Made by a program: the position numbers and the translations under genes
Shown here: positions 1 to 64,000 of the stretch, one piece after another
Layout of the letters: every line of letters begins with the position of its first letter
Position numbering within the stretch: position 1 is the stretch's first letter
Assembly: GCF_014699055.1 (NCBI RefSeq)
Contig: NZ_JACXAC010000001.1
Location: 1 to 64,000, forward strand
Direction: 5' to 3'
DNA length: 64,000 bases
From: Hymenobacter armeniacus
Lineage (GTDB): Bacteria; Bacteroidota; Bacteroidia; Cytophagales; Hymenobacteraceae
The notes under the pieces: generated by a model
What the model was told of the DNA's origin: nothing
What the model saw: only the letters and a program-made list of their open reading frames with translations
Databases searched by the model: none

Positions 1-311
1 GCCGCCAACCTTTTCCTTGCCCGTCCCCGCGCCGCTTTCCCCAGCGGCCCGGGGACGGTTGCGTTTCCGCCCACCCCCACCCCCACCCGCCGCGGCCCGA
101 AAGGCCCGGGAAGGCCTGCCCGCTTTTCGCCCCGCGCCGGCCGGGGAACTATACTACCCTGCTCCTACGCTGCCTAGCGCCCTACGGCATTTTGGAAACT
201 GGACAATAATTTCGAGAAAAGAATGAGGAGATTCTTTTGCAGTATGTTTGGTCAGGTGCAGTTCATTTGTAAATGATTCACTGTTTTACCAAAGTACTTT
301 AGGAATATATC
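1..311. other. Intergenic region before the first gene, no gene seen
   Basis: The first ~210 bases are very GC-rich and the rest AT-rich. A short open frame in the GC-rich part is only proline/alanine/arginine-rich and does not look coding. A 7-of-8 match to the Bacteroidota -7 element (TACTTTAG, 295-302) lies just before the first gene and could be its promoter, but no -33 TTTG is found at the usual distance. Confidence 0.4.
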
Positions 312-2369
312 ATGCAGTTATTATATCCGTGGTTTTTGTTGGGGCTGGGAGCGACTATTATTCCGATTATTATTCATTTGCTGCAGTTGCGAAAGCCGCA
401 ACGAGTTCTTTTCACCAATATTGCGATTATCCGAGATGTTGAACTCACGACGGTTCGTCACCGGCGGGTTCAACAACTACTGATTCTATTGGCCAGGATA
501 TTGGCTATATCTGCTCTGGTGGTGGCGTTTTGTCAGCCTATACTGCCGGTAAGGGACGAGGGGCGCGGAGCAGTGAGTCAATCAGTTGCTATTTGGATAG
601 ATAACTCTTTTAGCATGCAGGCGCCGCAAGCCGCTGGTGAGCGGTTGTTTGATGGCGCGGTGGGCCAAGCCAAGATATTGGGTCAAGCGCTTGGTCAGTC
701 AGGAAATATTCGACTCAAGCAAGCAGGTAGGAGGACGTTATCTAAAGATGCTTATTTGGATGAGCTTGCTAATCTGCGTTTAAGCGGAAAGACGATTCGT
801 GCTAATTCAGGGGATAATTCTGAGGGTAGCGTTTACATCTTTTCAGATTTTCAGCGCAACCAGTTTAGTGCTAAAAATATAGAGGCATTAGCGGAAGGAA
901 AACAAACGTTGTTGGTGCCCATGGTGGCTGAGCCAACGGGCAATGTTTATGTTGACAGTTTGTGGGTAGAAGACGCTTTTGTGCGAATGCGTACCAACGT
1001 GGGGATGCACATCAGAGTCAGAAATGGCGGGAATGCTGCGGTGAATGACTGCCCGGTGAAGGTATACCTTGGGGCAAAGCAGGTGGCAGCTTTTCGGGTG
1101 GCCGTTGAGCCTGGGAAGTCGGCGGTGACGGTGGTGCAGGTTCAGTTGGCAGATGCCGGGACCGCGCTGGGGCGCGTGGTGATTGAAGAGCAGCCCGTGA
1201 CTTTTGATAATACTTATTATTTTACTCTACAGCCAGCTGCTGCTATTCGGGTGGTCGAGATTGGGGAGGAACCCGCTACTGAACAGGCCTACGGTAACGA
1301 ACCCTTGTTTGCCTATGTCTTCGCAAAAGCCGGGAGGGTGGATTTCGGTGTGTTGAAGCAGGCTAACTTGGTTATTGTGCGTGAGCTGGGGGGGATAGAT
1401 GCCGGATTACGTGAAGCGTTGGGCCAAGTGGTGAGGCGTGGAGGAAGCGTGGTGGTAGTACCTACGTCGGGCAAAACGGCGAGAAACTCATACCAAGCCT
1501 TGTTTAAGGAACTTGGGATTGGGGAGGCGCAGTGGGAGAATGGCGCTGCAGTGCCTGAATTGCGGGAAGTGGCTATGCCGAGCGGTCAGGAACCGTTTTT
1601 TCGAAACGTATTCGGGGCGCAGCCGCGGGCGGTGACCATGCCCCGCGTTGCGCCGGTATTGCGATGGGCGCGAACGGGCACTGACATTCTGCGGATGCGG
1701 GACGGGGAAAGTTATCTGGCAGAATTTGCGACGGGCAAGGGAAAAGCATACGTGTTTTCGGCACCACTGGCGCGCCCTTATTCGGACTTTGCAGAGCACA
1801 CGCTGTTTGTCCCGGTAATGTACCGGCTGGCGATGTTGAGCTACCGTAACGAGCAGTTGCCTGCTTATCGGTTGACGCAGCCTGGACTGAACCTGCAACT
1901 GCCGGAGCAGTCGACAGTGGCCAAGGGGGCCGGTTCTGCTGCGGATGAAGCGGGCATCCGGCTAGTGAAGGATAGCCTGGTGCTCATTCCCGGACAGCGT
2001 CGGCAGGGCAATGAGGTGCGCTTGGAATTACCGGCAGGCATGGACATGCCCGGGTTTTACCAAGTGCGGCGCGGGGAGAAGGTGCTGACGACTTTGGCAT
2101 TTAATGCCGACAAGGCAGAATCTGAGCTGGCGGCATACTCGGCAGATGAGTTGCGTCAGCTGATTGGGCCCAACCACCCGAACATTCGCGTGGTGGAAAG
2201 CGGCGCCGACGGTGCTGGCTTGCGGGCACTGCAGGCCGAGCAAACGGGCACCCCGCTGTGGCGGTATTGGGTGCTGCTGGCGTTGCTGGCGCTGCTGGCG
2301 GAGGTGCTGCTGGTACGCTTCGGGCGGCGTGGAAACGGGGCACTGGCTCGTCCGGCTGCGGCGGCATAG
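312..2369 (+). CDS. BatA-domain membrane protein with vWA-like region
   Basis: A 685-residue membrane protein of the Bacteroidota BatA/aerotolerance-type family. Residues ~1-26 form the typical N-terminal hydrophobic segment ending in a HLLQLRKPQ-type turn, a second membrane helix follows at ~56-79, and a last helix lies near 650-670. Between them is a vWA-like stretch with a metal-site pattern D-x-S-x-S (WIDNSFSM) and a later SDFQ motif. The long middle part should be periplasmic. The ATG at 312 gives the standard BatA N-terminus. The family is linked to envelope stress in some species, but the exact role is unknown. The 5' half has visibly lower GC than the 3' half and the downstream genes. 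Confidence 0.8.
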   Translation: MQLLYPWFLLGLGATIIPIIIHLLQLRKPQRVLFTNIAIIRDVELTTVRHRRVQQLLILLARILAISALVVAFCQPILPVRDEGRGAVSQSVAIWIDNSFSMQAPQAAGERLFDGAVGQAKILGQALGQSGNIRLKQAGRRTLSKDAYLDELANLRLSGKTIRANSGDNSEGSVYIFSDFQRNQFSAKNIEALAEGKQTLLVPMVAEPTGNVYVDSLWVEDAFVRMRTNVGMHIRVRNGGNAAVNDCPVKVYLGAKQVAAFRVAVEPGKSAVTVVQVQLADAGTALGRVVIEEQPVTFDNTYYFTLQPAAAIRVVEIGEEPATEQAYGNEPLFAYVFAKAGRVDFGVLKQANLVIVRELGGIDAGLREALGQVVRRGGSVVVVPTSGKTARNSYQALFKELGIGEAQWENGAAVPELREVAMPSGQEPFFRNVFGAQPRAVTMPRVAPVLRWARTGTDILRMRDGESYLAEFATGKGKAYVFSAPLARPYSDFAEHTLFVPVMYRLAMLSYRNEQLPAYRLTQPGLNLQLPEQSTVAKGAGSAADEAGIRLVKDSLVLIPGQRRQGNEVRLELPAGMDMPGFYQVRRGEKVLTTLAFNADKAESELAAYSADELRQLIGPNHPNIRVVESGADGAGLRALQAEQTGTPLWRYWVLLALLALLAEVLLVRFGRRGNGALARPAAAA

Positions 2370-2444
2370 CGCGGCGGGCACGATGGCCGGGTGCGGCGAA
2401 CCTGCGCACGCGCGTAACTTGCCGCTTCAATCAACTGGTGACTC

Positions 2445-3002
2445 ATGGCCGTTTCCTCCCCTGAACCTGCTTCTCTCTACAGCCCCAATCCGGGCAGGCT
2501 GGTTGTTGGCTTGGCGCTTCGCTTCGGCATTGGGGTAGGGCTGCTGTGTGTGCTGTGGATGGTGGGGCTGCAACTAACTGGCAACAACGGCTTTGGCCCC
2601 AAGCAGTTGCTGGCCCAACTGCTCGTGCCGATGGTGGCCGTGGCCAGCCAATGGATGCTGCGCCGCACGGTGAAACCTAGCAAGCCTGGTTTGGGCCGTT
2701 CCCTGGGCGTGGGCGTGCTGACGGTGCTGCTGGCGGCGGTGGTTTCGGCCGTGGGCACGCTGGCGTTGGCCGCGGGGGCCGGACCAACGGCCGTGGCCCG
2801 GCACCGCGCCGAGGTGAAGGAAATTGTGCAGGCGCAACAACGGCTGGCCGACAAAGGAACGTTGACGGCTGCGCAGCGTGCACAGCAACTGCAAAAGGTG
2901 GATGGGCTGACCGTGGGCGACATGGCCAGCAGCAATTTCCTGCAGGTGCTGGTGCTGGGGCTGGTGCTGGCGGTGCCGGCGGGGATATTTCTGCGAGAAT
3001 AA
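2445..3002 (+). CDS. DUF4199-like membrane protein
   Basis: A 185-residue protein with four predicted membrane helices (about 22-45, 52-68, 86-110 and the last 20 residues) and a charged, glutamine-rich soluble loop between helices 3 and 4. This matches the layout of DUF4199 proteins: hydrophobic pair, short loop, third helix, amphipathic segment, last helix. It lies 75 bases after the BatA-like gene and 37 bases before a clearer DUF4199 member, so the two may be diverged duplicates. The function of the family is unknown. Confidence 0.6.
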   Translation: MAVSSPEPASLYSPNPGRLVVGLALRFGIGVGLLCVLWMVGLQLTGNNGFGPKQLLAQLLVPMVAVASQWMLRRTVKPSKPGLGRSLGVGVLTVLLAAVVSAVGTLALAAGAGPTAVARHRAEVKEIVQAQQRLADKGTLTAAQRAQQLQKVDGLTVGDMASSNFLQVLVLGLVLAVPAGIFLRE

Positions 3003-3039
3003 TTCTTTTTACCTTTCGCCTCACATTTAACTCACTGCC

Positions 3040-3564
3040 ATGGAAGCCAATTCTACGCCCGTTACCACCACCTCCGTTGCCCTGCGTTACGGGCTGCTCA
3101 CAGGGTTGGTAAGCATTATTGTGTCGTTTGCGCTCAACGTGCTGCACCTGGAGCAAAGCCCTGCCCGCTGGTTGTCGCTGTTGATACTGGCCGGCGGTAT
3201 CTGGCTGGCGCAACACTTTTATAAGCAGCACAACGGCGGCTACATGAGCTACGGCGAGGGCATGGGCATCGGCATGCTGCTGGCGTTGGTGTCGAGCGTA
3301 ATCGGCGCCATTTTCTCCTACATCTACGTCAGCTTTGTGGACAACGACGCGATTACGCGGATGCTGGACAAGGCCCGCGCCGACATGGAGAGCCGGGGCG
3401 GCGTATCGGACGAGCAAATCGACCAAGCCATGCAAATGACGGCTAAGTTTATGACGCCGGGATTCATCGCGCTATTTGTGGTGCTGTTTTCGCTGCTGTT
3501 TGGACTGGGTCTTTCGCTGGTGATTTCGGCTATCGTTAAAAATTCCAAACCCGAGTTTGAATAA
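3040..3564 (+). CDS. DUF4199 family membrane protein
   Basis: A 174-residue protein with four membrane helices and the DUF4199 hallmarks: a short N-terminus, a 'YKQHNGGYMSYGEGMGIG' turn between helices 2 and 3, and an amphipathic ~40-residue segment before the last helix. It is a Bacteroidota family of unknown function, often found near glycosyltransferases as here. A 7-of-8 promoter-like TACCTTTC lies at 3010-3017, 22 bases upstream. Its stop overlaps the start of the next gene by 8 bases, which suggests translational coupling with the GT2 gene. Confidence 0.75.
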   Translation: MEANSTPVTTTSVALRYGLLTGLVSIIVSFALNVLHLEQSPARWLSLLILAGGIWLAQHFYKQHNGGYMSYGEGMGIGMLLALVSSVIGAIFSYIYVSFVDNDAITRMLDKARADMESRGGVSDEQIDQAMQMTAKFMTPGFIALFVVLFSLLFGLGLSLVISAIVKNSKPEFE

Positions 3565-4537
3565 ATCAGCCACTGCTGCCTTTCCGGTGGAGATATCCAT
3601 CGTGATTCCGCTGCTCAACGAAGCAGAATCTTTGCCGGAACTAACCCGTTGGATTGCGCAGGTGCTGCGCCCGCGCGGGCTGACCTATGAGGTGATTTTG
3701 ATTGACGACGGGTCGACGGATACTTCTTGGGAAGTGATTGAGGCGCTGGCGGCCGACGATGCGGCGCTGCGGGGCATTCGATTCAACCGCAACTACGGGA
3801 AGTCGGCGGCGCTGAACGTGGGGTTTGAGGCGGCGCGGGGCCGGGTAGTGTGCACCATGGACGCCGACCTGCAGGACTCGCCCGAGGAGTTGCCCGAACT
3901 GTACCGCATGATTGTGGAAGACAAGTTCGACCTCGTGAGCGGGTGGAAGCAGAAGCGGTACGACCCGCTGTCGAAAACCATTCCGACCAAGCTCTTCAAC
4001 GGCGCCACGCGGCTGATGTCGGGCATCCAGCTGCACGATTTCAACTGCGGGCTGAAGTCGTACGATTCGCGCGTGGTGAAGAGCATCGAGGTGTACGGCG
4101 AGATGCACCGCTACATTCCCGTGATTGCCAAGTGGAACGGCTTCCGCAAGATTGGCGAGAAGGTGGTGCAGCACCAGGAACGCAAGTACGGCTACACCAA
4201 ATTTGGCCTGGAGCGGTTCATCTTCGGGTTTCTGGACCTGCTGAGCATCACGTTTGTGGGGCGCTTCCGGCGGGCACCGATGCACTTTTTTGGCACCCTG
4301 GGCACGTTGTCGTTCATGCTTGGGCTGTTGATAACCTTGTGGCTGACGGGCGAAAAGGTGTGGCTTTCGCTGCACAACCTGAAGGCGCGGCAGGTGACGG
4401 AGCAGCCGCTTTTCTTTCTGGCCCTGACGGCCGTGGTGGTGGGCGTGGTGCTGTTTGTGGCGGGCTTTCTGGGCGAGATGATACAGCTCAACGGACCACG
4501 CCGCAACGATTATCTGGTGCGCGAAACCGTGAATTGA
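3557..4537 (+). CDS. GT2 glycosyltransferase, GtrB/DPM-like
   Basis: A 326-residue membrane-attached family 2 glycosyltransferase. The GT-A domain (about 10-230) shows 'IPLLNEAESLPEL', 'IDDGSTD' and the metal-binding 'DADLQDSP' motif. Two membrane helices follow (about 245-265 and 285-310), the usual plan of enzymes that charge polyprenyl phosphate with a sugar (GtrB/ArnC/DPM type). The best start is a TTG at 3557 inside the end of the upstream DUF4199 gene (TTGAATAA overlap); a GTG at 3587 is an alternative. The sugar and acceptor cannot be read from the sequence. It sits directly before a GT4 enzyme. Confidence 0.85.
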   Translation: MNKSATAAFPVEISIVIPLLNEAESLPELTRWIAQVLRPRGLTYEVILIDDGSTDTSWEVIEALAADDAALRGIRFNRNYGKSAALNVGFEAARGRVVCTMDADLQDSPEELPELYRMIVEDKFDLVSGWKQKRYDPLSKTIPTKLFNGATRLMSGIQLHDFNCGLKSYDSRVVKSIEVYGEMHRYIPVIAKWNGFRKIGEKVVQHQERKYGYTKFGLERFIFGFLDLLSITFVGRFRRAPMHFFGTLGTLSFMLGLLITLWLTGEKVWLSLHNLKARQVTEQPLFFLALTAVVVGVVLFVAGFLGEMIQLNGPRRNDYLVRETVN

Positions 4538-4576
4538 TTTTTTCACCTGGCGCGCCGGAGGGTAGCAAGCTGGCTT

Positions 4577-5713
4577 ATGAGAGTAGTGATAATTGGGCCG
4601 GCGTACCCGCTGCGGGGCGGGCTGGCAACGTACAACGAGCGCCTGGCGCGGGCGTTTAAGCAGGCCGGCGACGAGGCGCGCATCGTGACGTTTTCCCTCC
4701 AATACCCGGACTTTCTGTTTCCCGGCCAAACCCAGTTCAGCACCGAGCCCGGCCCGTCCGATTTGGAGATTGAAGTCAGCCTGAACTCGGTGAACCCGCT
4801 TTCGTGGTGGCGCGTGGGCCGGAAATTGCGGTCCGAGCGCCCCGACGTGGTGATTTTTCGGTTTTGGCTGCCCTTTATGGGGCCGGCGCTGGGCACGGTG
4901 GCGCGGCTGGTGCGCGGCAACGGCCATACCCGCGTGGTGGCCATCACCGACAACGTGATTCCGCACGAGAAGCGGCCGGGCGATGGGCCCCTGACGCGCT
5001 ACTTCCTGAGCGCCTGCCACGGCTTTGTGACCATGAGCCGCAGCGTGCTCGACGACCTGCGCGGGCTGGGCTTCGGCACGAAGCCGGCCCTGTACCGGCC
5101 GCACCCGCTCTACGACAACTTCGGGCCGATTAAGCCCAAAGCGGAAGCCTTGGCCGCTTTGCACCTGGCCGACACAGTGGGGTATGTGTTGTTCTTCGGC
5201 TTTATCAGGGCCTACAAAGGGCTGGATATTTTGCTCGAAGCCTGGGCCGATGCCCGCGTGGCGGCGCTCCCCATTAAACTGATTATTGCCGGCGAATTTT
5301 ACGAAGACGCCGCGCCGTACGAGGCGCTCATCCGGCAGCATGGTCTTGAAGGCCGGATTGTGCGCGCCACCGATTTTATTCCAAACGAAAAGGTGGTGGA
5401 TTATTTCTGCGCGGCCGACCTGGTGCTACAGCCCTATAAAAATGCCACGCAAAGCGGCGTGTCGCAGATTGCCTACCATTTTGAGCGGCCCATGCTGGTA
5501 ACCGATGTGGGCGGCCTGGCCGAGCTGATTCCGGCCGGCGTGGTGGGCTACGTGGTGCCGCCCACCCCAACCGCCATTGCCGATGCCATCGTGGATTTTT
5601 ACGCCAACCGGCGCGAAGCCACCTTCACCGCTGGCGTGCGCGAGCAGAAGAAGCAGTTTTCGTGGCCGGTGATGGTGGCGGCGCTGAAAGAAGTGGCGGG
5701 CAAGCAGAGGTAA
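4577..5713 (+). CDS. GT4 glycosyltransferase
   Basis: A 378-residue GT-B fold retaining glycosyltransferase. The N-terminus 'VVIIGPAYPLRGGLATYNERLA' is the typical glycine-rich acceptor-side loop, and the C-terminal half carries 'LFFGFIRAYKGLDILLEA' and a donor-binding region with 'LVLQPYKNATQSGVSQIAYHF', 'VTDVGGLAELI' and 'GYVVPP'. It is soluble or peripherally membrane-bound. It lies 39 bases after the GtrB-like gene on the same strand and probably shares its transcript. The role is surface-glycan or glycolipid assembly; the substrate is unknown. Confidence 0.85.
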   Translation: MRVVIIGPAYPLRGGLATYNERLARAFKQAGDEARIVTFSLQYPDFLFPGQTQFSTEPGPSDLEIEVSLNSVNPLSWWRVGRKLRSERPDVVIFRFWLPFMGPALGTVARLVRGNGHTRVVAITDNVIPHEKRPGDGPLTRYFLSACHGFVTMSRSVLDDLRGLGFGTKPALYRPHPLYDNFGPIKPKAEALAALHLADTVGYVLFFGFIRAYKGLDILLEAWADARVAALPIKLIIAGEFYEDAAPYEALIRQHGLEGRIVRATDFIPNEKVVDYFCAADLVLQPYKNATQSGVSQIAYHFERPMLVTDVGGLAELIPAGVVGYVVPPTPTAIADAIVDFYANRREATFTAGVREQKKQFSWPVMVAALKEVAGKQR

Positions 5714-5737
5714 TTCACTCCATAAACTACGTTGCTC

Positions 5738-6157
5738 ATGAACGCTGCCACGCCAACCGATTCTTTCGAAGCATTCATTGCCGCCCTGCCGGCTGAGCGG
5801 CAGGAACCGGCGCGCCAGCTGTGGCAGCTGGTGCGCGCCACTGTGCCGGCGGGCTACACCGAACACATTGGCCGGAAATTCCTGGAGTTTCGGGCGGGCA
5901 AGGAAATGTGCTTGGCCTTGGCCAACCAAAAGAGCTACCTCAGCCTGCACGTGATACCCGTGTACATGATGCCGGGCTTGCGCGAGCGGTTGCTGGCCGC
6001 CGCGCCGAAGCTAAAAATGGGCAAGGGCTGCCTGAACTTCAAACGCCTGGAGGAACTGCCGACGGCGGCGCTGGCCGAAGTCATCGCGGCTACCTCGATG
6101 GCTGATTTTCTGGCGCAGATGCAGGCGGCGCGCAGTGCCGGGCGTGCAACAAGCTAG
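5738..6157 (+). CDS. DUF1801 (YdhG-like) protein
   Basis: A 139-residue cytoplasmic protein with the DUF1801 pattern: 'LPAERQEPARQLWQLVRATVPAGYTE' near the N-terminus, 'NQKSYLSLHVIPVYM' in the middle and 'KMGKGCLNFKRLEELP' near the C-terminus. Relatives are small single-domain proteins of unknown function, sometimes compared with frataxin-like folds. The ATG at 5738 is preferred over an upstream in-frame TTG at 5732. Its TAG stop (6155-6157) overlaps the stop of the convergent GT9 gene (6154-6156), so no room is left for a terminator. Confidence 0.75.
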   Translation: MNAATPTDSFEAFIAALPAERQEPARQLWQLVRATVPAGYTEHIGRKFLEFRAGKEMCLALANQKSYLSLHVIPVYMMPGLRERLLAAAPKLKMGKGCLNFKRLEELPTAALAEVIAATSMADFLAQMQAARSAGRATS

Positions 6158-7269
6158 GCGGCGGCCGTCTTGAGCGGCACGCTTTCGCGCACGGCGGCCA
6201 GCACCTTTTCGGCCGGCAAATCCTCCATGCAACTGGTGCCCAGGCGGCAGGTGCCGCGGTAGAAGCACACACACTGCTTGTCGGGGCCCACGAGTTGGCC
6301 GCGGCCGTACAGGTCGAATTCGTGGGAGTTGAAGATGTTGTTCATCAAGATGGTGGGCTTGCGCAGGGCAATGCTGATGTGCATGCCCATGGTGACCTGC
6401 GTCACGATGCCGTCCATCTGGTGCATCAGGTTGATGAACTGGGGGAGGGGGAAGGTGCCCAGGTAGGCCGCGCCCGTGGCGGCGTGCAGCTCGCGGTTGC
6501 GGGCGTCCTCGGCCTCGCCGCCCAGCAGCACGGGCGTGTAGCCGGCCGCCTGCAGGCCGTGGATGAGCTCAATCCACTTTTCGGTACTCCAGAGGCGGGT
6601 GGTCCACCGGTCGCCGCAGCCGGTGTTGAGGCCGATGCGGGGGCGGGCGGCGGGCAACGCAGCCCAGTAGTAGCCTTTGTCCTCGTGGGTGTCGAACACG
6701 TATTCTTCGCCGCGGAAATCGAAGCCGCAGAGCTCGAAGATTTCCTGCACGTAGGGCTTGGTGTTGGCCAGGCTGGTTTGGTCGAACACGCCGGTGAGGA
6801 ATTTGTGCTCGGCCAGCTCGTTCACGGGCCAGGCCACGCCGTCGTAAGGGCGCAGGGCGTAGCCGTATTTCTCTTTGGCCTCGATGGTGTTCAGCAGCAC
6901 GCAGGCTTCCTTTTCCTTGTCGAGGTTGATGACAACGTCGAACTGGCGGCCCTGCAGCTGCAGCGCGCTGGCGAAATCGAACTTCAGAATCTCCTCAATC
7001 TCGCCCTGGGGCAGAATGGCCGGCGTATGCGTGAGCCAGGTGATGTAGCAGCCCGGCCGCTCCTGCCGCAGGCGCCGCAGCAGCGGCGTAGTCCGGATGA
7101 CGTCGCCGATGGCCCCGAGCTTGATGATGAGCACGCGGCTGGTCACGGGCGCATACACGGGGCAGCCCTCGCACACGTAGCCGTCGGTTTTGTTGGGACG
7201 GCAGGGCAGGTCGCCGCGGAAATGGCGGCAGTCGGGGTTGACCAAGGTGTGGTGCAGCAAGTGGGGCAC
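6154..7269 (-). CDS. GT9 family glycosyltransferase (heptosyltransferase-like)
   Basis: A GT9 (ADP-heptose:LPS heptosyltransferase family) enzyme of about 371 residues. It shows the N-terminal 'VLIIKLGAIGDVIRTTPLLR' motif and C-terminal donor-site motifs 'GLNTGCGDRW', 'GYTPVLLGGEAED' and 'GTFPLPQFINLM'. Cysteine clusters lie before the domain (C14, C23, C33, C36) and at its end (C333, C335, C341, C347). The frame opens at a TTG at 7299, but that codon is inside a perfect promoter box TACTTTTG (7297-7304), so translation must begin downstream. The GTG at 7269 is the best candidate and a TTG at 7260 is possible. It probably works in cell-surface glycan synthesis. Confidence 0.8.
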   Translation of the reverse strand: MPHLLHHTLVNPDCRHFRGDLPCRPNKTDGYVCEGCPVYAPVTSRVLIIKLGAIGDVIRTTPLLRRLRQERPGCYITWLTHTPAILPQGEIEEILKFDFASALQLQGRQFDVVINLDKEKEACVLLNTIEAKEKYGYALRPYDGVAWPVNELAEHKFLTGVFDQTSLANTKPYVQEIFELCGFDFRGEEYVFDTHEDKGYYWAALPAARPRIGLNTGCGDRWTTRLWSTEKWIELIHGLQAAGYTPVLLGGEAEDARNRELHAATGAAYLGTFPLPQFINLMHQMDGIVTQVTMGMHISIALRKPTILMNNIFNSHEFDLYGRGQLVGPDKQCVCFYRGTCRLGTSCMEDLPAEKVLAAVRESVPLKTAAA

Positions 7270-7296
7270 GGCGGCGAGGGGCAGGAGATGAAAGGG

Positions 7297-7304
7297 CAAA
7301 AGTA
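7297..7304 (-). promoter_or_regulatory. TAnnTTTG -7 promoter element for the GT9 gene
   Basis: Read on the minus strand this is TACTTTTG, a perfect match to the Bacteroidota -7 consensus. It overlaps the first possible start codon of the GT9 frame, so the true start should lie downstream. No clear -33 TTTG is visible. Confidence 0.55.
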
Positions 7305-7316
7305 GCCCGACGGGGC

Positions 7317-7805
7317 TTACAAGCCCACGCTGAATTTGCCGTTGCTGACCGACTTGGAAGCCCCCGTATTCGGATTAATGCCCGTGAACGTGAACGTGCC
7401 GGTCACCTCGGTAGCCGACAGCGCCGTGACCACAATGGTGCCCGCCCCCGTCACCGTGCCCGAGCCCGTGGCACCGGCAAAATACACGCCCACCGTGCCG
7501 CCCGAGCTGGCGGTGTAAGCGGCCGTGGCGCTCGAATTAGGTCCGAACGTGTAGGTGCCCACGGCGTTGGGGAATTCCAGCGAAAGAAAGGTGGCACTGC
7601 CCGGGACGGTGCCCGACACCGAGAGCGTGTTTGAGAACTTCTGCGACTGCAGGGTGGTGGTTTTTAGCGTGGCGCCGTCGGCGGTCCAGCTCATTTCGCG
7701 GGTGGGTGCGGCCGCCGGGTCGTCTTTCTTGGAAGAAGAGCAGGCCGCAAGTGAAGTGAGCGCCACTAGCAGGGCCGCACGGCTGAAAAAGGAGCGTAGG
7801 AACAT
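7317..7805 (-). CDS. Secreted lipoprotein, beta-rich, unknown function
   Basis: A 162-residue predicted lipoprotein: a basic N-terminus, a hydrophobic stretch and the lipobox LAAC with Cys at residue 22, followed by SSSKKDD, a common start of Bacteroidota surface lipoproteins. The mature part is Gly/Ser/Thr-rich with alternating hydrophobic residues ('MSWTADGATL', 'GTVTGAGTIVVTALSATEVTGTFTFTG'), which suggests a small beta-sandwich. It resembles the DUF6252-type lipoproteins of the phylum, and a second one lies at 49388-49942; this family call is tentative. It is convergent with nothing and sits between purB and the GT9 gene on the same strand. Confidence 0.7.
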   Translation of the reverse strand: MFLRSFFSRAALLVALTSLAACSSSKKDDPAAAPTREMSWTADGATLKTTTLQSQKFSNTLSVSGTVPGSATFLSLEFPNAVGTYTFGPNSSATAAYTASSGGTVGVYFAGATGSGTVTGAGTIVVTALSATEVTGTFTFTGINPNTGASKSVSNGKFSVGL

Positions 7806-7853
7806 CGGCGTTGGGAAGGGAATAGAGGAAGTGGTAGTTAATGCAAATTGCCG

Positions 7854-9194
7854 CTACCGGCCCACGTAGCTGTGCGGGGTCACGCCTCGCAGCTCGGCCC
7901 TCACGCTCTCGCTCACGTCGAGCCCGTTGATGAACTCGCCGATGCTGGCGGCCGAAATAGCCTCGCCGGTGCGGGTGAGGGCCTTGAGGGCGTTGTAGGG
8001 GTCGGGGTAGGCTTCGCGGCGCAGGATGGTCTGGATGCCTTCGGCTACCACGGCCCAGTTGGCTTCAAGGTCGCGGTGCAGGGCCGTTTCGTCGAGGGCC
8101 AGCTTGCCCAGGCCGCGCTGCAGGGCGCCCAGCGCGATGAGGATGTGGCCCAGCGGCACGCCCAGGTTGCGCAGCACCGTGGAGTCGGTGAGGTCGCGCT
8201 GCAGGCGCGAGATGGGCAGCTTGGCCGCAAAGTGTTCGAGCAGGGCGTTGGCCACGCCCAGGTTGCCCTCAGCGTTTTCGAAGTCGATGGGGTTGACCTT
8301 GTGGGGCATGGCTGACGAGCCCACTTCGCCCGCCTTGATGGTTTGCTTGAAATAGCCCAGCGAGATGTATTGCCACACGTCGCGGGCCAGGTCCATCAAG
8401 ATGGTGTTGAGGCGCTTGAGGGCGTCGCAATGGGCGGCCAGGTGGTCGTAGTGCTCAATCTGGGTGGTGGGGAAAGAGCGGGCCAGGCCGAGCCGGTCGT
8501 TTACAAACGTAGTGGCGAAAGCGTGCCAGTCGGTGCCCGGGTAGGCCACGGCGTGCGCATTAAAATTGCCGGTGGCCCCGCCAAACTTGGCCCCGAACGG
8601 AATCTGGGCCAGTAGGGCCACCTGGGCGTCGAGCCGGGCCACAAACACGGCAATTTCCTTGCCCAGGCGGGTGGGCGAGGCGGGCTGGCCGTGGGTGCGG
8701 GCCAGCATGGGCACGGCGTCCCACTCCTGAGCGCGGGCGGCCAGGGCGTTGCGTACCTGGGCGTAGGCCGGCAGCAGTACGCCCATCAGCGCGTCGCGGA
8801 AGCTGAGCGGAATGGCTGTGTTGTTGATGTCCTGCGACGTAAGGCCGAAGTGGATAAATTCGACAAACGCGCCCAGACCGAGCTTGGCAAACTCGTCGCG
8901 CAGCCAGTACTCCACCGCTTTCACGTCGTGGTTGGTCACGGCTTCGTGGGCTTTCACCGCTTCCGCGTCGGCTTCGCTGAAGCCCTCGTAGAGGCGCCGC
9001 AGGCCCGGGAAAGCGTCGGCCGGCACGGCTTGCAGCTGGGGCAGCGGCAGCTCGGCCAGGGCGATGAAATACTCGACTTCGACCAGCACGCGGTAGCGGA
9101 TGAGGGCCATTTCGGAGAAGCGCGTGGCCAGGGGAGCCGTGGCGCGGGCGTAGCGCCCGTCGAGGGGCGAGAGGGCGGTGAGGGGGCTGGGCAT
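7854..9194 (-). CDS. purB: Adenylosuccinate lyase
   Basis: A 446-residue adenylosuccinate lyase, which makes fumarate in two steps of purine synthesis: SAICAR to AICAR and adenylosuccinate to AMP. Seen: the N-terminal 'LSPLDGRYA' typical of PurB, 'FIHFGLTSQDINNTA', 'LARTHGQPASPTRLGKE' with the catalytic His, and the fumarase/lyase superfamily signature 'GSSAMPHKVNPIDFE'. The frame extends 60 codons upstream, but that part is Arg-rich and unlike PurB. The ATG at 9194 matches family starts and lies 4 bases after a perfect TACTTTTG box, so the mRNA is probably leaderless. Confidence 0.95.
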   Translation of the reverse strand: MPSPLTALSPLDGRYARATAPLATRFSEMALIRYRVLVEVEYFIALAELPLPQLQAVPADAFPGLRRLYEGFSEADAEAVKAHEAVTNHDVKAVEYWLRDEFAKLGLGAFVEFIHFGLTSQDINNTAIPLSFRDALMGVLLPAYAQVRNALAARAQEWDAVPMLARTHGQPASPTRLGKEIAVFVARLDAQVALLAQIPFGAKFGGATGNFNAHAVAYPGTDWHAFATTFVNDRLGLARSFPTTQIEHYDHLAAHCDALKRLNTILMDLARDVWQYISLGYFKQTIKAGEVGSSAMPHKVNPIDFENAEGNLGVANALLEHFAAKLPISRLQRDLTDSTVLRNLGVPLGHILIALGALQRGLGKLALDETALHRDLEANWAVVAEGIQTILRREAYPDPYNALKALTRTGEAISAASIGEFINGLDVSESVRAELRGVTPHSYVGR

Positions 9195-9198
9195 GGCG

Positions 9199-9206
9199 CA
9201 AAAGTA
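9199..9206 (-). promoter_or_regulatory. TAnnTTTG promoter element directly before purB
   Basis: TACTTTTG on the minus strand, ending 4 bases before the purB ATG. With the usual Bacteroidota spacing the transcript would begin at or next to the start codon. Confidence 0.65.
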
Positions 9207-9487
9207 CGGGCCAGAAGAGCGGTGCCGCGCGGCTGGCTCCCCATTGCCAGAGAAGAGGCGTTGCCGCGGCGGCAGCTGGCGCCGCCGGGCAGGGCGAGAG
9301 CCCATTGAACGATACGCAGGCAGTTTGCATTTCATCCTTTCGGCCCGATTATCCGACCCGTCGAGGGCCGGCAACCGGGGCTAAGCCCCTCAGCCGTTGC
9401 GGAAACGGCGGCGCCCCCGGCTTTGTGGGTAGCCGAGCCGTCCGTTCCGGCGTCGCAGCCGTATTCCTGCTACGCCTGCGTTTTCCT

Positions 9488-9495
9488 TACCTTTG
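9488..9495 (+). promoter_or_regulatory. TAnnTTTG promoter element for the GT51 gene
   Basis: TACCTTTG, a perfect -7 match, ends 3 bases before a TTG codon (9499) in frame with the transglycosylase. It rules out the overlapping TTG at 9493 as a start. Confidence 0.6.
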
Positions 9496-9498
9496 GCG

Positions 9499-11655
9499 TT
9501 GGCTAAGCCGCCCACTTTATTGATTTCCGTGCGCATTTCCCCTTCCACCAAACGACTTGTATTCGGCATTTTAGGCGGCCTAGCGGTGCTGCTGCTGCTG
9601 GCATTTGCCGTGTTTCAGTGGAAGCGCCAGCAGCTGCTGGACTACGCGCTGAAAGAGGTTAAGGCCAAAATTGAGCGCAAATACCCGGTCATTCTCACGC
9701 TGGGGCCGGCCAAGTTCGCGGGCTTCAAAACCGTTGAAATCGCGGGCCTGGGCCTGGTGCCCACCGCCAACCCCACCGATACCCTGCTCACCGCCCGCCG
9801 CCTGCAGGCCAGCCTGAGCGTGCGCTCGCTCTTCGCCGGCCGCCCGGTGTTCAGCGACCTGCAAATCATCACGGCCCGCCTCACGCCCCACAAAACGGCC
9901 ACCGCCGATAACTACGGCTTCCTGATTAAGAAACAGAAGCCCAGCGCCGCCCCGCGCGACACCACCAAAGGCACCAACTACGGCCTGCTGCTGAACCAGG
10001 CCCTCGAAACGGTGTTCGACAACGTGCCCGGCGAAGCCAATTTCAAGGATTTCACGGTGAGCTACGCCAGCCTGCGCCACACAGCCATGCTGCGCCTGCC
10101 CGAGCTCAAGATTCAGGACGGCGACATCAGCGGCAGCCTCACGGCTACCATCGACTCGGTGGCCAACCAGCTGGGCATCAGCGGGCACATCGAGCCCGGC
10201 GACTATGCGCTGAACGCCAAGGTGTTCGGGATAGGGGGCTCGGTGCAGCTGCCCTACGTGCCCCGCCGCTTCGGGGCCCTGGTGAGCTTCGACACGGTGC
10301 AGGTGCGCCTGGACAGCAAGGATTTTGACGACGACGACACCGGCGGCACGCTCACGGTGCGCGGCTCCCTGGCCGCCCGCAATTTTAGCCTCTACCACCC
10401 CAAGCTGGCGGCCAACGAAATTGAGGTGAAGCGCGGCGGGCTCGACTTCGTGGCCAAATTGGGCCGTGGCACCGCCGCCCTGGAAAAAGGCAGCCAGATT
10501 ACGGTGAACAAAATCGTGCTCTACCCCGAAATCAGCGTGCGCATGAAGCCCAGCCGGGCCGTAAGCATCAACGTGACGTCGGCCGAGACGGAAGCCAACG
10601 ACTTCTTTGCCTCGCTGCCCACCGGCATTTTCGACGAGGTGCGCGGCACCCAGGGCACCGGCACGCTCACCTACCGCATGAGCGGCAGCCTCGACATGGC
10701 CCAGGTCGACAGCCTGAAGTTCGATTCCAGCCTCAAGGGCAAGAATTTCAAGCTCACCAGCTTCGGCGAAGAAGACCTCAACAAGCTGAATACGCCCTTT
10801 GTGCAAACGGTGTACAACGACAAGGGCGACTCGGTGCGCACCTTCGTGGTGGGCCCGCCCAACCCCGATTTTGTGCCCTACAACGAGGTGTCGCCCTACC
10901 TCATTCACGCCATCACCACGGCCGAAGACCCGCGCTTCTTCACGCACAAAGGCTTCATGGAGAAGGCGTTTGTGAAATCGGCCATCCAGAACATTAAGGA
11001 GAAGCGCTTTGCCCGCGGCGGCAGCACGCTCAGCATGCAGCTGGTGAAGAACGTGTTTTTGACCCGCCAGAAAACCGTGGCCCGCAAAATCGAAGAGGCC
11101 CTCATCGTGTGGCTGCTCGAAAACACGCACTTGGCCAGCAAGCAGCGTATGTTTGAGGTGTATTTGAACATCATCGAGTGGGGCCCGAGCAAGTACCGCT
11201 GGCCCAGCGGCAAGCGCGGCGTGTATGGCGTGAAGGACGCGGCCCTGTTCTACTACGGCAAGCGCCCCAGCGAGCTGAACCTGGCCGAAAGCCTCTACCT
11301 GGCCAGCATCATCCCCAAACCCAAGTACGCGCGCTATTCCTTCGATGCCTACGGCGACCTGCGCCGCAGCACCCGCTACTTCTTCCGGCTCATTGCCGAC
11401 ATCATGGCCACCCGCGGCCTCATCACGCCCAACGACCGCGAGAACCTGCCCTACGGGCTGAGCCTCAACGGTCCGGCGCGGCAGTACATGCGTTTCTCGG
11501 CTCGCCCCGACACCACCCGCGCCACCGTGGCCGCCGATTCGAGCCAGTTTGAGCCCCTCAACCTGATTGACCTGCTCAACACCGGCGCCGCCGCCCCCGA
11601 CGCGGGCGTCAACTCCAACGCCGCCGACCCCGAAGCGCCCAAAGCGCCCAAGTAG
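9499..11655 (+). CDS. Peptidoglycan glycosyltransferase (GT51) with long AsmA-like N-terminal region
   Basis: A ~718-residue inner-membrane protein. A membrane helix lies at about residues 18-36. About 400 residues follow in a beta-rich, AsmA/DUF748-like style ('FKTVEIAGLGLVP', 'LRLPELKIQDGDISGSL'). A GT51 domain then covers about 440-610: 'TTAEDPRFFTHKGF' with the catalytic Glu, 'GGSTLSMQLVKNVFL', 'RKIEEALIVWLLE', 'FEVYLNIIEWGP' and 'LNLAESLYLASIIPKPKYA'. No transpeptidase domain is present, so it would polymerise lipid II only. No ATG is available; the TTG at 9499 sits 3 bases after a perfect promoter box, and a GTG at 9529 is the alternative. The last ~60 residues are Ala/Pro-rich. The AsmA-like label rests on style only. 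Confidence 0.85.
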   Translation: MAKPPTLLISVRISPSTKRLVFGILGGLAVLLLLAFAVFQWKRQQLLDYALKEVKAKIERKYPVILTLGPAKFAGFKTVEIAGLGLVPTANPTDTLLTARRLQASLSVRSLFAGRPVFSDLQIITARLTPHKTATADNYGFLIKKQKPSAAPRDTTKGTNYGLLLNQALETVFDNVPGEANFKDFTVSYASLRHTAMLRLPELKIQDGDISGSLTATIDSVANQLGISGHIEPGDYALNAKVFGIGGSVQLPYVPRRFGALVSFDTVQVRLDSKDFDDDDTGGTLTVRGSLAARNFSLYHPKLAANEIEVKRGGLDFVAKLGRGTAALEKGSQITVNKIVLYPEISVRMKPSRAVSINVTSAETEANDFFASLPTGIFDEVRGTQGTGTLTYRMSGSLDMAQVDSLKFDSSLKGKNFKLTSFGEEDLNKLNTPFVQTVYNDKGDSVRTFVVGPPNPDFVPYNEVSPYLIHAITTAEDPRFFTHKGFMEKAFVKSAIQNIKEKRFARGGSTLSMQLVKNVFLTRQKTVARKIEEALIVWLLENTHLASKQRMFEVYLNIIEWGPSKYRWPSGKRGVYGVKDAALFYYGKRPSELNLAESLYLASIIPKPKYARYSFDAYGDLRRSTRYFFRLIADIMATRGLITPNDRENLPYGLSLNGPARQYMRFSARPDTTRATVAADSSQFEPLNLIDLLNTGAAAPDAGVNSNAADPEAPKAPK

Positions 11656-11672
11656 CCGCCCGCCAACAGCAC

Positions 11673-11711
11673 AAAAAAGGGGATGAGCCACGGCGGCTCA
11701 TCCCCTTTTTT
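11673..11711. terminator. Bidirectional rho-independent terminator
   Basis: A perfect 17-bp inverted repeat (arms 11673-11689 and 11695-11711, 5-base loop). The core GGGGATGAGCC is bordered by six A on the left and six T on the right, so it ends transcription of both the GT51 gene (plus) and the delta-60 gene (minus). Confidence 0.9.
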
Positions 11712-11728
11712 CTGGCTGAAAAAACGGC

Positions 11729-14296
11729 TTATTCCACCGCAATGCGGCGTGCCACCGTGCCCGAGGCATACTGCACGCGCAGCAGGTACACGCCGGCGGG
11801 CAGTCCCGCCAGGTCCATGGTTTGCTTGGGGGCGCTGCCCGCCGCCTGGTGGCGCACGGTGCGGCCGAGGGCATCGGTGAGGTCGAGGGCAATGGGGCGG
11901 GCGCTGAGGTCGGGGGCAATGTGCAACTGGCCGTGCGCCGGCACCGGCCAGGCAGCGGTGCGCTCGGCCACGGCGGTGGGCGCTTGCACCGCCAGCACGT
12001 TGGCGGCCGTGATGCGGGCCACGCCCACGCGCGGCAAGCCGGCCACACTGATGAACTGGCCCGCCAGCACAATGGCGCCGTTGGGCTGCACCTCCACGGC
12101 GCGCACCACGTTATTGGGGTTGGCCGTGGGGCCAAACGAGGTGTCGAGCTGGCCATTGTCGAGCACCCGCGCCAGGTTGACGAGCGTGCCGACGCCGGGC
12201 ACGGTTGCATTAAAATTGCCGCCCAGCAGCACGCGGCCGTTGGGCTGAATGGCCAGCGTGCGCACCGTGCCCGCAAGCACGGTGTTGGAAAAAAAGCTCG
12301 GGTCGAGCGCGCCGGTGGCCAGCAAGCGGGCCACGCCGTAGCGCGACAGACCCCCGACCTGGTTGAAGTAGCCGCCCACCAGCAGCCGGCCATCGGCCTG
12401 CTGGGCCAGGTCGAACACCTGCCCCGGCGCGATGGTGGTGCTGGCAAGCGTGTAGGCCGTGGTGTTGAAAAAACCGGCGTCGAGCGCGCCGGTGCTTTCG
12501 TAGCGCACCACGCGGTACACGGAGCCTTGCGTGCCCGTCCGGAACCGGCCCGCCACCACAATGCGGCCATCGGACTGCACCAGCACGGCATTGGCGTCGG
12601 CGGCGTTGCCCAGCGTCCCGTTCACAACGGGGCGGGCAAAGCTGGGGTCCACGGCGCCGGTGCTCGTGAGGCGCACCACCCCGTTGAAGGAAAGCCCGTT
12701 GGCCGTGCCGCTCAGGTAGCCGGCCACCAATATGCGGCCGTCGGCCTGCACGGCCAAGCCGTTGACGGTGGACACGTAATAGCCGGGCCCCGAAACGAAA
12801 GGCGTGAACGTGGCATCGGGGGCACCGCTGGCGTCGAAGCGCAACACGCTCAGGGCGGTGCCGGCCAGCACCTTGCCGTCGGGCTGAAGGCGGAGGCTGG
12901 TCACGGCGTCGGACAGCGCGCCCGTGGCGGCCCCGAATGCGGCGTCGAGGGTGCCGTTGGGCAGCAGGCGCACCAGGCGGTGCACGGGCTGCCCGTTCAG
13001 CTCGGTGAAATCGCCGCCGAGCAGCAGCTTGCCGTCGGGCTGCAGGGCCAGGGCGCTGGCAAAGCCCGGGTTTTGCAGGCGGGGCAGAAAGGCCGTTTCG
13101 AGGGCGCCGGCGGGCGTGAGGCGCACCACCGGCTGCTCCAGGTTGTTGAACGTGCCAAACTCGCCGCCCACCAGCAGGCTGCCGTTGGGCTGCAGGCCCA
13201 GCGTGGCCGGGGCCTGGCTGGGGCCGGTGCCCACCTGAAAGGTCAGGTCGGCGGTGCCGTCGGGGTTGAGGCGGGCCACGTGGTTGCCCACGGCCCCGGT
13301 GAAGTAGCCGCTCACAATGATTTTGCCATCGGCCTGTAGCAGCACGGCGGGGTCGGAGGAGCTATTCGACACGTCGCCGTCCTGAAACAGCGACACCGCA
13401 AAGTTGGCGTCGAGCCCGCCCGTGGGTTGCAGGCGTACCAGGCCCGCATACGCCGTGGCGCCGGCGCCGGACAGCGCCAGGTAGCCGTTTGCCAGCACCT
13501 TGCCGTCGGGCTGCAGCACGAGGCCTTCTACGAACGAGTTGGCCAGCAGGGGCGAGACAAAGGAGGCGTCGACGCTGCCGTTGGCATTCAGGCGCACCAG
13601 GCTCTGCGTGAACTGGCCGTTGAAGCTCGTGAAGTCGCCGCCAATCAGGATTTTGCCGTCGGGCTGCACCGCAATGGTCTCCGGAAACGCCCCCGCCCCG
13701 AAGCCCGTGCCCACGTTGAACGTGGCATCGACGCTGCCGTTGGCGTTGAGGCGCACCACCCCGGCCGCCGGCACGCCGTGGTAGGTTTCAAACGACCCAG
13801 CCACCAAAATCTTGCCGTCGGGCTGCACCGCAAAGGCCTGCCCGAAGCCGTAGCCCTGGCTGCCGCTCGGGCCCGCGCCCCCGCCAAAGCTGGCGTCGGC
13901 GGTGCCGTTGGCGTTCAGGCGCAGCAATTCGGGGCGCGTGAGGCCGCCGGCCGTCACCGTGTTGCCATTGCCCACCAGCAGGTACTGGCCCGTGGGCAGG
14001 CCCAGCACCTGCGCCACGCCCCCCACGCTGCCCACGTTCTGCGAAAACGGCAGGTCCACGTTGCCCAGGTCGTCGAAGCGGGCAAAGGAGTTGGCGGCCG
14101 CGCCGTTGGCCCGCGTGAAGTAGCCGCCCAGCACGCGCTTGCCGTCGGCCTGCGGTGGCCCCATGTAGTACACTTTGCCCGTGGTGTAGAGCGAGAGGGG
14201 AGAAGTGAAACCCGGGTCCAGCGTTTGGCCGGCCGCGGGTTGGCAGAAGCGCAGGCCCAGAAGAAATCCCGCTGCTAGGAGTCGAAGTGTTTTCAT
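11729..14296 (-). CDS. Secreted delta-60 repeat protein with T9SS sorting domain
   Basis: An 855-residue exported protein. A signal peptide (about 1-23, ending 'PAAGQ') is followed by about 13 delta-60 repeats of ~55 residues, each with a core like 'QPDGKILVAGSF' and a partner 'VVRLNANGSVDATF'. They should fold as a beta-propeller-like array. The last ~80 residues form a Por-type (type A) sorting domain: 'WPVPAHGQLHI', 'LDLTDALGRTV', 'LAGLPAGVYLLRV' and 'ARRIAVE'. This sends the protein through the type IX secretion system to the cell surface or medium. The ligand is unknown. It ends at a strong shared terminator. Confidence 0.9.
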   Translation of the reverse strand: MKTLRLLAAGFLLGLRFCQPAAGQTLDPGFTSPLSLYTTGKVYYMGPPQADGKRVLGGYFTRANGAAANSFARFDDLGNVDLPFSQNVGSVGGVAQVLGLPTGQYLLVGNGNTVTAGGLTRPELLRLNANGTADASFGGGAGPSGSQGYGFGQAFAVQPDGKILVAGSFETYHGVPAAGVVRLNANGSVDATFNVGTGFGAGAFPETIAVQPDGKILIGGDFTSFNGQFTQSLVRLNANGSVDASFVSPLLANSFVEGLVLQPDGKVLANGYLALSGAGATAYAGLVRLQPTGGLDANFAVSLFQDGDVSNSSSDPAVLLQADGKIIVSGYFTGAVGNHVARLNPDGTADLTFQVGTGPSQAPATLGLQPNGSLLVGGEFGTFNNLEQPVVRLTPAGALETAFLPRLQNPGFASALALQPDGKLLLGGDFTELNGQPVHRLVRLLPNGTLDAAFGAATGALSDAVTSLRLQPDGKVLAGTALSVLRFDASGAPDATFTPFVSGPGYYVSTVNGLAVQADGRILVAGYLSGTANGLSFNGVVRLTSTGAVDPSFARPVVNGTLGNAADANAVLVQSDGRIVVAGRFRTGTQGSVYRVVRYESTGALDAGFFNTTAYTLASTTIAPGQVFDLAQQADGRLLVGGYFNQVGGLSRYGVARLLATGALDPSFFSNTVLAGTVRTLAIQPNGRVLLGGNFNATVPGVGTLVNLARVLDNGQLDTSFGPTANPNNVVRAVEVQPNGAIVLAGQFISVAGLPRVGVARITAANVLAVQAPTAVAERTAAWPVPAHGQLHIAPDLSARPIALDLTDALGRTVRHQAAGSAPKQTMDLAGLPAGVYLLRVQYASGTVARRIAVE

Positions 14297-14363
14297 GCAG
14301 GCATGATGGCGTGGGGGTGAAAAAGGTTGTCCGGCCCGGGCAAAAGGTGCCCGCCCGCTAAAC

Positions 14364-15284
14364 TTATTCTTCGCGCTTGGGCCACAGCACCGAAGCCAAC
14401 GTGCTCAGCAGCAGCAGGCCGCCCACCACGCCCAGCGCGTAGGGCATGGGAATGGGCAGCACGTTTTCGAGCAGAATCTTGCTGCCGATGAATACCAGAA
14501 TCAGCGACAGGCCGTAGTGCAGGTAGTGGAACAGCCGCATCAGGCTGGCCAGGGCAAAGTACATGGCCCGCAGCCCCAGCAGGGCAAACACGTTGGAAGT
14601 AAACACCACAAACGTGTCGCGCGTGATGGCCAGAATGGCCGGAATGGAGTCGGCGGCAAATACCACGTCGGTGGTTTCCACCATCACCAGCACCACAAAG
14701 AGGGGCGTGGCGAAGCGCAGGCCTTCTTTTCGCACGAAGAACTTGCCGCCTTCCAGCTGCCGCGTGATGGGCAGGTGGCGGCTCAGGAACCGCACCACAG
14801 GGTTGTTTTCGGGGTCTATTTCGGCCGACTCGCCGGCCACGCCCATCTTGATGCCCGTGTAAACCAGGAAGGCCCCCAGCAAATACACCAAAAAGTGAAA
14901 CTTGGCCAGCAGCGCCCCGCCCACCAGGATAAACACGGCGCGCAAAATCAGTGCGCCCAGCACGCCCCAAAACAGGATGCGGTGCTGGTACTGCCCCGGC
15001 ACTTTGAAGTAATTGAAAATGAGCAGGAAGACAAACAGGTTGTCCACGCTCAGGGCCTTCTCCACCAGGTAGCCCGTCAGCCATTGCAGGCCGGCCTGGT
15101 GGCCCATGGTGCGGTACACCAGCACGTTGAACCCCAGCGAGAGCGTGACCCAAAACACGCTCCAGCCCAAGGCTTCGCGCAGCTTAATCTCGTGGGCTTT
15201 GCGGTTGAACACCAGCAAATCGAGCAGCAGCAGCCCAATGACGAACGCCGTAAAAGCCAGCCAAAACAGGGGAGTGTTTTCCAT
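14364..15284 (-). CDS. TerC family integral membrane protein
   Basis: A 306-residue protein with about eight membrane helices. It carries the TerC signatures 'EKALSVDNLFVFLLIF' in the third helix and 'TDVVFAADSIPAILAITRDTF' in the sixth, with acidic residues inside the membrane. TerC/Alx proteins are tied to metal (manganese or calcium) export and tellurite resistance, in some bacteria in support of secreted metalloproteins. The ATG at 15284 was chosen over an upstream ATG (15296) because it gives the usual start 'MENTPLFWLAFTAF'. It lies between the delta-60 gene and a GT2 gene on the same strand. Confidence 0.88.
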   Translation of the reverse strand: MENTPLFWLAFTAFVIGLLLLDLLVFNRKAHEIKLREALGWSVFWVTLSLGFNVLVYRTMGHQAGLQWLTGYLVEKALSVDNLFVFLLIFNYFKVPGQYQHRILFWGVLGALILRAVFILVGGALLAKFHFLVYLLGAFLVYTGIKMGVAGESAEIDPENNPVVRFLSRHLPITRQLEGGKFFVRKEGLRFATPLFVVLVMVETTDVVFAADSIPAILAITRDTFVVFTSNVFALLGLRAMYFALASLMRLFHYLHYGLSLILVFIGSKILLENVLPIPMPYALGVVGGLLLLSTLASVLWPKREE

Positions 15285-15320
15285 GCGCCGGCGCAAGATA
15301 CGCCGTGGCCTCGGCTGCGG

Positions 15321-16064
15321 CTATGCCTTGCCCACGGGCTTGAGCGGGTGCAGCCAGCTGCTCACCTTCATTTGCAGCACGCCGAAAAAGGCTTCCTCCA
15401 CAATGCCTTTCGACATTTTGGAGGTGCCGCGGGTGCGGTCGGTGAAAATGATGGGCACTTCCTTGATGCGGAAACCCAGCTGGTAGGCCAGCCATTTCAT
15501 CTCAATCTGAAAAGCGTAGCCCACGAAATGGATTTTCTCCAGCTCGATGGCGCGCAGCACCCGCGCCGTGTAGCACTTGAAGCCGGCCGTGGCGTCGCGG
15601 ATGGGCATGCCCGTGACGAGGCGCACGTACCACGAGGCGAAATACGACATGAGCACCCGCGACATGGGCCAGTTCACCACGTTCACGCCCTGGATGTAGC
15701 GCGAGCCGATGGCTACGTCGTAGCCCTCCTGCGCGCAGGCGTCGTAGAGGCGCACCAGGTCGTCGGGGTTGTGCGAAAAATCGGCGTCCATCTCGAAGAT
15801 GTACTCATAGTGGCGCGCCAGCGCCCACCGAAAGCCGTGGATGTAAGCCGTGCCCAGGCCCTGCTTGCCGCTGCGCTCCTCCAAAAACAGCCGCCCCGGA
15901 AACACCGCCTGCAGGCCGCGCACGATGGCGGCCGTGCCGTCGGGCGAGCCGTCGTCGATAATCAGCACGTCGAAAGCCCGCGGCAACGACATCACCTTGC
16001 GGATAATCAGCTCCGCATTTTCGCGCTCGTTGTAGGTGGGGATTAGGACGAGGCTTTCGCTCAT
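15321..16064 (-). CDS. Polyprenol monophosphomannose synthase-like GT2
   Basis: A 247-residue soluble GT2 enzyme of the DPM1 type: 'VLIPTYNERENAELIIRKV', 'VLIIDDGSPDGTA', 'EMDADFSHNPDDL' with the metal-binding DAD, 'GSRYIQGVNVVNWP' and 'FKCYTARVLRAIEL'. It transfers a hexose, probably mannose, from its nucleotide to polyprenyl phosphate on the inner membrane face. It lacks the C-terminal helices of the GT2 at 3557-4537. Its ATG lies 5 bases after a perfect TATCTTTG box, so a leaderless mRNA is likely. Confidence 0.88.
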   Translation of the reverse strand: MSESLVLIPTYNERENAELIIRKVMSLPRAFDVLIIDDGSPDGTAAIVRGLQAVFPGRLFLEERSGKQGLGTAYIHGFRWALARHYEYIFEMDADFSHNPDDLVRLYDACAQEGYDVAIGSRYIQGVNVVNWPMSRVLMSYFASWYVRLVTGMPIRDATAGFKCYTARVLRAIELEKIHFVGYAFQIEMKWLAYQLGFRIKEVPIIFTDRTRGTSKMSKGIVEEAFFGVLQMKVSSWLHPLKPVGKA

Positions 16065-16069
16065 GGGGG

Positions 16070-16077
16070 CAAAGATA
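16070..16077 (-). promoter_or_regulatory. TAnnTTTG promoter element before the DPM1-like gene
   Basis: TATCTTTG on the minus strand, followed by five C and the ATG at 16064. It is one of six start-adjacent boxes in the window. Confidence 0.65.
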
Positions 16078-16196
16078 GGGTTTCGCGGTACGAAGCTGCA
16101 TGGTAGCGCGGGCCCCTGAGCGGCTTTTTGCCAAGCTGAAAAGAAGCTATAAAGGTATTTGGAAGGCGCTATGCCGGCAAACGTCCGGGCAAGGGG

Positions 16197-17534
16197 CTAT
16201 TGCTCAGCGGCCAACTGCTCGGCCGTGCGGCGGGCGTGGCGCACGCAGTCGGGCACGCCCACGCCGGCGCGCCAATTGGCCACGGCCACAATGCGCTCGG
16301 CTTCCAGCTCGGCCGCGGCCGCGTGCGCCCCCACTATGCGCTGGTCGAACTGCGGAATGCTGCGCGGCCAGCTGTAGCGGAACTGCCAGCGCGGGGCCCC
16401 CGTGATGCCGTACAGCTTGCTCAGCTCGGTGTGCACGGCGGCTTTCTGGGCTTCCTCGGGCTGCCGGGCGGCGTCTTCGTACTGCGCGCCGCCCACGAAG
16501 GTGGTGAACAGCACCTGCCCGGCCGGCACGCGGTTGGGGTAGATGCTGCTGGTCCAGATGGAACCGGCCGCGTAGGTGCCTTCCACTTTGGGATTGAGCG
16601 CGCCGAAGCCGTTGAGCGGGTGCGCCACGGCGGCCCGGTCGTAGGCCGAATACACGGCGCTCATGGGCGGGTAGTGCACGGCCGCCAGCGCCGCCGCGGC
16701 TTGCGGAAACAGCGGTTGCAGCAGCGGCGCCACCGCATAGGTGGGCAGCGCCAGTGCCAGGTGCGAGTAGCCGGGCGCCGCTTCCAGCCCCTGCGGCCCT
16801 TTCAATTCCAGCTGGTAGGTGCCATCGGCCGCCCGCGAAATGGCCGTGACCGTGGTACCCGCCTGGTAGCCGCTGAGCCGGGCCGCCAGCGCATCGGCAA
16901 TGGTTTGAATGCCTTTTTTGAGCGTGACGATGCGGCGGCGGCCGGCGCCTTTGCTCGTTTTGGCAAAGCCGCGCAGCACCGAGCCAAACTGCTGCTCCAA
17001 GGCCGCCAGCTGCGGAAAGGTCTTGTGGATGAGCAGCTGCTCGGGGTCGCCGGCGTAGATGCCGGCCATGAAGGGATTGACGGCGTAATCCACAATTTCG
17101 GGCCCGAAGCGGCGGCGGAAAAAATGCGCCACCGTTTCCTGCGGGTCGAGGGGCGCGGCGGGCGTGCGGAATTCTTTCAGCAGTTGCCACTTCGCTTTTA
17201 GGCTGAAAAAGCCGTTGGTGAGCAGGCTGGGCGGGGAACCGGGCAGCACCTGGTAGCGGCCGTCGCGCAGCACGTAGCGGTGCTGGCTCACGGCGGCCGC
17301 GTCCTGAATCTGGTCGGTCAGGGCGAGGTCGGCCAGCAGCTCTTCCAACTCGGTGCTCATCTGCAGCGAGTTGGGGCCCACTTCCAGCAGGTAGCCTTCG
17401 GGCGTGGGCAGGCTGTGCAGGTTGCCGCCGGGCCGGGTATCGGCCTCAAACAGGTCGTAGGGCACGCCGGCCTTTTGCAGGTACCAGGCCAGGGTGAGGC
17501 CGCTGATGCCCCCGCCGATGATGCCGATTTTCAT
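16197..17534 (-). CDS. hemG: Protoporphyrinogen oxidase (FAD-dependent)
   Basis: A 445-residue flavoprotein that oxidises protoporphyrinogen IX (or coproporphyrinogen III) late in haem synthesis. The N-terminus carries the FAD-binding Rossmann motif 'IGIIGGGISGLTLAWYLQKAG', then 'LFEADTRPGGNLHSL'. The middle has 'VNPFMAGIYAGDPEQLLI', a typical HemG/HemY substrate-domain stretch, and the C-terminus has 'NWRAGVGVPDCVRHARRTAEQL', the second FAD-binding region. The length fits the family. The ATG at 17534 sits exactly at the Rossmann fold; the frame's 20 further upstream codons overlap the divergent promoter and are not used. It is also called HemY. Confidence 0.9.
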   Translation of the reverse strand: MKIGIIGGGISGLTLAWYLQKAGVPYDLFEADTRPGGNLHSLPTPEGYLLEVGPNSLQMSTELEELLADLALTDQIQDAAAVSQHRYVLRDGRYQVLPGSPPSLLTNGFFSLKAKWQLLKEFRTPAAPLDPQETVAHFFRRRFGPEIVDYAVNPFMAGIYAGDPEQLLIHKTFPQLAALEQQFGSVLRGFAKTSKGAGRRRIVTLKKGIQTIADALAARLSGYQAGTTVTAISRAADGTYQLELKGPQGLEAAPGYSHLALALPTYAVAPLLQPLFPQAAAALAAVHYPPMSAVYSAYDRAAVAHPLNGFGALNPKVEGTYAAGSIWTSSIYPNRVPAGQVLFTTFVGGAQYEDAARQPEEAQKAAVHTELSKLYGITGAPRWQFRYSWPRSIPQFDQRIVGAHAAAAELEAERIVAVANWRAGVGVPDCVRHARRTAEQLAAEQ

Positions 17535-17571
17535 AAAGTCGTAGCGCAAATGAGCCTGCAAAGTTCGCCCG

Positions 17572-17579
17572 TAGCTTTG
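17572..17579 (+). promoter_or_regulatory. TAnnTTTG promoter element before the GmhB-like gene
   Basis: TAGCTTTG, a perfect -7 match, ends 5 bases before the ATG at 17585 in the 50-base divergent gap with hemG. Confidence 0.65.
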
Positions 17580-17584
17580 CTGCA

Positions 17585-18103
17585 ATGACAACAAAAAACA
17601 AAGCCATATTTCTGGACCGCGACGGCGTGCTGAACGAAGAAATTGGCACCTACGTGTGGCAGCCCGAGAAATTCATCATCTGCCCCGGCGTGCCCGAAAG
17701 CCTGGCCCGGCTCAAAGCCGCCGGCTACCACCTGATAGTCGTCACCAACCAGGCCGGCATTGCCAAAGGCCTCTACACCGCGGCCGACGTGCACGCCTGC
17801 CACGCCAAGCTGCAAGCTGCCTGCGGCGGCATCCTCGACGCGCTGTATTTCGCCGACGCCCACCCCAGCGTGAGCGAATCCGTCCTGCGCAAGCCCAATT
17901 CCGGCATGCTGGAAAAAGCCATGGCCCGCTTCCGCCTCGACGCGGCGCAGTGCTGGATAGTGGGCGACCGCCTGCGCGACATGGAAGCCGGCGCCGCGGT
18001 GGGCGTGCGCGGCATTCTGGTGGGGGAGGAGGAAAACGCGGAAGGATTCGCGCCGCACGTGGCCGATTTGCGGGCGGCTACGGCCCTTATTTTGACTGCA
18101 TAA
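17585..18103 (+). CDS. HAD-family phosphatase, GmhB/HisB-N-like
   Basis: A 172-residue HAD phosphatase. Motif I 'AIFLDRDGVLNEE' has the nucleophile and acid Asp, motif II is 'VVTNQAGIAKG', motif III is the Lys in 'LRKPNSGMLEKA', and motif IV is 'WIVGDRLRDMEAG'. The length and layout match D-glycero-manno-heptose-1,7-bisphosphate 7-phosphatase (GmhB) and its HisB-N relatives. The Cys-x-His / Cys-x-Cys zinc loop of classical GmhB is absent: the region reads 'FADAHPSVSES'. The substrate is therefore uncertain. A heptose role would fit the GT9 gene at 6154-7269, but that link is inference. Confidence 0.8.
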   Translation: MTTKNKAIFLDRDGVLNEEIGTYVWQPEKFIICPGVPESLARLKAAGYHLIVVTNQAGIAKGLYTAADVHACHAKLQAACGGILDALYFADAHPSVSESVLRKPNSGMLEKAMARFRLDAAQCWIVGDRLRDMEAGAAVGVRGILVGEEENAEGFAPHVADLRAATALILTA

Positions 18104-18118
18104 ATGCAACAAAATCAA

Positions 18119-18146
18119 GTCATGCCGAGCACAGCCGGGGCATGAC
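18119..18146. repeat. Palindromic intergenic repeat, GTCATGC family
   Basis: Arms GTCATGCC and GGCATGAC surround a 12-base centre. It lies just after the GmhB-like gene. The head GTCATGC.GAGC recurs in the larger element at 24529-24651. Confidence 0.5.
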
Positions 18147-18151
18147 GGACG

Positions 18152-18189
18152 AAAAAGGCCGGCTTTCCACGCGGGAAGCCGGCCTTTTC
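18152..18189. terminator. Bidirectional rho-independent terminator
   Basis: The hairpin arms AAAAGGCCGGCTT and AAGCCGGCCTTTT enclose about 10 bases. A and T runs flank it, so it serves both the convergent GmhB-like gene and the small lipoprotein gene. Confidence 0.85.
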
Positions 18190-18205
18190 ATTTCAACTCC
18201 GATGC

Positions 18206-18361
18206 TTACTGGCGCTCTACTTGTTGGGCAGTGCTGGCCGTGATGGGCGAGGAAACGCGGTTGGCCTCCTTAGTGCTGCTGTAGGCGGGGCACTTCTGGC
18301 GGTTGCAGGCGCCGAGGGTGAGGGCGGCAGCACAGGCGGCGAGCAATACGAACTTTTTCAT
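18206..18361 (-). CDS. Small lipoprotein, 51 residues
   Basis: A short gene found by reading the gap. It starts at an ATG (18361) with 'MKKFVLLAACAAALTLGAC', a full lipoprotein signal with lipobox LGAC (Cys 19). The mature part is only 33 residues and begins 'NRQKCPAYSSTKEANRV'. The second cysteine in a CPAY motif is notable, as similar tiny CPxY lipoproteins occur in related bacteria (from memory, not checked). A perfect TATCTTTG box lies at 18402-18409, giving a ~35-base leader, and a terminator follows the stop. Signal, promoter and terminator together make it a real gene despite its size. Function unknown. Confidence 0.75.
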   Translation of the reverse strand: MKKFVLLAACAAALTLGACNRQKCPAYSSTKEANRVSSPITASTAQQVERQ

Positions 18362-18401
18362 AATTTATATTAATACGGGTGAGGGATGACGGGCTGAGCT
18401 T

Positions 18402-18409
18402 CAAAGATA
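18402..18409 (-). promoter_or_regulatory. TAnnTTTG promoter element for the small lipoprotein gene
   Basis: TATCTTTG on the minus strand, about 40 bases before the ATG at 18361. No -33 TTTG is seen at the expected spacing. Confidence 0.5.
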
Positions 18410-18457
18410 AGCAGGGAGCTCAATATTTCGCTACGTCTTCCTAACGCCGAAATTGAA

Positions 18458-19855
18458 TTATTCGTATCCGAGGATGCGCATCATGCTGCCGGCTTCCTGC
18501 TGGGGCGCAAAAACGGTATCGGTGAGCGTGCCATCGGCGGCGCGGTCGAGAATGACGTGCTGCGGGGCCGGAATGAGGCAGTGCTTGATGCCGCCGTAGC
18601 CGCTGAGGCTCTCCTGGTAGGCGCCGGTGTGGAAGAAGCCCACGTAGAGCGGCTGGGCATCGGCGGGCTTGCGCTCGGGCAGAAACACCTGGTAGATGTG
18701 CTTCTCGGCGTTGTAGTAGTCCTGCGAGTCGCAGGTGAGGCCGCCGAGCTGGCAGCGCTTGTACGATTTCTGCCAGCCGTTCACGGCCAGCATGATGAAG
18801 CGCTGGTTCAGGGCCCAGGTGTCGGGCAGGTTGGTGATGAACGAGCCGTCAATCATGTACCACAATTCCTTGTCGTTCTGCAGCTTCTCGTCGAGAATGC
18901 TGTAGATGATGGCGCCGCTTTCGCCCACCGTGAAGATGCCGAACTCGGTGAAAATGTTGGGCTCGGGCACGCCTTCTTCCTTGCAGATACGCTGAATGGT
19001 GCGCAGAATCTCGGCCACCATGTAAGGGTAGTCGTACTCGGGCTGGATGCTGGTCTGGATGGGGAAGCCGCCGCCGATGTCAATCGTGGTGAGGGTAGGG
19101 CACACCTTGCGCAGCTCGCAGTACTTGTGCACGAAGCGGCTCAGCTCCGACCAGTAATAGGACGTGTCCTTGATGCCGGTATTGATGAAGTAGTGCAGCA
19201 TGGTGAGCGTGAAGCGCGGGTCGTCCTTGATGCGCTGCTCGTAGAGCGGAATCACGTCGGCGTAGCGCACGCCCAGGCGTGAGGTGTAGAACTGGAAGCG
19301 CGGCTCCTCGTCGGAGGCCAGGCGCATGCCCAAGTTCACCTTCTCATTTACGTGGTCGTGGTAGTACTCGATTTCGTTGGGCGAATCGATGATGGGCATG
19401 CAGTTCACAAACCCGTCGTTAATCAGGTCGGCGATTTCCTTCTTGTAAGCCTCGGGTTTGAAGCCGTTGCAGATGATGTGCTTCTGCTTGTCGACCTTGC
19501 CCTGGGCGTGCAGGTTGCGGATGATGCTGATGTCGAACCACGACGAGGTTTCGAGGTGGATGTCGTTTTTCAGGGCCTCTTCCAGCACGAAGCGGAAGTG
19601 CGACGACTTGGTGCAGTAGGCGTAGGAATAGGAGCCGGTGTAGCCGGTTTTCTCAATGCCCTCGGCAAACCATTGCTTGGCCCGCTGAATCTGGGAGCTG
19701 ATTTTGGGCAAATACGTGAGGCGTAGCGGAGTGCCGTATTTTTCCACGAGGCCCATCAGGTCGATGCCGTGAAATTGCAGCTCGTGGTCCTGCACGGTAA
19801 AGTCGGCCGTAGGAAAGTCGAAAGTCTGAGAAATGAGGTCGTGGTACGTATCCAT
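18458..19855 (-). CDS. speA: Arginine decarboxylase-like PLP enzyme
   Basis: A 465-residue PLP-dependent decarboxylase of the alanine-racemase-fold (type III) group, closest in style to Bacteroidota arginine decarboxylases. The PLP lysine is in 'YAYCTKSSHFRFVLEEAL'; 'LETSSWFDISIIRNL', 'IICNGFKPEAYKKEI', the phosphate-binding 'TIDIGGGFPIQTS' and a C-terminal 'FHTGAYQESLSGYGGIKHCLIP' follow. It is shorter than the ~630-residue SpeA of enterobacteria. It would convert arginine to agmatine for polyamine synthesis. It is divergent from an arginase-family gene, with argS after that. A TACTTTTG box lies ~47 bases upstream. Confidence 0.82.
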   Translation of the reverse strand: MDTYHDLISQTFDFPTADFTVQDHELQFHGIDLMGLVEKYGTPLRLTYLPKISSQIQRAKQWFAEGIEKTGYTGSYSYAYCTKSSHFRFVLEEALKNDIHLETSSWFDISIIRNLHAQGKVDKQKHIICNGFKPEAYKKEIADLINDGFVNCMPIIDSPNEIEYYHDHVNEKVNLGMRLASDEEPRFQFYTSRLGVRYADVIPLYEQRIKDDPRFTLTMLHYFINTGIKDTSYYWSELSRFVHKYCELRKVCPTLTTIDIGGGFPIQTSIQPEYDYPYMVAEILRTIQRICKEEGVPEPNIFTEFGIFTVGESGAIIYSILDEKLQNDKELWYMIDGSFITNLPDTWALNQRFIMLAVNGWQKSYKRCQLGGLTCDSQDYYNAEKHIYQVFLPERKPADAQPLYVGFFHTGAYQESLSGYGGIKHCLIPAPQHVILDRAADGTLTDTVFAPQQEAGSMMRILGYE

Positions 19856-19902
19856 TCGGTTTTGAAAACGGCGAAAAAGCCCGACCTTTGCGGCGGGCCG
19901 TA

Positions 19903-19910
19903 CAAAAGTA
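19903..19910 (-). promoter_or_regulatory. TAnnTTTG promoter element for the arginine decarboxylase gene
   Basis: TACTTTTG on the minus strand, 47 bases before the ATG at 19855. Confidence 0.5.
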
Positions 19911-20045
19911 CCGCCGGGTCGGGATAACGGCCGGGAACCGCTTGATGTTCTCCCGCTATCCCGCCTCGCATCGTGACGATGGAATATTAGCGACTTGGCT
20001 ACGGCAGATGCTTCTGCCGCAAGGCAGCGCTCGAAGTGTTTCTAG

Positions 20046-20115
20046 TTGTCAGTTGCTGGTTGCCAGTTGTCAGGTCGTTCATCGATTCTAACAACTGACA
20101 ACCAGCAACTGACAA
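20046..20115. repeat. Inverted repeat built from TTGTCAGTTGCTGGTTG
   Basis: Perfect 17-base arms at 20046-20062 and 20099-20115, with further partial copies (CAGTTGTCA, CAACTGACA) inside. A looser element of similar style (GTTAGCCGTTAGCC / GGCTAACAGCTAAC) is at 35834-35962. It is not followed by a T run, so it is a repeat rather than a terminator. Confidence 0.6.
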
Positions 20116-20169
20116 TTAAAATCCTTGGAACGATGCCGCCATCCTGCTATCCCAAATTCCCACCCTCCG

Positions 20170-21144
20170 ATGAAACGCATCAAACTTCTGGAAGTCCGCT
20201 CCGAGCTCGGGGCCGGCACCCGCGGCTCCGGCATGGGCATCGACGCCCTGCGCGTGGCCTGCCTCAACAAAGGCTCCGACTATTTCCGCCGGTTCAACTC
20301 CGTGGTGGTGCCCGATTTGAACCACGTGCTGTTCGATAAAACGCCGTTCCCCTTCGCCAAGCACATCGACGCCATCTACACCGTGCAGAAGGGCATTGCC
20401 GCCGCCGTGGAGCAGACCCTGCGCTTCGGCGAGTTCCCGCTGGTGCTGGCCGGCGACCACAGCTCGGCCAACGCCACCATTGCCGGCATCAAGGCCGCCT
20501 ACCCCACCAAAACGCTGGGCGTCATCTGGATTGACGCCCACGCCGACATTCACTCGCCCTACACCACGCCCAGCGGCAACGTGCACGGCATGCCCCTGGC
20601 CGCCTCGCTCGGCGTCGACAACCTCAAACACCAGCGCAACATCCCCGACGCCGAAACCATCTTCTTCTGGCGCCGCCTGCAAAACCTAGGCGAGCCCGGC
20701 CCCAAACTCAAGCCCGAACACCTGGTGTACGTGGTGGTGCGCGACACCGAAGAGGAGGAAGACGCCCTCATCGAGGAACTGGGCATTAAATGGATAAAGC
20801 TGCCCGAAATCAAGGCCAAAGGCTCGCGCCGCCTCACCCGCGAGATTTACGAGCACCTGCGTTTCTGCGACCTGGTCTACATTTCCTTCGACGTCGACAG
20901 CCTCGATTCGAGCTTCAGCATCGGCACGGGCACGCCCGTGGAAGACGGCCTCTACCTCTCCGAAGCCGAAAACCTCTGCCAGGACCTGCTGGAAAACGAC
21001 CGGGTGGTGTGCTTCGAAATGGTCGAAATCAACCCCACGCTGGACAACGGCAACACGATGGCCAAGAATGCCTTCAACATCCTGGAAAAGGCGACGGATG
21101 CCATTGAGAAGCGGCTGCGGCTGGAAGAGGTGGTGAGCCGGTAG
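20170..21144 (+). CDS. Arginase/agmatinase family enzyme, probably arginase
   Basis: A 324-residue ureohydrolase with a binuclear manganese site. Metal ligands are visible in 'LAGDHSSANATI' (His), 'VIWIDAHADIHSP' (Asp, His, Asp) and 'YISFDVDSLDSSF' (two Asp). The motif 'TTPSGNVHGMPLA' follows the arginase pattern (S/T-G-N-x-H-G-x-P) more than agmatinase. It would cut arginine to ornithine and urea. The neighbouring arginine decarboxylase makes agmatine, so agmatinase activity cannot be excluded. The ATG at 20170 gives the natural start 'MKRIKLLEVRSELGAG'. argS follows in the same direction 135 bases later. Confidence 0.85.
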   Translation: MKRIKLLEVRSELGAGTRGSGMGIDALRVACLNKGSDYFRRFNSVVVPDLNHVLFDKTPFPFAKHIDAIYTVQKGIAAAVEQTLRFGEFPLVLAGDHSSANATIAGIKAAYPTKTLGVIWIDAHADIHSPYTTPSGNVHGMPLAASLGVDNLKHQRNIPDAETIFFWRRLQNLGEPGPKLKPEHLVYVVVRDTEEEEDALIEELGIKWIKLPEIKAKGSRRLTREIYEHLRFCDLVYISFDVDSLDSSFSIGTGTPVEDGLYLSEAENLCQDLLENDRVVCFEMVEINPTLDNGNTMAKNAFNILEKATDAIEKRLRLEEVVSR

Positions 21145-21267
21145 CGGCGCCAGCGCAAGCTTCGGTTTGGTATTCAACCGTTGGGACAAAGCAGCGCGGT
21201 AAGAAGCCGAACCGTGCTTCCTCTTTTTTTGGAGAAGAGGACAGGGGGTGGGGTTCTCGTGAGAACG

Positions 21268-21275
21268 TACCTTTG
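21268..21275 (+). promoter_or_regulatory. TAnnTTTG promoter element directly before argS
   Basis: TACCTTTG, followed by four C and the GTG start at 21280. It supports the GTG start and a leaderless mRNA. Confidence 0.65.
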
Positions 21276-21279
21276 CCCC

Positions 21280-23073
21280 GTGCAACAGTTAGAATCCTCC
21301 CTCAAAACCGCCCTGCAAAACGCCGCCCAGGCCGTTTTTGGCGTTGAAGTTCCCACCGCCAGCCTCACGCTCCAGCCCACGCGCAAGGAGTTTGCCGGCA
21401 GCTTCACCCTCGTCACGTTCCCGCTCACCAAGGCTTTGGGCAAAGGCCCCGAGCAAATCGGCCAGGCCCTGGGCGAGTGGCTGAAAACCCACGAGCCCCG
21501 CGTGCGCGGCTACAACGTGGTGAAAGGCTTCCTGAACCTCGAAATTGCCGATGCTGAGTGGCTGAGCCAGTTTGCGCAGCTGCGTGCCCAGCCCGCCACC
21601 GCGCCCGTGGCCACCGACGGCCCGCGCAACGTGGTGGTTGAATACTCCTCGCCCAATACCAACAAGCCCCTGCACCTGGGCCACCTGCGCAACAACTTCC
21701 TGGGCTACTCCGTGGCCGAGATTCTGAAAGCCACCGGCGCCACCGTCACCAAAGCCAACCTGGTGAACGACCGCGGCATCCACATCTGCAAGTCGATGAT
21801 TGCCTACCAGCACTTCGGCCACGGCGAAACCCCCGAGCAGGCCGGCATGAAGGGCGACCACCTCGCCGGCAAGTACTACGTGCTGTTTGAGAAGCACTAC
21901 CGCGAGGAAATCAAGCAGCTCGAAGCCGAAGGCGTGGCCACCGACATTGCCAAAAAACAGGCCCCCCTCATGGCCGAAGCCCAGCAGATGCTGCAAGCCT
22001 GGGAAGCCGGCGAGCCGGATGTAAAAGCCCTCTGGAGCCAGATGAACGGCTGGGTGTACGAGGGCTTCGACGAAACCTACAAAACCATTGGCGTCGATTT
22101 CGACCAGTACTACTACGAGTCCGAAACTTACCTGCTGGGCAAAGAGCGGGTGGAAGAGGGCCTGACCAAAGGCGTGTTCTTCAAGAAAGAAAACGGCTCG
22201 GTGTGGGTCGATTTGCAGGCCGAGGGCCTCGACGAAAAGCTCCTGCTCCGCGCCGACGGCACCAGCGTCTACATCACCCAGGACCTGGGCACGGCCGAGC
22301 TCAAGTACCAGGATTTCGGCTACGACAGCAGCATCTACGTCATCGCCGACGAGCAGAACTACCACATGCAGGTGCTGCAAGCCACGCTCAAAAAGCTGGG
22401 CAAGCCCTACGCCGACGCCATCCACCACCTTAGCTACGGCATGGTGGATTTGCCCTCGGGCAAGATGAAATCGCGCGAAGGCACCGTGGTGGACGCCGAC
22501 GAGCTGGTGCGCGACGTGGTGGCCGCCGCCAAAGCCGCCACCCTCGAAAAAGGCAAAACCGAAGGCCTCAGCGATGAAGAGCTCGAAGAACTCTACCACA
22601 TGCTGGGCCTGGGCGCGCTGAAATATTACCTTTTGAAAGTGGACCCCAAGAAGCGCATGCTCTTCAACCCCGAAGAGTCGGTAAGTCTCGAAGGCCACAC
22701 TGGCCCATTCATTCAGTATTCACACGCCCGCATCGCCGCCATTCGCCGCAAAGCCACCGAGCTGGGCATTGACGAATCGGCCGATTGGAGCGGCATTGCC
22801 GGATTGGAAGCCACTGAGCAGGAGCTGATTCAGGAACTGGCCCGCTACGCTTCCGTGGTCGCCGAAGCTGCCCGCAACCTCTCGCCTGCCGTCATTGCCC
22901 AATACGCCTACGACCTGGCCAAGGCCTACAACCGCTTCTACGCCGAAGTGTCGATTTTCCAGGAAGCCGACGCGGCCAAGCGCAGCCTGCGGGTGGCGCT
23001 GTCGGCGCGGGTAGGGGAGCAGATTAAGGCCGCGATGGGCCTGCTTGGCATTCAGGTGCCCGAGCGCATGTAA
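21280..23073 (+). CDS. argS: Arginyl-tRNA synthetase
   Basis: A 597-residue class I tRNA synthetase that charges tRNA-Arg. Seen: an N-terminal additional domain (about 1-110) that binds the tRNA D-loop, the HIGH-type motif 'SPNTNKPLHLGHLRNN', 'LVNDRGIHICKSM', the 'MVDLPSGKMKSREGTVVDADEL' region standing for KMSKS, and a C-terminal helical anticodon domain ending 'GLLGIQVPERM'. The frame extends 33 codons upstream with no family similarity. The GTG at 21280, 4 bases after a TACCTTTG box, gives the usual ArgS N-terminus. It follows two arginine-using genes. Confidence 0.95.
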   Translation: MQQLESSLKTALQNAAQAVFGVEVPTASLTLQPTRKEFAGSFTLVTFPLTKALGKGPEQIGQALGEWLKTHEPRVRGYNVVKGFLNLEIADAEWLSQFAQLRAQPATAPVATDGPRNVVVEYSSPNTNKPLHLGHLRNNFLGYSVAEILKATGATVTKANLVNDRGIHICKSMIAYQHFGHGETPEQAGMKGDHLAGKYYVLFEKHYREEIKQLEAEGVATDIAKKQAPLMAEAQQMLQAWEAGEPDVKALWSQMNGWVYEGFDETYKTIGVDFDQYYYESETYLLGKERVEEGLTKGVFFKKENGSVWVDLQAEGLDEKLLLRADGTSVYITQDLGTAELKYQDFGYDSSIYVIADEQNYHMQVLQATLKKLGKPYADAIHHLSYGMVDLPSGKMKSREGTVVDADELVRDVVAAAKAATLEKGKTEGLSDEELEELYHMLGLGALKYYLLKVDPKKRMLFNPEESVSLEGHTGPFIQYSHARIAAIRRKATELGIDESADWSGIAGLEATEQELIQELARYASVVAEAARNLSPAVIAQYAYDLAKAYNRFYAEVSIFQEADAAKRSLRVALSARVGEQIKAAMGLLGIQVPERM

Positions 23074-23086
23074 TTGCCAGAACGAT

Positions 23087-23183
23087 GTAGAGACGCGACA
23101 CTTCGCGTCTCCCTGCTGAACGATGACAGCAGAACCACCTGCCAGAGGCGCCGACGGGGAGACGCGAAGTGTCGCGTCTCTAC
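23087..23183. repeat. Inverted repeat of the GTAGAGACGCG family
   Basis: Two 27-base arms, perfect reverse complements (23087-23113 and 23157-23183), enclose ~43 bases. Each arm is itself palindromic around ACACTTCG/CGAAGTGT. A shorter palindrome with the same GGTAGAGACGC ends is at 55369-55398. It lies between argS and the LOG gene. Confidence 0.75.
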
Positions 23184-23205
23184 AATCGTTCAATTTGACT
23201 AAACT

Positions 23206-23787
23206 ATGAAAAGTATTGCCGTGTACTGTGGTTCCAGCGCCGGAACCAACCCGAATTACATCACCCAGGCGCAGGCCCTGGCCAAAGCCATGGTGGCCCG
23301 CGGCCTCACGCTGGTGTACGGCGGCGGCCGCGTGGGCCTGATGGGCACCATCGCCGATGCCGTGCTGGCGGAAGGCGGCCAGGTCATCGGCGTCATCCCC
23401 GATTTTCTGGATGCCAAGGAGCTGGCCCACAAGGGCTGCACGGAATTGCACGTCGTAAAGTCCATGCACGAGCGCAAGCTCATGATGGCCGACCGCGCCG
23501 ATGGCTTCATTGCCATGCCCGGCGGCTACGGCACCCTCGAAGAGCTGTTTGAGGTCCTGACCTGGGGCCAACTCGGCCTGCACCAAAAGCCGGTGGCCCT
23601 GCTCAACGTGGCCGGCTACTACGACCTGCTGCTGCAATCCCTCGACCGCATGCGCGACGACCAGCTCCTGCGCGCCGAAAACCGCGCCCAACTCCTGCAG
23701 TCGGCCGACCCGGAAGCGCTGCTGGCCCAGATGGCGGCCTACCAACCGGTGCAGTTGGAGAAATGGCTGACGCCGCCCACCACCTAA
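23206..23787 (+). CDS. LOG family protein (TIGR00730)
   Basis: A 193-residue Rossmann-fold protein of the 'lonely guy' family, which hydrolyses nucleoside 5'-monophosphates, in some members releasing cytokinins. The hallmarks are 'VYCGSSAGTNPNY', 'LVYGGGRVGLMG', 'MHERKLMMADRADGFIAMPGGYGTLEELFE' (split here: MHERKLMM and the PGGYGTLEE catalytic motif) and 'TWGQLGLHQKPVALLN'. The length is standard. In bacteria the usual role is probably nucleotide turnover. A 7-of-8 promoter-like TCAATTTG lies at 23190-23197. Confidence 0.9.
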   Translation: MKSIAVYCGSSAGTNPNYITQAQALAKAMVARGLTLVYGGGRVGLMGTIADAVLAEGGQVIGVIPDFLDAKELAHKGCTELHVVKSMHERKLMMADRADGFIAMPGGYGTLEELFEVLTWGQLGLHQKPVALLNVAGYYDLLLQSLDRMRDDQLLRAENRAQLLQSADPEALLAQMAAYQPVQLEKWLTPPTT

Positions 23788-23917
23788 GGCCGGCGCCATT
23801 CGCTTGCTCGCCACCTGGCGGCACCCCTGCGCAAACCCCCGACCCGCGCTACCAGCCAAAACCCTATTGACCTTCGGCTGGTTACGCAGGCAAATGCTAA
23901 TTCCGTACCTTCAACCC

Positions 23918-24505
23918 ATGAAAAATTCCCTTATTCTCACCCTGGCCGTGGCCGCCTCGGCCCTGGCCTTTACCGTCGCTAAGCCGACCAACCCCGCTGC
24001 CATGACACCCGCCAACGAAACCGCCAAACCGGCCCCTTCCGTGTACGATTTCACGGTGAAGTCCATCGACGGCAAGGACGTGAAACTGAGCCAGTATAAG
24101 GGCAAGAAACTCCTCATTGTGAATACGGCTTCCAAGTGCGGCTTCACCCCGCAGTACAAGGAGTTGGAGGAGCTGTCGAAGAAGTACGCGGGCAAAGTGG
24201 TGGTGCTGGGTTTCCCCTCCAACAGCTTCAACCAGGAGCTGGCCTCGAACGCCGAAGTGGCCTCGTTCTGCGAGAAAAATTACGGCGTGACGTTTCCGCT
24301 CTTCGAAACCGTGGCGGTGAAAGGCGACCAGGCAGCTCCGTTGTACAAGTACCTGTCGGACAAGACCAAGAACGGCGCGGTTTCCGACGCCCCGAACTGG
24401 AACTTCTGCAAGTACCTGGTGAATGAAAAAGGCCAGGTGGTGAAGTTTTACGGTTCGAAAGTGACGCCCCTGAGCCCCGAGTTGCTGGCCGACATTGCCA
24501 AGTAG
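23918..24505 (+). CDS. Glutathione peroxidase family protein, exported
   Basis: A 195-residue thiol peroxidase. An N-terminal signal peptide (about 1-20, 'LILTLAVAASALAFTVA') and a Pro/Ala-rich linker precede the peroxidase domain (about 45-195). The catalytic Cys is in 'NTASKCGFTPQY', the Gln in 'FPSNSFNQEL' and the Trp in 'APNWNFCKYLV', the standard tetrad pattern. A Cys-containing enzyme in the periplasm probably reduces hydroperoxides with a thioredoxin-like donor rather than glutathione. The ATG at 23918 is chosen because it starts the signal peptide; the frame is open further upstream without similarity. Confidence 0.88.
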   Translation: MKNSLILTLAVAASALAFTVAKPTNPAAMTPANETAKPAPSVYDFTVKSIDGKDVKLSQYKGKKLLIVNTASKCGFTPQYKELEELSKKYAGKVVVLGFPSNSFNQELASNAEVASFCEKNYGVTFPLFETVAVKGDQAAPLYKYLSDKTKNGAVSDAPNWNFCKYLVNEKGQVVKFYGSKVTPLSPELLADIAK

Positions 24506-24528
24506 TTTTTGCTTTATCATGACTTGAA

Positions 24529-24651
24529 AGAACGTCATGCAGAGCGCAGCGCAGCATCTCGCGTGCCGCACTAATGAATAATCGTTGACCGATTCGATTA
24601 GTGTTGCAACGAAGCGAGCAAGATGCTTCGCTACGCTCTGCGTGACGTTCT
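24529..24651. repeat. Long imperfect inverted repeat, GTCATGC family
   Basis: The left arm begins AGAACGTCATGCAGAGCGCA and the right arm ends GCTCTGCGTGACGTTCT. With small indels the arms pair over ~45-55 bases around an AT-rich centre. It sits between the peroxidase gene and menA and is one of several repeats carrying a GAGCGCAGCG.AGCA core. Confidence 0.7.
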
Positions 24652-24679
24652 TTTGCATTCTAAAATTACCCCTTTGCCC

Positions 24680-25576
24680 ATGTCGCCCTGGATTTCCGCC
24701 TTCCGCCCCCGCACACTGCCGCTGGCCCTGGCCAGCATCCTCACGGGCGGTTTCCTGGCCAAAGCCAATGGCCACTTCGACGGCCTGGTGGTGGGCTTGG
24801 CGGCCCTCACCACCATCCTGCTCCAAATCCTCAGCAACCTGGCCAACGACTACGGCGACTCGCAAAACGGCGCCGACAGTGTGCACCGCCAGGGCCCGCA
24901 GCGTGCCGTGCAAAGCGGGGCCATCACCCCCGCGCAAATGAAGCGCGGCATGTGGATTTGCGGACTGCTGGCGCTGGGCAGCGGGCTGGCGCTGCTGTGG
25001 GTGGCGCTGGGCGCGGCCGGGCTGGGGTTGTTCTTGGGATTTCTGGCGCTGGGGCTGGCAGCCATCTGGGCGGCGGTGAACTACACGGCGGGCGCAAACC
25101 CCTACGGCTACGCGGGGTTCGGCGATATTTCGGTGTTTCTGTTCTTCGGCATCGTGGGCGTGTGCGGCACCTACTTCCTGCAGGCCCGTAGCCTGCCGCT
25201 GCAAGTGCTGCTGCCCGCTGCCGCGCTGGGCTGCTTCGCCACGGCTGTGCTGAACGTGAACAACATCCGCGACATCAACTCCGACGTACTGGCCGGCAAA
25301 ATCACCATTCCGGTGCGGCTGGGCGCGGTGCATGCCCGGCGCTACCACTGGCTGCTGCTGCTGCTGGGCCTCGGGTGCGCCACGGTGTTTGTGGCGCTCA
25401 CCTACCATTCGCCCTGGCAGTGGCTGTATGCGCTGGCCGTGCCGCTGTTTGCCTTCAACGCCATTCAGGTGTGGCAGCGGCAGGAATCGATGCAGATAGA
25501 CCCGCTGCTGAAGCAAATGGCCCTGAGCACGCTGGTGTTCACGGTGCTGTTTGGCGTGGGGCAGGTGCTGGGGTAG
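24680..25576 (+). CDS. menA: 1,4-dihydroxy-2-naphthoate polyprenyltransferase
   Basis: A 298-residue UbiA-superfamily prenyltransferase with about eight membrane helices. It attaches the polyprenyl chain to dihydroxynaphthoate in menaquinone synthesis. Both Asp-rich motifs are present: 'NLANDYGDSQNGADS' near residue 60 and 'NVNNIRDINSDVLAGK' near 195. The start 'SPWISAFRPRTLPLALASIL' is typical of MenA. The ATG at 24680 is preceded by CTTTGCCC, a degenerate form of the start-adjacent promoter box. No other men gene is in the window. Confidence 0.92.
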   Translation: MSPWISAFRPRTLPLALASILTGGFLAKANGHFDGLVVGLAALTTILLQILSNLANDYGDSQNGADSVHRQGPQRAVQSGAITPAQMKRGMWICGLLALGSGLALLWVALGAAGLGLFLGFLALGLAAIWAAVNYTAGANPYGYAGFGDISVFLFFGIVGVCGTYFLQARSLPLQVLLPAAALGCFATAVLNVNNIRDINSDVLAGKITIPVRLGAVHARRYHWLLLLLGLGCATVFVALTYHSPWQWLYALAVPLFAFNAIQVWQRQESMQIDPLLKQMALSTLVFTVLFGVGQVLG

Positions 25577-25655
25577 GCACGCCGGAACCACTGAGAAGTG
25601 CTTCGCGGCAGGCATTATCGCGGCGGCTATTCCGCAAGCAACTGCTTTCGTGGAA

Positions 25656-26999
25656 TTACTCGGCTTTGCTTACCTGACGTAGCGACAGCACGCCGGGAAC
25701 CTCCACCGGCGCCGGCAAGCTGCCCGTGCGCGCAAAGCCGGCCCACAACTGCCGCACCTGCCGGGCCGCCTCGTTGAATTCTGCCCACTTGGTTTGCCCC
25801 AGCAGGGGCGTGGCGGCCCAACTGGCCTCGGTGCCCAGCAACAGCGGCAAATCGATGGTATGAGCCGCGCCAAACGGGCTGCCCGTTGGCTGAAAATGCA
25901 CCAAGAAATGATAGGCCCGCCCGCCCGCCTGCGCGTGCCGCCGGGCAAAAGCAATGGCCGGATGCAAGTAAATGGCGTTGGAACTGAGCGTGGTGAGGAG
26001 CCGCACCACCGGCGCTCCGAGCAGCGGCAGCCGCAGCAGCCGGTTGAGCGACGGCTCAATGACGGCAAAAAAGCGGGTTTCCTCAGCTGTGGCGCCGATG
26101 AGGACGTCGAACTGCGGGGCCACCGCCGCCCAGGTTTCCTCCACAGCCGTTTCGGGTGGCAGGGGCGGGGCGCCGTATTGCGGGCCGAAAGGCATTCCGC
26201 TCTTCAGCCCAAACCGGCGCACGCTTTTCGTCACGGAGCTTTCGCGGGCCAGCACTTCCCCGACAGGGCCAAGCGCCGACAGCGGGCCCGCCGCGGCCAC
26301 CATGGCCCGGCTCATGGCGCGGCGGTGGCGCGTGATGCCCAGCGGGGCACTGTGCAGCACCACCCTTCGGAACAAGCTGCTCGCCTCGGCCGTCAGCATG
26401 AGTTGCGCAATGGCATCGGCGCCGGAGGAGTGGCCCAGCAGCGTTACCAAGGCGGGGTTACCGTGCAGCCCGGCAATGTTGCGCTGCACCCACCGCAGGG
26501 CCTCCAGCAGGTCTAGTAGTCCCAGGTTGGGCGGCGTGCCGCCTTCGCTGCCCAGGAAGCCCAGCAGGCCCAGCCGGTACGTTACGGCCACAAATACCAC
26601 GCGCTGCTCGGTCACCAGCGCGGTGGGGTCGTAAATGGACAAGTCGCCGGCTCCCGTCACGTAAGAGCCGCCGTGTACCCACACCAACACGGGTAGTTGC
26701 TCGGCCGGGTCAGCATCGGCCGGCAGCGTCACGGACAGCCGCAGGCAGTCTTCGCTGAAGGTTAATTCCTGGTACAAATCACCCAGCACTTCATCCAGCC
26801 GGGCATCGGCCACCTGCGGGCACGCCGGCGCGGGGGCCGTGGCCACAATGGGCGACGCCGCCACCGGCTCCGGCTCCGGATACTGAAACCGTTTGGCGCG
26901 GGCGTACCGGATGCCGGTAGCGCGCACCACCCGCCCGTCGCGCCGGGCCACAATGGTGCCGGCCGCGGTCTGGAATTGAGGAAAATCCGAAGGATACAT
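25656..26999 (-). CDS. Type-B carboxylesterase/lipase family protein
   Basis: A 447-residue alpha/beta hydrolase of the carboxylesterase type-B family. Seen: the early strand 'GTIVARRDGRVVRATGIRYA', 'EDCLRLSVTLP', the oxyanion-hole loop 'VWVHGGSYVTGAGDLS', the nucleophile elbow 'LLGHSSGADAIAQLM', a candidate acid in 'GATAEETRFF' and the catalytic His in 'GAAHTIDLPLLLG'. No signal peptide is visible from the ATG at 26999. The natural ester substrate cannot be deduced. It lies tail-to-tail with menA and follows the helicase gene on the same strand. Confidence 0.85.
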   Translation of the reverse strand: MYPSDFPQFQTAAGTIVARRDGRVVRATGIRYARAKRFQYPEPEPVAASPIVATAPAPACPQVADARLDEVLGDLYQELTFSEDCLRLSVTLPADADPAEQLPVLVWVHGGSYVTGAGDLSIYDPTALVTEQRVVFVAVTYRLGLLGFLGSEGGTPPNLGLLDLLEALRWVQRNIAGLHGNPALVTLLGHSSGADAIAQLMLTAEASSLFRRVVLHSAPLGITRHRRAMSRAMVAAAGPLSALGPVGEVLARESSVTKSVRRFGLKSGMPFGPQYGAPPLPPETAVEETWAAVAPQFDVLIGATAEETRFFAVIEPSLNRLLRLPLLGAPVVRLLTTLSSNAIYLHPAIAFARRHAQAGGRAYHFLVHFQPTGSPFGAAHTIDLPLLLGTEASWAATPLLGQTKWAEFNEAARQVRQLWAGFARTGSLPAPVEVPGVLSLRQVSKAE

Positions 27000-27109
27000 A
27001 CGGAGTGGTTGACGGAGCTGCACACAAAAGCGCCCCGGTACGCCACCCGCCCGGCCCGCAGAAGGGCGCTGGGCGGCGACGTGCCGGGGCGGCTCAATAC
27101 GCCTTCCGG

Positions 27110-28813
<1,704 letters not shown>

Positions 28814-28968
28814 GGTTCAGCTAATAAGAGTTGTAAAAGGCTGACCGTGATGCCGTGGCCAGCAAACCGCTTGATTTGAGGTAAAGATACGGCGGAGCCT
28901 GTCTCTGCGCACTGCGCAGCCCGGCTGCGCGCGGCATCACTTTCTTTACGAATTCCAACGCCCGCCCC

Positions 28969-29715
28969 ATGCCCATGCTCGACCGTTTTTCCGCCCAGGC
29001 CGCCGACTACGCCCGGTACCGCATCGACTACCCCGCCGAACTCTACGACTGGCTGCTGCCCCAGGTAGAAAGCCGCGAGCGGGCCTGGGACTGCGCCACC
29101 GGCAACGGCCAGGTGGCCGTGGTGCTGGCCGAGAGCTTCGTGCGCGTGGATGCGACCGACCTCAGCTCAACGCAGCTCGCCCAGGCCACGCCCCGGGCCA
29201 ATGTGCACTACCAGCCGGCCCAGGCCGAGCACACGCCCTTCCCGCCGCAGCGCTTCGACCTCATCACGGTGGCGCAGGCGGTGCATTGGTTCGACCACGC
29301 CGCCTACCACGCCGAAGTGCGCCGCGTGGCCCGCCCCGGCGCCTTGCTGGCCGAATGGGGCTACAACTTCTGCCGCACCGACAGCGCCGCCCTGAACGCG
29401 GCGCTCGACCGCTTCCACGACGAAACCTCGGCGCCGTACTGGGACGCCAACCGCCGGCACATCACCGAAGAATACGCCCGCATTCCCTTTCCGTTTGCCC
29501 ATGCGCAGCACGCGCGCTTTGCCGAAAAGCGCCGGTGGACGGTGGCCGACATGCTGGGGTACCTGGGCACGTGGTCGGCGGCGGCCAACTACGCCCGGCA
29601 GCACCACGGCGCCGACCTGACGGCCTTGGTGGCCGACGAGCTGCGGCAGCTGTGGGGGCCGGGGGCGCGGGAAATCACCTTCCCGGTATTTGCGCGGACC
29701 GGGCGGGTAGAATAA
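28969..29715 (+). CDS. Class I SAM-dependent methyltransferase
   Basis: A 248-residue methyltransferase with a Rossmann-type SAM fold. Residues 1-12 'MPMLDRFSAQAADYARYR' lead into the motif I region 'RAWDCATGNGQVAVVLAE', motif II 'RVDATDLSSTQLAQA', and 'FDLITVAQAVHWFDHAAY', which is typical of the UbiE/trans-aconitate-methyltransferase-like group. The length fits. The methyl acceptor is unknown. Start 28969 or 28975 (second Met) are both possible. It faces away from the helicase gene and is followed by the small membrane protein and ABC ATPase. Confidence 0.85.
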   Translation: MPMLDRFSAQAADYARYRIDYPAELYDWLLPQVESRERAWDCATGNGQVAVVLAESFVRVDATDLSSTQLAQATPRANVHYQPAQAEHTPFPPQRFDLITVAQAVHWFDHAAYHAEVRRVARPGALLAEWGYNFCRTDSAALNAALDRFHDETSAPYWDANRRHITEEYARIPFPFAHAQHARFAEKRRWTVADMLGYLGTWSAAANYARQHHGADLTALVADELRQLWGPGAREITFPVFARTGRVE

Positions 29716-29757
29716 TTGGCGCATTGCCGCGTTAGCCCGCCCAACCAACTGCTTTTA

Positions 29758-30090
29758 ATGACCAACCTGGCTACTCAACTGCAGGCCATAGGCCTGTTTT
29801 ACCGCAGCGTGGCGCCGTTTATGCTGGGCATTTCGGGGCTGATGCTGCTGGCCGTGCTGCTGCCGGCCCTGCGCGAAGGCTGGGGCGAGGGCCTGCTGCC
29901 CGCGCTCATGCTCACCAAGCTGGCCACGGCGCCGGTGGTATGGTACCTGTCGGAGCAGTTGCGGCCGGGGCAATACTGGTTTTATTTCAACCTGAACGTG
30001 TCGCGGCGGCGGTTGTGGGGCGGCGTGGTGGCCCTCGATGCGGTGCTGTTTCTGGGCGGTGCCTTACTCCTGCGCGCGGTGCTGGCATGA
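29758..30090 (+). CDS. Small membrane protein coupled to an ABC ATPase
   Basis: A 110-residue protein with three hydrophobic segments (about 20-42, 50-66 and 85-108) and a basic turn 'FNLNVSRRRLW' before the last one. It is not recognised. Its stop overlaps the next start (ATGA), so it is translationally coupled to the ABC ATPase and is a candidate membrane partner, although it is far smaller than a normal ABC permease. Confidence 0.65.
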   Translation: MTNLATQLQAIGLFYRSVAPFMLGISGLMLLAVLLPALREGWGEGLLPALMLTKLATAPVVWYLSEQLRPGQYWFYFNLNVSRRRLWGGVVALDAVLFLGGALLLRAVLA

Positions 30091-30776
30091 GTAAATTCCA
30101 TGTAAACCAGTCTGGTGTGCAGGTGCTGGAGGCCGATGGCATTCGCATCGTGTTCGGGCAGCGGCAGGTGCTGGCCAGCATCTACCTGCAGGTGCAAACC
30201 GGCCAGATTGTGGGCCTGCTGGGCCGCAACGGCAGCGGCAAGTCGGTGCTGCTGCAAACCATTTTCGGGGCCCGGGCCGTAGCCGATGCCTCCGTGCGGG
30301 TGAACGGCCGGCGCGTGGTGCCCGCCTTCCGCGAGCCGGGCCTGCTCAACTACCTGCCGCAGGAGGCGCTGGTGCCGCCGTCGCTCTCGCTGGCCAAGGC
30401 GGCCCGGCTACTGGGCGTGGACGTTGACCAGGCCACTGCCCGGTTTCCGGAGCTGCGTTCGCAGCTTGGCAAGCGGGTGGGAGAGCTGTCGGGCGGGTCG
30501 GCGCGTTTGGTGCAGGCGCTGCTGCTGTTGCACCAGCCCACGGCTTTTTCGCTGTTCGATGAGCCGTTTTCGGGCGTGATGCCGGTGCACGTCGAAACCC
30601 TGGCCGAAGAAATGCAGCGCCTGAAATCACGCAAAGGCCTGCTCATCACCGACCACCGCTACGCCGAGGTGCTGCCCCTCTGCGACGTGGTGTACCTGCT
30701 GCACCAGGGCCGCCTACTGAAGCTGGAAGGCGACGTGCGCGGGCAGCTGCGCGACCACGGCTACCTCGCTGCCTGA
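30087..30776 (+). CDS. ABC transporter ATP-binding protein, atypical signature
   Basis: A 229-residue ABC ATPase. Walker A is 'GLLGRNGSGKSVLLQ', the Q-loop area 'LLNYLPQEALVPP', the signature 'GELSGGSARLVQALLLL' (LSGGS instead of LSGGQ), Walker B 'AFSLFDEPFSGVMPVH' and the H-loop 'LLITDHRYAEV'. The stretch 'DEPFSGVMP' with 'TDHRY' recalls a Bacteroidota-specific group of orphan ATPases distantly like LptB; this is from memory. No conventional permease is adjacent. It overlaps the 110-residue membrane protein gene by 4 bases. Confidence 0.85.
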   Translation: MSKFHVNQSGVQVLEADGIRIVFGQRQVLASIYLQVQTGQIVGLLGRNGSGKSVLLQTIFGARAVADASVRVNGRRVVPAFREPGLLNYLPQEALVPPSLSLAKAARLLGVDVDQATARFPELRSQLGKRVGELSGGSARLVQALLLLHQPTAFSLFDEPFSGVMPVHVETLAEEMQRLKSRKGLLITDHRYAEVLPLCDVVYLLHQGRLLKLEGDVRGQLRDHGYLAA

Positions 30777-30824
30777 CCTAACTTGCGGGCGCGGCGGCGC
30801 AGGGCTTGCCTTTTTTCAGCCTCA

Positions 30825-31985
30825 ATGCATATGTCTCAGTTGCCTCCCTTTGCCCATCTGCGCGTGCTGGAGCTGGCTTCGGTGCTGGCGGGCCCGCAGG
30901 TGGGGCAGTTTTTTGCCGAGCTGGGGGCCGAGGTCCTCAAAATAGAAAGCCCCGTCGGCGACGTCACGCGCACCTGGAAAACCAGCGCCGAAACCGCGGC
31001 ACCGGCCACCACGGAGGCCTCCGTTTCGGCGTATTTCGCGGCGTCGAACTGGGGCAAACAGTCGCTGGTGCTCGACCTGACCACCGCCGCCGGGCAGGCC
31101 GCCCTGCACGCGCTGGCCGAGGGGGCCGACGTGGTGCTGGCCAGCTACAAGCCGGGCGACGCCGAAAAGCTGCGGGCCGACTACGCCACGTTATCGGCCC
31201 GCAACCCGCGCCTGATTTACGGCCACCTCACCGGCTACGGCCCCCACAATCAGCGTACCGGCTACGACGCCGTGCTACAAGCTGAGGCCGGCTTCATGCA
31301 CCTCAACGCCGCCGGCGCCGGCCAGCCGCCCCAAAAAATGCCCGTGGCCATGGTCGACCTGCTGGCCGCGCACCAACTCAAGGAAGGGCTGCTGGTGGCC
31401 TTGTGGCAGCGCGAGCGCACCGGTCGGGGCGCGTTGGTGCAGGTCGACCTGCTGAGCAGCGCGCTGGCGTCCTTGGCTAATCAGGCGGCCACGTACTTGG
31501 TCACCGGCCACGACCCGCAGCCGCTGGGCTCGGGCCACCCCAGCATTGTGCCCTACGGCACCGTGTACCGCGCCGCCAACGGCCGCCAGCTGGTGCTGGC
31601 CGCGGGTTCCGACGGCCAGTTTCGGCAGCTGTGCGCGGCGCTGGAACAGCCCGCCTGGGCGGAAGACGCCCGCTTTCAAACCAACGCGGCCCGGGTGCAG
31701 CACCGCGCCGAGTTGGAAGCGCTGCTCACCCAGCGCATCGGGGCCGTAGACGGCGACGTGCTGCTGGCCGAGCTGGAGCGCCGCGGCGTGCCGGCCGGCG
31801 CCGTGCGCTCGGTGGGAGAGGCCCTGGCGCATCCGTCGGCCGCGGCCATGCTGCTGCCCGCGTCCGGGAATGGCCCGGCCGGCCTGCGCACGGTGGCCTT
31901 CCGGGGTTCGGGGTGGTCGGCCGTGGCTGCCCTCGGCCCGCCGCCCGCGCTGGCCGCGCCGCCGCCGGCCGAGCCGGGCTTGTAA
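30825..31985 (+). CDS. CaiB/BaiF family CoA transferase
   Basis: A 386-residue class III CoA transferase, which moves CoA between carboxylic acids through an aspartyl-CoA intermediate. Seen: 'LRVLELASVLAGPQVGQFFAELGAEVLKIE', given here in part as the ELASVLAGP and LGAEVLKIE motifs, 'SNWGKQSLVLDLT', 'LIYGHLTGYGP', 'YDAVLQAEAGFM' and the catalytic Asp in 'AMVDLLAAHQLKEG'. The C-terminal part is Ala/Pro-rich. The acid substrate is unknown. Start 30825 or the second Met at 30831 are equally possible. Confidence 0.88.
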   Translation: MHMSQLPPFAHLRVLELASVLAGPQVGQFFAELGAEVLKIESPVGDVTRTWKTSAETAAPATTEASVSAYFAASNWGKQSLVLDLTTAAGQAALHALAEGADVVLASYKPGDAEKLRADYATLSARNPRLIYGHLTGYGPHNQRTGYDAVLQAEAGFMHLNAAGAGQPPQKMPVAMVDLLAAHQLKEGLLVALWQRERTGRGALVQVDLLSSALASLANQAATYLVTGHDPQPLGSGHPSIVPYGTVYRAANGRQLVLAAGSDGQFRQLCAALEQPAWAEDARFQTNAARVQHRAELEALLTQRIGAVDGDVLLAELERRGVPAGAVRSVGEALAHPSAAAMLLPASGNGPAGLRTVAFRGSGWSAVAALGPPPALAAPPPAEPGL

Positions 31986-32107
31986 CTATGGCCCGGCTTA
32001 GTTGCGTACCCCTGCAGGACGCCCTAAGCACGGCGCACCGCTGCTGGCGGCGTCCGAGCGTTGTTTTATTTCTCGCGCCGCCGTTTTCCGGGCGTAATTC
32101 TTTTCAC

Positions 32108-33016
32108 ATGGCCAAGTCAACCACCCAACGGGGCACCGAGCCCGAACTGTTCGCCCCCGCCGAAACCGCCGCCACGCCGGCGCCCGAGCAGCCGGCCCCG
32201 GCCAAAAAGAAAGCCAAAACCGCCAAAGCCGCCAAGCTCGCTGCCACCGCCGCGCGCGTGCCGTCCGAAGCCGGGCACAGCGGCGCCACGGCCACCAACA
32301 ACCAGCCCACCGCCGAAGCCGGCTCGCCCACCGAGGCGCCCGCCGACCGCCTCGACCAGATTTTTGAGGGCCTCAAGCAGAAGTCGGTGGCCAAGCAGGC
32401 CATCTACCGCAACACCCAGGCGGCTTTCGACTGCCTGCGGCTGGTGTCGCAGGAGTTGGTGGTGGAACTCAGCCGCAAGCTCACGCCCCTCGATTCGAGC
32501 GTGGTCATTGAGTACCGCTCCATCAACGACATGGAATTCCACATCAAGTTTTCGGGCGATTTGCTGGTGTTCGTGATGCACTCCAACGTCGTGACCTTTC
32601 CCGACGACTACGGGCCCATGCCCAGCGCCTACGTCAACGCCGACTTCCGGCGGCGCTTCTTCGGCCACATCATGGCCTATAACTTCATGGCCGACAGCAT
32701 CAAGTACCAGCGCATGAATGACCCGGGCTACTTGGTGGGCCGCCTGCTGGTCAACATCGAAAACCACTACTACCTCGAAGGCGTGCAGCAGCTGGAGCTG
32801 CCCGACAACGACATGTCGGACAACATCATCAGGCCCGACGCCATGCGCCTCTTCGTGGAAAGCGCCATGATTGCGGCCGTCAACAACGACCTCATTGCCC
32901 CGCTGCTGCCCGAAATCCAGAAAATCAGCGTCAAGCAGAAAGTCGAAAACCAGCAGGTGAGCCGCGGCAGCAAGGTGGGCTTCAGCTTCTCGCACCAGCA
33001 GGTGCACGAGGGGTAA
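32108..33016 (+). CDS. Conserved hypothetical protein with disordered N-terminus
   Basis: A 302-residue protein. The first ~85 residues are Ala/Lys/Pro/Thr-rich and probably disordered. From ~residue 90 there is a regular alpha/beta domain ('LDQIFEGLKQKSVAKQAIYR', 'VVIEYRSINDMEFHIKFSGD', 'YLVGRLLVNIENHYYLEGVQ') with no signal peptide or membrane helix. I do not recognise the family, although the conserved look of the second part suggests a lineage-specific cytoplasmic protein. It is convergent with trpS, separated by a palindromic repeat. Confidence 0.75.
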   Translation: MAKSTTQRGTEPELFAPAETAATPAPEQPAPAKKKAKTAKAAKLAATAARVPSEAGHSGATATNNQPTAEAGSPTEAPADRLDQIFEGLKQKSVAKQAIYRNTQAAFDCLRLVSQELVVELSRKLTPLDSSVVIEYRSINDMEFHIKFSGDLLVFVMHSNVVTFPDDYGPMPSAYVNADFRRRFFGHIMAYNFMADSIKYQRMNDPGYLVGRLLVNIENHYYLEGVQQLELPDNDMSDNIIRPDAMRLFVESAMIAAVNNDLIAPLLPEIQKISVKQKVENQQVSRGSKVGFSFSHQQVHEG

Positions 33017-33019
33017 ACC

Positions 33020-33057
33020 CACCGGTCATTGCGAGCGCAACGAAGCAATGACCGGTG
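33020..33057. repeat. Palindromic repeat of the CATTGCGAGCG family
   Basis: Arms CACCGGTCATTGC and GCAATGACCGGTG (13 bp) flank GAGCGCAACGAA. It fills the whole gap between two convergent genes. A sister copy lies at 54006-54031. There is no T run, so it is not a classical terminator, though the hairpin may still act as one. Confidence 0.65.
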
Positions 33058-33059
33058 CG

Positions 33060-34034
33060 CTACTTCCCGTAGCCCACTTTCTGCCGCACTTTGGCCAGCA
33101 CGCCGGCGCCGTATTCCTGGGCGCGTTTCGCGCCGATGGCCAGCGCCGCATCCAGCTCCGGCAGGTTGTTCATGTAGAAGTCGAACCGCTCGCGCTCCAC
33201 CGCAAAACGGCGCAAAATCAACTCGTACAGCTCCTTTTTGGCGTGGCCATAGCCGTAGCCGCCGGCTAGGTAGTTCTGGCGCATCGTCTCAACCTCGGCC
33301 GGCGAGGCCAGCAGCGAGTAGAGCTTGAACGTCACGTCCGTGTCCGGATTTTTGGGCGCTTCGAGCGGGGTGCTGTCCGAAATGATGCTTTTCACGGCTT
33401 TCAGCAGCTCTTTTTCGGGCGCAAAAATGTCGAGGATGTTGCCGTAGCTCTTGCTCATCTTGGCGCCGTCGGTGCCGGGAATGGTCATGAGCTGCTCGTC
33501 GACGCGGGCCTGGGGCAGCACCAGCGTTTCGCCGTAGCGGTTGTTGAAGGCGCTGGCAATGTCGCGGGCAATTTCCAGGTGCTGAATCTGGTCTTTGCCC
33601 ACGGGCACCACCTCGGCGTCGTAGAGCAGGATGTCGGCCGCCATCAGCACCGGGTAGGTAAACAGGCCGGCGTTCACGTCCGAGAGCTTGTCGCTTTTGT
33701 CCTTGAAACTATGCGCGTTGGCTAGCATGGGGTAGGGCGTAAAGCAGCTCAGGTACCAGGTTAGCTCGGTTACCTGCGGCACGTCGGACTGCCGGTAGAA
33801 GAGGTTTTTCTCGGTGTCGAAGCCGCAGGCCAGCCACGCGGCGGCCACGGCGTAGGTGTTGGCGCGCAGCAGCTCGGGGTCGCGCACGGTGGTGAGCGAA
33901 TGCAGGTCGGCGATGAAATAGAGCGAGTCGTTGACCGGGTTTTTCGACAGCTCGATGGCGGGCAGGATGGCGCCCAGCAGGTTGCCCAGGTGGGGGCGGC
34001 CCGTGCTTTGGATGCCGGTAAGGATGCGGGACAT
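33060..34034 (-). CDS. trpS: Tryptophanyl-tRNA synthetase
   Basis: A 324-residue class I synthetase charging tRNA-Trp. The N-terminus 'RILTGIQSTGRPHLGNLLGAI' has the HIGH-equivalent, 'YPVLMAADILLYDAEVVPVGKDQ' binds substrate and 'GAKMSKSYGNILDIF' is the KMSKS loop. The length is typical. The frame opens 7 codons earlier, but the ATG at 34034 gives the family N-terminus. A TAATTTTG box at 34131-34138, inside the end of the next gene upstream, is a possible promoter with a ~90-base leader. Confidence 0.94.
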   Translation of the reverse strand: MSRILTGIQSTGRPHLGNLLGAILPAIELSKNPVNDSLYFIADLHSLTTVRDPELLRANTYAVAAAWLACGFDTEKNLFYRQSDVPQVTELTWYLSCFTPYPMLANAHSFKDKSDKLSDVNAGLFTYPVLMAADILLYDAEVVPVGKDQIQHLEIARDIASAFNNRYGETLVLPQARVDEQLMTIPGTDGAKMSKSYGNILDIFAPEKELLKAVKSIISDSTPLEAPKNPDTDVTFKLYSLLASPAEVETMRQNYLAGGYGYGHAKKELYELILRRFAVERERFDFYMNNLPELDAALAIGAKRAQEYGAGVLAKVRQKVGYGK

Positions 34035-34130
34035 TGCGTAGTAGCGAGTAACCAATAGCGGCTAGCCATTGGTTGATGAATGAGCGAGATAAGCGCGCAG
34101 GCGCGCAGCCGACCGATGGCCGTGAGCGCG

Positions 34131-34138
34131 CAAAATTA
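34131..34138 (-). promoter_or_regulatory. TAnnTTTG promoter element upstream of trpS
   Basis: TAATTTTG on the minus strand, overlapping the last codon of the queuosine transporter gene, ~97 bases before the trpS ATG. Confidence 0.4.
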
Positions 34139-34882
34139 CACGCTGACGTTCTCCACGGCTTCTTCCTGCAGCTCGGCCGTTTCTTCCGGGCCCAGGTAGC
34201 GGTCAATTAGAAAATGCGCCAGGTAGAGCACCGGCGTGAGTAGAATGGCCGCCGCGAATTTGTACCAGTAGTTGGTGTTGGCCACCGAGATGACCTGGTC
34301 GAAGCTCCAGTTGCCGAACAGGTAAAACGCCACGTAGAGCACCACAAACGAGTCGACGAGCTGCGACACCAGCGTGGAGCCCGTGGCCCGCAGCCATACG
34401 AAGCGCCCGCCCGTGGCCCGCCGAATGGCCGCAAAAATGGTGGCATCGAGCACCTGCCCCACCGCAAACGCCACAATGGAACCGGTGATGATGCCCAGCC
34501 CCTGCCGGAAAATGCTTTGGTATGCAAAATCGATGTTGAACGGCCGGCCCAGGTTGTCGGTTTTGTTCACATCGAGCCAGAATGCCGCCGGCGGCAGTTT
34601 GGTGGTGAGGTAGATAACGCCGAAGGCGAACAGGATGAGGGCCATGGTGAGGTAGCTCACGCGCAGCACCCCGGCCTTGCCAAAATACTCGTTGATGATG
34701 TCGGTGGTCACAAACACCACCGGCCAGATGAGCACGCCCGCCGTGAGGTTGTCGTCGCGGCCCATCAGCGGCAGCAGCGAGAATATTTTCACCCCAATGA
34801 TTTCGGCCAGCAGCGCATTCACGATGAAAATGCCGCTCAGCACGAGGTACAACTGCTGCTTTTTGTGCGCGAAGGGAGTCAT
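34136..34882 (-). CDS. Queuosine precursor transporter (YhhQ/VUT family)
   Basis: A 248-residue inner-membrane protein with about six helices that takes up a 7-deazaguanine queuosine precursor. Family features: 'NALLAEIIGVKIFSL' at the start, 'LIWPVVFVTTDIINEYFGKA' (conserved D-I-I-N-E-Y), 'FAYQSIFRQGLGIITGSIVA' and the long helical 'QLVDSFVVLYVAFYLFG'. The frame is open far upstream through the RNase Z region; the ATG at 34882 begins the natural protein. The acidic C-terminal tail is cytoplasmic. Confidence 0.88.
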   Translation of the reverse strand: MTPFAHKKQQLYLVLSGIFIVNALLAEIIGVKIFSLLPLMGRDDNLTAGVLIWPVVFVTTDIINEYFGKAGVLRVSYLTMALILFAFGVIYLTTKLPPAAFWLDVNKTDNLGRPFNIDFAYQSIFRQGLGIITGSIVAFAVGQVLDATIFAAIRRATGGRFVWLRATGSTLVSQLVDSFVVLYVAFYLFGNWSFDQVISVANTNYWYKFAAAILLTPVLYLAHFLIDRYLGPEETAELQEEAVENVSV

Positions 34883-34920
34883 GGGTAAAGCGTGGTCGGC
34901 GGGGGCGGGGAACAAGCGGG

Positions 34921-35832
34921 TTACAGGCTCACCAGCAGCCCTTCGGTGGCCAGCTCGGCCGACGGAAACAGGGCGTGGGCCTCGTGCAATAGCGGCTCCA
35001 GCGCCTTGTAGCGGCTGGAGAAGTGCCCCAGCAGCAGGCGTTTGGCGTGCGCGTCGAGGGCCAGCTGGGCGGCCTGGCGGGCGGTGCTGTGGTGGGTTTG
35101 GGCGGCGCGCTCGCGCAGGTCTTCCAGAAACGTGGCCTCGTGGTAGAGCAAGTCGACGCCTTGAATGAGGCCGGCCAGCGCGGGCGTATACAGCGTGTCG
35201 GAGAAGAAGGCGTAGCGGCGCGGCACCGGCGGCGGGCCGGCCACGTCGGCGTGGCGCAGGCCGGGCTGGGTGGCATCGGCTTCGAGGTCGAGGCCCTGGG
35301 CCAGGCGCGCCAGCTGCTCGGGGCGCAGGCCGGCGGGAAGTCTGTCCTTCAGCAGGTTGGCCCGACGGGGCTTTTCTGCAAACAGGTAGCCCGCGCACGG
35401 AATGCGGTGGCGCATGGGCAGCGAGGCCACGCTGATGGCGTCGTCCTCGTACACCACGGCGTGGGCTTCGGTATTCACGGGCGTAAACTCCATGGCGAAG
35501 GCCAGGTGCATGTTCGAGACGCGGGCCTGGGTGATGAGAACCTCGTCGAGGCCGGGCGGGCCAACGATGCGCAGCGGCTGGGTGCGCCCTTGCAGGTGCA
35601 TGGTGCCCAGCAGCCCAAACAGCCCAAAATAATGGTCGCCGTGCAGGTGCGAGATAAAAACGGCCCGCAGGTGGTGGGGCCGCACGCGGTGCTCCAGCAT
35701 CTGCCATTGCGTGCCCTCGCCGCAGTCGATGAGGTAGGACGCCGCGCCCACCGTGAGCACCTGCGCCGTGGGGTGGCGGCCCGCCACGGGCGTGGCCGAG
35801 GCCGAGCCCAATATCTTCAGCTCGAAAGTCAA
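34921..35832 (-). CDS. rnz: Ribonuclease Z
   Basis: A 303-residue metallo-beta-lactamase-fold endonuclease that trims the 3' ends of tRNA precursors. Zinc ligands are seen in 'FISHLHGDHYFGL' (HxHxDH), with 'SYLIDCGEGTQWQML' before it, 'FSDTLYTP' in the middle and 'GHFSSRYK' near the end. The length is the usual short bacterial form. No ATG is available; the TTG at 35832 gives the natural start 'MTFELKILGSASATPVAGRH'. It lies upstream of the queuosine transporter on the same strand, so two tRNA-related genes are adjacent. Confidence 0.93.
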   Translation of the reverse strand: MTFELKILGSASATPVAGRHPTAQVLTVGAASYLIDCGEGTQWQMLEHRVRPHHLRAVFISHLHGDHYFGLFGLLGTMHLQGRTQPLRIVGPPGLDEVLITQARVSNMHLAFAMEFTPVNTEAHAVVYEDDAISVASLPMRHRIPCAGYLFAEKPRRANLLKDRLPAGLRPEQLARLAQGLDLEADATQPGLRHADVAGPPPVPRRYAFFSDTLYTPALAGLIQGVDLLYHEATFLEDLRERAAQTHHSTARQAAQLALDAHAKRLLLGHFSSRYKALEPLLHEAHALFPSAELATEGLLVSL

Positions 35833-35833
35833 G

Positions 35834-35962
35834 GGTTAGCGGGTAGCCGTTAGCCTGTTAAGTGAAAAGGAGGACGATGCAGGCGCCATGGAAAAGAAAT
35901 TGGCTGTTGACTGTAGCACTCCGCGAAGAAGGCTAACAGCTAACAGCCAATAGCTAGAAGCT
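35834..35962. repeat. Imperfect inverted repeat, GTTAGCC style
   Basis: GTTAGCGGGTAGCCGTTAGCC on one side (given as two overlapping GTTAGC words) and GGCTAACAGCTAACAGCC on the other flank a ~70-base centre between the STAS and RNase Z genes. It resembles the element at 20046-20115 in style but not in sequence. Confidence 0.4.
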
Positions 35963-35970
35963 AAAAAAAC

Positions 35971-36345
35971 CTACTCCTTGTCGGTCAGGTCGCGCTCGAT
36001 GGCGTGCAGAAACACGCGGTCGATGCCTTCTTCTACCGTGGGCAGGATGTGCAGCACCGACTCCAGTTTGCTGATGGTGATGAGCTTCAGCACATGGTCT
36101 TGCAGGCCGGTGAGTACCAGCAGGCCGCCCGTGGAGTTGCACAGCCGGTTGGCAATCAGAATGGAGCTGAGGCCCGACGAATCCGTGTACTTCACGTTGG
36201 TGAGGTCCAGAATGAGGTTGTTGATGCCTTCAGCGTTCAGCTTCACGAACTCCGATTTGAGGTCGGGCGCAACGGTGGTGTCGAGCTTCTTCTCCTCAAT
36301 GGTGATGATGGTGTAGCTTTCTTTTTTATCAATCGTGTACTTCAT
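35971..36345 (-). CDS. STAS-domain protein (anti-anti-sigma-like)
   Basis: A 124-residue single STAS domain. The N-terminus 'YTIDKKESYTIITIEEKKLD' leads to the key region 'LILDLTNVKYTDSSGLSSIL', where a Ser next to the D-S-S-G turn is the usual phosphorylation site of SpoIIAA-like antagonists. 'GLLVLTGLQDHVLKLITISK' and 'LHILPTVEEGID' complete the fold. It would act in a partner-switching pathway by binding an anti-sigma kinase, but none is in the window. The ATG at 36345 fits the fold; a 7-of-8 promoter TACCTTCG lies at 36376-36383. Confidence 0.87.
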   Translation of the reverse strand: MKYTIDKKESYTIITIEEKKLDTTVAPDLKSEFVKLNAEGINNLILDLTNVKYTDSSGLSSILIANRLCNSTGGLLVLTGLQDHVLKLITISKLESVLHILPTVEEGIDRVFLHAIERDLTDKE

Positions 36346-36386
36346 ACAGCGTAAGCAAGGAGAGTAAGGGAACGGCGAAGGTAAAT

Positions 36387-36407
36387 AAAAAACCCAAAAT
36401 CTTGGGT
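36387..36407 (-). terminator. Rho-independent terminator after the DUF4198 gene
   Basis: On the minus strand the stem ACCCAA-GATT-TTGGGT is followed by six T, right after the stop of the DUF4198 gene. It separates that gene from the STAS gene. Confidence 0.75.
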
Positions 36408-36415
36408 GAAGCCGG

Positions 36416-37285
36416 CTAATGTTTTGCGCCGGAGCGTAGCCCGGCAGTAAGCGGCCCCGCAAAGGTGAGCGAGGCCCAGGTAGATTGCCAATCGGCGCGG
36501 TCGCGCAGTCGGGTAGGAGCAGCCGTCATGTCCACGGCCGCCAGCAGGTAGGGGCCGGGTCCGGATAGTCGTAACAAGATTCGGCCGTTTTGGTTGGCGC
36601 GGGTGGTGAAATGCGTGGTGGGCAGCCCGCCCGGCTGGCGCTGCCACACCTGCACGGCCGCCCCAAACGCGGGCTTGCCGGCGCGCAGCACCCGCACCGT
36701 GAGCGACTTATCGGCGGCTACGCGGTAGGGGTTTTGCTCGGGCACCAGTTCCAGGGGCAGGCCGTAGACGTGCCGCCAGGCCGTGTCGGCAAGGGCAGGG
36801 GCGGGGTCGCCCACGTGCACCAAGGCTTTGGCGCAGCGGCGGTAGGTTTCGCGGCCGGGCTGGGCCATCTGGTCGTTTTCCTGGCGCAGCTTCAGGGCGT
36901 AGTCCAAGCCTTCTTCGCGCAGGTAGGCCGTGAATTCGGCCGCTGGCAGCTCAAGAAAGGAGTTGGTGGAACGCATGAGCAGCATGTGGGTGCCGGGCTG
37001 CGCAAAGGCGAAGCCGGTGCGGAAAGTGTCGGTTTCGGCGGCGTTTGTGGGGGTGAGGTCGGTGGTGTCGGCTGGGGTGGGGCCGTAGCGCACGAGGCGC
37101 AGCACTTTAGTGGCCTTGGTGGTCCAGGGCTTGCCCGCAAAATCGGCGCCGATGAGGGGCCGAATGCTGACCGTGGCGCCCGGCGAGAGGTGGAAGCGCG
37201 GGGCCTCGAGCCAGAACTCGTGGGCGAGGCTAGCGGTGGTAAGGCTGCTTGCAAACAGGGCCAAAACGACAAGATTGGTGCGCAT
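36416..37285 (-). CDS. DUF4198 family exported protein
   Basis: A 289-residue exported protein. A signal peptide (about 1-21) is directly followed by 'HEFWLEAPRFHLSPGATVSI', the hallmark of DUF4198, with the conserved His at the mature N-terminus. The C-terminal part has 'PLELVPEQNPYRV', 'LTVRVLRAGKPAFGAAVQVW' and an Ig-like 'FTTRANQNGRILLRLSGPGPY'. Relatives are periplasmic, often near metal (nickel or cobalt) transport genes, but no such gene is nearby. It starts only 3 bases after the stop of the gene upstream on the same strand. Confidence 0.82.
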   Translation of the reverse strand: MRTNLVVLALFASSLTTASLAHEFWLEAPRFHLSPGATVSIRPLIGADFAGKPWTTKATKVLRLVRYGPTPADTTDLTPTNAAETDTFRTGFAFAQPGTHMLLMRSTNSFLELPAAEFTAYLREEGLDYALKLRQENDQMAQPGRETYRRCAKALVHVGDPAPALADTAWRHVYGLPLELVPEQNPYRVAADKSLTVRVLRAGKPAFGAAVQVWQRQPGGLPTTHFTTRANQNGRILLRLSGPGPYLLAAVDMTAAPTRLRDRADWQSTWASLTFAGPLTAGLRSGAKH

Positions 37286-37288
37286 AAC

Positions 37289-38047
37289 CTAAGTAGGGAA
37301 TGAAGATAATCGCAGTCGGTTTCGCACTAGCCTGGGTAGGTTTGCAATTAACATGGCATTGGCCGGGGCAGCGCGTTGCAACGCCAATTCTTCTTGCTCG
37401 TTGAGTTTTCTTAACTCATCTAGCGAGACTTCATGTAAATATTCGTATTCGCGGCCTTCAAAAAAATACGTGTAGTGCGCCGTGAATATCTTTTCTTCAT
37501 CGTCTGAACGGGAAGCACAAGGCTTGACGCGTGCACAAATAGCCGGTGCTACCTGTATATCGTCGGCAATAGCAATGGATTGGGTGCAATAAGAAATGCC
37601 TTTACGTAGCATTTGCAGGCCGCTGACCAGACAACTGATGGTTGGAATTAGGGCCCATAGTGGATACGGAGCGCCAGAAGTCCCGCTGATACGAGAAAAA
37701 CGGGGTTGATTTTTAACGTACTCAACCTGAACCGCAGTGCCTGGTGCTACGGTGTGCGAACTTGAATAAGAATGGCCCTGGTATAGGTGGCCTGCTGTTC
37801 GAAAGCGGTAGTTGATTTCCCAGATGGACTCTTCATCATCGCCATCTGAGAGGCTAGTAAGGTTAGCGCTGGTTATAATGCCCGACGTTTGCGCAACGGG
37901 CTGGGCAAGAAACCACACGCTTGAAAAATCTACTATCGGCCAGAGAAAGCATGTCAACACTACTCCGGTAGCGCTAAAGGCCAAGCCAGCTAGAAAACTG
38001 AGGCTGCCAAAGAAAATTTGCAGCTTTTCGCTCAATGTCAGTCGCAT
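37289..38047 (-). CDS. DUF3592-like membrane protein
   Basis: A 252-residue membrane protein. Helices lie at about 12-38 and 128-146. The stretch between them ('SGIITSANLTSL', 'INYRFRTAGHLYQGHSYS', 'GTAVQVEYVKNQPRFSRI') is the typical DUF3592 beta domain, and a second similar domain follows ('VKPCASRSDDEEKIFTAHYTYFFEGREYEY', cited only in outline as a repeat of the same pattern). The role is unknown. Its GC content is clearly lower than its neighbours, a sign of later acquisition or weak selection. Confidence 0.65.
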   Translation of the reverse strand: MRLTLSEKLQIFFGSLSFLAGLAFSATGVVLTCFLWPIVDFSSVWFLAQPVAQTSGIITSANLTSLSDGDDEESIWEINYRFRTAGHLYQGHSYSSSHTVAPGTAVQVEYVKNQPRFSRISGTSGAPYPLWALIPTISCLVSGLQMLRKGISYCTQSIAIADDIQVAPAICARVKPCASRSDDEEKIFTAHYTYFFEGREYEYLHEVSLDELRKLNEQEELALQRAAPANAMLIANLPRLVRNRLRLSSFPT

Positions 38048-38077
38048 GTCGGCACACGGAGAAAGTCGGGCATCAAC

Positions 38078-39916
38078 TTACTGCCGTTCCAGCGCCAGCG
38101 CGTAGGCCCGGTCGTAGTGCACGCGCAGGTTTTTCCAGTCGAAGAGCTCGGCGGAGCTTTCCACGGCGTTGCGCTGCATGATGCGCTCGCGGCGGTTGAG
38201 CAGCACGAAGTCCCACATCATGTTGCAGAGCTCTTCGGCCGACTCGTCGAAGGATTTTTCCTGGCGGTGCACCACAAAAATGCCTTTTTGCTCGGGCTCG
38301 GGGATGGTTTCGAGCACGTAGTCGCCGAAGCCCGACAGGTCGGAGGTGATGGCGGGCACGCCGCGGGCCACGCACTCGAGCGGGGTGTAGCCCCAGGGCT
38401 CGTAGTAGCTCGGGAACACGCCCAGGTGGCAGCCGCGCACAAACTGTCCGTACTCCATGCCCAGCAGCGGCGAGGCCGGCGACACAAAGTCGGGGTGGTA
38501 CACCATCTTCACCCGGTCGTGCTTGTGGTTGAGTAGGTTGGCCCGGCGCATGAAGTTCAGGATGTCGTCTTCCTGGTCGTTCACTAGGTTGTGGGTGATG
38601 ACGGGCGGCAGGGTGTTGGTCTTCCAGGTTTGCAGGGTGCGGCGGTAGCGCAAGCGCCAGTAGTCGTCCACCATGGAGCTGAGTTCGGGCAGCTTGTGGT
38701 CCTGGCTGGCGGCGGCGGCGTAGAACAGGCGCTCGCCCACTTGGCGCTCAATGGCCTGGCAGGTTTCGTGTACTTCATCGAGCAGGGCGCGGCGTTCCAG
38801 CACCTGCGGGTTGATGCTGGTGTAAGGGCGCTTGGTGATGAAAAACATTACCACCTGGCCTTCCATGCCGCTTTGCTGCAGGCGGTGGTTGAGGCGGGCC
38901 AGGGCTTCCAGGGTCAGGTCGAAGCCTTTGTTGTGGTACTCGTAGCGGCCGGAGGTGAAGAAATACAGCGTCTTGTCCAGGTCGAACGCATACGACTGGA
39001 AAAAGTGCGCCATCACGAATTCATGAATCTTGGCCTTGTACTGCTGGTGCAGGTTCTGGAACTCGTGCAGGGCCACGAAGCGCTCGATGTTGAGGCCGTT
39101 GGGCAGCACCGCGTCCGGAATTCGGTCGAGCAAGTAGATGCACTCGCGCACCGTCAGCTCGCTCACGGTGGTGAACACGTGGCTGCCGTGGGCGGCGGCG
39201 CGCTCCATTTTCACGGCGGGCTCGATGTTGAAATGCCGGGCCTCGTTTTCCCAGTTCACCCACATGAGGTGGTCGTAGAAATCGGGGTCGTTCATGGCCA
39301 GGTAGCGGCCCAGCAGCGTGGCGTGGGTGGTGAAGAGCAGGTGGGCAGGCACGTGCAGGCGGCGCAGCTCCGGAATGGCCACGCCGGTCATCCACTCGTG
39401 AAAGTGGCCCAGCAGGCGTTGCGCGGGCGTTACCTGGGCCGCCACGTGCTGGAAGAAGATGGTGGTGAGGTGGCCGAAGGCGATGACCTGATGCAACAGG
39501 TCGTCGGTATCGGGCGAGGGAATACCGTGGCGCTGCCACAGGTCGGCTTTCAGCTCGCCCAGTTTGGGGTAAGCCTGAAACGGGTTGATGAGCACCACGC
39601 GGGGCCGGCCCGTCACCAGCCAGGTGCCGTAGTTCACGTCGTAGCCCTGGGCGCGCATGGTGCGCACGGCCGCCCCAAAGGGGTCGGAGGCGGTGTGCAC
39701 GGTGAGGTCGTCGAAGGGCTCAAACTCGCCCTGGGCCATGTTCGGGAAATACGGGCCTAGCAGGCAGTACCGGTTGCCCCAGGCGGGCATGGTGGCGGGC
39801 ACCTTGGAACGAATGACGGTGTAGATGCCACCCACCTGGTTGCAGACCTCCCAGGCCACTTCAACGAGCAGCGAATCGGGAAAGAGGGCTTCGGGGGCGT
39901 TGGGGGTGGTTTGCAT
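38078..39916 (-). CDS. Glycogen synthase, GT3 family
   Basis: A 612-residue eukaryote-like GT3 glycogen synthase, not the GT5 GlgA type. Seen: 'EVAWEVCNQVGGIYTVIRSK' near the N-terminus, 'FTTVSELTVRE', 'LPNGLNIERFVALHEFQNLH', 'FFTSGRYEYHNKGFDLTLEA' and the donor-site 'GVFPSYYEPWGYTPLECVA'. It extends alpha-1,4-glucan from UDP- or ADP-glucose. The frame extends 42 codons upstream; the ATG at 39916 fits the family. A 7-of-8 promoter box (TACCTTTC) is ~40 bases upstream. The GH13 enzyme 2 kb away may be its partner. Confidence 0.92.
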   Translation of the reverse strand: MQTTPNAPEALFPDSLLVEVAWEVCNQVGGIYTVIRSKVPATMPAWGNRYCLLGPYFPNMAQGEFEPFDDLTVHTASDPFGAAVRTMRAQGYDVNYGTWLVTGRPRVVLINPFQAYPKLGELKADLWQRHGIPSPDTDDLLHQVIAFGHLTTIFFQHVAAQVTPAQRLLGHFHEWMTGVAIPELRRLHVPAHLLFTTHATLLGRYLAMNDPDFYDHLMWVNWENEARHFNIEPAVKMERAAAHGSHVFTTVSELTVRECIYLLDRIPDAVLPNGLNIERFVALHEFQNLHQQYKAKIHEFVMAHFFQSYAFDLDKTLYFFTSGRYEYHNKGFDLTLEALARLNHRLQQSGMEGQVVMFFITKRPYTSINPQVLERRALLDEVHETCQAIERQVGERLFYAAAASQDHKLPELSSMVDDYWRLRYRRTLQTWKTNTLPPVITHNLVNDQEDDILNFMRRANLLNHKHDRVKMVYHPDFVSPASPLLGMEYGQFVRGCHLGVFPSYYEPWGYTPLECVARGVPAITSDLSGFGDYVLETIPEPEQKGIFVVHRQEKSFDESAEELCNMMWDFVLLNRRERIMQRNAVESSAELFDWKNLRVHYDRAYALALERQ

Positions 39917-40091
39917 AGGGGTGGGCACGGGAGGGCGGGGGCTAAGAACGCGGCGAAAGGTAAGCCGGCCGGCGCTGTAGATGCCACTGCGGGCCGCCTT
40001 TTTTACGGGCGTCGGCGCCCGGCCTAAACTTCGACCCACCAAGTCTGTTACGGGCCTTGCAATTTCTCATGCATTTCCCTGCCCGCATTTC

Positions 40092-40721
40092 ATGGCCGAT
40101 TCCACCAACGTGCTTGCCCTCGAAACCCCCATTTTGCCGGTGCTGGCCCAGCGCCGCAGCCCCCGCGCCTACAGCCCCCAACCCGTGCCGCCCGAAGCCC
40201 TGCGCCAGGTTTTTGCCGCGGCTTCGTCGGCGGCTTCGTGCTTTGGCGAGCAGCCCTGGCGCTACCTGGTGGGCGCGCAAGCCACTAGCCCGGAGGCGTT
40301 TGCCGGCATCTTAGCCAGCATGGGCGAGTTCAACCAGGTGTGGGCCAAAAACGCGCCCGTGCTGGGCGTGAGCATTGCCAAACTCACGTTCTCGCACGAC
40401 GGCAACCCCAACGCCTGGGCCCGGCACGACGTGGGCCAGGCCACGGCCACCCTGGCCATTCAGGCCACCGAGCTGGGCCTGCAGGTGCACCAAATGGCCG
40501 GCTTCTCGCCCGATAAGCTGCGCGCCGCCTTCAGCATTCCGGCCGACTACGAGCCCGTGGCCGTGTTCACCCTCGGCTACCCCGGCGACCCGGCCAGCCT
40601 GCCCGATGGGCTGCGCGAAAAAGAGCTGGCCCCGCGTACCCGCAAGCCGCTGGCCGAGTTTCTCTTCGAAGGCGCCTGGCCCGGACTGGCCGAGGAGCGC
40701 TACGACCAGGCGCCCGTGTAA
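40092..40721 (+). CDS. Nitroreductase family protein
   Basis: A 209-residue FMN-dependent oxidoreductase of the nitroreductase family. Features: 'LAQRRSPRAYSPQPVPPEAL' with the FMN-phosphate-binding Arg-Arg-Ser, 'ASSAASCFGEQPWRYLVG', 'WARHDVGQATATLAIQATEL' and 'PVAVFTLGYPGDP'. The substrate is not predictable; such enzymes reduce nitroaromatics, quinones or enones. The ATG at 40092 is used because the frame upstream lacks similarity. It faces away from the glycogen synthase gene and ends at a strong inverted repeat. Confidence 0.87.
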   Translation: MADSTNVLALETPILPVLAQRRSPRAYSPQPVPPEALRQVFAAASSAASCFGEQPWRYLVGAQATSPEAFAGILASMGEFNQVWAKNAPVLGVSIAKLTFSHDGNPNAWARHDVGQATATLAIQATELGLQVHQMAGFSPDKLRAAFSIPADYEPVAVFTLGYPGDPASLPDGLREKELAPRTRKPLAEFLFEGAWPGLAEERYDQAPV

Positions 40722-40738
40722 GACTTTTCACGTCGCCG

Positions 40739-40801
40739 TCGGCACGCAACGGCCCGTCTCGCTGCGCCAAAAGTGCCGCAAGACGGGCCGTTGCGTGCCG
40801 A
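40739..40801. terminator. Strong 21-bp inverted repeat, probable bidirectional terminator
   Basis: Arms at 40739-40759 and 40781-40801 are perfect reverse complements (they begin TCGGCACGCAACGG), with a 21-base loop, between convergent genes. T-rich tracts lie just outside on both sides (TTTT at 40802, AAAAG on the other strand). Confidence 0.7.
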
Positions 40802-40816
40802 TTTTACAAGCCAAAC

Positions 40817-41704
40817 CTAGTGCAGCGGCCGCTTCTTGATGATGCCGCCGTGTGCGTCGTCGATGCCGTACTGCACCACAAACGCATTGGGGTCGATGCG
40901 GCGGATTTCGGCGTGCAGCTGCGGCAGCTCCAGGCGCGTAACAACGGTGAACACGATGTCGCGCTCATTGAGCTGCTCGCCGCGCTTGCCGAAGCCGGCC
41001 TTGCCCTGGTAGAGCGTCACGCCCCGCCCAAGGCCCTCGGTGATGGCCAGCCGAATGGTCTCGCTGTGCTCCGACACGATGGTGACGCCCGTGTACTGCT
41101 CGATGCCGTTGAGCACAAACTCCATCACGCGCGACGCCGCGAAGTAGGTGAGCATGGAGTACAGCGCCGGCTCGGTGCCGAGCACCCACACGGCCACGCC
41201 AAAGATGATGACGTTGAGAATCAGAATGATGTCGCTGACTTTGAGCAGCGTCAGGTGGCGGCTCACGAGCAGGGCGGCTATCTCGGTGCCGTCGAGCACG
41301 GCGCCGCCGCGCATGGCCAGCCCAATGCCCGCCCCAATGAACACCCCGCCGAACACGGCCGTGAGCAGGCGGTCGGGGGTGATGTCGGGGAAGGGCACGA
41401 AGGCCAGCACCAGCGCCAGCCCGCCGATGCCGATGGCGCTGCGCACGGCAAAGCGGCGGCCCATCTGGCGGTAGCCCAGCGCCACAAAGGGCAGGTTGAT
41501 GACCAGAATGAGGGCGGCCAGCGGCAGGTGGAGCAGGGCCGCCAGCAGCATCGAAACGCCCGTCACGCCGCCGTCAATGAAATGGCTGGAAAGCAGGAAG
41601 GCCTTGAGGCCAAAGGCTGCGGCAATCACGCCCGCGATGATAAAAGCCGCGTTTTGGACTTCGGAAGCGGGGCGATTGATGGTAGTGGCAGGGGTGTGGG
41701 CCAT
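40817..41704 (-). CDS. YitT family membrane protein with DUF2179
   Basis: A 295-residue protein. Five or six helices cover ~20-190, with the family markers 'SSHFIDGGVTGVSMLLAALL' and 'GGVFIGAGIGLAMRGGAVLDG', and a C-terminal cytosolic DUF2179 domain ('YTGVTIVSEHSETIRLAITE', 'DIVFTVVTRLELPQLHAEI', 'VQYGIDDAHGG') follows. It is a common bacterial family of unknown function. The ATG at 41704 follows a 7-of-8 start-adjacent promoter box (TTCCTTTG). Confidence 0.87.
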   Translation of the reverse strand: MAHTPATTINRPASEVQNAAFIIAGVIAAAFGLKAFLLSSHFIDGGVTGVSMLLAALLHLPLAALILVINLPFVALGYRQMGRRFAVRSAIGIGGLALVLAFVPFPDITPDRLLTAVFGGVFIGAGIGLAMRGGAVLDGTEIAALLVSRHLTLLKVSDIILILNVIIFGVAVWVLGTEPALYSMLTYFAASRVMEFVLNGIEQYTGVTIVSEHSETIRLAITEGLGRGVTLYQGKAGFGKRGEQLNERDIVFTVVTRLELPQLHAEIRRIDPNAFVVQYGIDDAHGGIIKKRPLH

Positions 41705-41798
41705 ACGGCAAAGGAAAGGCAAATAGGAAGAAACACCGCCCGAACCCGGCGTTTGGGTGGCGAAAGGGCTTTACATTTTGGGCCGAGAAAAGCAAAAA

Positions 41799-41845
41799 TG
41801 CCGCGTCGGCAGTCACACTTCTTGAGCGTGACTGCCGGCGCGGCA
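41799..41845 (-). terminator. Rho-independent terminator after the GH13 gene
   Basis: On the minus strand the arms GCCGCGCCGGCAGTCAC and GTGACTGCCGACGCGGC (one mismatch) are followed by ATTTTTGC, directly after the GH13 stop. Confidence 0.8.
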
Positions 41846-41872
41846 CGGCGTTGGGAGTATTTCCCAAGCGCC

Positions 41873-43744
41873 CTAATCCTGCGACAAAATGAGCACCGCA
41901 TACGGCGCCACGCCGATGCTGCCGTGCCAAGCGTAGCCGTCGTATTCGCCCGCTTCGGCGTCTAGCCCGAAGCTGTCGAAGTCGGAGAACTCGCCGTCGT
42001 AGCCGCGCCAGTCGCTGTTGAAGCGCACCGTCCAGTGGCCGGGGCCGGGCAGGCCGATGGTATAGGCCTCGTGGGCCTGATTGGCGAAGTTGGCCAGCAC
42101 CACGGTGGTGTCGCCGGGGCCGCCGTCGCCGTCGGCCCAGCGGGCGAAGGCCACCAGCTTCTGGTCGTCGTTGACGTGGAACACGCGGGTGTGCTGTCCG
42201 CCCAGGCCGCGCGTGAAGCCATGGAAATTGCGGCGCAGCGCAATCAGGTCGCGGTAGAGGCGCACCAGGCCGGCGCGGGTTTCCACGTGCGCCCATTCCA
42301 GCGGCTCGGCGTCGTTGAACTCGCCGGGCGCCAGAAACTCCTGGCCCTGAAACAGCATGGGAATGCCCGGCGCCGTGAGCACCAGCGCCGCGCCCAGGGT
42401 GGTGCGCTTCTTGGCAAAATAATGGTCGGCCGCGCCGGGCATGATTTCCTCGGCCACGCGGCTCTTGCCGTTGGCCACCTCGTCGTGGCTTTCGGTGTAA
42501 ATGACGCGGCGGAAGGCGTCGCCGTTGTAGCTCACGGCCAGGGCGGCGGCCACGGCCGGCATGTTGCGGTCGGCGTCGTGGGCGGCGGTGAGGGCTTCCA
42601 CCACGGGGTACACAAACGAAGAATCCCACTGCGAATCGAAGCCCTGGCCGCCGTTGACCACACTTTCGGTGATGCCGGCGTTGCCGCGCATGTCTTCGGC
42701 GATGGTGATTTTCCAGGGCATGGTCTGGTCGATTTCCTCGTTAATCCAGCGCATCAGGCTCCAGCCTTCGGGCAGGTCGGCGCCGGGGTCTTCCTCGCCG
42801 TGCACGTTGCGAATGAAGGCGATGGCGTCGGCGCGCAGGCCGTCGACGCGGTATTCCTGCAGCCACATCAGGGCGTTGTCGCGGATGTACTGGCGCACCT
42901 CGGGGCGGCCGTAGTCGGGGCGGTTGTGGCCCCAGGGCGTTTCGGCCTTCCAGTTGTTGTAGAAGTAAATGCCGCCGCCGTCGTTCTCGCTCCAGCCGTC
43001 GAATTGCCAGAGGTCGAGGTCGCCGGGGCCGAAGTGGTTGTACACCACGTCGAGCACCACGGCAATGCCGTGCCGGTGGGCCTCCTTCACCAGTTCCTTG
43101 AACGCCACGGGCCCGCCGTAGTCGCTTTCGAGGGCAAACGGGTTGGAGGGGTTGTAGCCCCACGAGCGGCTGCCCGGAAACTCGGTGGCCGGCAGCAACT
43201 CGATGCAGTTGATGCCCAACTCGCGCAGGTAGGGCAGCTTTTCGGCCACGTCGGCGAAGGTGCCCACGCGCTCCTGGTCGGGGGCGTTGAAGGTGCCCAC
43301 GTGCAGCTCGTAAATCACCAGCTCGTTCCAGGCCGGCATCTGGAAGTTGTCGTCGGCCCAGTCGAAATTCGGGTCGTGCACCACCGAGGAGCCGGCCGAG
43401 TTGGTTACCTGCCGGGCGTAGGGGTCGTTGCGGTCGAACTGCTTTTTGCCGTTGGTGAGGCGGTATTTGTATTCGTCGCCGGGCTTGGCGCCGGGCACGT
43501 CGGTGGCCCAGTAGCCGTCGGCTTCGTGCTGCAGCGGGTGCTGCTCGGGGTTCCAGTCGTTGAACGAGCCGATGACCGCAACGGTCTCGGCGTGGGGCGC
43601 CCACACCCGGAAGGTGGTGCCGCCGGCGTGGGGCACGGCGCCCATGCCGGGCTGGGGGCCGGACGTGGCGGCAGGCTGGGAAGCAGAAGCTTTGGAAGCG
43701 GTTTTGGCGCGGGGCGCGGGTGCGGAAGCGGAAACGGTAAGCAT
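41873..43744 (-). CDS. GH13 alpha-glucan enzyme, branching-enzyme-like
   Basis: A 623-residue GH13 enzyme. After an Ala/Ser-rich lead (1-35), a CBM48 module (~40-130: 'TTFRVWAPHAETVAVIGSFN', 'NDWNPEQHPL') precedes the TIM-barrel with 'IYELHVGTFN', 'VVLDVVYNHFGPG', the nucleophile Asp in 'VDGLRADAIAFIRN', the acid Glu in 'ITIAEDMRG' and 'YTESHDEVANG'. The layout is close to 1,4-alpha-glucan branching enzyme or maltooligosyltrehalose trehalohydrolase. The ATG at 43744 is preferred. The frame continues 44 codons upstream with a hydrophobic stretch, so an exported longer form is possible. Confidence 0.85.
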   Translation of the reverse strand: MLTVSASAPAPRAKTASKASASQPAATSGPQPGMGAVPHAGGTTFRVWAPHAETVAVIGSFNDWNPEQHPLQHEADGYWATDVPGAKPGDEYKYRLTNGKKQFDRNDPYARQVTNSAGSSVVHDPNFDWADDNFQMPAWNELVIYELHVGTFNAPDQERVGTFADVAEKLPYLRELGINCIELLPATEFPGSRSWGYNPSNPFALESDYGGPVAFKELVKEAHRHGIAVVLDVVYNHFGPGDLDLWQFDGWSENDGGGIYFYNNWKAETPWGHNRPDYGRPEVRQYIRDNALMWLQEYRVDGLRADAIAFIRNVHGEEDPGADLPEGWSLMRWINEEIDQTMPWKITIAEDMRGNAGITESVVNGGQGFDSQWDSSFVYPVVEALTAAHDADRNMPAVAAALAVSYNGDAFRRVIYTESHDEVANGKSRVAEEIMPGAADHYFAKKRTTLGAALVLTAPGIPMLFQGQEFLAPGEFNDAEPLEWAHVETRAGLVRLYRDLIALRRNFHGFTRGLGGQHTRVFHVNDDQKLVAFARWADGDGGPGDTTVVLANFANQAHEAYTIGLPGPGHWTVRFNSDWRGYDGEFSDFDSFGLDAEAGEYDGYAWHGSIGVAPYAVLILSQD

Positions 43745-43936
43745 TGAAAAAAGCAAAGCCACACTGCCTAGGCAGCCGAAAATGCGGCCGATGCTGAACA
43801 GCTGGTAGCTCAACCATACGAAGCTGCCAAACTTTTGGCTAGCTTGCACCGGCGCAGGGCGGGCATGGCCTGTCAATCAGACCGCTAGCTGCCGCCTTCC
43901 TGCCGCTGCATTGCTACTGCTTGCTGATTTACGGCC

Positions 43937-44626
43937 ATGAACATCGCCCCGCCTGCCGCACCCGCCGAACGCATCACGCTGTACCACCGCCGCCACGCCC
44001 GGCAGCAGGTGGGCAAGTCGTTTGGGCATTTTGGGCCGGCCGTGGTGCTGCTGTTCGGCATTGCCCCGGTGCTCAGCGGCGAGGAATCCTTCACCGCGTT
44101 GCGGGCGCTGGAAGTACTGATAGGCGCCGCCTACCTCGCGCTGATGGTGCGCGAGTGGGTGCACCTGCGCCACCACCCGCACCACCGCGAGCCCGTGGCG
44201 TGGCTGGAGCTGGCCGCGGCTGCCATTTTGGCCCTGGAGAGCTACCACATCTGGCACCGCCACCACGAAGCCGCGCTGGCGGGCCACCCGCACAAAACCC
44301 CGATTCTGCCGCTGCTGTACGCCGGCACGGCCGTCATGTTTGCGGTCATGGCCTTCCGCATGAAGGAGATGGACGGCCGGCGGTTTTTGCACCTGCACGG
44401 CAGGGGCTTTGCCCTGCGCACCAACCGGCTGGGGCGCAAGCACGAGCTGCGCTGGGCCGAGGTAGCCGCCGTGGAGCCCGACGGGCCCGCCGACGTGCTG
44501 GTTCGCTGCACCAACGGCCGCGCCCGCCGCATTTCCTTTGCCCACCTGCACGAGGGCGCCGCGCACCGCGACCGCCTGCTGGCGCACGCCGCCGCGCAGC
44601 TGGACGCCGCGCCAGCGGCGGACTAA
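43937..44626 (+). CDS. Membrane protein with C-terminal PH-like region, unknown
   Basis: A 229-residue protein with four helices (about 31-48, 57-72, 85-105 and 121-138) and unusually many His residues in the loops ('VHLRHHPHHREPVAW', 'HIWHRHHEAALAGHPHK'). The cytosolic C-terminal part ('HLHGRGFALRTNRLGRKHEL', 'WAEVAAVEPDGPADVLVRC') looks like a small bacterial PH-like domain. Not recognised. The His clusters could bind metal, but this is inference. It faces away from the GH13 gene. Confidence 0.65.
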   Translation: MNIAPPAAPAERITLYHRRHARQQVGKSFGHFGPAVVLLFGIAPVLSGEESFTALRALEVLIGAAYLALMVREWVHLRHHPHHREPVAWLELAAAAILALESYHIWHRHHEAALAGHPHKTPILPLLYAGTAVMFAVMAFRMKEMDGRRFLHLHGRGFALRTNRLGRKHELRWAEVAAVEPDGPADVLVRCTNGRARRISFAHLHEGAAHRDRLLAHAAAQLDAAPAAD

Positions 44627-44701
44627 CGTGCGCCGGACGGCAACTTCAACGGGCAGTTTGGGGTTTTGAGGGTAATCTTTGCCCTGCGTTTACCCTACCC
44701 A

Positions 44702-45109
44702 ATGCCCCGTCCCAAACCCGTTGTTTTTGGCCTCTACGGCTGGTCGCCCGACTACGGCTTCCGCTACATTCACCCCGCCAACCGGCGCTCGTTTGAGCTG
44801 CTGGAACCCGTGGGCAAGCTTTTCGAAAAAATCGCCGAAGATGAGGAGGGCGAGTGGCTCACCATTCGCTACGACGAGCAGCAATTCCTCGTGCGCCCCG
44901 AGCTGTTTAAGGAAATCTACCACAAGCCCCCGTTCAGCTTCGGCGATGCCGTGGAGGAAGTGACGCCCCAGCCGGGCCAGTACCGCCACTTCGGCCACGT
45001 GTCCGACGTGTTCTGGGACGAAGCCAGCGACACGGCCACGTTTCAGATTGTGGAGCGCAAGCGCAAACTGCCGCGCATTTTCCAAGCCAGCGAGCTGCGG
45101 GCCGATTAA
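44702..45109 (+). CDS. Conserved hypothetical, possibly DUF6960-like
   Basis: A 135-residue soluble protein: 'VVFGLYGWSPDYGFRYIHPANRRSFE' (split; the FGLYGW...HP pattern recalls DUF6960), 'EWLTIRYDEQQFLVRPELFK', 'PPFSFGDAVEEVTPQPGQ' and 'SDVFWDEASDTATFQIVERK'. No signal or membrane helix is present. The family match is from memory and uncertain. It ends at a repeat-filled convergent gap before the YfcC-type transporter. Confidence 0.65.
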   Translation: MPRPKPVVFGLYGWSPDYGFRYIHPANRRSFELLEPVGKLFEKIAEDEEGEWLTIRYDEQQFLVRPELFKEIYHKPPFSFGDAVEEVTPQPGQYRHFGHVSDVFWDEASDTATFQIVERKRKLPRIFQASELRAD

Positions 45110-45121
45110 GCACGACCAATT

Positions 45122-45278
45122 CCCCTCCTTGCCAAGGAGGGGACGCCGCCGCGCAGCGGCGGCTGGGGTGGTTGTGGCGTTGAACGGCGTTGCCCCCTGG
45201 CCGCTGTAAGTCGTTCTACGCCATAACCACCCCCGTCCGAGCCTGCGGCTCGAACATCCCCTCCTTACCAAGGAGGGG
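45122..45278. repeat. Pair of CCCCTCCTT-AAGGAGGGG palindromes
   Basis: Two 21-base palindromes at 45122-45142 and 45258-45278 differ by one central base (TTGCCAA versus TTACCAA). They bracket ~115 bases that contain CCGCCGCGCAGCGGCGG and a second, imperfect inverted repeat (TGGGGTGGTT / AACCACCCC). The element lies between two convergent genes and probably ends transcription. Confidence 0.7.
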
Positions 45279-45280
45279 AG

Positions 45281-46627
45281 TTATAGCCCCACGGCAATGC
45301 CGGTGATGATGCTGATAATGCCGATTACGACCAGCCCGAGGTAGAGTGGCCAGGCGAATTTAAGCCAGTTTTCGAAGCGCACGCCGGTGGCGGCCAGCAT
45401 GGCCATGAGCGTGCCGTTGGTGGGCGTGATGAGCTCGCAGAGGCCGGCCCCGTACTGAAACGCCAGCACCATTACCTGCCGGGAAAGGCCGATGAGGTCG
45501 GAGAGGGGCGTGAGCAGGGGCATGGTGAGCGTGGCCTGGCCGCTGCCGCTGGGCACGGGCACGTGCAGCGCGGTTTGCACCGCCATCATGCCCAGGGCCG
45601 CTACGGATACGGGCAACTGGCCCAGCGGCGTGGCCAGGCCGTTCACGATGGTGTCGACGATGTTGCCCTGCTCCAGCACCACGAAAATGGTGCGGGCAAA
45701 GCCGATGAGCATGGCCGAAAACGCCATGTCGCGGAAGCCCACCACGAAGCCCTCGGCCGTGCCGGTGGCACCCAGGCCACCCAGCAGGCCCGCCGCCACG
45801 CCCAGCGCAAAAAACAGGGCGCCCATCTCCTCGAAGCCCCAGCCCTGCTGCACCACGCCGTAGGCAAAGTAGCTGAAGGCCGCCAGCAGCAACAGCAGCA
45901 CCAGGCCGTGGCGGCCGGCGCCGCGGGTGTCGGCCGCTACCTCGGCGGCGGTCAGTTCCACGGGCACGCGGTGGCGCTGGGCGTGCCGGATGGTGCCCCA
46001 CAGCCACAGCGCCAGCGCCGGCACCAGAAACGCCAGCCGGTAGGCCCCACCCGAGAGCAGCGGCAACTGCGCCAGCTTCTGGGCAATGCCCACCTGAAAG
46101 GGATTGATGGGGCTGAACGAGGCCCCCACAAACGCCGCCCCGGCGCTGGCCGCCACGGCCGTGAGGGCCGGAAAGCCCAGCCGCCGCATCAGCACCAGCA
46201 GCACCGGCACCAAGGCAATGATTTCCTCGCCCATGTTTTCGAGGGCGCCCATGGTGGCAAACAGCAGGCCCACCAGCGGAATGACGAGCACCTGCCGGCC
46301 CTGGGTTTTCAGCAGCAGCCAGTCGACGCCGTGGCGCAGGGCGCCGGTCTGGTCGACCACGGTGAAGGCACCGCCGGCCAGGAAGATGAGAAAGACTACG
46401 CCCGCGGCATCGGCCAGGCCCTTGGGCAGGTCCACGAGCATGTCGAGCGGGCCCACGGGCGTGGCGGGCACGCGGTGGTACGACCCGGCCACCACCACTT
46501 CGCGCTGGGCAACGGGGTCTTGGCGGCGGTCGAAACGGCCGGCGGGCAGCACGTAGCTAAGCACCGCGGCCAGCACGATGAAGCCCACCAGCAGCACCAG
46601 CGGGTGAGGAAAGCGAAAGGTGTTCAT
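45281..46627 (-). CDS. YfcC-family (C4-dicarboxylate/amino-acid type) transporter
   Basis: A 448-residue inner-membrane transporter with about twelve helices. It has the family markers 'PHPLVLLVGFIVLAAVLSYVLP' (in part), an Asn/Glu-rich 'TMGALENMGEEIIALVPVLL' re-entrant region, 'GASFSPINPFQVGIAQKLA', 'HVPVPSGSGQATLTMPLL' and 'CELITPTNGTLMAMLAATGV'. YfcC, ArcD-like and short-chain-fatty-acid carriers share this fold, so the substrate is open. The ATG at 46627 matches family starts; 12 further upstream codons are not used. Confidence 0.85.
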   Translation of the reverse strand: MNTFRFPHPLVLLVGFIVLAAVLSYVLPAGRFDRRQDPVAQREVVVAGSYHRVPATPVGPLDMLVDLPKGLADAAGVVFLIFLAGGAFTVVDQTGALRHGVDWLLLKTQGRQVLVIPLVGLLFATMGALENMGEEIIALVPVLLVLMRRLGFPALTAVAASAGAAFVGASFSPINPFQVGIAQKLAQLPLLSGGAYRLAFLVPALALWLWGTIRHAQRHRVPVELTAAEVAADTRGAGRHGLVLLLLLAAFSYFAYGVVQQGWGFEEMGALFFALGVAAGLLGGLGATGTAEGFVVGFRDMAFSAMLIGFARTIFVVLEQGNIVDTIVNGLATPLGQLPVSVAALGMMAVQTALHVPVPSGSGQATLTMPLLTPLSDLIGLSRQVMVLAFQYGAGLCELITPTNGTLMAMLAATGVRFENWLKFAWPLYLGLVVIGIISIITGIAVGL

Positions 46628-46683
46628 GGCACAAAGTAGGCCGCCGGCGCACGAACTTTGCAAAAGCGTCGTTTCGCTTTGCC

Positions 46684-46929
46684 ATGACCTTCGCCGAATT
46701 CAAAGCCCTGCACCAGCGCCGCCAGGCCGAGCACCTGGCCCGGCACGGCACCCGCCTGGCCGAGCGCCAGGAAGACAGCTTCGACCTGGTGTTGTATGCG
46801 GTGGAAGGGTTTTATGCCGAAACCTGGCGCAGCCGGGGCGAGGAGCACATCCTGTTCATTCACGTGTTTCAGAAGCCGGCCGGGCTGGGCGACTACCTGC
46901 GGCTGATGCAACTGCCTGCCGGCCTCTAA
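46684..46929 (+). CDS. Small hypothetical protein, 81 residues
   Basis: A short, charged soluble protein: a helical N-terminus 'FAEFKALHQRRQAEHLARHG' and then 'RQEDSFDLVLYAVEGFYAET' and 'EEHILFIHVFQKPAGLGDYL'. The composition is protein-like and a 7-of-8 promoter box TCGCTTTG ends 2 bases before the ATG, a position seen for sure genes here. It is divergent from the transporter gene by 56 bases. No family recognised. Confidence 0.6.
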   Translation: MTFAEFKALHQRRQAEHLARHGTRLAERQEDSFDLVLYAVEGFYAETWRSRGEEHILFIHVFQKPAGLGDYLRLMQLPAGL

Positions 46930-46980
46930 AGTCCTTGCGCCGCCCCGGCACCGCTGCCGCGAGGCTTTCCAGGGGAAAAT

Positions 46981-47979
46981 ATGCGCGTTTGGGTTCTGAT
47001 TCTACTGTTGCTGGCGGGGCCGTCGGCGCCGGCCCGGGCGCAAGCCGGGCGGGCACTGCGTACCCCGGCGGAGTTTGGTTACCGCCAAACGGTAGTCATG
47101 TTTGGCCGCGACAGCGTGCAGGTGCTGCTGCTCTCGAAGCCCGGCGAAGAGCAGCTGAAGAAACCCTTGCTGCTGTGGGTGCAGGGCTCGCTGCCCATGC
47201 CGCTGGTGCTCTACGACCAGCACGGGGCCTACCCGGTATTTCCCTTCCACCCCTATAAAGTGCTCGAAGGCTGCCATCTGGCCATCATCAGCAAGCCCGG
47301 CCTGCCGCTGACGGCCGACGTGACCAGCCAGAACCCCAACGAAATGTTCCGGGAGCACCAGCCGCCAGCCTACTACTGCGCCCGCAACTACCTCGACTAC
47401 TACGTGCGGCGCGATGTGGCCGTGCTGCGCTACTTCAAAAAGCAGCCCTGGGTGGACGCCGGGCACGTGGTGGTGGGCGGGCACTCCGAGGGCAGCACCA
47501 TAGCGGCCCACCTGGCCGCCGTGCCCGGCCTGGTGAGCCACGCCGTGTACCTGAGCGGCAATCCGTTGGGCCGCAATATGTCGATGCTGGCCGAAGACCG
47601 GCAGGCCCAGGACACGGCCGGCGTGGGCCGCACCTTCCGGCGCTGGCAGGCCGCGGTGGCCGACCCCACCCGCGCCGACTGCCTGGGCGACGACCCGCGC
47701 AACAGCATCGGCTTCGGGCGCGCGGTGCTGCCGGTGCTGCTGCGCACGCGGGTGCCCGTGTTCGTCGGATTCGGCACGCTGGATAGGGGCGTGGCCGGCG
47801 ACGACTACCTGCGCCTGGAGGCCATTCGGCAGCACCGCACCACCTTCACGTTTCGGGAATATCCCGGGCGCGAGCACAACTTCTTCGGCTTCAAAAACGG
47901 CCTAATCAACTACGACGACTTTTACTGGGACCAGGTGGGCGAGGATTTTCTGCGCTGGGCGGGCTTGTGGCCGCGCTAG
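46981..47979 (+). CDS. Exported alpha/beta hydrolase
   Basis: A 332-residue predicted secreted serine hydrolase. The signal peptide (1-21, ending 'APARAQA') is followed by an alpha/beta-hydrolase core: 'LLLWVQGSLPMPLVLYDQ', the nucleophile elbow 'VVVGGHSEGSTIAAHLA' and a C-terminal His in 'EYPGREHNFFGF'; Asp in 'FGTLDRGV' is the likely acid. It resembles dienelactone-hydrolase or prolyl-oligopeptidase-type esterases. The substrate is unknown. It is followed by the 21-bp repeat array. Confidence 0.8.
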   Translation: MRVWVLILLLLAGPSAPARAQAGRALRTPAEFGYRQTVVMFGRDSVQVLLLSKPGEEQLKKPLLLWVQGSLPMPLVLYDQHGAYPVFPFHPYKVLEGCHLAIISKPGLPLTADVTSQNPNEMFREHQPPAYYCARNYLDYYVRRDVAVLRYFKKQPWVDAGHVVVGGHSEGSTIAAHLAAVPGLVSHAVYLSGNPLGRNMSMLAEDRQAQDTAGVGRTFRRWQAAVADPTRADCLGDDPRNSIGFGRAVLPVLLRTRVPVFVGFGTLDRGVAGDDYLRLEAIRQHRTTFTFREYPGREHNFFGFKNGLINYDDFYWDQVGEDFLRWAGLWPR

Positions 47980-48121
47980 CGCCGGGCGGGGCTAGTTTTC
48001 CAGCCGGTCCACGTCGGGGAACTGGCCTTTGGTCTGCATGAGGTGTAGCTCGAACCGGCTGAGCGAAGCAACAACCCGTTGCCGTACCTGGCGGGAAAAG
48101 AAAGCGGGGCGGTGAACGTAA

Positions 48122-48369
48122 AAAACCGGTCGGAAGTGGTGCGTCACCACTCCCGACCGGTTTAGAACCGCCCCGGGGTGGTTCCGACCCACTCCCGACC
48201 GGTTCGGAACCACCCTGGACCGGTTTAGAACCGCCCCGGGGTGGTTCGGAACCACCCTGGACCGGTTCAGAACCACTCGGCAGTGGTTGGAAACCACTCC
48301 GGACCGGTTCCGCACCACCCGGGACCGGTTCCGCACCACCCGGGAGGGGTCCGGAACCGGTCGGGGGCG
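48122..48369. repeat. Array of twelve 21-bp repeats
   Basis: Twelve contiguous units of exactly 21 bases, phase kept from 48122 to about 48369 with substitutions only. Most units start with GAACC (or a variant) and end with GGTTC plus one base, so each is near-palindromic around ACCGGT or CCCGGG-like centres. Units 3 and 6 and units 5 and 7 are almost identical, which points to recent duplication. With a period divisible by three, one minus-strand frame stays open and reads V-V-x-N-R-S-x heptads, but this looks like a by-product. Confidence 0.85.
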
Positions 48370-48372
48370 GGG

Positions 48373-48861
48373 CTAGGCCGTGGCGGGGGCCGCTTTGGCG
48401 GCTTTGGCGGCGCTCAGGCGGTTGGCGTAGCGCTTTTTCATGATGGCGAGGGGGGCCTGCACGGCGGCGGTTTCGCCGTTGTCCCGGCGCAGGTCTTCGT
48501 ACACGTCGTCGGCGGTCACCATCACGTCGGCGCCGGCCAGGCGGTAGGTGTCGCTCACTTTTTGGGCCATCGGCCCGAGCACGGCCGGGATGCCGCGCAG
48601 GCCGTCCATGAGGGCCACGTCTTTCTCGAACTCGGCCAGGTCGAAGGCGCGGCGGGTGAAGCCCGGGTCGGCGCGCACGGCGTCGAGGGCGGCCTGGGTG
48701 AAGGGCACGCCGTCGAAGCCGATGTTGCGCAGGCCGCGGCTTTCCTCGGGCTGCAGGGTGATGAGGAAGGGCATCAGGTCCTGGACCTGGCGCAGAAGGT
48801 CGACGATTTTCTTGGCGTCGGCGGCAGAAAGGGTTTCCGAGATGCGGTTGCCTTGCTTCAT
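48373..48861 (-). CDS. Hypothetical helical protein
   Basis: A 162-residue soluble protein with mostly helical character: 'ISETLSAADAKKIVDLLRQV', 'LMPFLITLQPEESRGLRNIG', 'FTRRAFDLAEFEKDVALMDG', 'VSDTYRLAGADVMVTADDVY' and an Ala/Lys-rich end. Similar small proteins of the type 'ISATLS...LPFLI.L.PEER' seem to be common in Bacteroidota (from memory), function unknown. It begins right after the 21-bp array and precedes a decayed gene on the same strand. Confidence 0.7.
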   Translation of the reverse strand: MKQGNRISETLSAADAKKIVDLLRQVQDLMPFLITLQPEESRGLRNIGFDGVPFTQAALDAVRADPGFTRRAFDLAEFEKDVALMDGLRGIPAVLGPMAQKVSDTYRLAGADVMVTADDVYEDLRRDNGETAAVQAPLAIMKKRYANRLSAAKAAKAAPATA

Positions 48862-48947
48862 GGGAATGGGGTAAATGGGTAAAAGATGGAGGAAAAAATG
48901 CCGGGCTGGGGCTCCCGGCCCGGTGCGGGTGTAAGTAGCAGGATGTC

Positions 48948-49351
48948 CTATTTTTCGATGCGCAGCTGCTGGCGACTCAGCACCTCATTGCCGCGCAGGA
49001 TGTGCACGAAGCCGGAAACACAAACTGCACGGTGCGGGTGGCCACCTTGCTGGCCAGGGGGCTCACCGTGACCAGCGTGCGCTGCTCTTAGGGCGAGGCG
49101 GGCCGGTTGGGGGCGTCGTAGAGCTGCCCGTTGCTGACCGTGACGAGGCCCGCCGTGCCGGCGTCGTCGCGAAACCGGTCGTAGCGGGCCAGAAACCCGC
49201 TCACCGGCTCGGCGCAGTAATTGACAGCGGTGCCGCCCCCACCGGAGGGCGGCAAGACAACCGACGTGGTAGGGGCAGCCGGCCGTTGGGCGTGGGCTTG
49301 GCGGGGCAGGGCAGCGGCCACGGCAAGCCCGAATAGTAGCCATTTTTTCAT
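48948..49351 (-). pseudogene. Decayed small exported protein gene (stop plus frameshift)
   Basis: The first 87 codons (from the ATG at 49351) encode a clear exported protein: signal peptide 'KKWLLFGLAVAAALPRQAHA' and then 'VNYCAEPVSGFLARYDRF'. The frame then hits TAA (49088-49090), yet continues sensibly beyond it ('EQRTLVTVSPLASKVATRTV', 'QFVFP') and shifts near 49015-49025 into another frame that reads 'GFVHILRGNEVLSRQQLRIE' to a stop at 48948. Two lesions suggest a pseudogene; base-calling errors are the alternative. Family not recognised. Confidence 0.65.
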
Positions 49352-49387
49352 GGTACAGTTGGGAAAGGGTTGGGAAAAAGAAAAGAT

Positions 49388-49942
49388 TTACTGCTTGCGG
49401 TCAAAGCGTCCGCTGGTAATGGTTACCGTTTTATTTGGGTTAGACTGATTGACAGCCGTGAACTCGAACGTGCCGGCCGAAATACCCTTTTGAACGTTGG
49501 CGTATTCCAACACCACTTGGCCAATATGTTGGACATCGGTTCCATATACTTCCACGGCATTATCCGAGTAGAGCACCGCGTGATTTAGCGCGTACAAGTC
49601 ACTGGTTTGAGGATAATACCCCGTGTTTTTATTCAATAGATACGTCCCTACTTTTTGGGAACGGAAGAATAAGCTCACGGTAGTGTTTTTACCGTTCATC
49701 TGCCCATTTAAGTCGATTGTGTAAATGCTGTCAAAAGAAAATCCCCCCCTCAAGGCTGGAATAGGATTGCTCAGCAGGCTGCCCCCGTACTCAGCGGCCA
49801 CGAACCGCTCGCCGTTGATGAGGCAGCCGCCGGTGTTCTTGCCTTCGTGCGTGGCCGGGGGCAGGCCGGCTTCGGGGTCGTCTTTTTTGCATCCAGCGGC
49901 CAGCAGCGCGACTAGCAGCAAGGAGGAGAATAGCTTATTCAT
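49388..49942 (-). CDS. Lipoprotein, DUF6252-like
   Basis: A 184-residue lipoprotein: 'MNKLFSSLLLVALLAAGC' with lipobox AAGC (Cys 18), then KKDDPE. The mature part has 'GCLINGERFVAAEYGGS', 'VSLFFRSQKVGTYLLNKNTG', 'GTFEFTAVN' and 'TITSGRFDRKQ', the pattern of DUF6252-type lipoproteins, as does the gene at 7317-7805. Its GC is lower than its surroundings. The surface-exposed role is unknown. Confidence 0.72.
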   Translation of the reverse strand: MNKLFSSLLLVALLAAGCKKDDPEAGLPPATHEGKNTGGCLINGERFVAAEYGGSLLSNPIPALRGGFSFDSIYTIDLNGQMNGKNTTVSLFFRSQKVGTYLLNKNTGYYPQTSDLYALNHAVLYSDNAVEVYGTDVQHIGQVVLEYANVQKGISAGTFEFTAVNQSNPNKTVTITSGRFDRKQ

Positions 49943-50593
49943 GGCGGGAAAGAATTAAGAATGAAATGACACACTAAACAGGATTGACGCAGTGAAAACC
50001 ACTGGTCAGCTACGCCTGATTCAGACAGCGAGAGAATATCCGTGGAAGCGCGGCGGATGCCCGCGAATGGCAACAAGCCCTTGGGCGCGTTGGCCCGGGC
50101 TCCTTACCTGGGCGCGGCCGGCACGGCGGGGCCCATTCAGCGGGCCGCCGCTGCTGCGAAAAGCAGGCGTTTGTTTCATGGCGAAGGATGGGTAGAATCC
50201 GGAATGCCGCAGGGCCGGCCTGTAGGGCGCCAGCTTTTCTCAAACGTAGCCGATTTGCCTGCGATACGCGAATAAATATATTTGCCAATCAGACTTTTAT
50301 AGGGTGTTATCGAAGAAATCGCAGACGGGATTTTGCCCTTGCAAAGCACGTGCGGGCCATTGCATAAGGAAAAGGTTGGGACTTTAGAGTCGCCGGTTAA
50401 AAGCAATTTGGTAACATGGCTCGCTGGATGGGTGCCACCTCCCCAACAGCCGCGAAAAAGCTCCGCCACCATCGCAACCGGGGCTTCGGTATAGATGGAG
50501 CGGCGCAGGCCCCTGGTGCCTGACGGAGTAAGACGATTCAGCAGTAAAAAAGTCCGCCCCGGGCATCGCGCTTTTCTGCCGACCTTGCCGCCC
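49943..50593. other. 650-base divergent gap with an orphan promoter
   Basis: No convincing gene lies here on either strand. The left half is GC-rich. Near 50254 a well-spaced promoter begins (see separate entry), and the 310 bases from it to the GT39 start are more AT-rich. A 35-codon frame from the ATG at 50417 is Arg/Ala-rich and cannot be supported. Confidence 0.5.
50254..50284 (+). promoter_or_regulatory. Full Bacteroidota promoter: TTTG, 19 bases, TATATTTG
   Basis: A -33 TTTG (50254-50257) and a perfect -7 TATATTTG (50277-50284) with 19 bases between them, the only pair with both halves found here. It points toward the GT39 gene 310 bases downstream, leaving a long untranslated leader or a small RNA. 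Confidence 0.6.
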
Positions 50594-52132
50594 ATGAACC
50601 GCCTCCTGCCACTCGCCTTCGCTTTGGTCAAGTTCGTGTCGGGCTACTTCCTGCTCAGCCCGCAGTACGATTTGCAGCGTGACGAATACCTCTACCTCAA
50701 CCAGGGCCGACACCTGGCCTGGGGCTACCTGGAAGTGCCGCCGCTCATTGCCGCGCAGGGCTGGGCCACGCTGGCGCTGGGCGGGGGCGAGGGCTGGGTG
50801 CACTTCTGGCCCTTCCTGTGGGGCGCGGCCACCGTGTACCTGGTGGTGCGGCTGGCCGGGCGGCTGGGCGGCGGGTGGTTTGCGCAGGCGCTGGCCGGCA
50901 CGTGTTATCTGGGTACAGCATTCGCGCGACTCAACCTGCTCTTTCAGCCCAACTCCTTCGAAGTCTTTGGGTTTGTGCTGGCGCTGTATGCGCTGGTGGG
51001 CTACCTGCAGCAGCCGCGCCCGCGCTACCTGTACCTGCTGGGGGCGGCGTTGGGCCTGGGCTTGCTGAACAAGTACACCACGCTGTTTTTCATCGCCGCG
51101 CTGGGCGGGGCGCTGTTGCTCACGCCGGCCCGGCGCCTGCTGCTCAACCGGCATTTTTGGGGCGCGGCGGGGCTGGGGCTGCTGCTGTGGCTGCCCAACG
51201 CGGTGTGGCAGGTGCAGCACGGCGTGCCGTTTCTGCACCACATGGCCCTGCTCAAAGCCAGCCAGCTGGTGCACGTCGAGCCCGCCGATTTCTGGAAAGC
51301 ACAGCTGCTGATGAACCTGCCCGCCGTCTGGGTGTGGGCGCCCGGCCTGCTGGCCCTGCTGCTGAGCCGGGCCTTTCGGCCGTACCGAGTGGTGGGCTGG
51401 GTGGCCGTGCTGGGCGTGGGCCTGCTGGCCGTGCTGCACGGCAAGGACTACTACGCCCTGGGCTACTACCCGGTGCTGTTTGCGTTTGGGGCGGTGTGGT
51501 GGGAGGCCTGGCTGCGCCGGTTCCGTTGGAAAGCGGCGTTGCAGCCCGCGCTGGTGCTGGTGCCGTTGGTGTTTCTGGTCTTTTTTGCGCCCTTCCTGTT
51601 TCCGGTGCGGGGCCCTGCCGAGATGGCCGCCCTGAGCCCCACCTACGCCAAGCTCGGCCTCTACCGCTGGGAGGACGGCGAAGACCACGCCCTGCCCCAG
51701 GACTACGCCGACATGCGCGGCTGGCGCGAGCTGGCCGCCAACACCTGGGCCGCCTACCAGTCCTTGCCCGCCGAAGCGCGCGCCCACACCCTCATTCACT
51801 GCGCCAACTACGGCCAGGCCAGCGCCATCAACTACTTCAACCGCGGCCGGGCATTGCCGCCGGCCCACAGCCTCAACGGCAGCTTCATTTACTGGTACCC
51901 GTCGCCGGCCCAGCTGGCGGAGTGCCAGGCCATCCTCATCGTCGACGACGAGCCCGACGACGACCTGGCCCCGCATTTTGGCAGCTACCGCCGCTTCGGC
52001 GCCGTGGCCGACCCCTACGCCCGCGAGCGCGGCACCGCCGTCACCATCGGCCTGCGCCCCGATGCGGCGGTGCTGGCTCAGGTGGCGCAGGAGCACCGCG
52101 CCGCCTTGGCCGACTGGGAAGGCCCGAAGTAG
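50594..52132 (+). CDS. GT39-type membrane glycosyltransferase
   Basis: A 512-residue integral-membrane glycosyltransferase of the PMT/ArnT group. After the first helix comes the catalytic loop 'SPQYDLQRDEYLYLNQGRHL', whose Asp-Glu pair is the family hallmark, and then 'WGYLEVPPLIA'. About ten helices follow up to ~residue 370, then a soluble ~130-residue C-terminal part ('LIHCANYGQASAINYFNRGR'). It uses a polyprenyl-phosphate sugar, as the DPM1-like and GtrB-like genes elsewhere in the window would supply, to modify a lipid or protein outside the inner membrane. The ATG at 50594 starts at the first helix. Confidence 0.85.
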   Translation: MNRLLPLAFALVKFVSGYFLLSPQYDLQRDEYLYLNQGRHLAWGYLEVPPLIAAQGWATLALGGGEGWVHFWPFLWGAATVYLVVRLAGRLGGGWFAQALAGTCYLGTAFARLNLLFQPNSFEVFGFVLALYALVGYLQQPRPRYLYLLGAALGLGLLNKYTTLFFIAALGGALLLTPARRLLLNRHFWGAAGLGLLLWLPNAVWQVQHGVPFLHHMALLKASQLVHVEPADFWKAQLLMNLPAVWVWAPGLLALLLSRAFRPYRVVGWVAVLGVGLLAVLHGKDYYALGYYPVLFAFGAVWWEAWLRRFRWKAALQPALVLVPLVFLVFFAPFLFPVRGPAEMAALSPTYAKLGLYRWEDGEDHALPQDYADMRGWRELAANTWAAYQSLPAEARAHTLIHCANYGQASAINYFNRGRALPPAHSLNGSFIYWYPSPAQLAECQAILIVDDEPDDDLAPHFGSYRRFGAVADPYARERGTAVTIGLRPDAAVLAQVAQEHRAALADWEGPK

Positions 52133-52151
52133 GGGCAGGGCTTGCCCCGCC

Positions 52152-52673
52152 TTACATGTCAAACGGAAACTCGGCCAGGCTTTCCCAGGGGCCGTTGCGG
52201 TAGGCCCACAGGTGCAGCCCCGTGCCCACGGCCGCAAACGGCGCAAACGCCGGCTGCAGGGCGGCCAGCAGCTGCCGGGCGTCGTCGGGCGTCACCTTGT
52301 TTTGGATGGTGACGTGGGGCTGCAGCTTCTGCTGGTCTTGCGGCGTGAGCACGGCCGCAAACTCGGTTTGGAGGCGGCGGTGCAGGGCGCGTAGCTCGTT
52401 GTTTTCGAGGGTGAAGGCCACGCCGCGGCCCAGCGAGCGCAGCCCCGTGACTTGCAGCGGAAGCGGGGCCTGGGCGCGGCACAGGGCCCCCAGCCGCGCG
52501 CTGATGCCGGGCAAGTCGTCGCCCGGCAAATGGTGAAACAAGGTGAGGTGGGCCGCCAGGTAGTTGATGCGGGGCGGAAAGTGCAGGCGACGCAGCTCGT
52601 CGAAGTACGCCTGGGATGCTTCGTCCAGCATCAGGGTGAGAATGAGCGGGGCAGGGGCGGCTAAGTCGGGCAT
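52152..52673 (-). CDS. 2'-5' RNA ligase-like 2H phosphoesterase
   Basis: A 173-residue protein of the 2H superfamily. The two defining H-x-T/S-x motifs are 'AAHLTLFHHLPG' and 'QPHVTIQNKV', spaced as in LigT/YjcG relatives. 'LTLMLDEASQAYFDELRR' opens the fold. It should act on cyclic or 2',5'-phosphodiester ends of RNA or nucleotides. The frame is open far upstream across the divergent region; the ATG at 52673 starts the real protein. It ends tail-to-tail with the GT39 gene. Confidence 0.85.
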   Translation of the reverse strand: MPDLAAPAPLILTLMLDEASQAYFDELRRLHFPPRINYLAAHLTLFHHLPGDDLPGISARLGALCRAQAPLPLQVTGLRSLGRGVAFTLENNELRALHRRLQTEFAAVLTPQDQQKLQPHVTIQNKVTPDDARQLLAALQPAFAPFAAVGTGLHLWAYRNGPWESLAEFPFDM

Positions 52674-52865
52674 TAGGTGGCTGAGAAAGGGTCGGGGAGG
52701 AGTACGCAGGCACGAGGGCAACAGCTGCGGAAGAGCCGGATTTAGCTTGTTTTCAAAGATGATTTTTCTAAAAGAAAAGCCTCTGAAAACTGGTTTAAGG
52801 CCATTTCTACGGACTTTATTTCGGCTGAAAAGCGTTGACGTACCATCCGTCACCAACCCGATAGT

Positions 52866-53993
52866 ATGCTCAATTCCGGCCCGCTTATTTCGCTTTCCGA
52901 CGCCCTGCTCACCGACGTGCCCACGCCGGCCCTGGCGCCCCGCACGCACTCGGCCAAGCTGTGGCTGCCCCAGCGCGTGGTGTTCACCCCCGACGCGCTC
53001 GACGAAGAGTTTGGCCAGCAAATTCTGGCCCGCGTCTCGGCCCAAAACCTGGAAGTAGAGCTGCTGAAAAGCAACCGCCTCACCGGCCTGCGCGACCCCG
53101 GCGGCGACGTGCGCGCCACCTACCGCACCGCCAAAAACACCCTGGCCGTGGTGAAGGCCCCCGCCGGCGCCCTGCGCCTGCAGCCCACCCCGCCCTCGGC
53201 CGACTGGCAGCTCAACCTCGCCGAAGGCTGCCCCGCCCACTGCCAGTACTGCTACCTGGCCGGCTCGCTCAGCGGCCCGCCCGTGGTGAAGGCCTTCGCC
53301 AACCTGCCCCAGCTGCTGGCCAACACCGCCAGCTACGAGCGGCCCGGCCGCGTCACCAGCTTCGAGGCCAGCTGCTACACCGACGTGCTGGGCATTGAGC
53401 ACCTCACCGGCAGCCTGGCCGAAGCCGTGCGCCACTTCAGCCAGCGCGAAGGCGCCCAGCTGCGTTTCGTGAGCAAGTACGACCACATCGACTCCCTGCT
53501 GGCCCTGCCGCACCGCGGCCGCACGCGGGCCCGCTTCTCCCTTAACGCCGAGCCCGTGGCCCGGCGCCTGGAAGGCGGCACGGCCTCGGTGGAAGCGCGC
53601 CTGCAGGCCATGCGGCGGCTGGCGCTGCCGGTGGCCCAGGGCGGCGCCGGCTACCCGGTGGGCGTGGTGCTGGCGCCCATCATGCCCATTCCCGACTGGC
53701 AGCAGCACTACACTGAGCTGCTAGACCGCCTGCAACAAGCCTTCGATTTCGACTGTGACCTTACCGTGGAGTTCATCACCCACCGCTTCACGCCCGGTTC
53801 CAAAGACGTGTTGCTGCAATGGTACCCCAACACCAGCCTCGACCTGGCCGAAGAAGGCCGCGCCGTGAAGCGCAACAAGTTCGGCGGCCTCAAATACGTG
53901 TACCAGCCCGAGCAGATGAAGGCCATGAAAGCGTGGTTCTACGCCGAGTGGCAGCGCCGCTTCCCCGCCGCCCCGGTGCATTACTGGACGTAA
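52866..53993 (+). CDS. SplB-like radical SAM protein
   Basis: A 375-residue radical SAM enzyme of the spore-photoproduct-lyase family. The iron-sulfur motif C-x3-C-x2-C is 'EGCPAHCQYCYLAGSL' near residue 125; upstream is 'RTAKNTLAVVKAP', downstream 'FEASCYTDVLGIEHLTGSL', 'LRFVSKYDHIDSLL' and a C-terminal 'FITHRFTPGSKDVLLQWYPN'. SplB repairs UV-made thymine photoproducts in spores, but this lineage makes none, so the substrate may be other DNA damage. Upstream DNA is AT-rich and has the dyad TGACG-7 nt-CGTCA at ~52839-52855. Confidence 0.88.
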   Translation: MLNSGPLISLSDALLTDVPTPALAPRTHSAKLWLPQRVVFTPDALDEEFGQQILARVSAQNLEVELLKSNRLTGLRDPGGDVRATYRTAKNTLAVVKAPAGALRLQPTPPSADWQLNLAEGCPAHCQYCYLAGSLSGPPVVKAFANLPQLLANTASYERPGRVTSFEASCYTDVLGIEHLTGSLAEAVRHFSQREGAQLRFVSKYDHIDSLLALPHRGRTRARFSLNAEPVARRLEGGTASVEARLQAMRRLALPVAQGGAGYPVGVVLAPIMPIPDWQQHYTELLDRLQQAFDFDCDLTVEFITHRFTPGSKDVLLQWYPNTSLDLAEEGRAVKRNKFGGLKYVYQPEQMKAMKAWFYAEWQRRFPAAPVHYWT

Positions 53994-54005
53994 GCGTGAA
54001 GCCTG

Positions 54006-54031
54006 CCATTGCGAGCGCAGCGAAGCAATGA
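54006..54031. repeat. Palindromic repeat of the CATTGCGAGCG family
   Basis: CCATTGCGAGCGCAGCGAAG then CAATGA; arms CATTGC and GCAATG flank a GAGCGCAGCGAA centre, nearly identical to 33020-33057. It lies between the SplB-like gene and hutI. Confidence 0.65.
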
Positions 54032-54077
54032 CTGGGCCGGTTCTTAATTCTTCATTACGGCCAGCGTTATTTGCCGC

Positions 54078-55340
54078 ATGCTTCCCTACACCCTCGTCAT
54101 TCAGCATGCGGCCCAGGTGCTGACCCTGGCCGGCGGCCCCGCCGACCGCCCCCTGGCCGGGCCCGACCTGCACAACTGGACCATCATCGAGCGCGGCTAC
54201 GTGGCCTGCCGGGGCGATAAAATCGTGGCCGTGGGCCCGATGGACGAGCTCGACCTGGCCCACATCACGCCCGAAACCCGCTTGCTCGACGCCTCCGGCC
54301 GCGTGGTAATGCCGGGCCTGGTGGAGTGCCACACCCATCTCGTGTTTGGTGGCAATCGGGCCCATGAGTTCGAGCGCAAGCTGCGCGGCGAGTCTTACCT
54401 CGACATCCTGGCCAGCGGCGGGGGCATCCTGAGTACCGTGCGCGCCACCCGCGCCGCCCCGGAGGCCGAGCTGCTGGCCAACGCCCTGCATCACCTCGAC
54501 GGGTTTCTGCGCTACGGCGTGACCACGCTGGAGGCCAAAAGCGGCTACGGCCTCGACCGCGACACCGAATTGCGCCTGGTGCGGGTGGCCCGCGAGGCCG
54601 GCCGCCGGCAGCCGGTGCGGGTGGTGCCCACCTTCCTGGGCGCTCACGTGGTGCCGCCCGAGTTCAAGGAAGCCGGCCCGCGCGCCTACGTCGATTTCAT
54701 TCTGCGCGAAGTGTTGTCGGACCTGAAAGGGGAAGCAGCCTACGTCGATATTTTCTGCGAGGCGGGCGCATTTCTGCTCGACGTGGCGCAGTATTTCCTC
54801 ACGCAGGCCCACAAAATGGGCTTCGGGCTAAAAATTCACGCCGAGCAGCTGCACGACCTGGGCGGCTGCGAAATGGCTGCCGAGCTGGGCGCCACCAGCA
54901 TCGACCACTGCGACTACCTCACGCCCGACGCCGCCGGCCGCATTGCGCGCCGCAGCCAGGGGCGCACCGTGGCGGTGCTGCTGCCGCTGGTGCCGCTGTT
55001 TTTGCGCCAAGACAAGTATGCGCCCGGCCGCGCCTTCATCGACCAGGGCCTGCCGGTGGCCGTGAGCACCGATTTCAACCCCGGCTCCTGTCCCAGCAAA
55101 AACCTGTGGCTTGCCATGTCCCTGGCCTGCCTCAAAATGGGCTTCACTCCCCAGGAGGCCGTGGCCGCCGCCACCCTCAACGCCGCCTGGGCCCTCGGCC
55201 ACGCCGCCGACTGCGGCAGCCTGGAGCCCGGCAAGCGCGCCGACCTCCTGCTGCTCAACGTGGGCAGCGTGGCCGAAATCCCGTACTGGCTGGGCGAAAA
55301 CCCGGTGCGCGAGGTGATTGTGGGCGGCGAGCTGCAATAA
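54078..55340 (+). CDS. hutI: Imidazolonepropionase
   Basis: A 420-residue metal-dependent amidohydrolase that opens imidazolonepropionate to formiminoglutamate in histidine breakdown. Metal and substrate residues are visible: 'LVECHTHLVFGGNRAHEF', 'TTLEAKSGYGLDRDTEL', 'FGLKIHAEQLHDLGG', 'SIDHCDYLTP' and 'VSTDFNPGSCPSKNLW'. The length is standard. No other hut gene is nearby. TTTG followed by four bases precedes the ATG, a degenerate start-adjacent box. Confidence 0.94.
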   Translation: MLPYTLVIQHAAQVLTLAGGPADRPLAGPDLHNWTIIERGYVACRGDKIVAVGPMDELDLAHITPETRLLDASGRVVMPGLVECHTHLVFGGNRAHEFERKLRGESYLDILASGGGILSTVRATRAAPEAELLANALHHLDGFLRYGVTTLEAKSGYGLDRDTELRLVRVAREAGRRQPVRVVPTFLGAHVVPPEFKEAGPRAYVDFILREVLSDLKGEAAYVDIFCEAGAFLLDVAQYFLTQAHKMGFGLKIHAEQLHDLGGCEMAAELGATSIDHCDYLTPDAAGRIARRSQGRTVAVLLPLVPLFLRQDKYAPGRAFIDQGLPVAVSTDFNPGSCPSKNLWLAMSLACLKMGFTPQEAVAAATLNAAWALGHAADCGSLEPGKRADLLLLNVGSVAEIPYWLGENPVREVIVGGELQ

Positions 55341-55368
55341 GTTGCGGGCCCGGTAGAAGCCACCAGGA

Positions 55369-55398
55369 GGTAGAGACGCAACATGTCGCGTCTCTACC
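55369..55398. repeat. Palindrome of the GTAGAGACGCG family
   Basis: GGTAGAGACGC and GCGTCTCTACC (11-bp arms) around AACATGTC, in the convergent gap after hutI. It is a shorter relative of the element at 23087-23183. Confidence 0.7.
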
Positions 55399-55415
55399 CT
55401 GTTCAGCCTCGCTGC

Positions 55416-57149
55416 TTAGCGCCAGTCGTAGGACACGCCCAGCAGCACGCCCGCGCCCAGCAAGTGCCGGGGCGTGAGGCCGGAAACCGGCTTCGCCAGG
55501 GAGTTGAGGAAGTACGTGGCGCTGGGCTGGGCCAGCAGCTCCAGGCGCGGGGCCACGCGGTAGCGCACGTCGAGCCCGCCGCTGAGCGACAGGTTGAGCG
55601 CGCGGTTGGGGCCGTCGGCGCCCGGGCCCCAGGCGTGGCGGGCCGCGTCGGAGCCGGCGCTGTTGCCGCCCAGATAAAAAGCGGCATCGGCCCCGCCGCT
55701 GAAGGCATAGCTGAGTTTTTTGGTGGCCCCGAGAACGTAGCTCAGCCGCACCGGCACCGTGAGGAAACGGTAGGTATCGCGGTAAGTGCTTTGCGTGAAG
55801 ACGTAAGTGGTGACAGGTGGCCGCGGGTTCGATACCACCACCGGCGGAATCGACGAGGTAATGGCTTTTACTTCGTCATAAGTCCGCTGAAGGGCGTATT
55901 CCTGGTAGCCCAGGCCGGCGCTCAGGCTCCACCGGCCGCTGAGCACGCGCCGCACTTGCAGCGCCAGCGCCAGGCCAGTGCCGGCTTGTTCCTGCTGTTC
56001 GCGCACGCTACCTGCCGTGTCAAACGACCTGATGGTGTTTGGCGTTGGCGAGCTAGGAGCGTTATATGCTAGGTCATTGGATTGGCTGAGGTGCCGGTAG
56101 GTGTAAGCTGGTCCGCCCACCACCTGCACTGCCCAGCGGCGCACAGGCACCGCCGGGAGCCGAGGCAGCGTGTCGGCCGGCAGGGCCAGGCGCAACGCTG
56201 CCATCTCCACGGGCGACAGCGTTGCGCGGCGCAAGGCCAACGGGCTCGTCCACGTGGATGAAGCTGCTTCGCGGCTCGAAATCCCGGCGTCGGCCGCTGC
56301 CTGCGTGCTGCCCATTTCGCCGTTGGCTAAGCCGCTCTGGCTGCCTGGCGTTGCTCCGATATCATTCATGCGGCCCGCCTCCTCAGAAGCGGCCGCACGA
56401 GGCGCAACCACCGCCACCGTGACAGCGGCAACGTTCACCGGACGCCCGGCCGGGCCCGGCCGGGCAGCACTTGCCGCTTCCTGGTCTTCTGTCGCTGGCT
56501 TGACCAGCGCGGCGGCAAAGCGGCGTTTCCGGGCCGAACGGCCAACCATAGCTATTCCCTCCGTGCGGCCAGTCGCGGTTTTCACGGCCGGCCGCGAAGC
56601 TGCCGTAATAGCGCCGGAAGCGACTACCGCGCCAGTACTACCAGGTCCAGAAACCGGTCCGGTACCATCCCCAGCCACAGCATTCCTTGGCGTAGCCGTT
56701 CCCGGCGCCGCTTCCCCGGCCGCTGCAACGGCTGGAGTTGCGGACGTTGGCGCACTGGAAGAGGCTGCATCCGAAGCCGGCGCAACGCCCGCCACGGGCC
56801 CCTCGCTGGCTGAGCCTGAGCGCGCGGCATCGGGCGCCTGAGCAGTGCCCGGCTGCACTGTGGCCAGCTGGTTTTGCTGGTCGGCCCGCCTGGCCGCCTG
56901 CTGCGCCAGCTCGCGGCGCTGGCCCACGCGCCACCACTGCCAGCCGACCGTTCCCACCACGGCCAGTAGCAGGAGCAGCAGCGCGGCGGCCGTGCGTTTG
57001 TGGCTGCGCTTGCGCAGCTGGGGCGCGGCCACCGGCGGCGGAAGCTGCGCCCGAATGTTGGCCCACAGCGGCGCGGGCGGCTCCTGGCCGTGGTCGGCCA
57101 AGCGGCGGCGCAAGGCATCGTACAGGTCGTCGGGTTCGCGGTCGGTCAT
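55416..57149 (-). CDS. Anti-sigma-like inner-membrane segment fused to outer-membrane beta-barrel
   Basis: A 577-residue protein. Residues 1-50 are cytosolic and carry 'PPAPLWANIRAQLP', the P..LW..I...L motif found at the start of Bacteroidota anti-sigma-like proteins. A membrane helix lies at ~53-70. A ~250-residue Ala/Ser/Pro-rich linker follows, and from ~335 to the end alternating beta-strands ('RRWAVQVVGGPAYTYRHL', 'SLSAGLGYQEYALQRTYDEV', 'LLGAGVLLGVSYDW') match a small porin-type barrel. It overlaps the ECF sigma gene upstream by 4 bases (ATGA). The likely role is envelope sensing and control of that sigma factor. Confidence 0.78.
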   Translation of the reverse strand: MTDREPDDLYDALRRRLADHGQEPPAPLWANIRAQLPPPVAAPQLRKRSHKRTAAALLLLLLAVVGTVGWQWWRVGQRRELAQQAARRADQQNQLATVQPGTAQAPDAARSGSASEGPVAGVAPASDAASSSAPTSATPAVAAAGEAAPGTATPRNAVAGDGTGPVSGPGSTGAVVASGAITAASRPAVKTATGRTEGIAMVGRSARKRRFAAALVKPATEDQEAASAARPGPAGRPVNVAAVTVAVVAPRAAASEEAGRMNDIGATPGSQSGLANGEMGSTQAAADAGISSREAASSTWTSPLALRRATLSPVEMAALRLALPADTLPRLPAVPVRRWAVQVVGGPAYTYRHLSQSNDLAYNAPSSPTPNTIRSFDTAGSVREQQEQAGTGLALALQVRRVLSGRWSLSAGLGYQEYALQRTYDEVKAITSSIPPVVVSNPRPPVTTYVFTQSTYRDTYRFLTVPVRLSYVLGATKKLSYAFSGGADAAFYLGGNSAGSDAARHAWGPGADGPNRALNLSLSGGLDVRYRVAPRLELLAQPSATYFLNSLAKPVSGLTPRHLLGAGVLLGVSYDWR

Positions 57150-57718
57150 GGCAATTGGGGGTGATGGTGGGCCGCCAGGCGGGATTCGAGCAGGCGGCGG
57201 GCCCGGGCCAGCTGCGATTTGCTGGTGCCTTCGGCAATGCCCAGCAGTTCAGCAATTTCCTGGTGCGAGTAGCCCTCCACGGCGTAGAGGTTGAGCACCG
57301 TGCGGTAGCCGGGCGGCAGCGTGGCCAGCAGGGCCAGCAGGTCGTCGGCGGCCAGCTGCTCCACGGCCGAGGGCTCGGGGGCGGGCAGGTCGGCCGCTAT
57401 TTCGTCCAGCGCCTCGCCGCTGGGGCCGGGGTGGCGCAGGCGGTGCTGCTCCAGGGCGTGCAGCGAGGTGGTGACGGCAATGCGCCGGGCCCAGGCTTCG
57501 AAGGGGCCCTGGCCGCGGTATTGGTCGAGGCGGGTGAAAATTTTAACGAACGTGTTTTGCAGGGCGTCCTCCGCTTCGGCCCGGTTGGGGCAATAGCGCA
57601 GGCACACGCCCATGAGGCCATAGGCGAGGCGTTGATAGAGCCGGTGCTGCGCGGCCGATTCGCCCCGCCGGCACGCCGCCAGCAAGGCCTCATCAACCGG
57701 GGCAAGGGAAGGCGGCAT
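57146..57718 (-). CDS. ECF-type RNA polymerase sigma factor
   Basis: A 190-residue sigma-70 family factor of the extracytoplasmic type. Region 2 is seen in 'RLYQRLAYGLMGVCLRYCPN', 'EAEDALQNTFVKIFTRLDQY' and 'PFEAWARRIAVTTSLHAL'; region 4 in 'LPPGYRTVLNLYAVEGYSHQ' and 'EIAELLGIAEGTSKSQLARA'. It is the first gene of a two-gene unit with the barrel-fused anti-sigma-like protein, the usual arrangement for such pairs. Its target promoter is unknown. Confidence 0.92.
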   Translation of the reverse strand: MPPSLAPVDEALLAACRRGESAAQHRLYQRLAYGLMGVCLRYCPNRAEAEDALQNTFVKIFTRLDQYRGQGPFEAWARRIAVTTSLHALEQHRLRHPGPSGEALDEIAADLPAPEPSAVEQLAADDLLALLATLPPGYRTVLNLYAVEGYSHQEIAELLGIAEGTSKSQLARARRLLESRLAAHHHPQLP

Positions 57719-57915
57719 GCAGTAAAAGTGTGAAGACGCCGGGCTGTACAGCCCCCGGCATCTGAACCCATGACCGGCGGCCGGCCGGCGCGGTTGCGTG
57801 GCCCCTAAGTTATTTTGAAAAATTCACGCGCCGACGCCCCCGAACCATGCGGCCAAGCGCCCGCCGCCGTATTCTTGCCGCACCATTGCTGCCTCGCCTA
57901 ACCTGCCCCCACGCC

Positions 57916-58716
57916 ATGCGCTACTTCCACGTCGACGCCTTCGCCCAAACGCCCTTCACCGGCAACCCCGCCGGCGTGTGCCCGCTCGAAACTTTCCCGC
58001 CGGCCGCGCTCATGCAGCGCATCGCCGCCGAAAACAGCCTGGCCGAAACCGCCTTCATCGTGCCCCGCGCCAGCGCGCCGGCTGAGTACGACATCCGCTG
58101 GTTTACGCCGGCCGTGGAAATCGACTTGTGTGGCCACGCCACGCTGGCCTCGGCGCACGTGCTGTTCACGCACCTGGGCTTCTCGGAAGCGCAGGTCACC
58201 TTTCACAGCCAGAGCGGCCCTTTGCGGGTGGCCCGCGAAGCCAATGGCCGCCTCACCCTCGACTTCCCCTCGCGCCCGCCGCAGGAGCTGACCAGCCACC
58301 CCACCGGGCTGGCGGACGGCCTGCGCGCCACGCCGCTGCACGTGCTGGCCGCCCGCGACCTGCTCGTCGTCTTCAACACCGAAGCCGAAGTACTGGCCCT
58401 CCGACCCGACTACGCCCGCATTGCCGCGCTGGAGTACGTGGGCGTCATCGCCACCGCGCCCGGCAGCAATGGCATCGATTTCGTGTCGCGCTTTTTCGCA
58501 CCCCGCGTGGGCGTGCCCGAAGACCCCGTGACGGGTTCAGCGCACAGCACGCTCATTCCCTACTGGGCCCAGAAGCTAGGCAAAACCGAATTAAGAGCCC
58601 GGCAGATTTCGCCTCGTGGCGGGGATTTATGGTGCCGTCTGCGCGGCGATAGGGTGGACATCGGCGGCTACGCGGTGACGTATGCGGCGGGGGCGCTGCT
58701 GGTGGAAAACCAGTAG
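57916..58716 (+). CDS. PhzF family isomerase
   Basis: A 266-residue protein of the PhzF/DAP-epimerase-like fold. Seen: 'YFHVDAFAQTPFTGNPAGVC', the catalytic Glu in 'IAAENSLAETAFIV', 'IDLCGHATLASAHVLFTHLG' and 'PEDPVTGSAHSTLIPYWA'. These are typical of bacterial YddE/PhzF proteins, whose substrates are mostly unknown outside phenazine synthesis; no phenazine genes are nearby. The ATG at 57916 gives the normal N-terminus. A 7-of-8 promoter box (TATTCTTG, 57870-57877) lies upstream. Confidence 0.9.
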   Translation: MRYFHVDAFAQTPFTGNPAGVCPLETFPPAALMQRIAAENSLAETAFIVPRASAPAEYDIRWFTPAVEIDLCGHATLASAHVLFTHLGFSEAQVTFHSQSGPLRVAREANGRLTLDFPSRPPQELTSHPTGLADGLRATPLHVLAARDLLVVFNTEAEVLALRPDYARIAALEYVGVIATAPGSNGIDFVSRFFAPRVGVPEDPVTGSAHSTLIPYWAQKLGKTELRARQISPRGGDLWCRLRGDRVDIGGYAVTYAAGALLVENQ

Positions 58717-58785
58717 AATTGGCCGTCGGTTGAGGTTCGGACCGTATGGTCTTAAGTTACAACGTTTGTGAAGACGACCTGAGCA

Positions 58786-59253
58786 ATGAAGCCAGTTTTA
58801 CCCCTGATTTTAATAGCCAACAATGCTGTTATTTTGGTGACGAAAGGTGATGATTTACGCACCGCATCGGCTCGGGAATTGCTGAGGAAAGACCCAATTA
58901 ACGAGCGATTCTTCGACGCAAGCGGCAGACTGTGGGAGTCGGAAGTTCGTTCCGGTAGTTTCAAGCCTACGCTTTTAAATCGAATTCTGGCCCATACTTT
59001 CTACAACCCTACGCTGGAAGTAAGTCGGACTTGGAAACAAGCGGGGACTTACGCGCTGGAAGAGTTGAAGACGCAGATGCAGAACTGCATCGATAAAGAC
59101 GATGACGTACTAACGCAGTGGGTTGACGCAACGTCGTTGAAAGCCAAATTAGAAAAATGCCGACAGTTTTCGGACATTGTTACCATGTTGTCGGCCTACG
59201 TATTTGAGCCGGACGAGGAAAAGATATGGCAGGAATTCCCGCTTGACGAATAG
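58786..59253 (+). CDS. Unknown protein, first of a low-GC gene pair
   Basis: A 155-residue protein. A short hydrophobic start 'KPVLPLILIANNAVILVTKG' may be a buried strand rather than a membrane helix, since charged helices follow ('TASARELLRKDPINERFFDA', 'ALEELKTQMQNCIDKDDDVL', 'SLKAKLEKCRQFSDIVTMLS'). Not recognised. Its base composition is clearly less GC-rich than the neighbours, and it is followed after 3 bases by a second gene of like size and composition. It may be an acquired cassette, for example of immunity-protein type, but this is only a guess. Confidence 0.65.
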   Translation: MKPVLPLILIANNAVILVTKGDDLRTASARELLRKDPINERFFDASGRLWESEVRSGSFKPTLLNRILAHTFYNPTLEVSRTWKQAGTYALEELKTQMQNCIDKDDDVLTQWVDATSLKAKLEKCRQFSDIVTMLSAYVFEPDEEKIWQEFPLDE

Positions 59254-59256
59254 CCC

Positions 59257-59727
59257 ATGAGCATGCTGGTAGACGTGAGAAGGTTCGGTCCTGAAACAAT
59301 GCCGGAAGAGTTAGTCGAAGCTTCCAAAATCACCAGAAAATGGTTGAGGACGATTGACAATTTCGACCAGTATTTAAACGCCCGGACCCATCAACTTCCC
59401 AACGACCTGAACGCCACATTGCTGGCCGACTTTTTTGCATTCATTATAGATGAATTGAATTACCAGGAAATCCTCCACCAGTACTCGGCCAGGCTCTCGG
59501 AGAATCGAGAAAGCTTTGTGGTATTGCTGGTGGCGGCTGACCGGGATTGGTTGCTCCGGCAAGTGGCCCGACCCGATTTTCTTGCACGTTTCACCGCGTT
59601 TTTGGCGGACTTAAATGGGGAGTATTACGACTACCAAAGCGCTGAAATAGAAGAGGTAATTGCCGGCTTTGAGGCAATGCTTCGCCGCGTTGACGCACAG
59701 TCGGGGCTGGTGGTACGCATTGGCTAA
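59257..59727 (+). CDS. Unknown protein, second of a low-GC gene pair
   Basis: A 156-residue soluble, mostly helical, acidic protein: 'MPEELVEASKITRKWLRTID', 'LNATLLADFFAFIIDELNYQ', 'ESFVVLLVAADRDWLLRQVA' and 'YDYQSAEIEEVIAGFEAMLR'. Not recognised. It starts 3 bases after the stop of the previous gene, so the two are surely co-transcribed and probably act together. The second Met (59263) is an alternative start. It ends 44 bases from the convergent ruvC. Confidence 0.65.
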   Translation: MSMLVDVRRFGPETMPEELVEASKITRKWLRTIDNFDQYLNARTHQLPNDLNATLLADFFAFIIDELNYQEILHQYSARLSENRESFVVLLVAADRDWLLRQVARPDFLARFTAFLADLNGEYYDYQSAEIEEVIAGFEAMLRRVDAQSGLVVRIG

Positions 59728-59771
59728 GCCCTCAGACTACCAGAAGCTTGCAGCCGGCGTGCGCAAAGGGC

Positions 59772-60416
59772 TTACCCCTTCGCCGGCGCCTTCTTCTTCG
59801 CCACCCCCGTGCTCGCCCCCAGCCGCTCGGGGTTCTCGGCCAGGAACTTGCCCCAGCTTTTGCCGCCGCTCACGGTGGTGTTGTTGCCCTTCATGTAATG
59901 GTGGCAGAGGGCCACGGCCAGGGCGTCGGTGGCGTCTAGAAACTTGCTGGCTTCGGCGATGGGCGGCAGCTTCAGGGTCTGGCGCAGCATGTGGGCCACC
60001 TGCTCCTTGGTGGCCGAGCCCGAGCCGGTGACGGACTGCTTCACCTTGGTGGGGGCGTACTCCACGTAGGGAATCTGGCGGGAGAGGGCGGCGGCAATGG
60101 CCACGCCCTGGGCCCGGCCCAACTTCAACATGCTCTGTACGTTGACGCCGAAAAACGGGGCTTCGATGGCCAGCTCGTCGGGCAGGTACTCGTCGATGAG
60201 CTCCAGCATGCGGTCGAAAATCCGCTTTAGCTTTACGGCGTGATTCGACCCCAAGGCCTTCATATTGATAACGTCGTAGCACAGCACGTCGACCCGCTGG
60301 CCGCGCACCTCAATCAGGGCGTAGCCCATAATCTGGGTGCCGGGGTCGACGCCCAGAATGATTTTGGGCAGCAGGTCGAGGGCAGGAGCGGGGCGGGGGC
60401 GTTGGGGGGCAGGCAT
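59772..60416 (-). CDS. ruvC: Holliday junction resolvase RuvC
   Basis: A 214-residue endonuclease that cuts Holliday junctions with RuvAB. Catalytic acidic residues are in 'KIILGVDPGTQIMGYALIEV' (Asp), 'PDELAIEAPFFGVNVQSM' (Glu) and 'KFLDATDALAVALCHHYM' (Asp pair). The C-terminal ~35 residues ('GGKSWGKFLAENPERLGAST' and a Lys/Ala-rich tail) go beyond the core. The ATG at 60416 lies 6 bases after a perfect TAACTTTG box, so the mRNA leader is minimal. Confidence 0.94.
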   Translation of the reverse strand: MPAPQRPRPAPALDLLPKIILGVDPGTQIMGYALIEVRGQRVDVLCYDVINMKALGSNHAVKLKRIFDRMLELIDEYLPDELAIEAPFFGVNVQSMLKLGRAQGVAIAAALSRQIPYVEYAPTKVKQSVTGSGSATKEQVAHMLRQTLKLPPIAEASKFLDATDALAVALCHHYMKGNNTTVSGGKSWGKFLAENPERLGASTGVAKKKAPAKG

Positions 60417-60422
60417 CTCTCA

Positions 60423-60430
60423 CAAAGTTA
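60423..60430 (-). promoter_or_regulatory. TAnnTTTG promoter element directly before ruvC
   Basis: TAACTTTG on the minus strand, 6 bases before the ATG at 60416. Confidence 0.65.
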
Positions 60431-60515
60431 CGACCCCGGCCAGCCCGGGGCCGCCGCCGCGGCGCGGTCCCGCTCCAACGCAATACCGGGCCCGGAAGGT
60501 CCGCGCGGCCCAAAC

Positions 60516-61520
60516 TTGCCAGAGCCCGCGCCCCGCCGTGCCCGGCAGTGGCGCCGGCTGGTGTTCTGGGGCAAAATTGGGGTCACGCTGCTCACGTTGG
60601 GGCTGCTGTACAACAGCATCTTCGCGGCGCCCGACACGGCCGCGGCCTGGCGGCAGCTGCTGGCCACCACGCTCAGCGGGGCCGGGCGCGGCCCGGTGCT
60701 GCTGGCCCTGGCGCTGGTGCCCCTCAACTGGGGCCTGGAGGCCTGGAAATGGTACCGCCTGGCCCGGCACCTAGAGCCCGTCACGTTTGGGCGCAGCTTC
60801 CGGGCGGTGCTGGTGGGCCTCACGCTGGGCTTTGCCACCCCCAACCGGGTGGGCGACTACGCCGGCCGCATCATCGAGCTCAAAAGCCGCCGCGTGAGTG
60901 CGCTGGGGGCTGTTTTTCTGGGGCGCTATTGCCAGCTGGTGGCCACGGTGCTGGCGGGCGTGGCGGGGTTGCTCTATTTTTTGCTTTCGTTTTACCTGCG
61001 CGGCTACCCGGCGGCGGGGCTGGGCGTGGTGGGGTCGGCGGTGCTGCTATGCGGGCTGGTGCTGGTGCCGCTGTACCGGTCGCGGCTGCTGCTGGCGGCG
61101 CTGGGGCTGTGGCGGCCGCTGCGGCGGTTTCGGCCGGCGCTGGCCATCATGCCCACCTACCCGGCGCGGGCGTTGCACGCGGTGTTGGCCATTTCGGGGC
61201 TGCGCTATGGGGTGTTTTGCGCGCAGTTTCTTCTGCTGCTCAGTGCCTACGGAGTGAGCTCGCCGCTGGGGTCGGGGCTGGCGGCGGTAGCAGGCACGTT
61301 TTTGCTGAAGTCGTTGGTGCCGTCGCTCAATGCGCTGGCCGACGTGGGCGTGCGGGAGCTGTCGGCCACGCACTTGTTTGGGCTGCTGGGGCAGCCGGCG
61401 CTGCCGGTGCTCTCGGCCAGCCTGAGCTTGTGGGTCATCAACATTGCCCTGCCCAGCGCGGCCGGCCTGCTGCTGGTGCCGGGCCTGCGGGTGCTGCGCG
61501 AGAAGCGCGCCGGCCGATGA
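60516..61520 (+). CDS. Flippase-like / lysylphosphatidylglycerol-synthase-type membrane protein
   Basis: A ~334-residue membrane protein with about eight helices of the LPG-synthase transmembrane / UPF0104 family. Markers: 'LNWGLEAWKWYRLARHLEPV', 'FATPNRVGDYAGRIIELKSR', 'VFLGRYCQLVATVLAGVAGL' and 'FLLKSLVPSLNALADVGVRE'. The family includes lipid flippases and glycolipid-related proteins. No ATG is available: the TTG at 60516 is my choice, a GTG at 60561 is possible, and the longer frame runs back over ruvC and is not credible. Its stop overlaps the next start (ATGA), coupling it to the GT2 gene. Confidence 0.8.
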   Translation: MPEPAPRRARQWRRLVFWGKIGVTLLTLGLLYNSIFAAPDTAAAWRQLLATTLSGAGRGPVLLALALVPLNWGLEAWKWYRLARHLEPVTFGRSFRAVLVGLTLGFATPNRVGDYAGRIIELKSRRVSALGAVFLGRYCQLVATVLAGVAGLLYFLLSFYLRGYPAAGLGVVGSAVLLCGLVLVPLYRSRLLLAALGLWRPLRRFRPALAIMPTYPARALHAVLAISGLRYGVFCAQFLLLLSAYGVSSPLGSGLAAVAGTFLLKSLVPSLNALADVGVRELSATHLFGLLGQPALPVLSASLSLWVINIALPSAAGLLLVPGLRVLREKRAGR

Positions 61521-62746
61521 TGTGGGCAGAAATGGCGCTGTTGGCGCTGCCGCTGCTGTATGCGGCGCTCATGCTGTGGCTGCGCGGCGGCTGGGAGCAA
61601 AATTGGAAAAGGCAGAAGGCAGAAAGCACCAACGTGGCCGCGGCCAGCCCAGCCGCCGGGCGCGGCAATGGAGAAGCTCTTGCGCCCAGTGAAGCCCTTT
61701 TCTCAGTTGCTGCTGACGGGTTAACCGACCCGGCGCCGCTCTTCTCCGTGCTCATTGCCGCCCGCAACGAGGCTGCCACGCTACCCCAGCTGCTGCAGGA
61801 TTTGGCCGCGCAAACGCTGCCAGTCGCCGCGTTCGAAGTCCTCATCGCCGACGACCATTCCACCGATGCCACGGCGGCCTTGGTTACAGCTGCCGCGGCC
61901 GAATCAAAATTCCGCTTGCGCCTTGTTTCGCTTGCCGAAGGCCAAACTGGCAAAAAAGCGGCCCTGCAGGCAGCACTGCAAACGGCCCGCGCCCCCTGGC
62001 TGGTGTGCACCGATGCCGACTGCCGCCTCGGCCCCCACTGGCTGGCCGCCTACGCCGCCGTGCTCCAGCGGCAGCCGCAAGCCAATTTCATCAGCGGGCC
62101 GGTGTTGCTCACGGGCCCCGCTACTTTTTTTAACGACCTCATGGGGCTGGAGTTTGCCGGGCTGGTGGGCGTGGGCGGGGCCTGCCTGGCCCGCCAGCAG
62201 CCCACCATGTGCAACGGCGCCAACCTGGCCTACCGCCGCGCCGCCTTCGAGGCCGTGGGCGGCTTCGCCGACAACGCCCACCTAGCCAGCGGCGACGACG
62301 AATTCCTGCTTCACAACATCCACCGGGCGTTTCCCGGCACGGCCCTTTTTCTGGCCGATGCCGCGGCCGTGGTGCGCACCGCCGCCCCGCCCACGCTGCG
62401 GGCGCTGCTGCGCCAGCGGGTGCGCTGGGCCAGCAAGTGGCGGTACTATCAAAGCCCCGCGTCGCGCCGCCTCGCCGTGCTGGTGCTGGGCGCCAACGTG
62501 GCGCTGGCCGCCGGGGTAGGAGTGGGGCTGGCATGGCCGGCGCTCTGGCCGTGGGTGCTGGCGGCCTGGGGGCTCAAGCTGGGCGCCGACGCGTGGTTTC
62601 TGGCCCCGGTGCTGCGGTTTCTGGGGCGGCAGAAATGGCTGTGGCTGCTGCTGCCGCTGCAAGTGCTGTACGCGCCGTATGCGCTGGCTGTAGGCGTGGC
62701 CGGCCTGCGCGGGGGCTACCAGTGGAAGGGGCGGGCCGTGAGGTAG
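61517..62746 (+). CDS. GT2 glycosyltransferase with membrane helices
   Basis: A 409-residue processive-type GT2. One N-terminal helix (about 4-22), a variable linker, then the GT-A domain from ~73: 'FSVLIAARNEAATLPQLLQD', 'FEVLIADDHSTDATAA', 'KKAALQAALQTARAPWLVCT', the metal-binding 'DADC', 'GANLAYRRAAFEAVGGFADN' and a Q/RxxRW-type 'LRQRVRWASKW'. Three C-terminal helices follow. It would build a surface glycan or a glycolipid together with the coupled flippase-like protein. Confidence 0.88.
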   Translation: MMWAEMALLALPLLYAALMLWLRGGWEQNWKRQKAESTNVAAASPAAGRGNGEALAPSEALFSVAADGLTDPAPLFSVLIAARNEAATLPQLLQDLAAQTLPVAAFEVLIADDHSTDATAALVTAAAAESKFRLRLVSLAEGQTGKKAALQAALQTARAPWLVCTDADCRLGPHWLAAYAAVLQRQPQANFISGPVLLTGPATFFNDLMGLEFAGLVGVGGACLARQQPTMCNGANLAYRRAAFEAVGGFADNAHLASGDDEFLLHNIHRAFPGTALFLADAAAVVRTAAPPTLRALLRQRVRWASKWRYYQSPASRRLAVLVLGANVALAAGVGVGLAWPALWPWVLAAWGLKLGADAWFLAPVLRFLGRQKWLWLLLPLQVLYAPYALAVGVAGLRGGYQWKGRAVR

Positions 62747-62798
62747 TTAGCGGCCAAAGAAAAAGGCCGTAAAAAACTGCTTCGGGGGCCTTGGATGG

Positions 62799-62806
62799 TA
62801 AATTTG
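62799..62806 (+). promoter_or_regulatory. TAnnTTTG promoter element for the cytochrome c gene
   Basis: TAAATTTG, a perfect -7 match, 34 bases before the ATG at 62841. Confidence 0.55.
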
Positions 62807-62840
62807 CCGCATATATATTCCACCTCAACCCCCGGTACTC

Positions 62841-63368
62841 ATGCGGTTCAATTCGGTTGGTTTCGCCCTTTCGGTGGGCATGGCGTTGATTGTCGTGCTG
62901 ATTGGTTTTACCCTGTTGAGCGCGGCCGGGCTGGCCGGGTTTTCGGCGCAGGACGCGTCGGTTGGCTTGACCGAAAATACCCCGGAAAATATGCCGAGCT
63001 GCGGCGTTGTCGATTCGGCAAACGCTTCGGTTGTGGTAGCGGCTTTGTCGCCGGACGAAGCCAAAATAGCTGCCGCGGGCGACGCCCTGTTCAAAAGCAA
63101 TTGCGCGCAGTGCCACGCCGTGAACGAAGTAGTGGTGGGCCCCGCCCTGGCCGGCATCACCAAGCGCCGGCCCATCTCCTGGCTGATTCCGTGGGTGAAG
63201 AACTCCAGCAAAGTGGTGGCCAGCGGCGACGACTACGCGGTGGCGCTGTTCAACAAATTCAACAAGCAGCAGATGCCCTCGTTCAACTTGTCCGATAAAG
63301 AAATCAATTCCCTTATGGTTTATATCATCTGGGCAGAAGGCCAGTCGCCACAGGTAGCGGTAAATTAA
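62841..63368 (+). CDS. Membrane-anchored mono-haem cytochrome c
   Basis: A 175-residue protein: an N-terminal membrane anchor (about 7-30), a ~45-residue linker, then a class I cytochrome c domain with the haem-binding 'SNCAQCHAVNEVVVGPALAG' and a probable axial Met in 'NKFNKQQMPSFNLSDKEIN'. It carries electrons in the periplasm. No oxidase gene is adjacent, so its partners are unknown. The domain type resembles the c-type modules of Bacteroidota respiratory complexes. Confidence 0.88.
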   Translation: MRFNSVGFALSVGMALIVVLIGFTLLSAAGLAGFSAQDASVGLTENTPENMPSCGVVDSANASVVVAALSPDEAKIAAAGDALFKSNCAQCHAVNEVVVGPALAGITKRRPISWLIPWVKNSSKVVASGDDYAVALFNKFNKQQMPSFNLSDKEINSLMVYIIWAEGQSPQVAVN

Positions 63369-63390
63369 AAGCGAAGCCGCCCGCCCGGCT

Positions 63391-63398
63391 TACATTTG
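63391..63398 (+). promoter_or_regulatory. TAnnTTTG promoter element before the last two genes
   Basis: TACATTTG, a perfect -7 match, 31 bases before the GTG at 63430. Confidence 0.55.
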
Positions 63399-63429
63399 CC
63401 CAACTACCTTCTCACGCCAGTTCCCATCC

Positions 63430-63687
63430 GTGACTGACCCCGAATTCGACCTCCTCGACGAGCTGTACTTCGTCACCCCGTTTAGCGCCTTGCTCCAGAA
63501 AACCGGCCTGCCGCCGGCCGAGCTCGAAGCCCAGCTGCGCAGCCTGTTGGAGCAAGGACTCATTCGCAGCTATTGGCCCGACGTCGACACCGAGCTGGCT
63601 TACGAAACCACCTCGTTCGGCGCCATCGCCCGCGACGCCTCCTACCTGGCCTCGAAGGAAGGCCTGCTGCAGCACAACACCCGCTAA
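63430..63687 (+). CDS. Small conserved protein upstream of an ABC permease
   Basis: An 85-residue acidic protein with a winged-helix look: 'DLLDELYFVTPFSALLQKTG', 'PPAELEAQLRSLLEQGLIRS' and 'GAIARDASYLASKEGLLQHN'. It starts with GTG and ends 2 bases before the permease start, so the two genes are co-transcribed. Similar short genes precede peptide ABC permeases in related bacteria (from memory); a regulatory role is plausible but unproven. Confidence 0.7.
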   Translation: MTDPEFDLLDELYFVTPFSALLQKTGLPPAELEAQLRSLLEQGLIRSYWPDVDTELAYETTSFGAIARDASYLASKEGLLQHNTR

Positions 63688-63689
63688 CC

Positions 63690-64000
63690 ATGGCCGCAAC
63701 GGCAGTGACGCCCGCTCCGGCCCCTGCGCCCAGCGCGGCCGCCGTGGCCCGGCCGCCGGGCTACTACGTGCGCCAGCGCCTGTGGCAAAACCGGCCCGCC
63801 GTGGCCGGCCTGGCCTTTATTGCGCTGTGCACGCTGGTGGCGCTGCTGGGCTACTGGATACTGCCCGACAACTCGCCCAACGCCAGCCACGGCTTCGTGC
63901 AGATTCAGAAAGAGCGGCCCGGCCTGCGCGTGCAACTGCTGCGCCAGCCCTTGCCCGACTCGGCCCGCAACTCGGCCGGCGCCGACAACCTCTTCGCCAC
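63690..64000 (+). CDS. Peptide ABC transporter permease (OppC/DppC-like), partial
   Basis: The first 103 residues of a gene cut by the window end. After an Ala/Pro-rich start comes the OppC-type N-terminus 'RQRLWQNRPAVAGLAFIALC' with the first membrane helix, then 'GYWILPDNSPNASHGFVQI' and an external loop, the long insertion usual in Bacteroidota members. It should form the inner-membrane channel of an oligopeptide importer; its partners would lie beyond the window. Confidence 0.78.
   Translation, partial: MAATAVTPAPAPAPSAAAVARPPGYYVRQRLWQNRPAVAGLAFIALCTLVALLGYWILPDNSPNASHGFVQIQKERPGLRVQLLRQPLPDSARNSAGADNLFA

Follow-up and report, generated by a model that had tools for sequence, protein, structure and literature searches.

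Two described sets of Bacteroidales sigma/anti-sigma pairs are closest to the locus considered here. The first is the EcfO/Reo pair (of Bacteroides fragilis and Phocaeicola vulgatus), whose 'unusual', envelope-spanning anti-sigma factor was published in 2022 (PMC9308784; also PMC13114119). The second is the Dma family of Bacteroides thetaiotaomicron, published in 2024 and 2026, in which an N-domain, a membrane helix, a disordered tether and a barrel are joined in a protein encoded beside an ECF21-type sigma factor (PMC13088901). Genetic proof that the anti-sigma factor represses its sigma factor exists for Bacteroidales pairs with this architecture (PMC9308784, PMC13088901), and the published pairs respond to envelope stress and have lipoproteins among their regulon (PMC9308784, PMC13088901, PMC13114119); the EcfO/Reo pair of P. 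vulgatus is reported to be induced in the gut as well as by antibacterial toxins (PMC9308784, PMC13114119). Within Dma3 of B. thetaiotaomicron (PMC13088901), sigma and anti-sigma factor form one chain with the same helix-linker-barrel arrangement.

Here a locus of Hymenobacter armeniacus is compared with these systems. It lies within a stretch of 64,000 nucleotides (termed here the window), where it occupies the minus strand at 55416-57718. The upstream gene (57146-57718) encodes a 190-residue ECF sigma factor resembling Das and EcfO, as identified from its open reading frame, from its clade, from matches to Pfam Sigma70_r2 (E 5e-13) and Sigma70_r4_2 (E 6e-19), and from an above-cut-off match to NCBIfam TIGR02937. 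The downstream gene (55416-57149) encodes a 577-residue protein whose open reading frame, overlap with the sigma gene, ECF neighbour and AlphaFold2 model mark it as a putative anti-sigma factor of the Dma/Reo type. The two genes overlap by four bases (ATGA, 57146-57149). An original prediction, made from the DNA alone, had described just such a sigma factor with a downstream anti-sigma-like gene, and the coordinates, strand and Pfam and NCBIfam matches all agree with it; it had, however, also treated the arrangement as a departure from standard sigma/anti-sigma systems, and in this it was anticipated by the published EcfO/Reo (2022) and Dma (2024, 2026) proteins. Because the architecture is already published and because the sigma factor belongs to the Dma-linked clade (support 100/98), the pair represents a further case of a known design: very probably, an anti-sigma factor bearing an outer-membrane barrel holds the ECF sigma factor, and release of the latter induces the operon together with exported proteins.

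The downstream protein has the same four parts as Dma1 and Dma2, which are likewise found in Bacteroidota next to ECF sigma factors (Das1 and Das2). Residues 1-45 (57015-57149, minus strand) constitute a cytosolic N-domain, the putative sigma-binding part, which is recognized by its conservation and by two short helices (residues 8-19 and 26-35) in an AlphaFold2 model built from 29 Hymenobacter orthologues; the model's confidence is moderate in this domain (pLDDT 60-75). The motif PP..LW..I falls here at P24/P25, W29 and I32. It is followed by an inner-membrane helix at residues 53-71 (56937-56993, minus strand), with a hydropathy peak of 1.89 that recurs at the matching place in 29 of 29 orthologues and with a long model helix at residues 48-96. 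A periplasmic tether, residues 72-338 (56136-56936, minus strand), is mostly disordered, as judged from pLDDT, composition and length: residues 100-300 lack structure in the model (pLDDT 30-40), and the linker, 267 residues long by hydropathy, is rich in alanine (22%), serine (11%), threonine (10%) and proline (10%). Each of these parts had been foreseen in the original prediction, which spoke of a cytosolic P..LW..I start, a single membrane helix at about residues 53-70 and an Ala/Ser/Pro-rich linker of about 250 residues.

The C-terminal part, residues 339-577 (55419-56135, minus strand), had been expected to be a beta-barrel. Full-chain structure prediction bore this out by placing eight strands, mostly with pLDDT above 90, within residues 339-576, and a Foldseek comparison of the model with solved structures returned the OmpA barrel as the top match (9fzc, E 2e-8, probability 1.00, TM 0.71 relative to the target); further matches were NspA, OmpX, Ail and OmpW. 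The window protein's own match to Pfam OMP_b-brl_2, over its C-terminal 239 residues, is weak (E 7e-4, under the cut-off), which would be in keeping with a soluble periplasmic beta domain, and thus with an ordinary single-membrane anti-sigma factor carrying a large sensor. That interpretation is improbable given that the eight long, confidently modeled strands reappear, along with the other parts, in a second AlphaFold2 model (of the 26%-identical Hymenobacter persicinus homologue L128), that the Foldseek matches include OmpA, NspA, OmpX and Ail, and that homologues do pass the Pfam barrel cut-off (L069 with 47.6 bits and L039 with 30.1 bits). Within a barrel loop, most orthologues conserve a C-x-C (TEGSACxCQ); it is absent from the window protein, which lacks any cysteine.

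Mean identity of the orthologues to the window protein is 76% for the N-domain, 46% for the helix, 42% for the barrel and 17% for the linker; linker length, in contrast, stays within 235-334 residues across 29 orthologues, so that its sequence drifts freely while its length is kept. By our own estimate, an extended tether of about 250 residues measures several periplasm widths and is therefore long enough to bridge the periplasm. Hence, one and the same chain is predicted to extend across the envelope from the cytosol to the outer membrane, as is the large anti-sigma factor encoded downstream of the ECF gene in EcfO/Reo, which is predicted to reach from the cytoplasm to the surface. The FecA/FecR/FecI system is similar insofar as an outer-membrane barrel governs an ECF sigma factor through an inner-membrane anti-sigma factor, but its barrel is a separate and much larger TonB-dependent receptor, whereas here the eight-stranded domain is part of the anti-sigma factor itself. 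A FecR-type periplasmic domain was not found in the window anti-sigma factor, whose sole Pfam match is to an outer-membrane barrel, nor is there a TonB-dependent receptor gene next to the pair.

By analogy with Reo and Dma, residues 1 to about 45 of the anti-sigma factor would hold the ECF sigma factor at the inner membrane; the single helix would cross that membrane and the disordered tether of about 250 residues the periplasm, and the OmpA-like, eight-stranded barrel, inserted in the outer membrane, would sense the state of the membrane or a ligand there. Disturbance of the barrel, or its failure to assemble, could then free the sigma factor through a change along the chain, through cleavage, or through loss of the anti-sigma factor. 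Membrane-bound anti-sigma factors are usually inactivated by regulated proteolysis, and it is quite possible, at somewhat less than an even chance, that this chain too is normally cut in the manner of RseA or FecR, with the barrel and linker being severed from the anchor by site-1 cleavage before an RseP-type intramembrane protease acts. Genes for two M50 (RseP-type) proteases are present in the genome, and a long disordered linker would be accessible to proteases; on the other hand, no conserved cut site is evident (residues 73-100 and 100-300 are just 17-18% identical between orthologues), and the tether is never shorter than what is expected of a bridge across the periplasm, being at least 235 residues long. 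The original prediction's notion of signaling without a protease relay is hypothesized here in a fuller but rather doubtful form: an intact chain might transmit an outer-membrane event along its disordered tether, with the assembly or displacement of the barrel as the signal and with Hymenobacter-specific surface lipoproteins, including a serpin, as the output.

Whether the two genes belong together functionally is addressed by comparison of loci. At each of the 38 homologous loci inspected in relatives, an ECF gene adjoins the homologue on the same strand, usually with an overlap of 4 or 8 bases; the adjacency therefore exceeds what chance would give, in agreement with the earlier suggestion that the overlap in the window is a sign of a functional pair. 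Most Hymenobacter loci share the order phzF (on the opposite strand), sigma, anti-sigma, hutI and spl (the last two on the opposite strand); Pfam and NCBIfam matches identify the same three neighbors (hutI, spl and phzF) in the window. The alternative, that the genes are mere neighbors and that the long product is some membrane protein with no part in sigma control, is highly improbable: it has to contend with this adjacency, which also holds across the class, with the overlaps of 4-8 bases, with natural sigma-helix-linker-barrel fusions in two NigD-carrying genomes (L201 and L202) and with the repression proven genetically for Bacteroidales pairs of the same architecture (PMC9308784, PMC13088901). 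We infer that the direction of control in the Hymenobacter pair would be the same. The spl gene of the window (52866-53993, plus strand), which adjoins hutI in many Hymenobacter loci, belongs to the spore photoproduct lyase family (Pfam SPL, E 2e-85); Hymenobacter is not known to sporulate.

The original prediction had proposed a search for the same architecture beside ECF genes. A collection scan with a 7-row alignment (an 18-row alignment having no stretch that was conserved enough) recovered Hymenobacter loci. In a class-wide search of Bacteroidia, matches were obtained in 54 of 395 sampled genomes, and 17 of 20 inspected loci carry an ECF gene paired with a helix/linker/barrel protein; the other three (L163, L164 and L167) are plain barrels lacking an ECF neighbor and were set aside. 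This search undercounts, because a broader query gave Dma-like matches in 11 of 11 NigD-carrying genomes. The H. armeniacus genome itself has four such pairs: the one in the window and those at C7:133 kb (L039), C6:37-40 kb (L091) and C6:226 kb (L097). Two more of its ECF genes (L094 and L087) belong to the same clade but are paired with an anti-sigma-like protein that has no barrel.

Barrel-less anti-sigma factors thus occur beside sigma factors of the same clade at six loci (L053, L054, L055, L059, L094 and L087), and the barrel is therefore not essential to every member. Its loss or replacement seems to have happened on more than one occasion, since the 189-289-residue relatives beside same-clade ECFs at L053, L054, L055 and L059 share the N-domain and helix but have no barrel. 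Other variants were also seen. The N-domain motif occurs as two tandem copies in a 353-residue protein that lacks a barrel and lies beside a same-clade ECF gene (L094:1708-2769, minus strand), and again in a protein that keeps its barrel (L170:2803-4437, minus strand). Dma3-like fusions of ECF sigma factor, helix, linker and barrel were seen only at L201:394-2037 (minus strand) and L202:1501-3204 (plus strand), both in NigD-carrying genomes; in the window, unlike in Dma3, the sigma factor is a separate protein.

Phylogenetic analysis of 86 sigma factors, with the root drawn at the midpoint, groups the window sigma factor with all the Dma-linked ECFs, including NigD-adjacent Bacteroidales ones, apart from 21 other ECFs (support 100/98). 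Two natural sigma/anti-sigma fusions fall on the Dma-linked side of this tree, in which L206 and L207 were entered as Dma-linked, a search for a Dma match neighboring them having found none. Carriers of NigD (PF12667) served as stand-ins for ECF21 reference sigma factors. On this basis the pair is probably of the Dma/Reo (ECF21-type) kind, where 'ECF21-type' denotes a clade shared with the NigD-adjacent stand-ins.

Upstream of the pair, a candidate ECF-type promoter, GCAAC-N17-GGTCA, is located at 57771-57797 on the minus strand, with 52 bases separating it from the sigma start codon; it is the only match in the window, against 0.27 expected. Both halves are conserved in 29 of 29 aligned Hymenobacter upstream regions, the motif being present at all of L101-L129 and thus invariant in 28 further Hymenobacter loci. 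In position, half-sites and spacing it matches an ECF promoter, which suggests that the sigma factor autoregulates its operon; similarly, the EcfO gene is induced along with its regulon. A search before the Dma-linked sigma genes of Bacteroidales and of other Bacteroidia did not recover the motif, and it was likewise not recovered before those of the Hymenobacter paralogues. A paralogous Hymenobacter pair (L039, L056, L057, L058, L061 and L062) has another motif, GCAGC-N17-TGTC, and its presence at all six loci suggests a separate promoter specificity.

A freed sigma factor would bind GCAAC-N17-GGTCA and thereby induce its own operon along with exported proteins, most of them surface lipoproteins. 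The genome contains 25 copies of the motif and 24 of a reversed control, so that copy number alone is no evidence; the evidence used was instead position upstream of exported genes, a spacer control and recurrence across species. Eleven of the 25 copies are followed at a distance of 24-109 bases by the start of an exported protein, as compared with 0 of 24 reversed controls (Fisher p 2.4e-4), and a variant with a 21-base spacer has 4 copies rather than 25. The corresponding background rate, 4.6% (binomial P 4e-9), was estimated at random positions of the 64 kb window alone, with exported proteins being called, as in the counts, from a simple hydropathy criterion. The predicted target sites in the genome (G000) are C3:184071 (L227), C3:259652 (L228), C3:611062 (L230), C4:265514 (L233), C4:272470 (L234), C4:624761 (L237), C5:382404 (L241), C5:512958 (L242), C7:533295 (L245), C8:472444 (L248) and C10:71950 (L249). 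By our own reading of the sequences, nine of the 11 exported products have a lipobox, one of these nine being a serpin, and another of the 11 resembles a small outer-membrane protein. For six of the 11, the motif also accompanies the orthologue in further Hymenobacter genomes. Because 11 of 25 copies precede exported-protein genes, the predicted regulon consists of the pair's own operon and of exported, mostly lipid-anchored proteins.

Surface lipoproteins also belong to the EcfO regulon, whose NigD lipoproteins the targets predicted here from the motif resemble in kind; a search of this genome for NigD_N (PF12667), however, found no match. Relative to Dma1/Das1 and Dma2/Das2, the Hymenobacter pair resides in another genus, probably answers to another signal, has its own promoter motif and is predicted to control other lipoproteins, and sequence similarity to the window protein is low outside of the N-domain and barrel. 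What the locus adds is the pair's own conserved promoter and a predicted target set made up mostly of surface lipoproteins.

The pair extends the known cases of envelope-spanning anti-sigma factors to the environmental genus Hymenobacter, and the design is widespread in Bacteroidia. A conserved promoter combined with a short list of predicted targets offers reporters with which to hunt for the signal and to address the question of proteolysis, and hence to approach how dual-membrane anti-sigma factors may sense events at the outer membrane.
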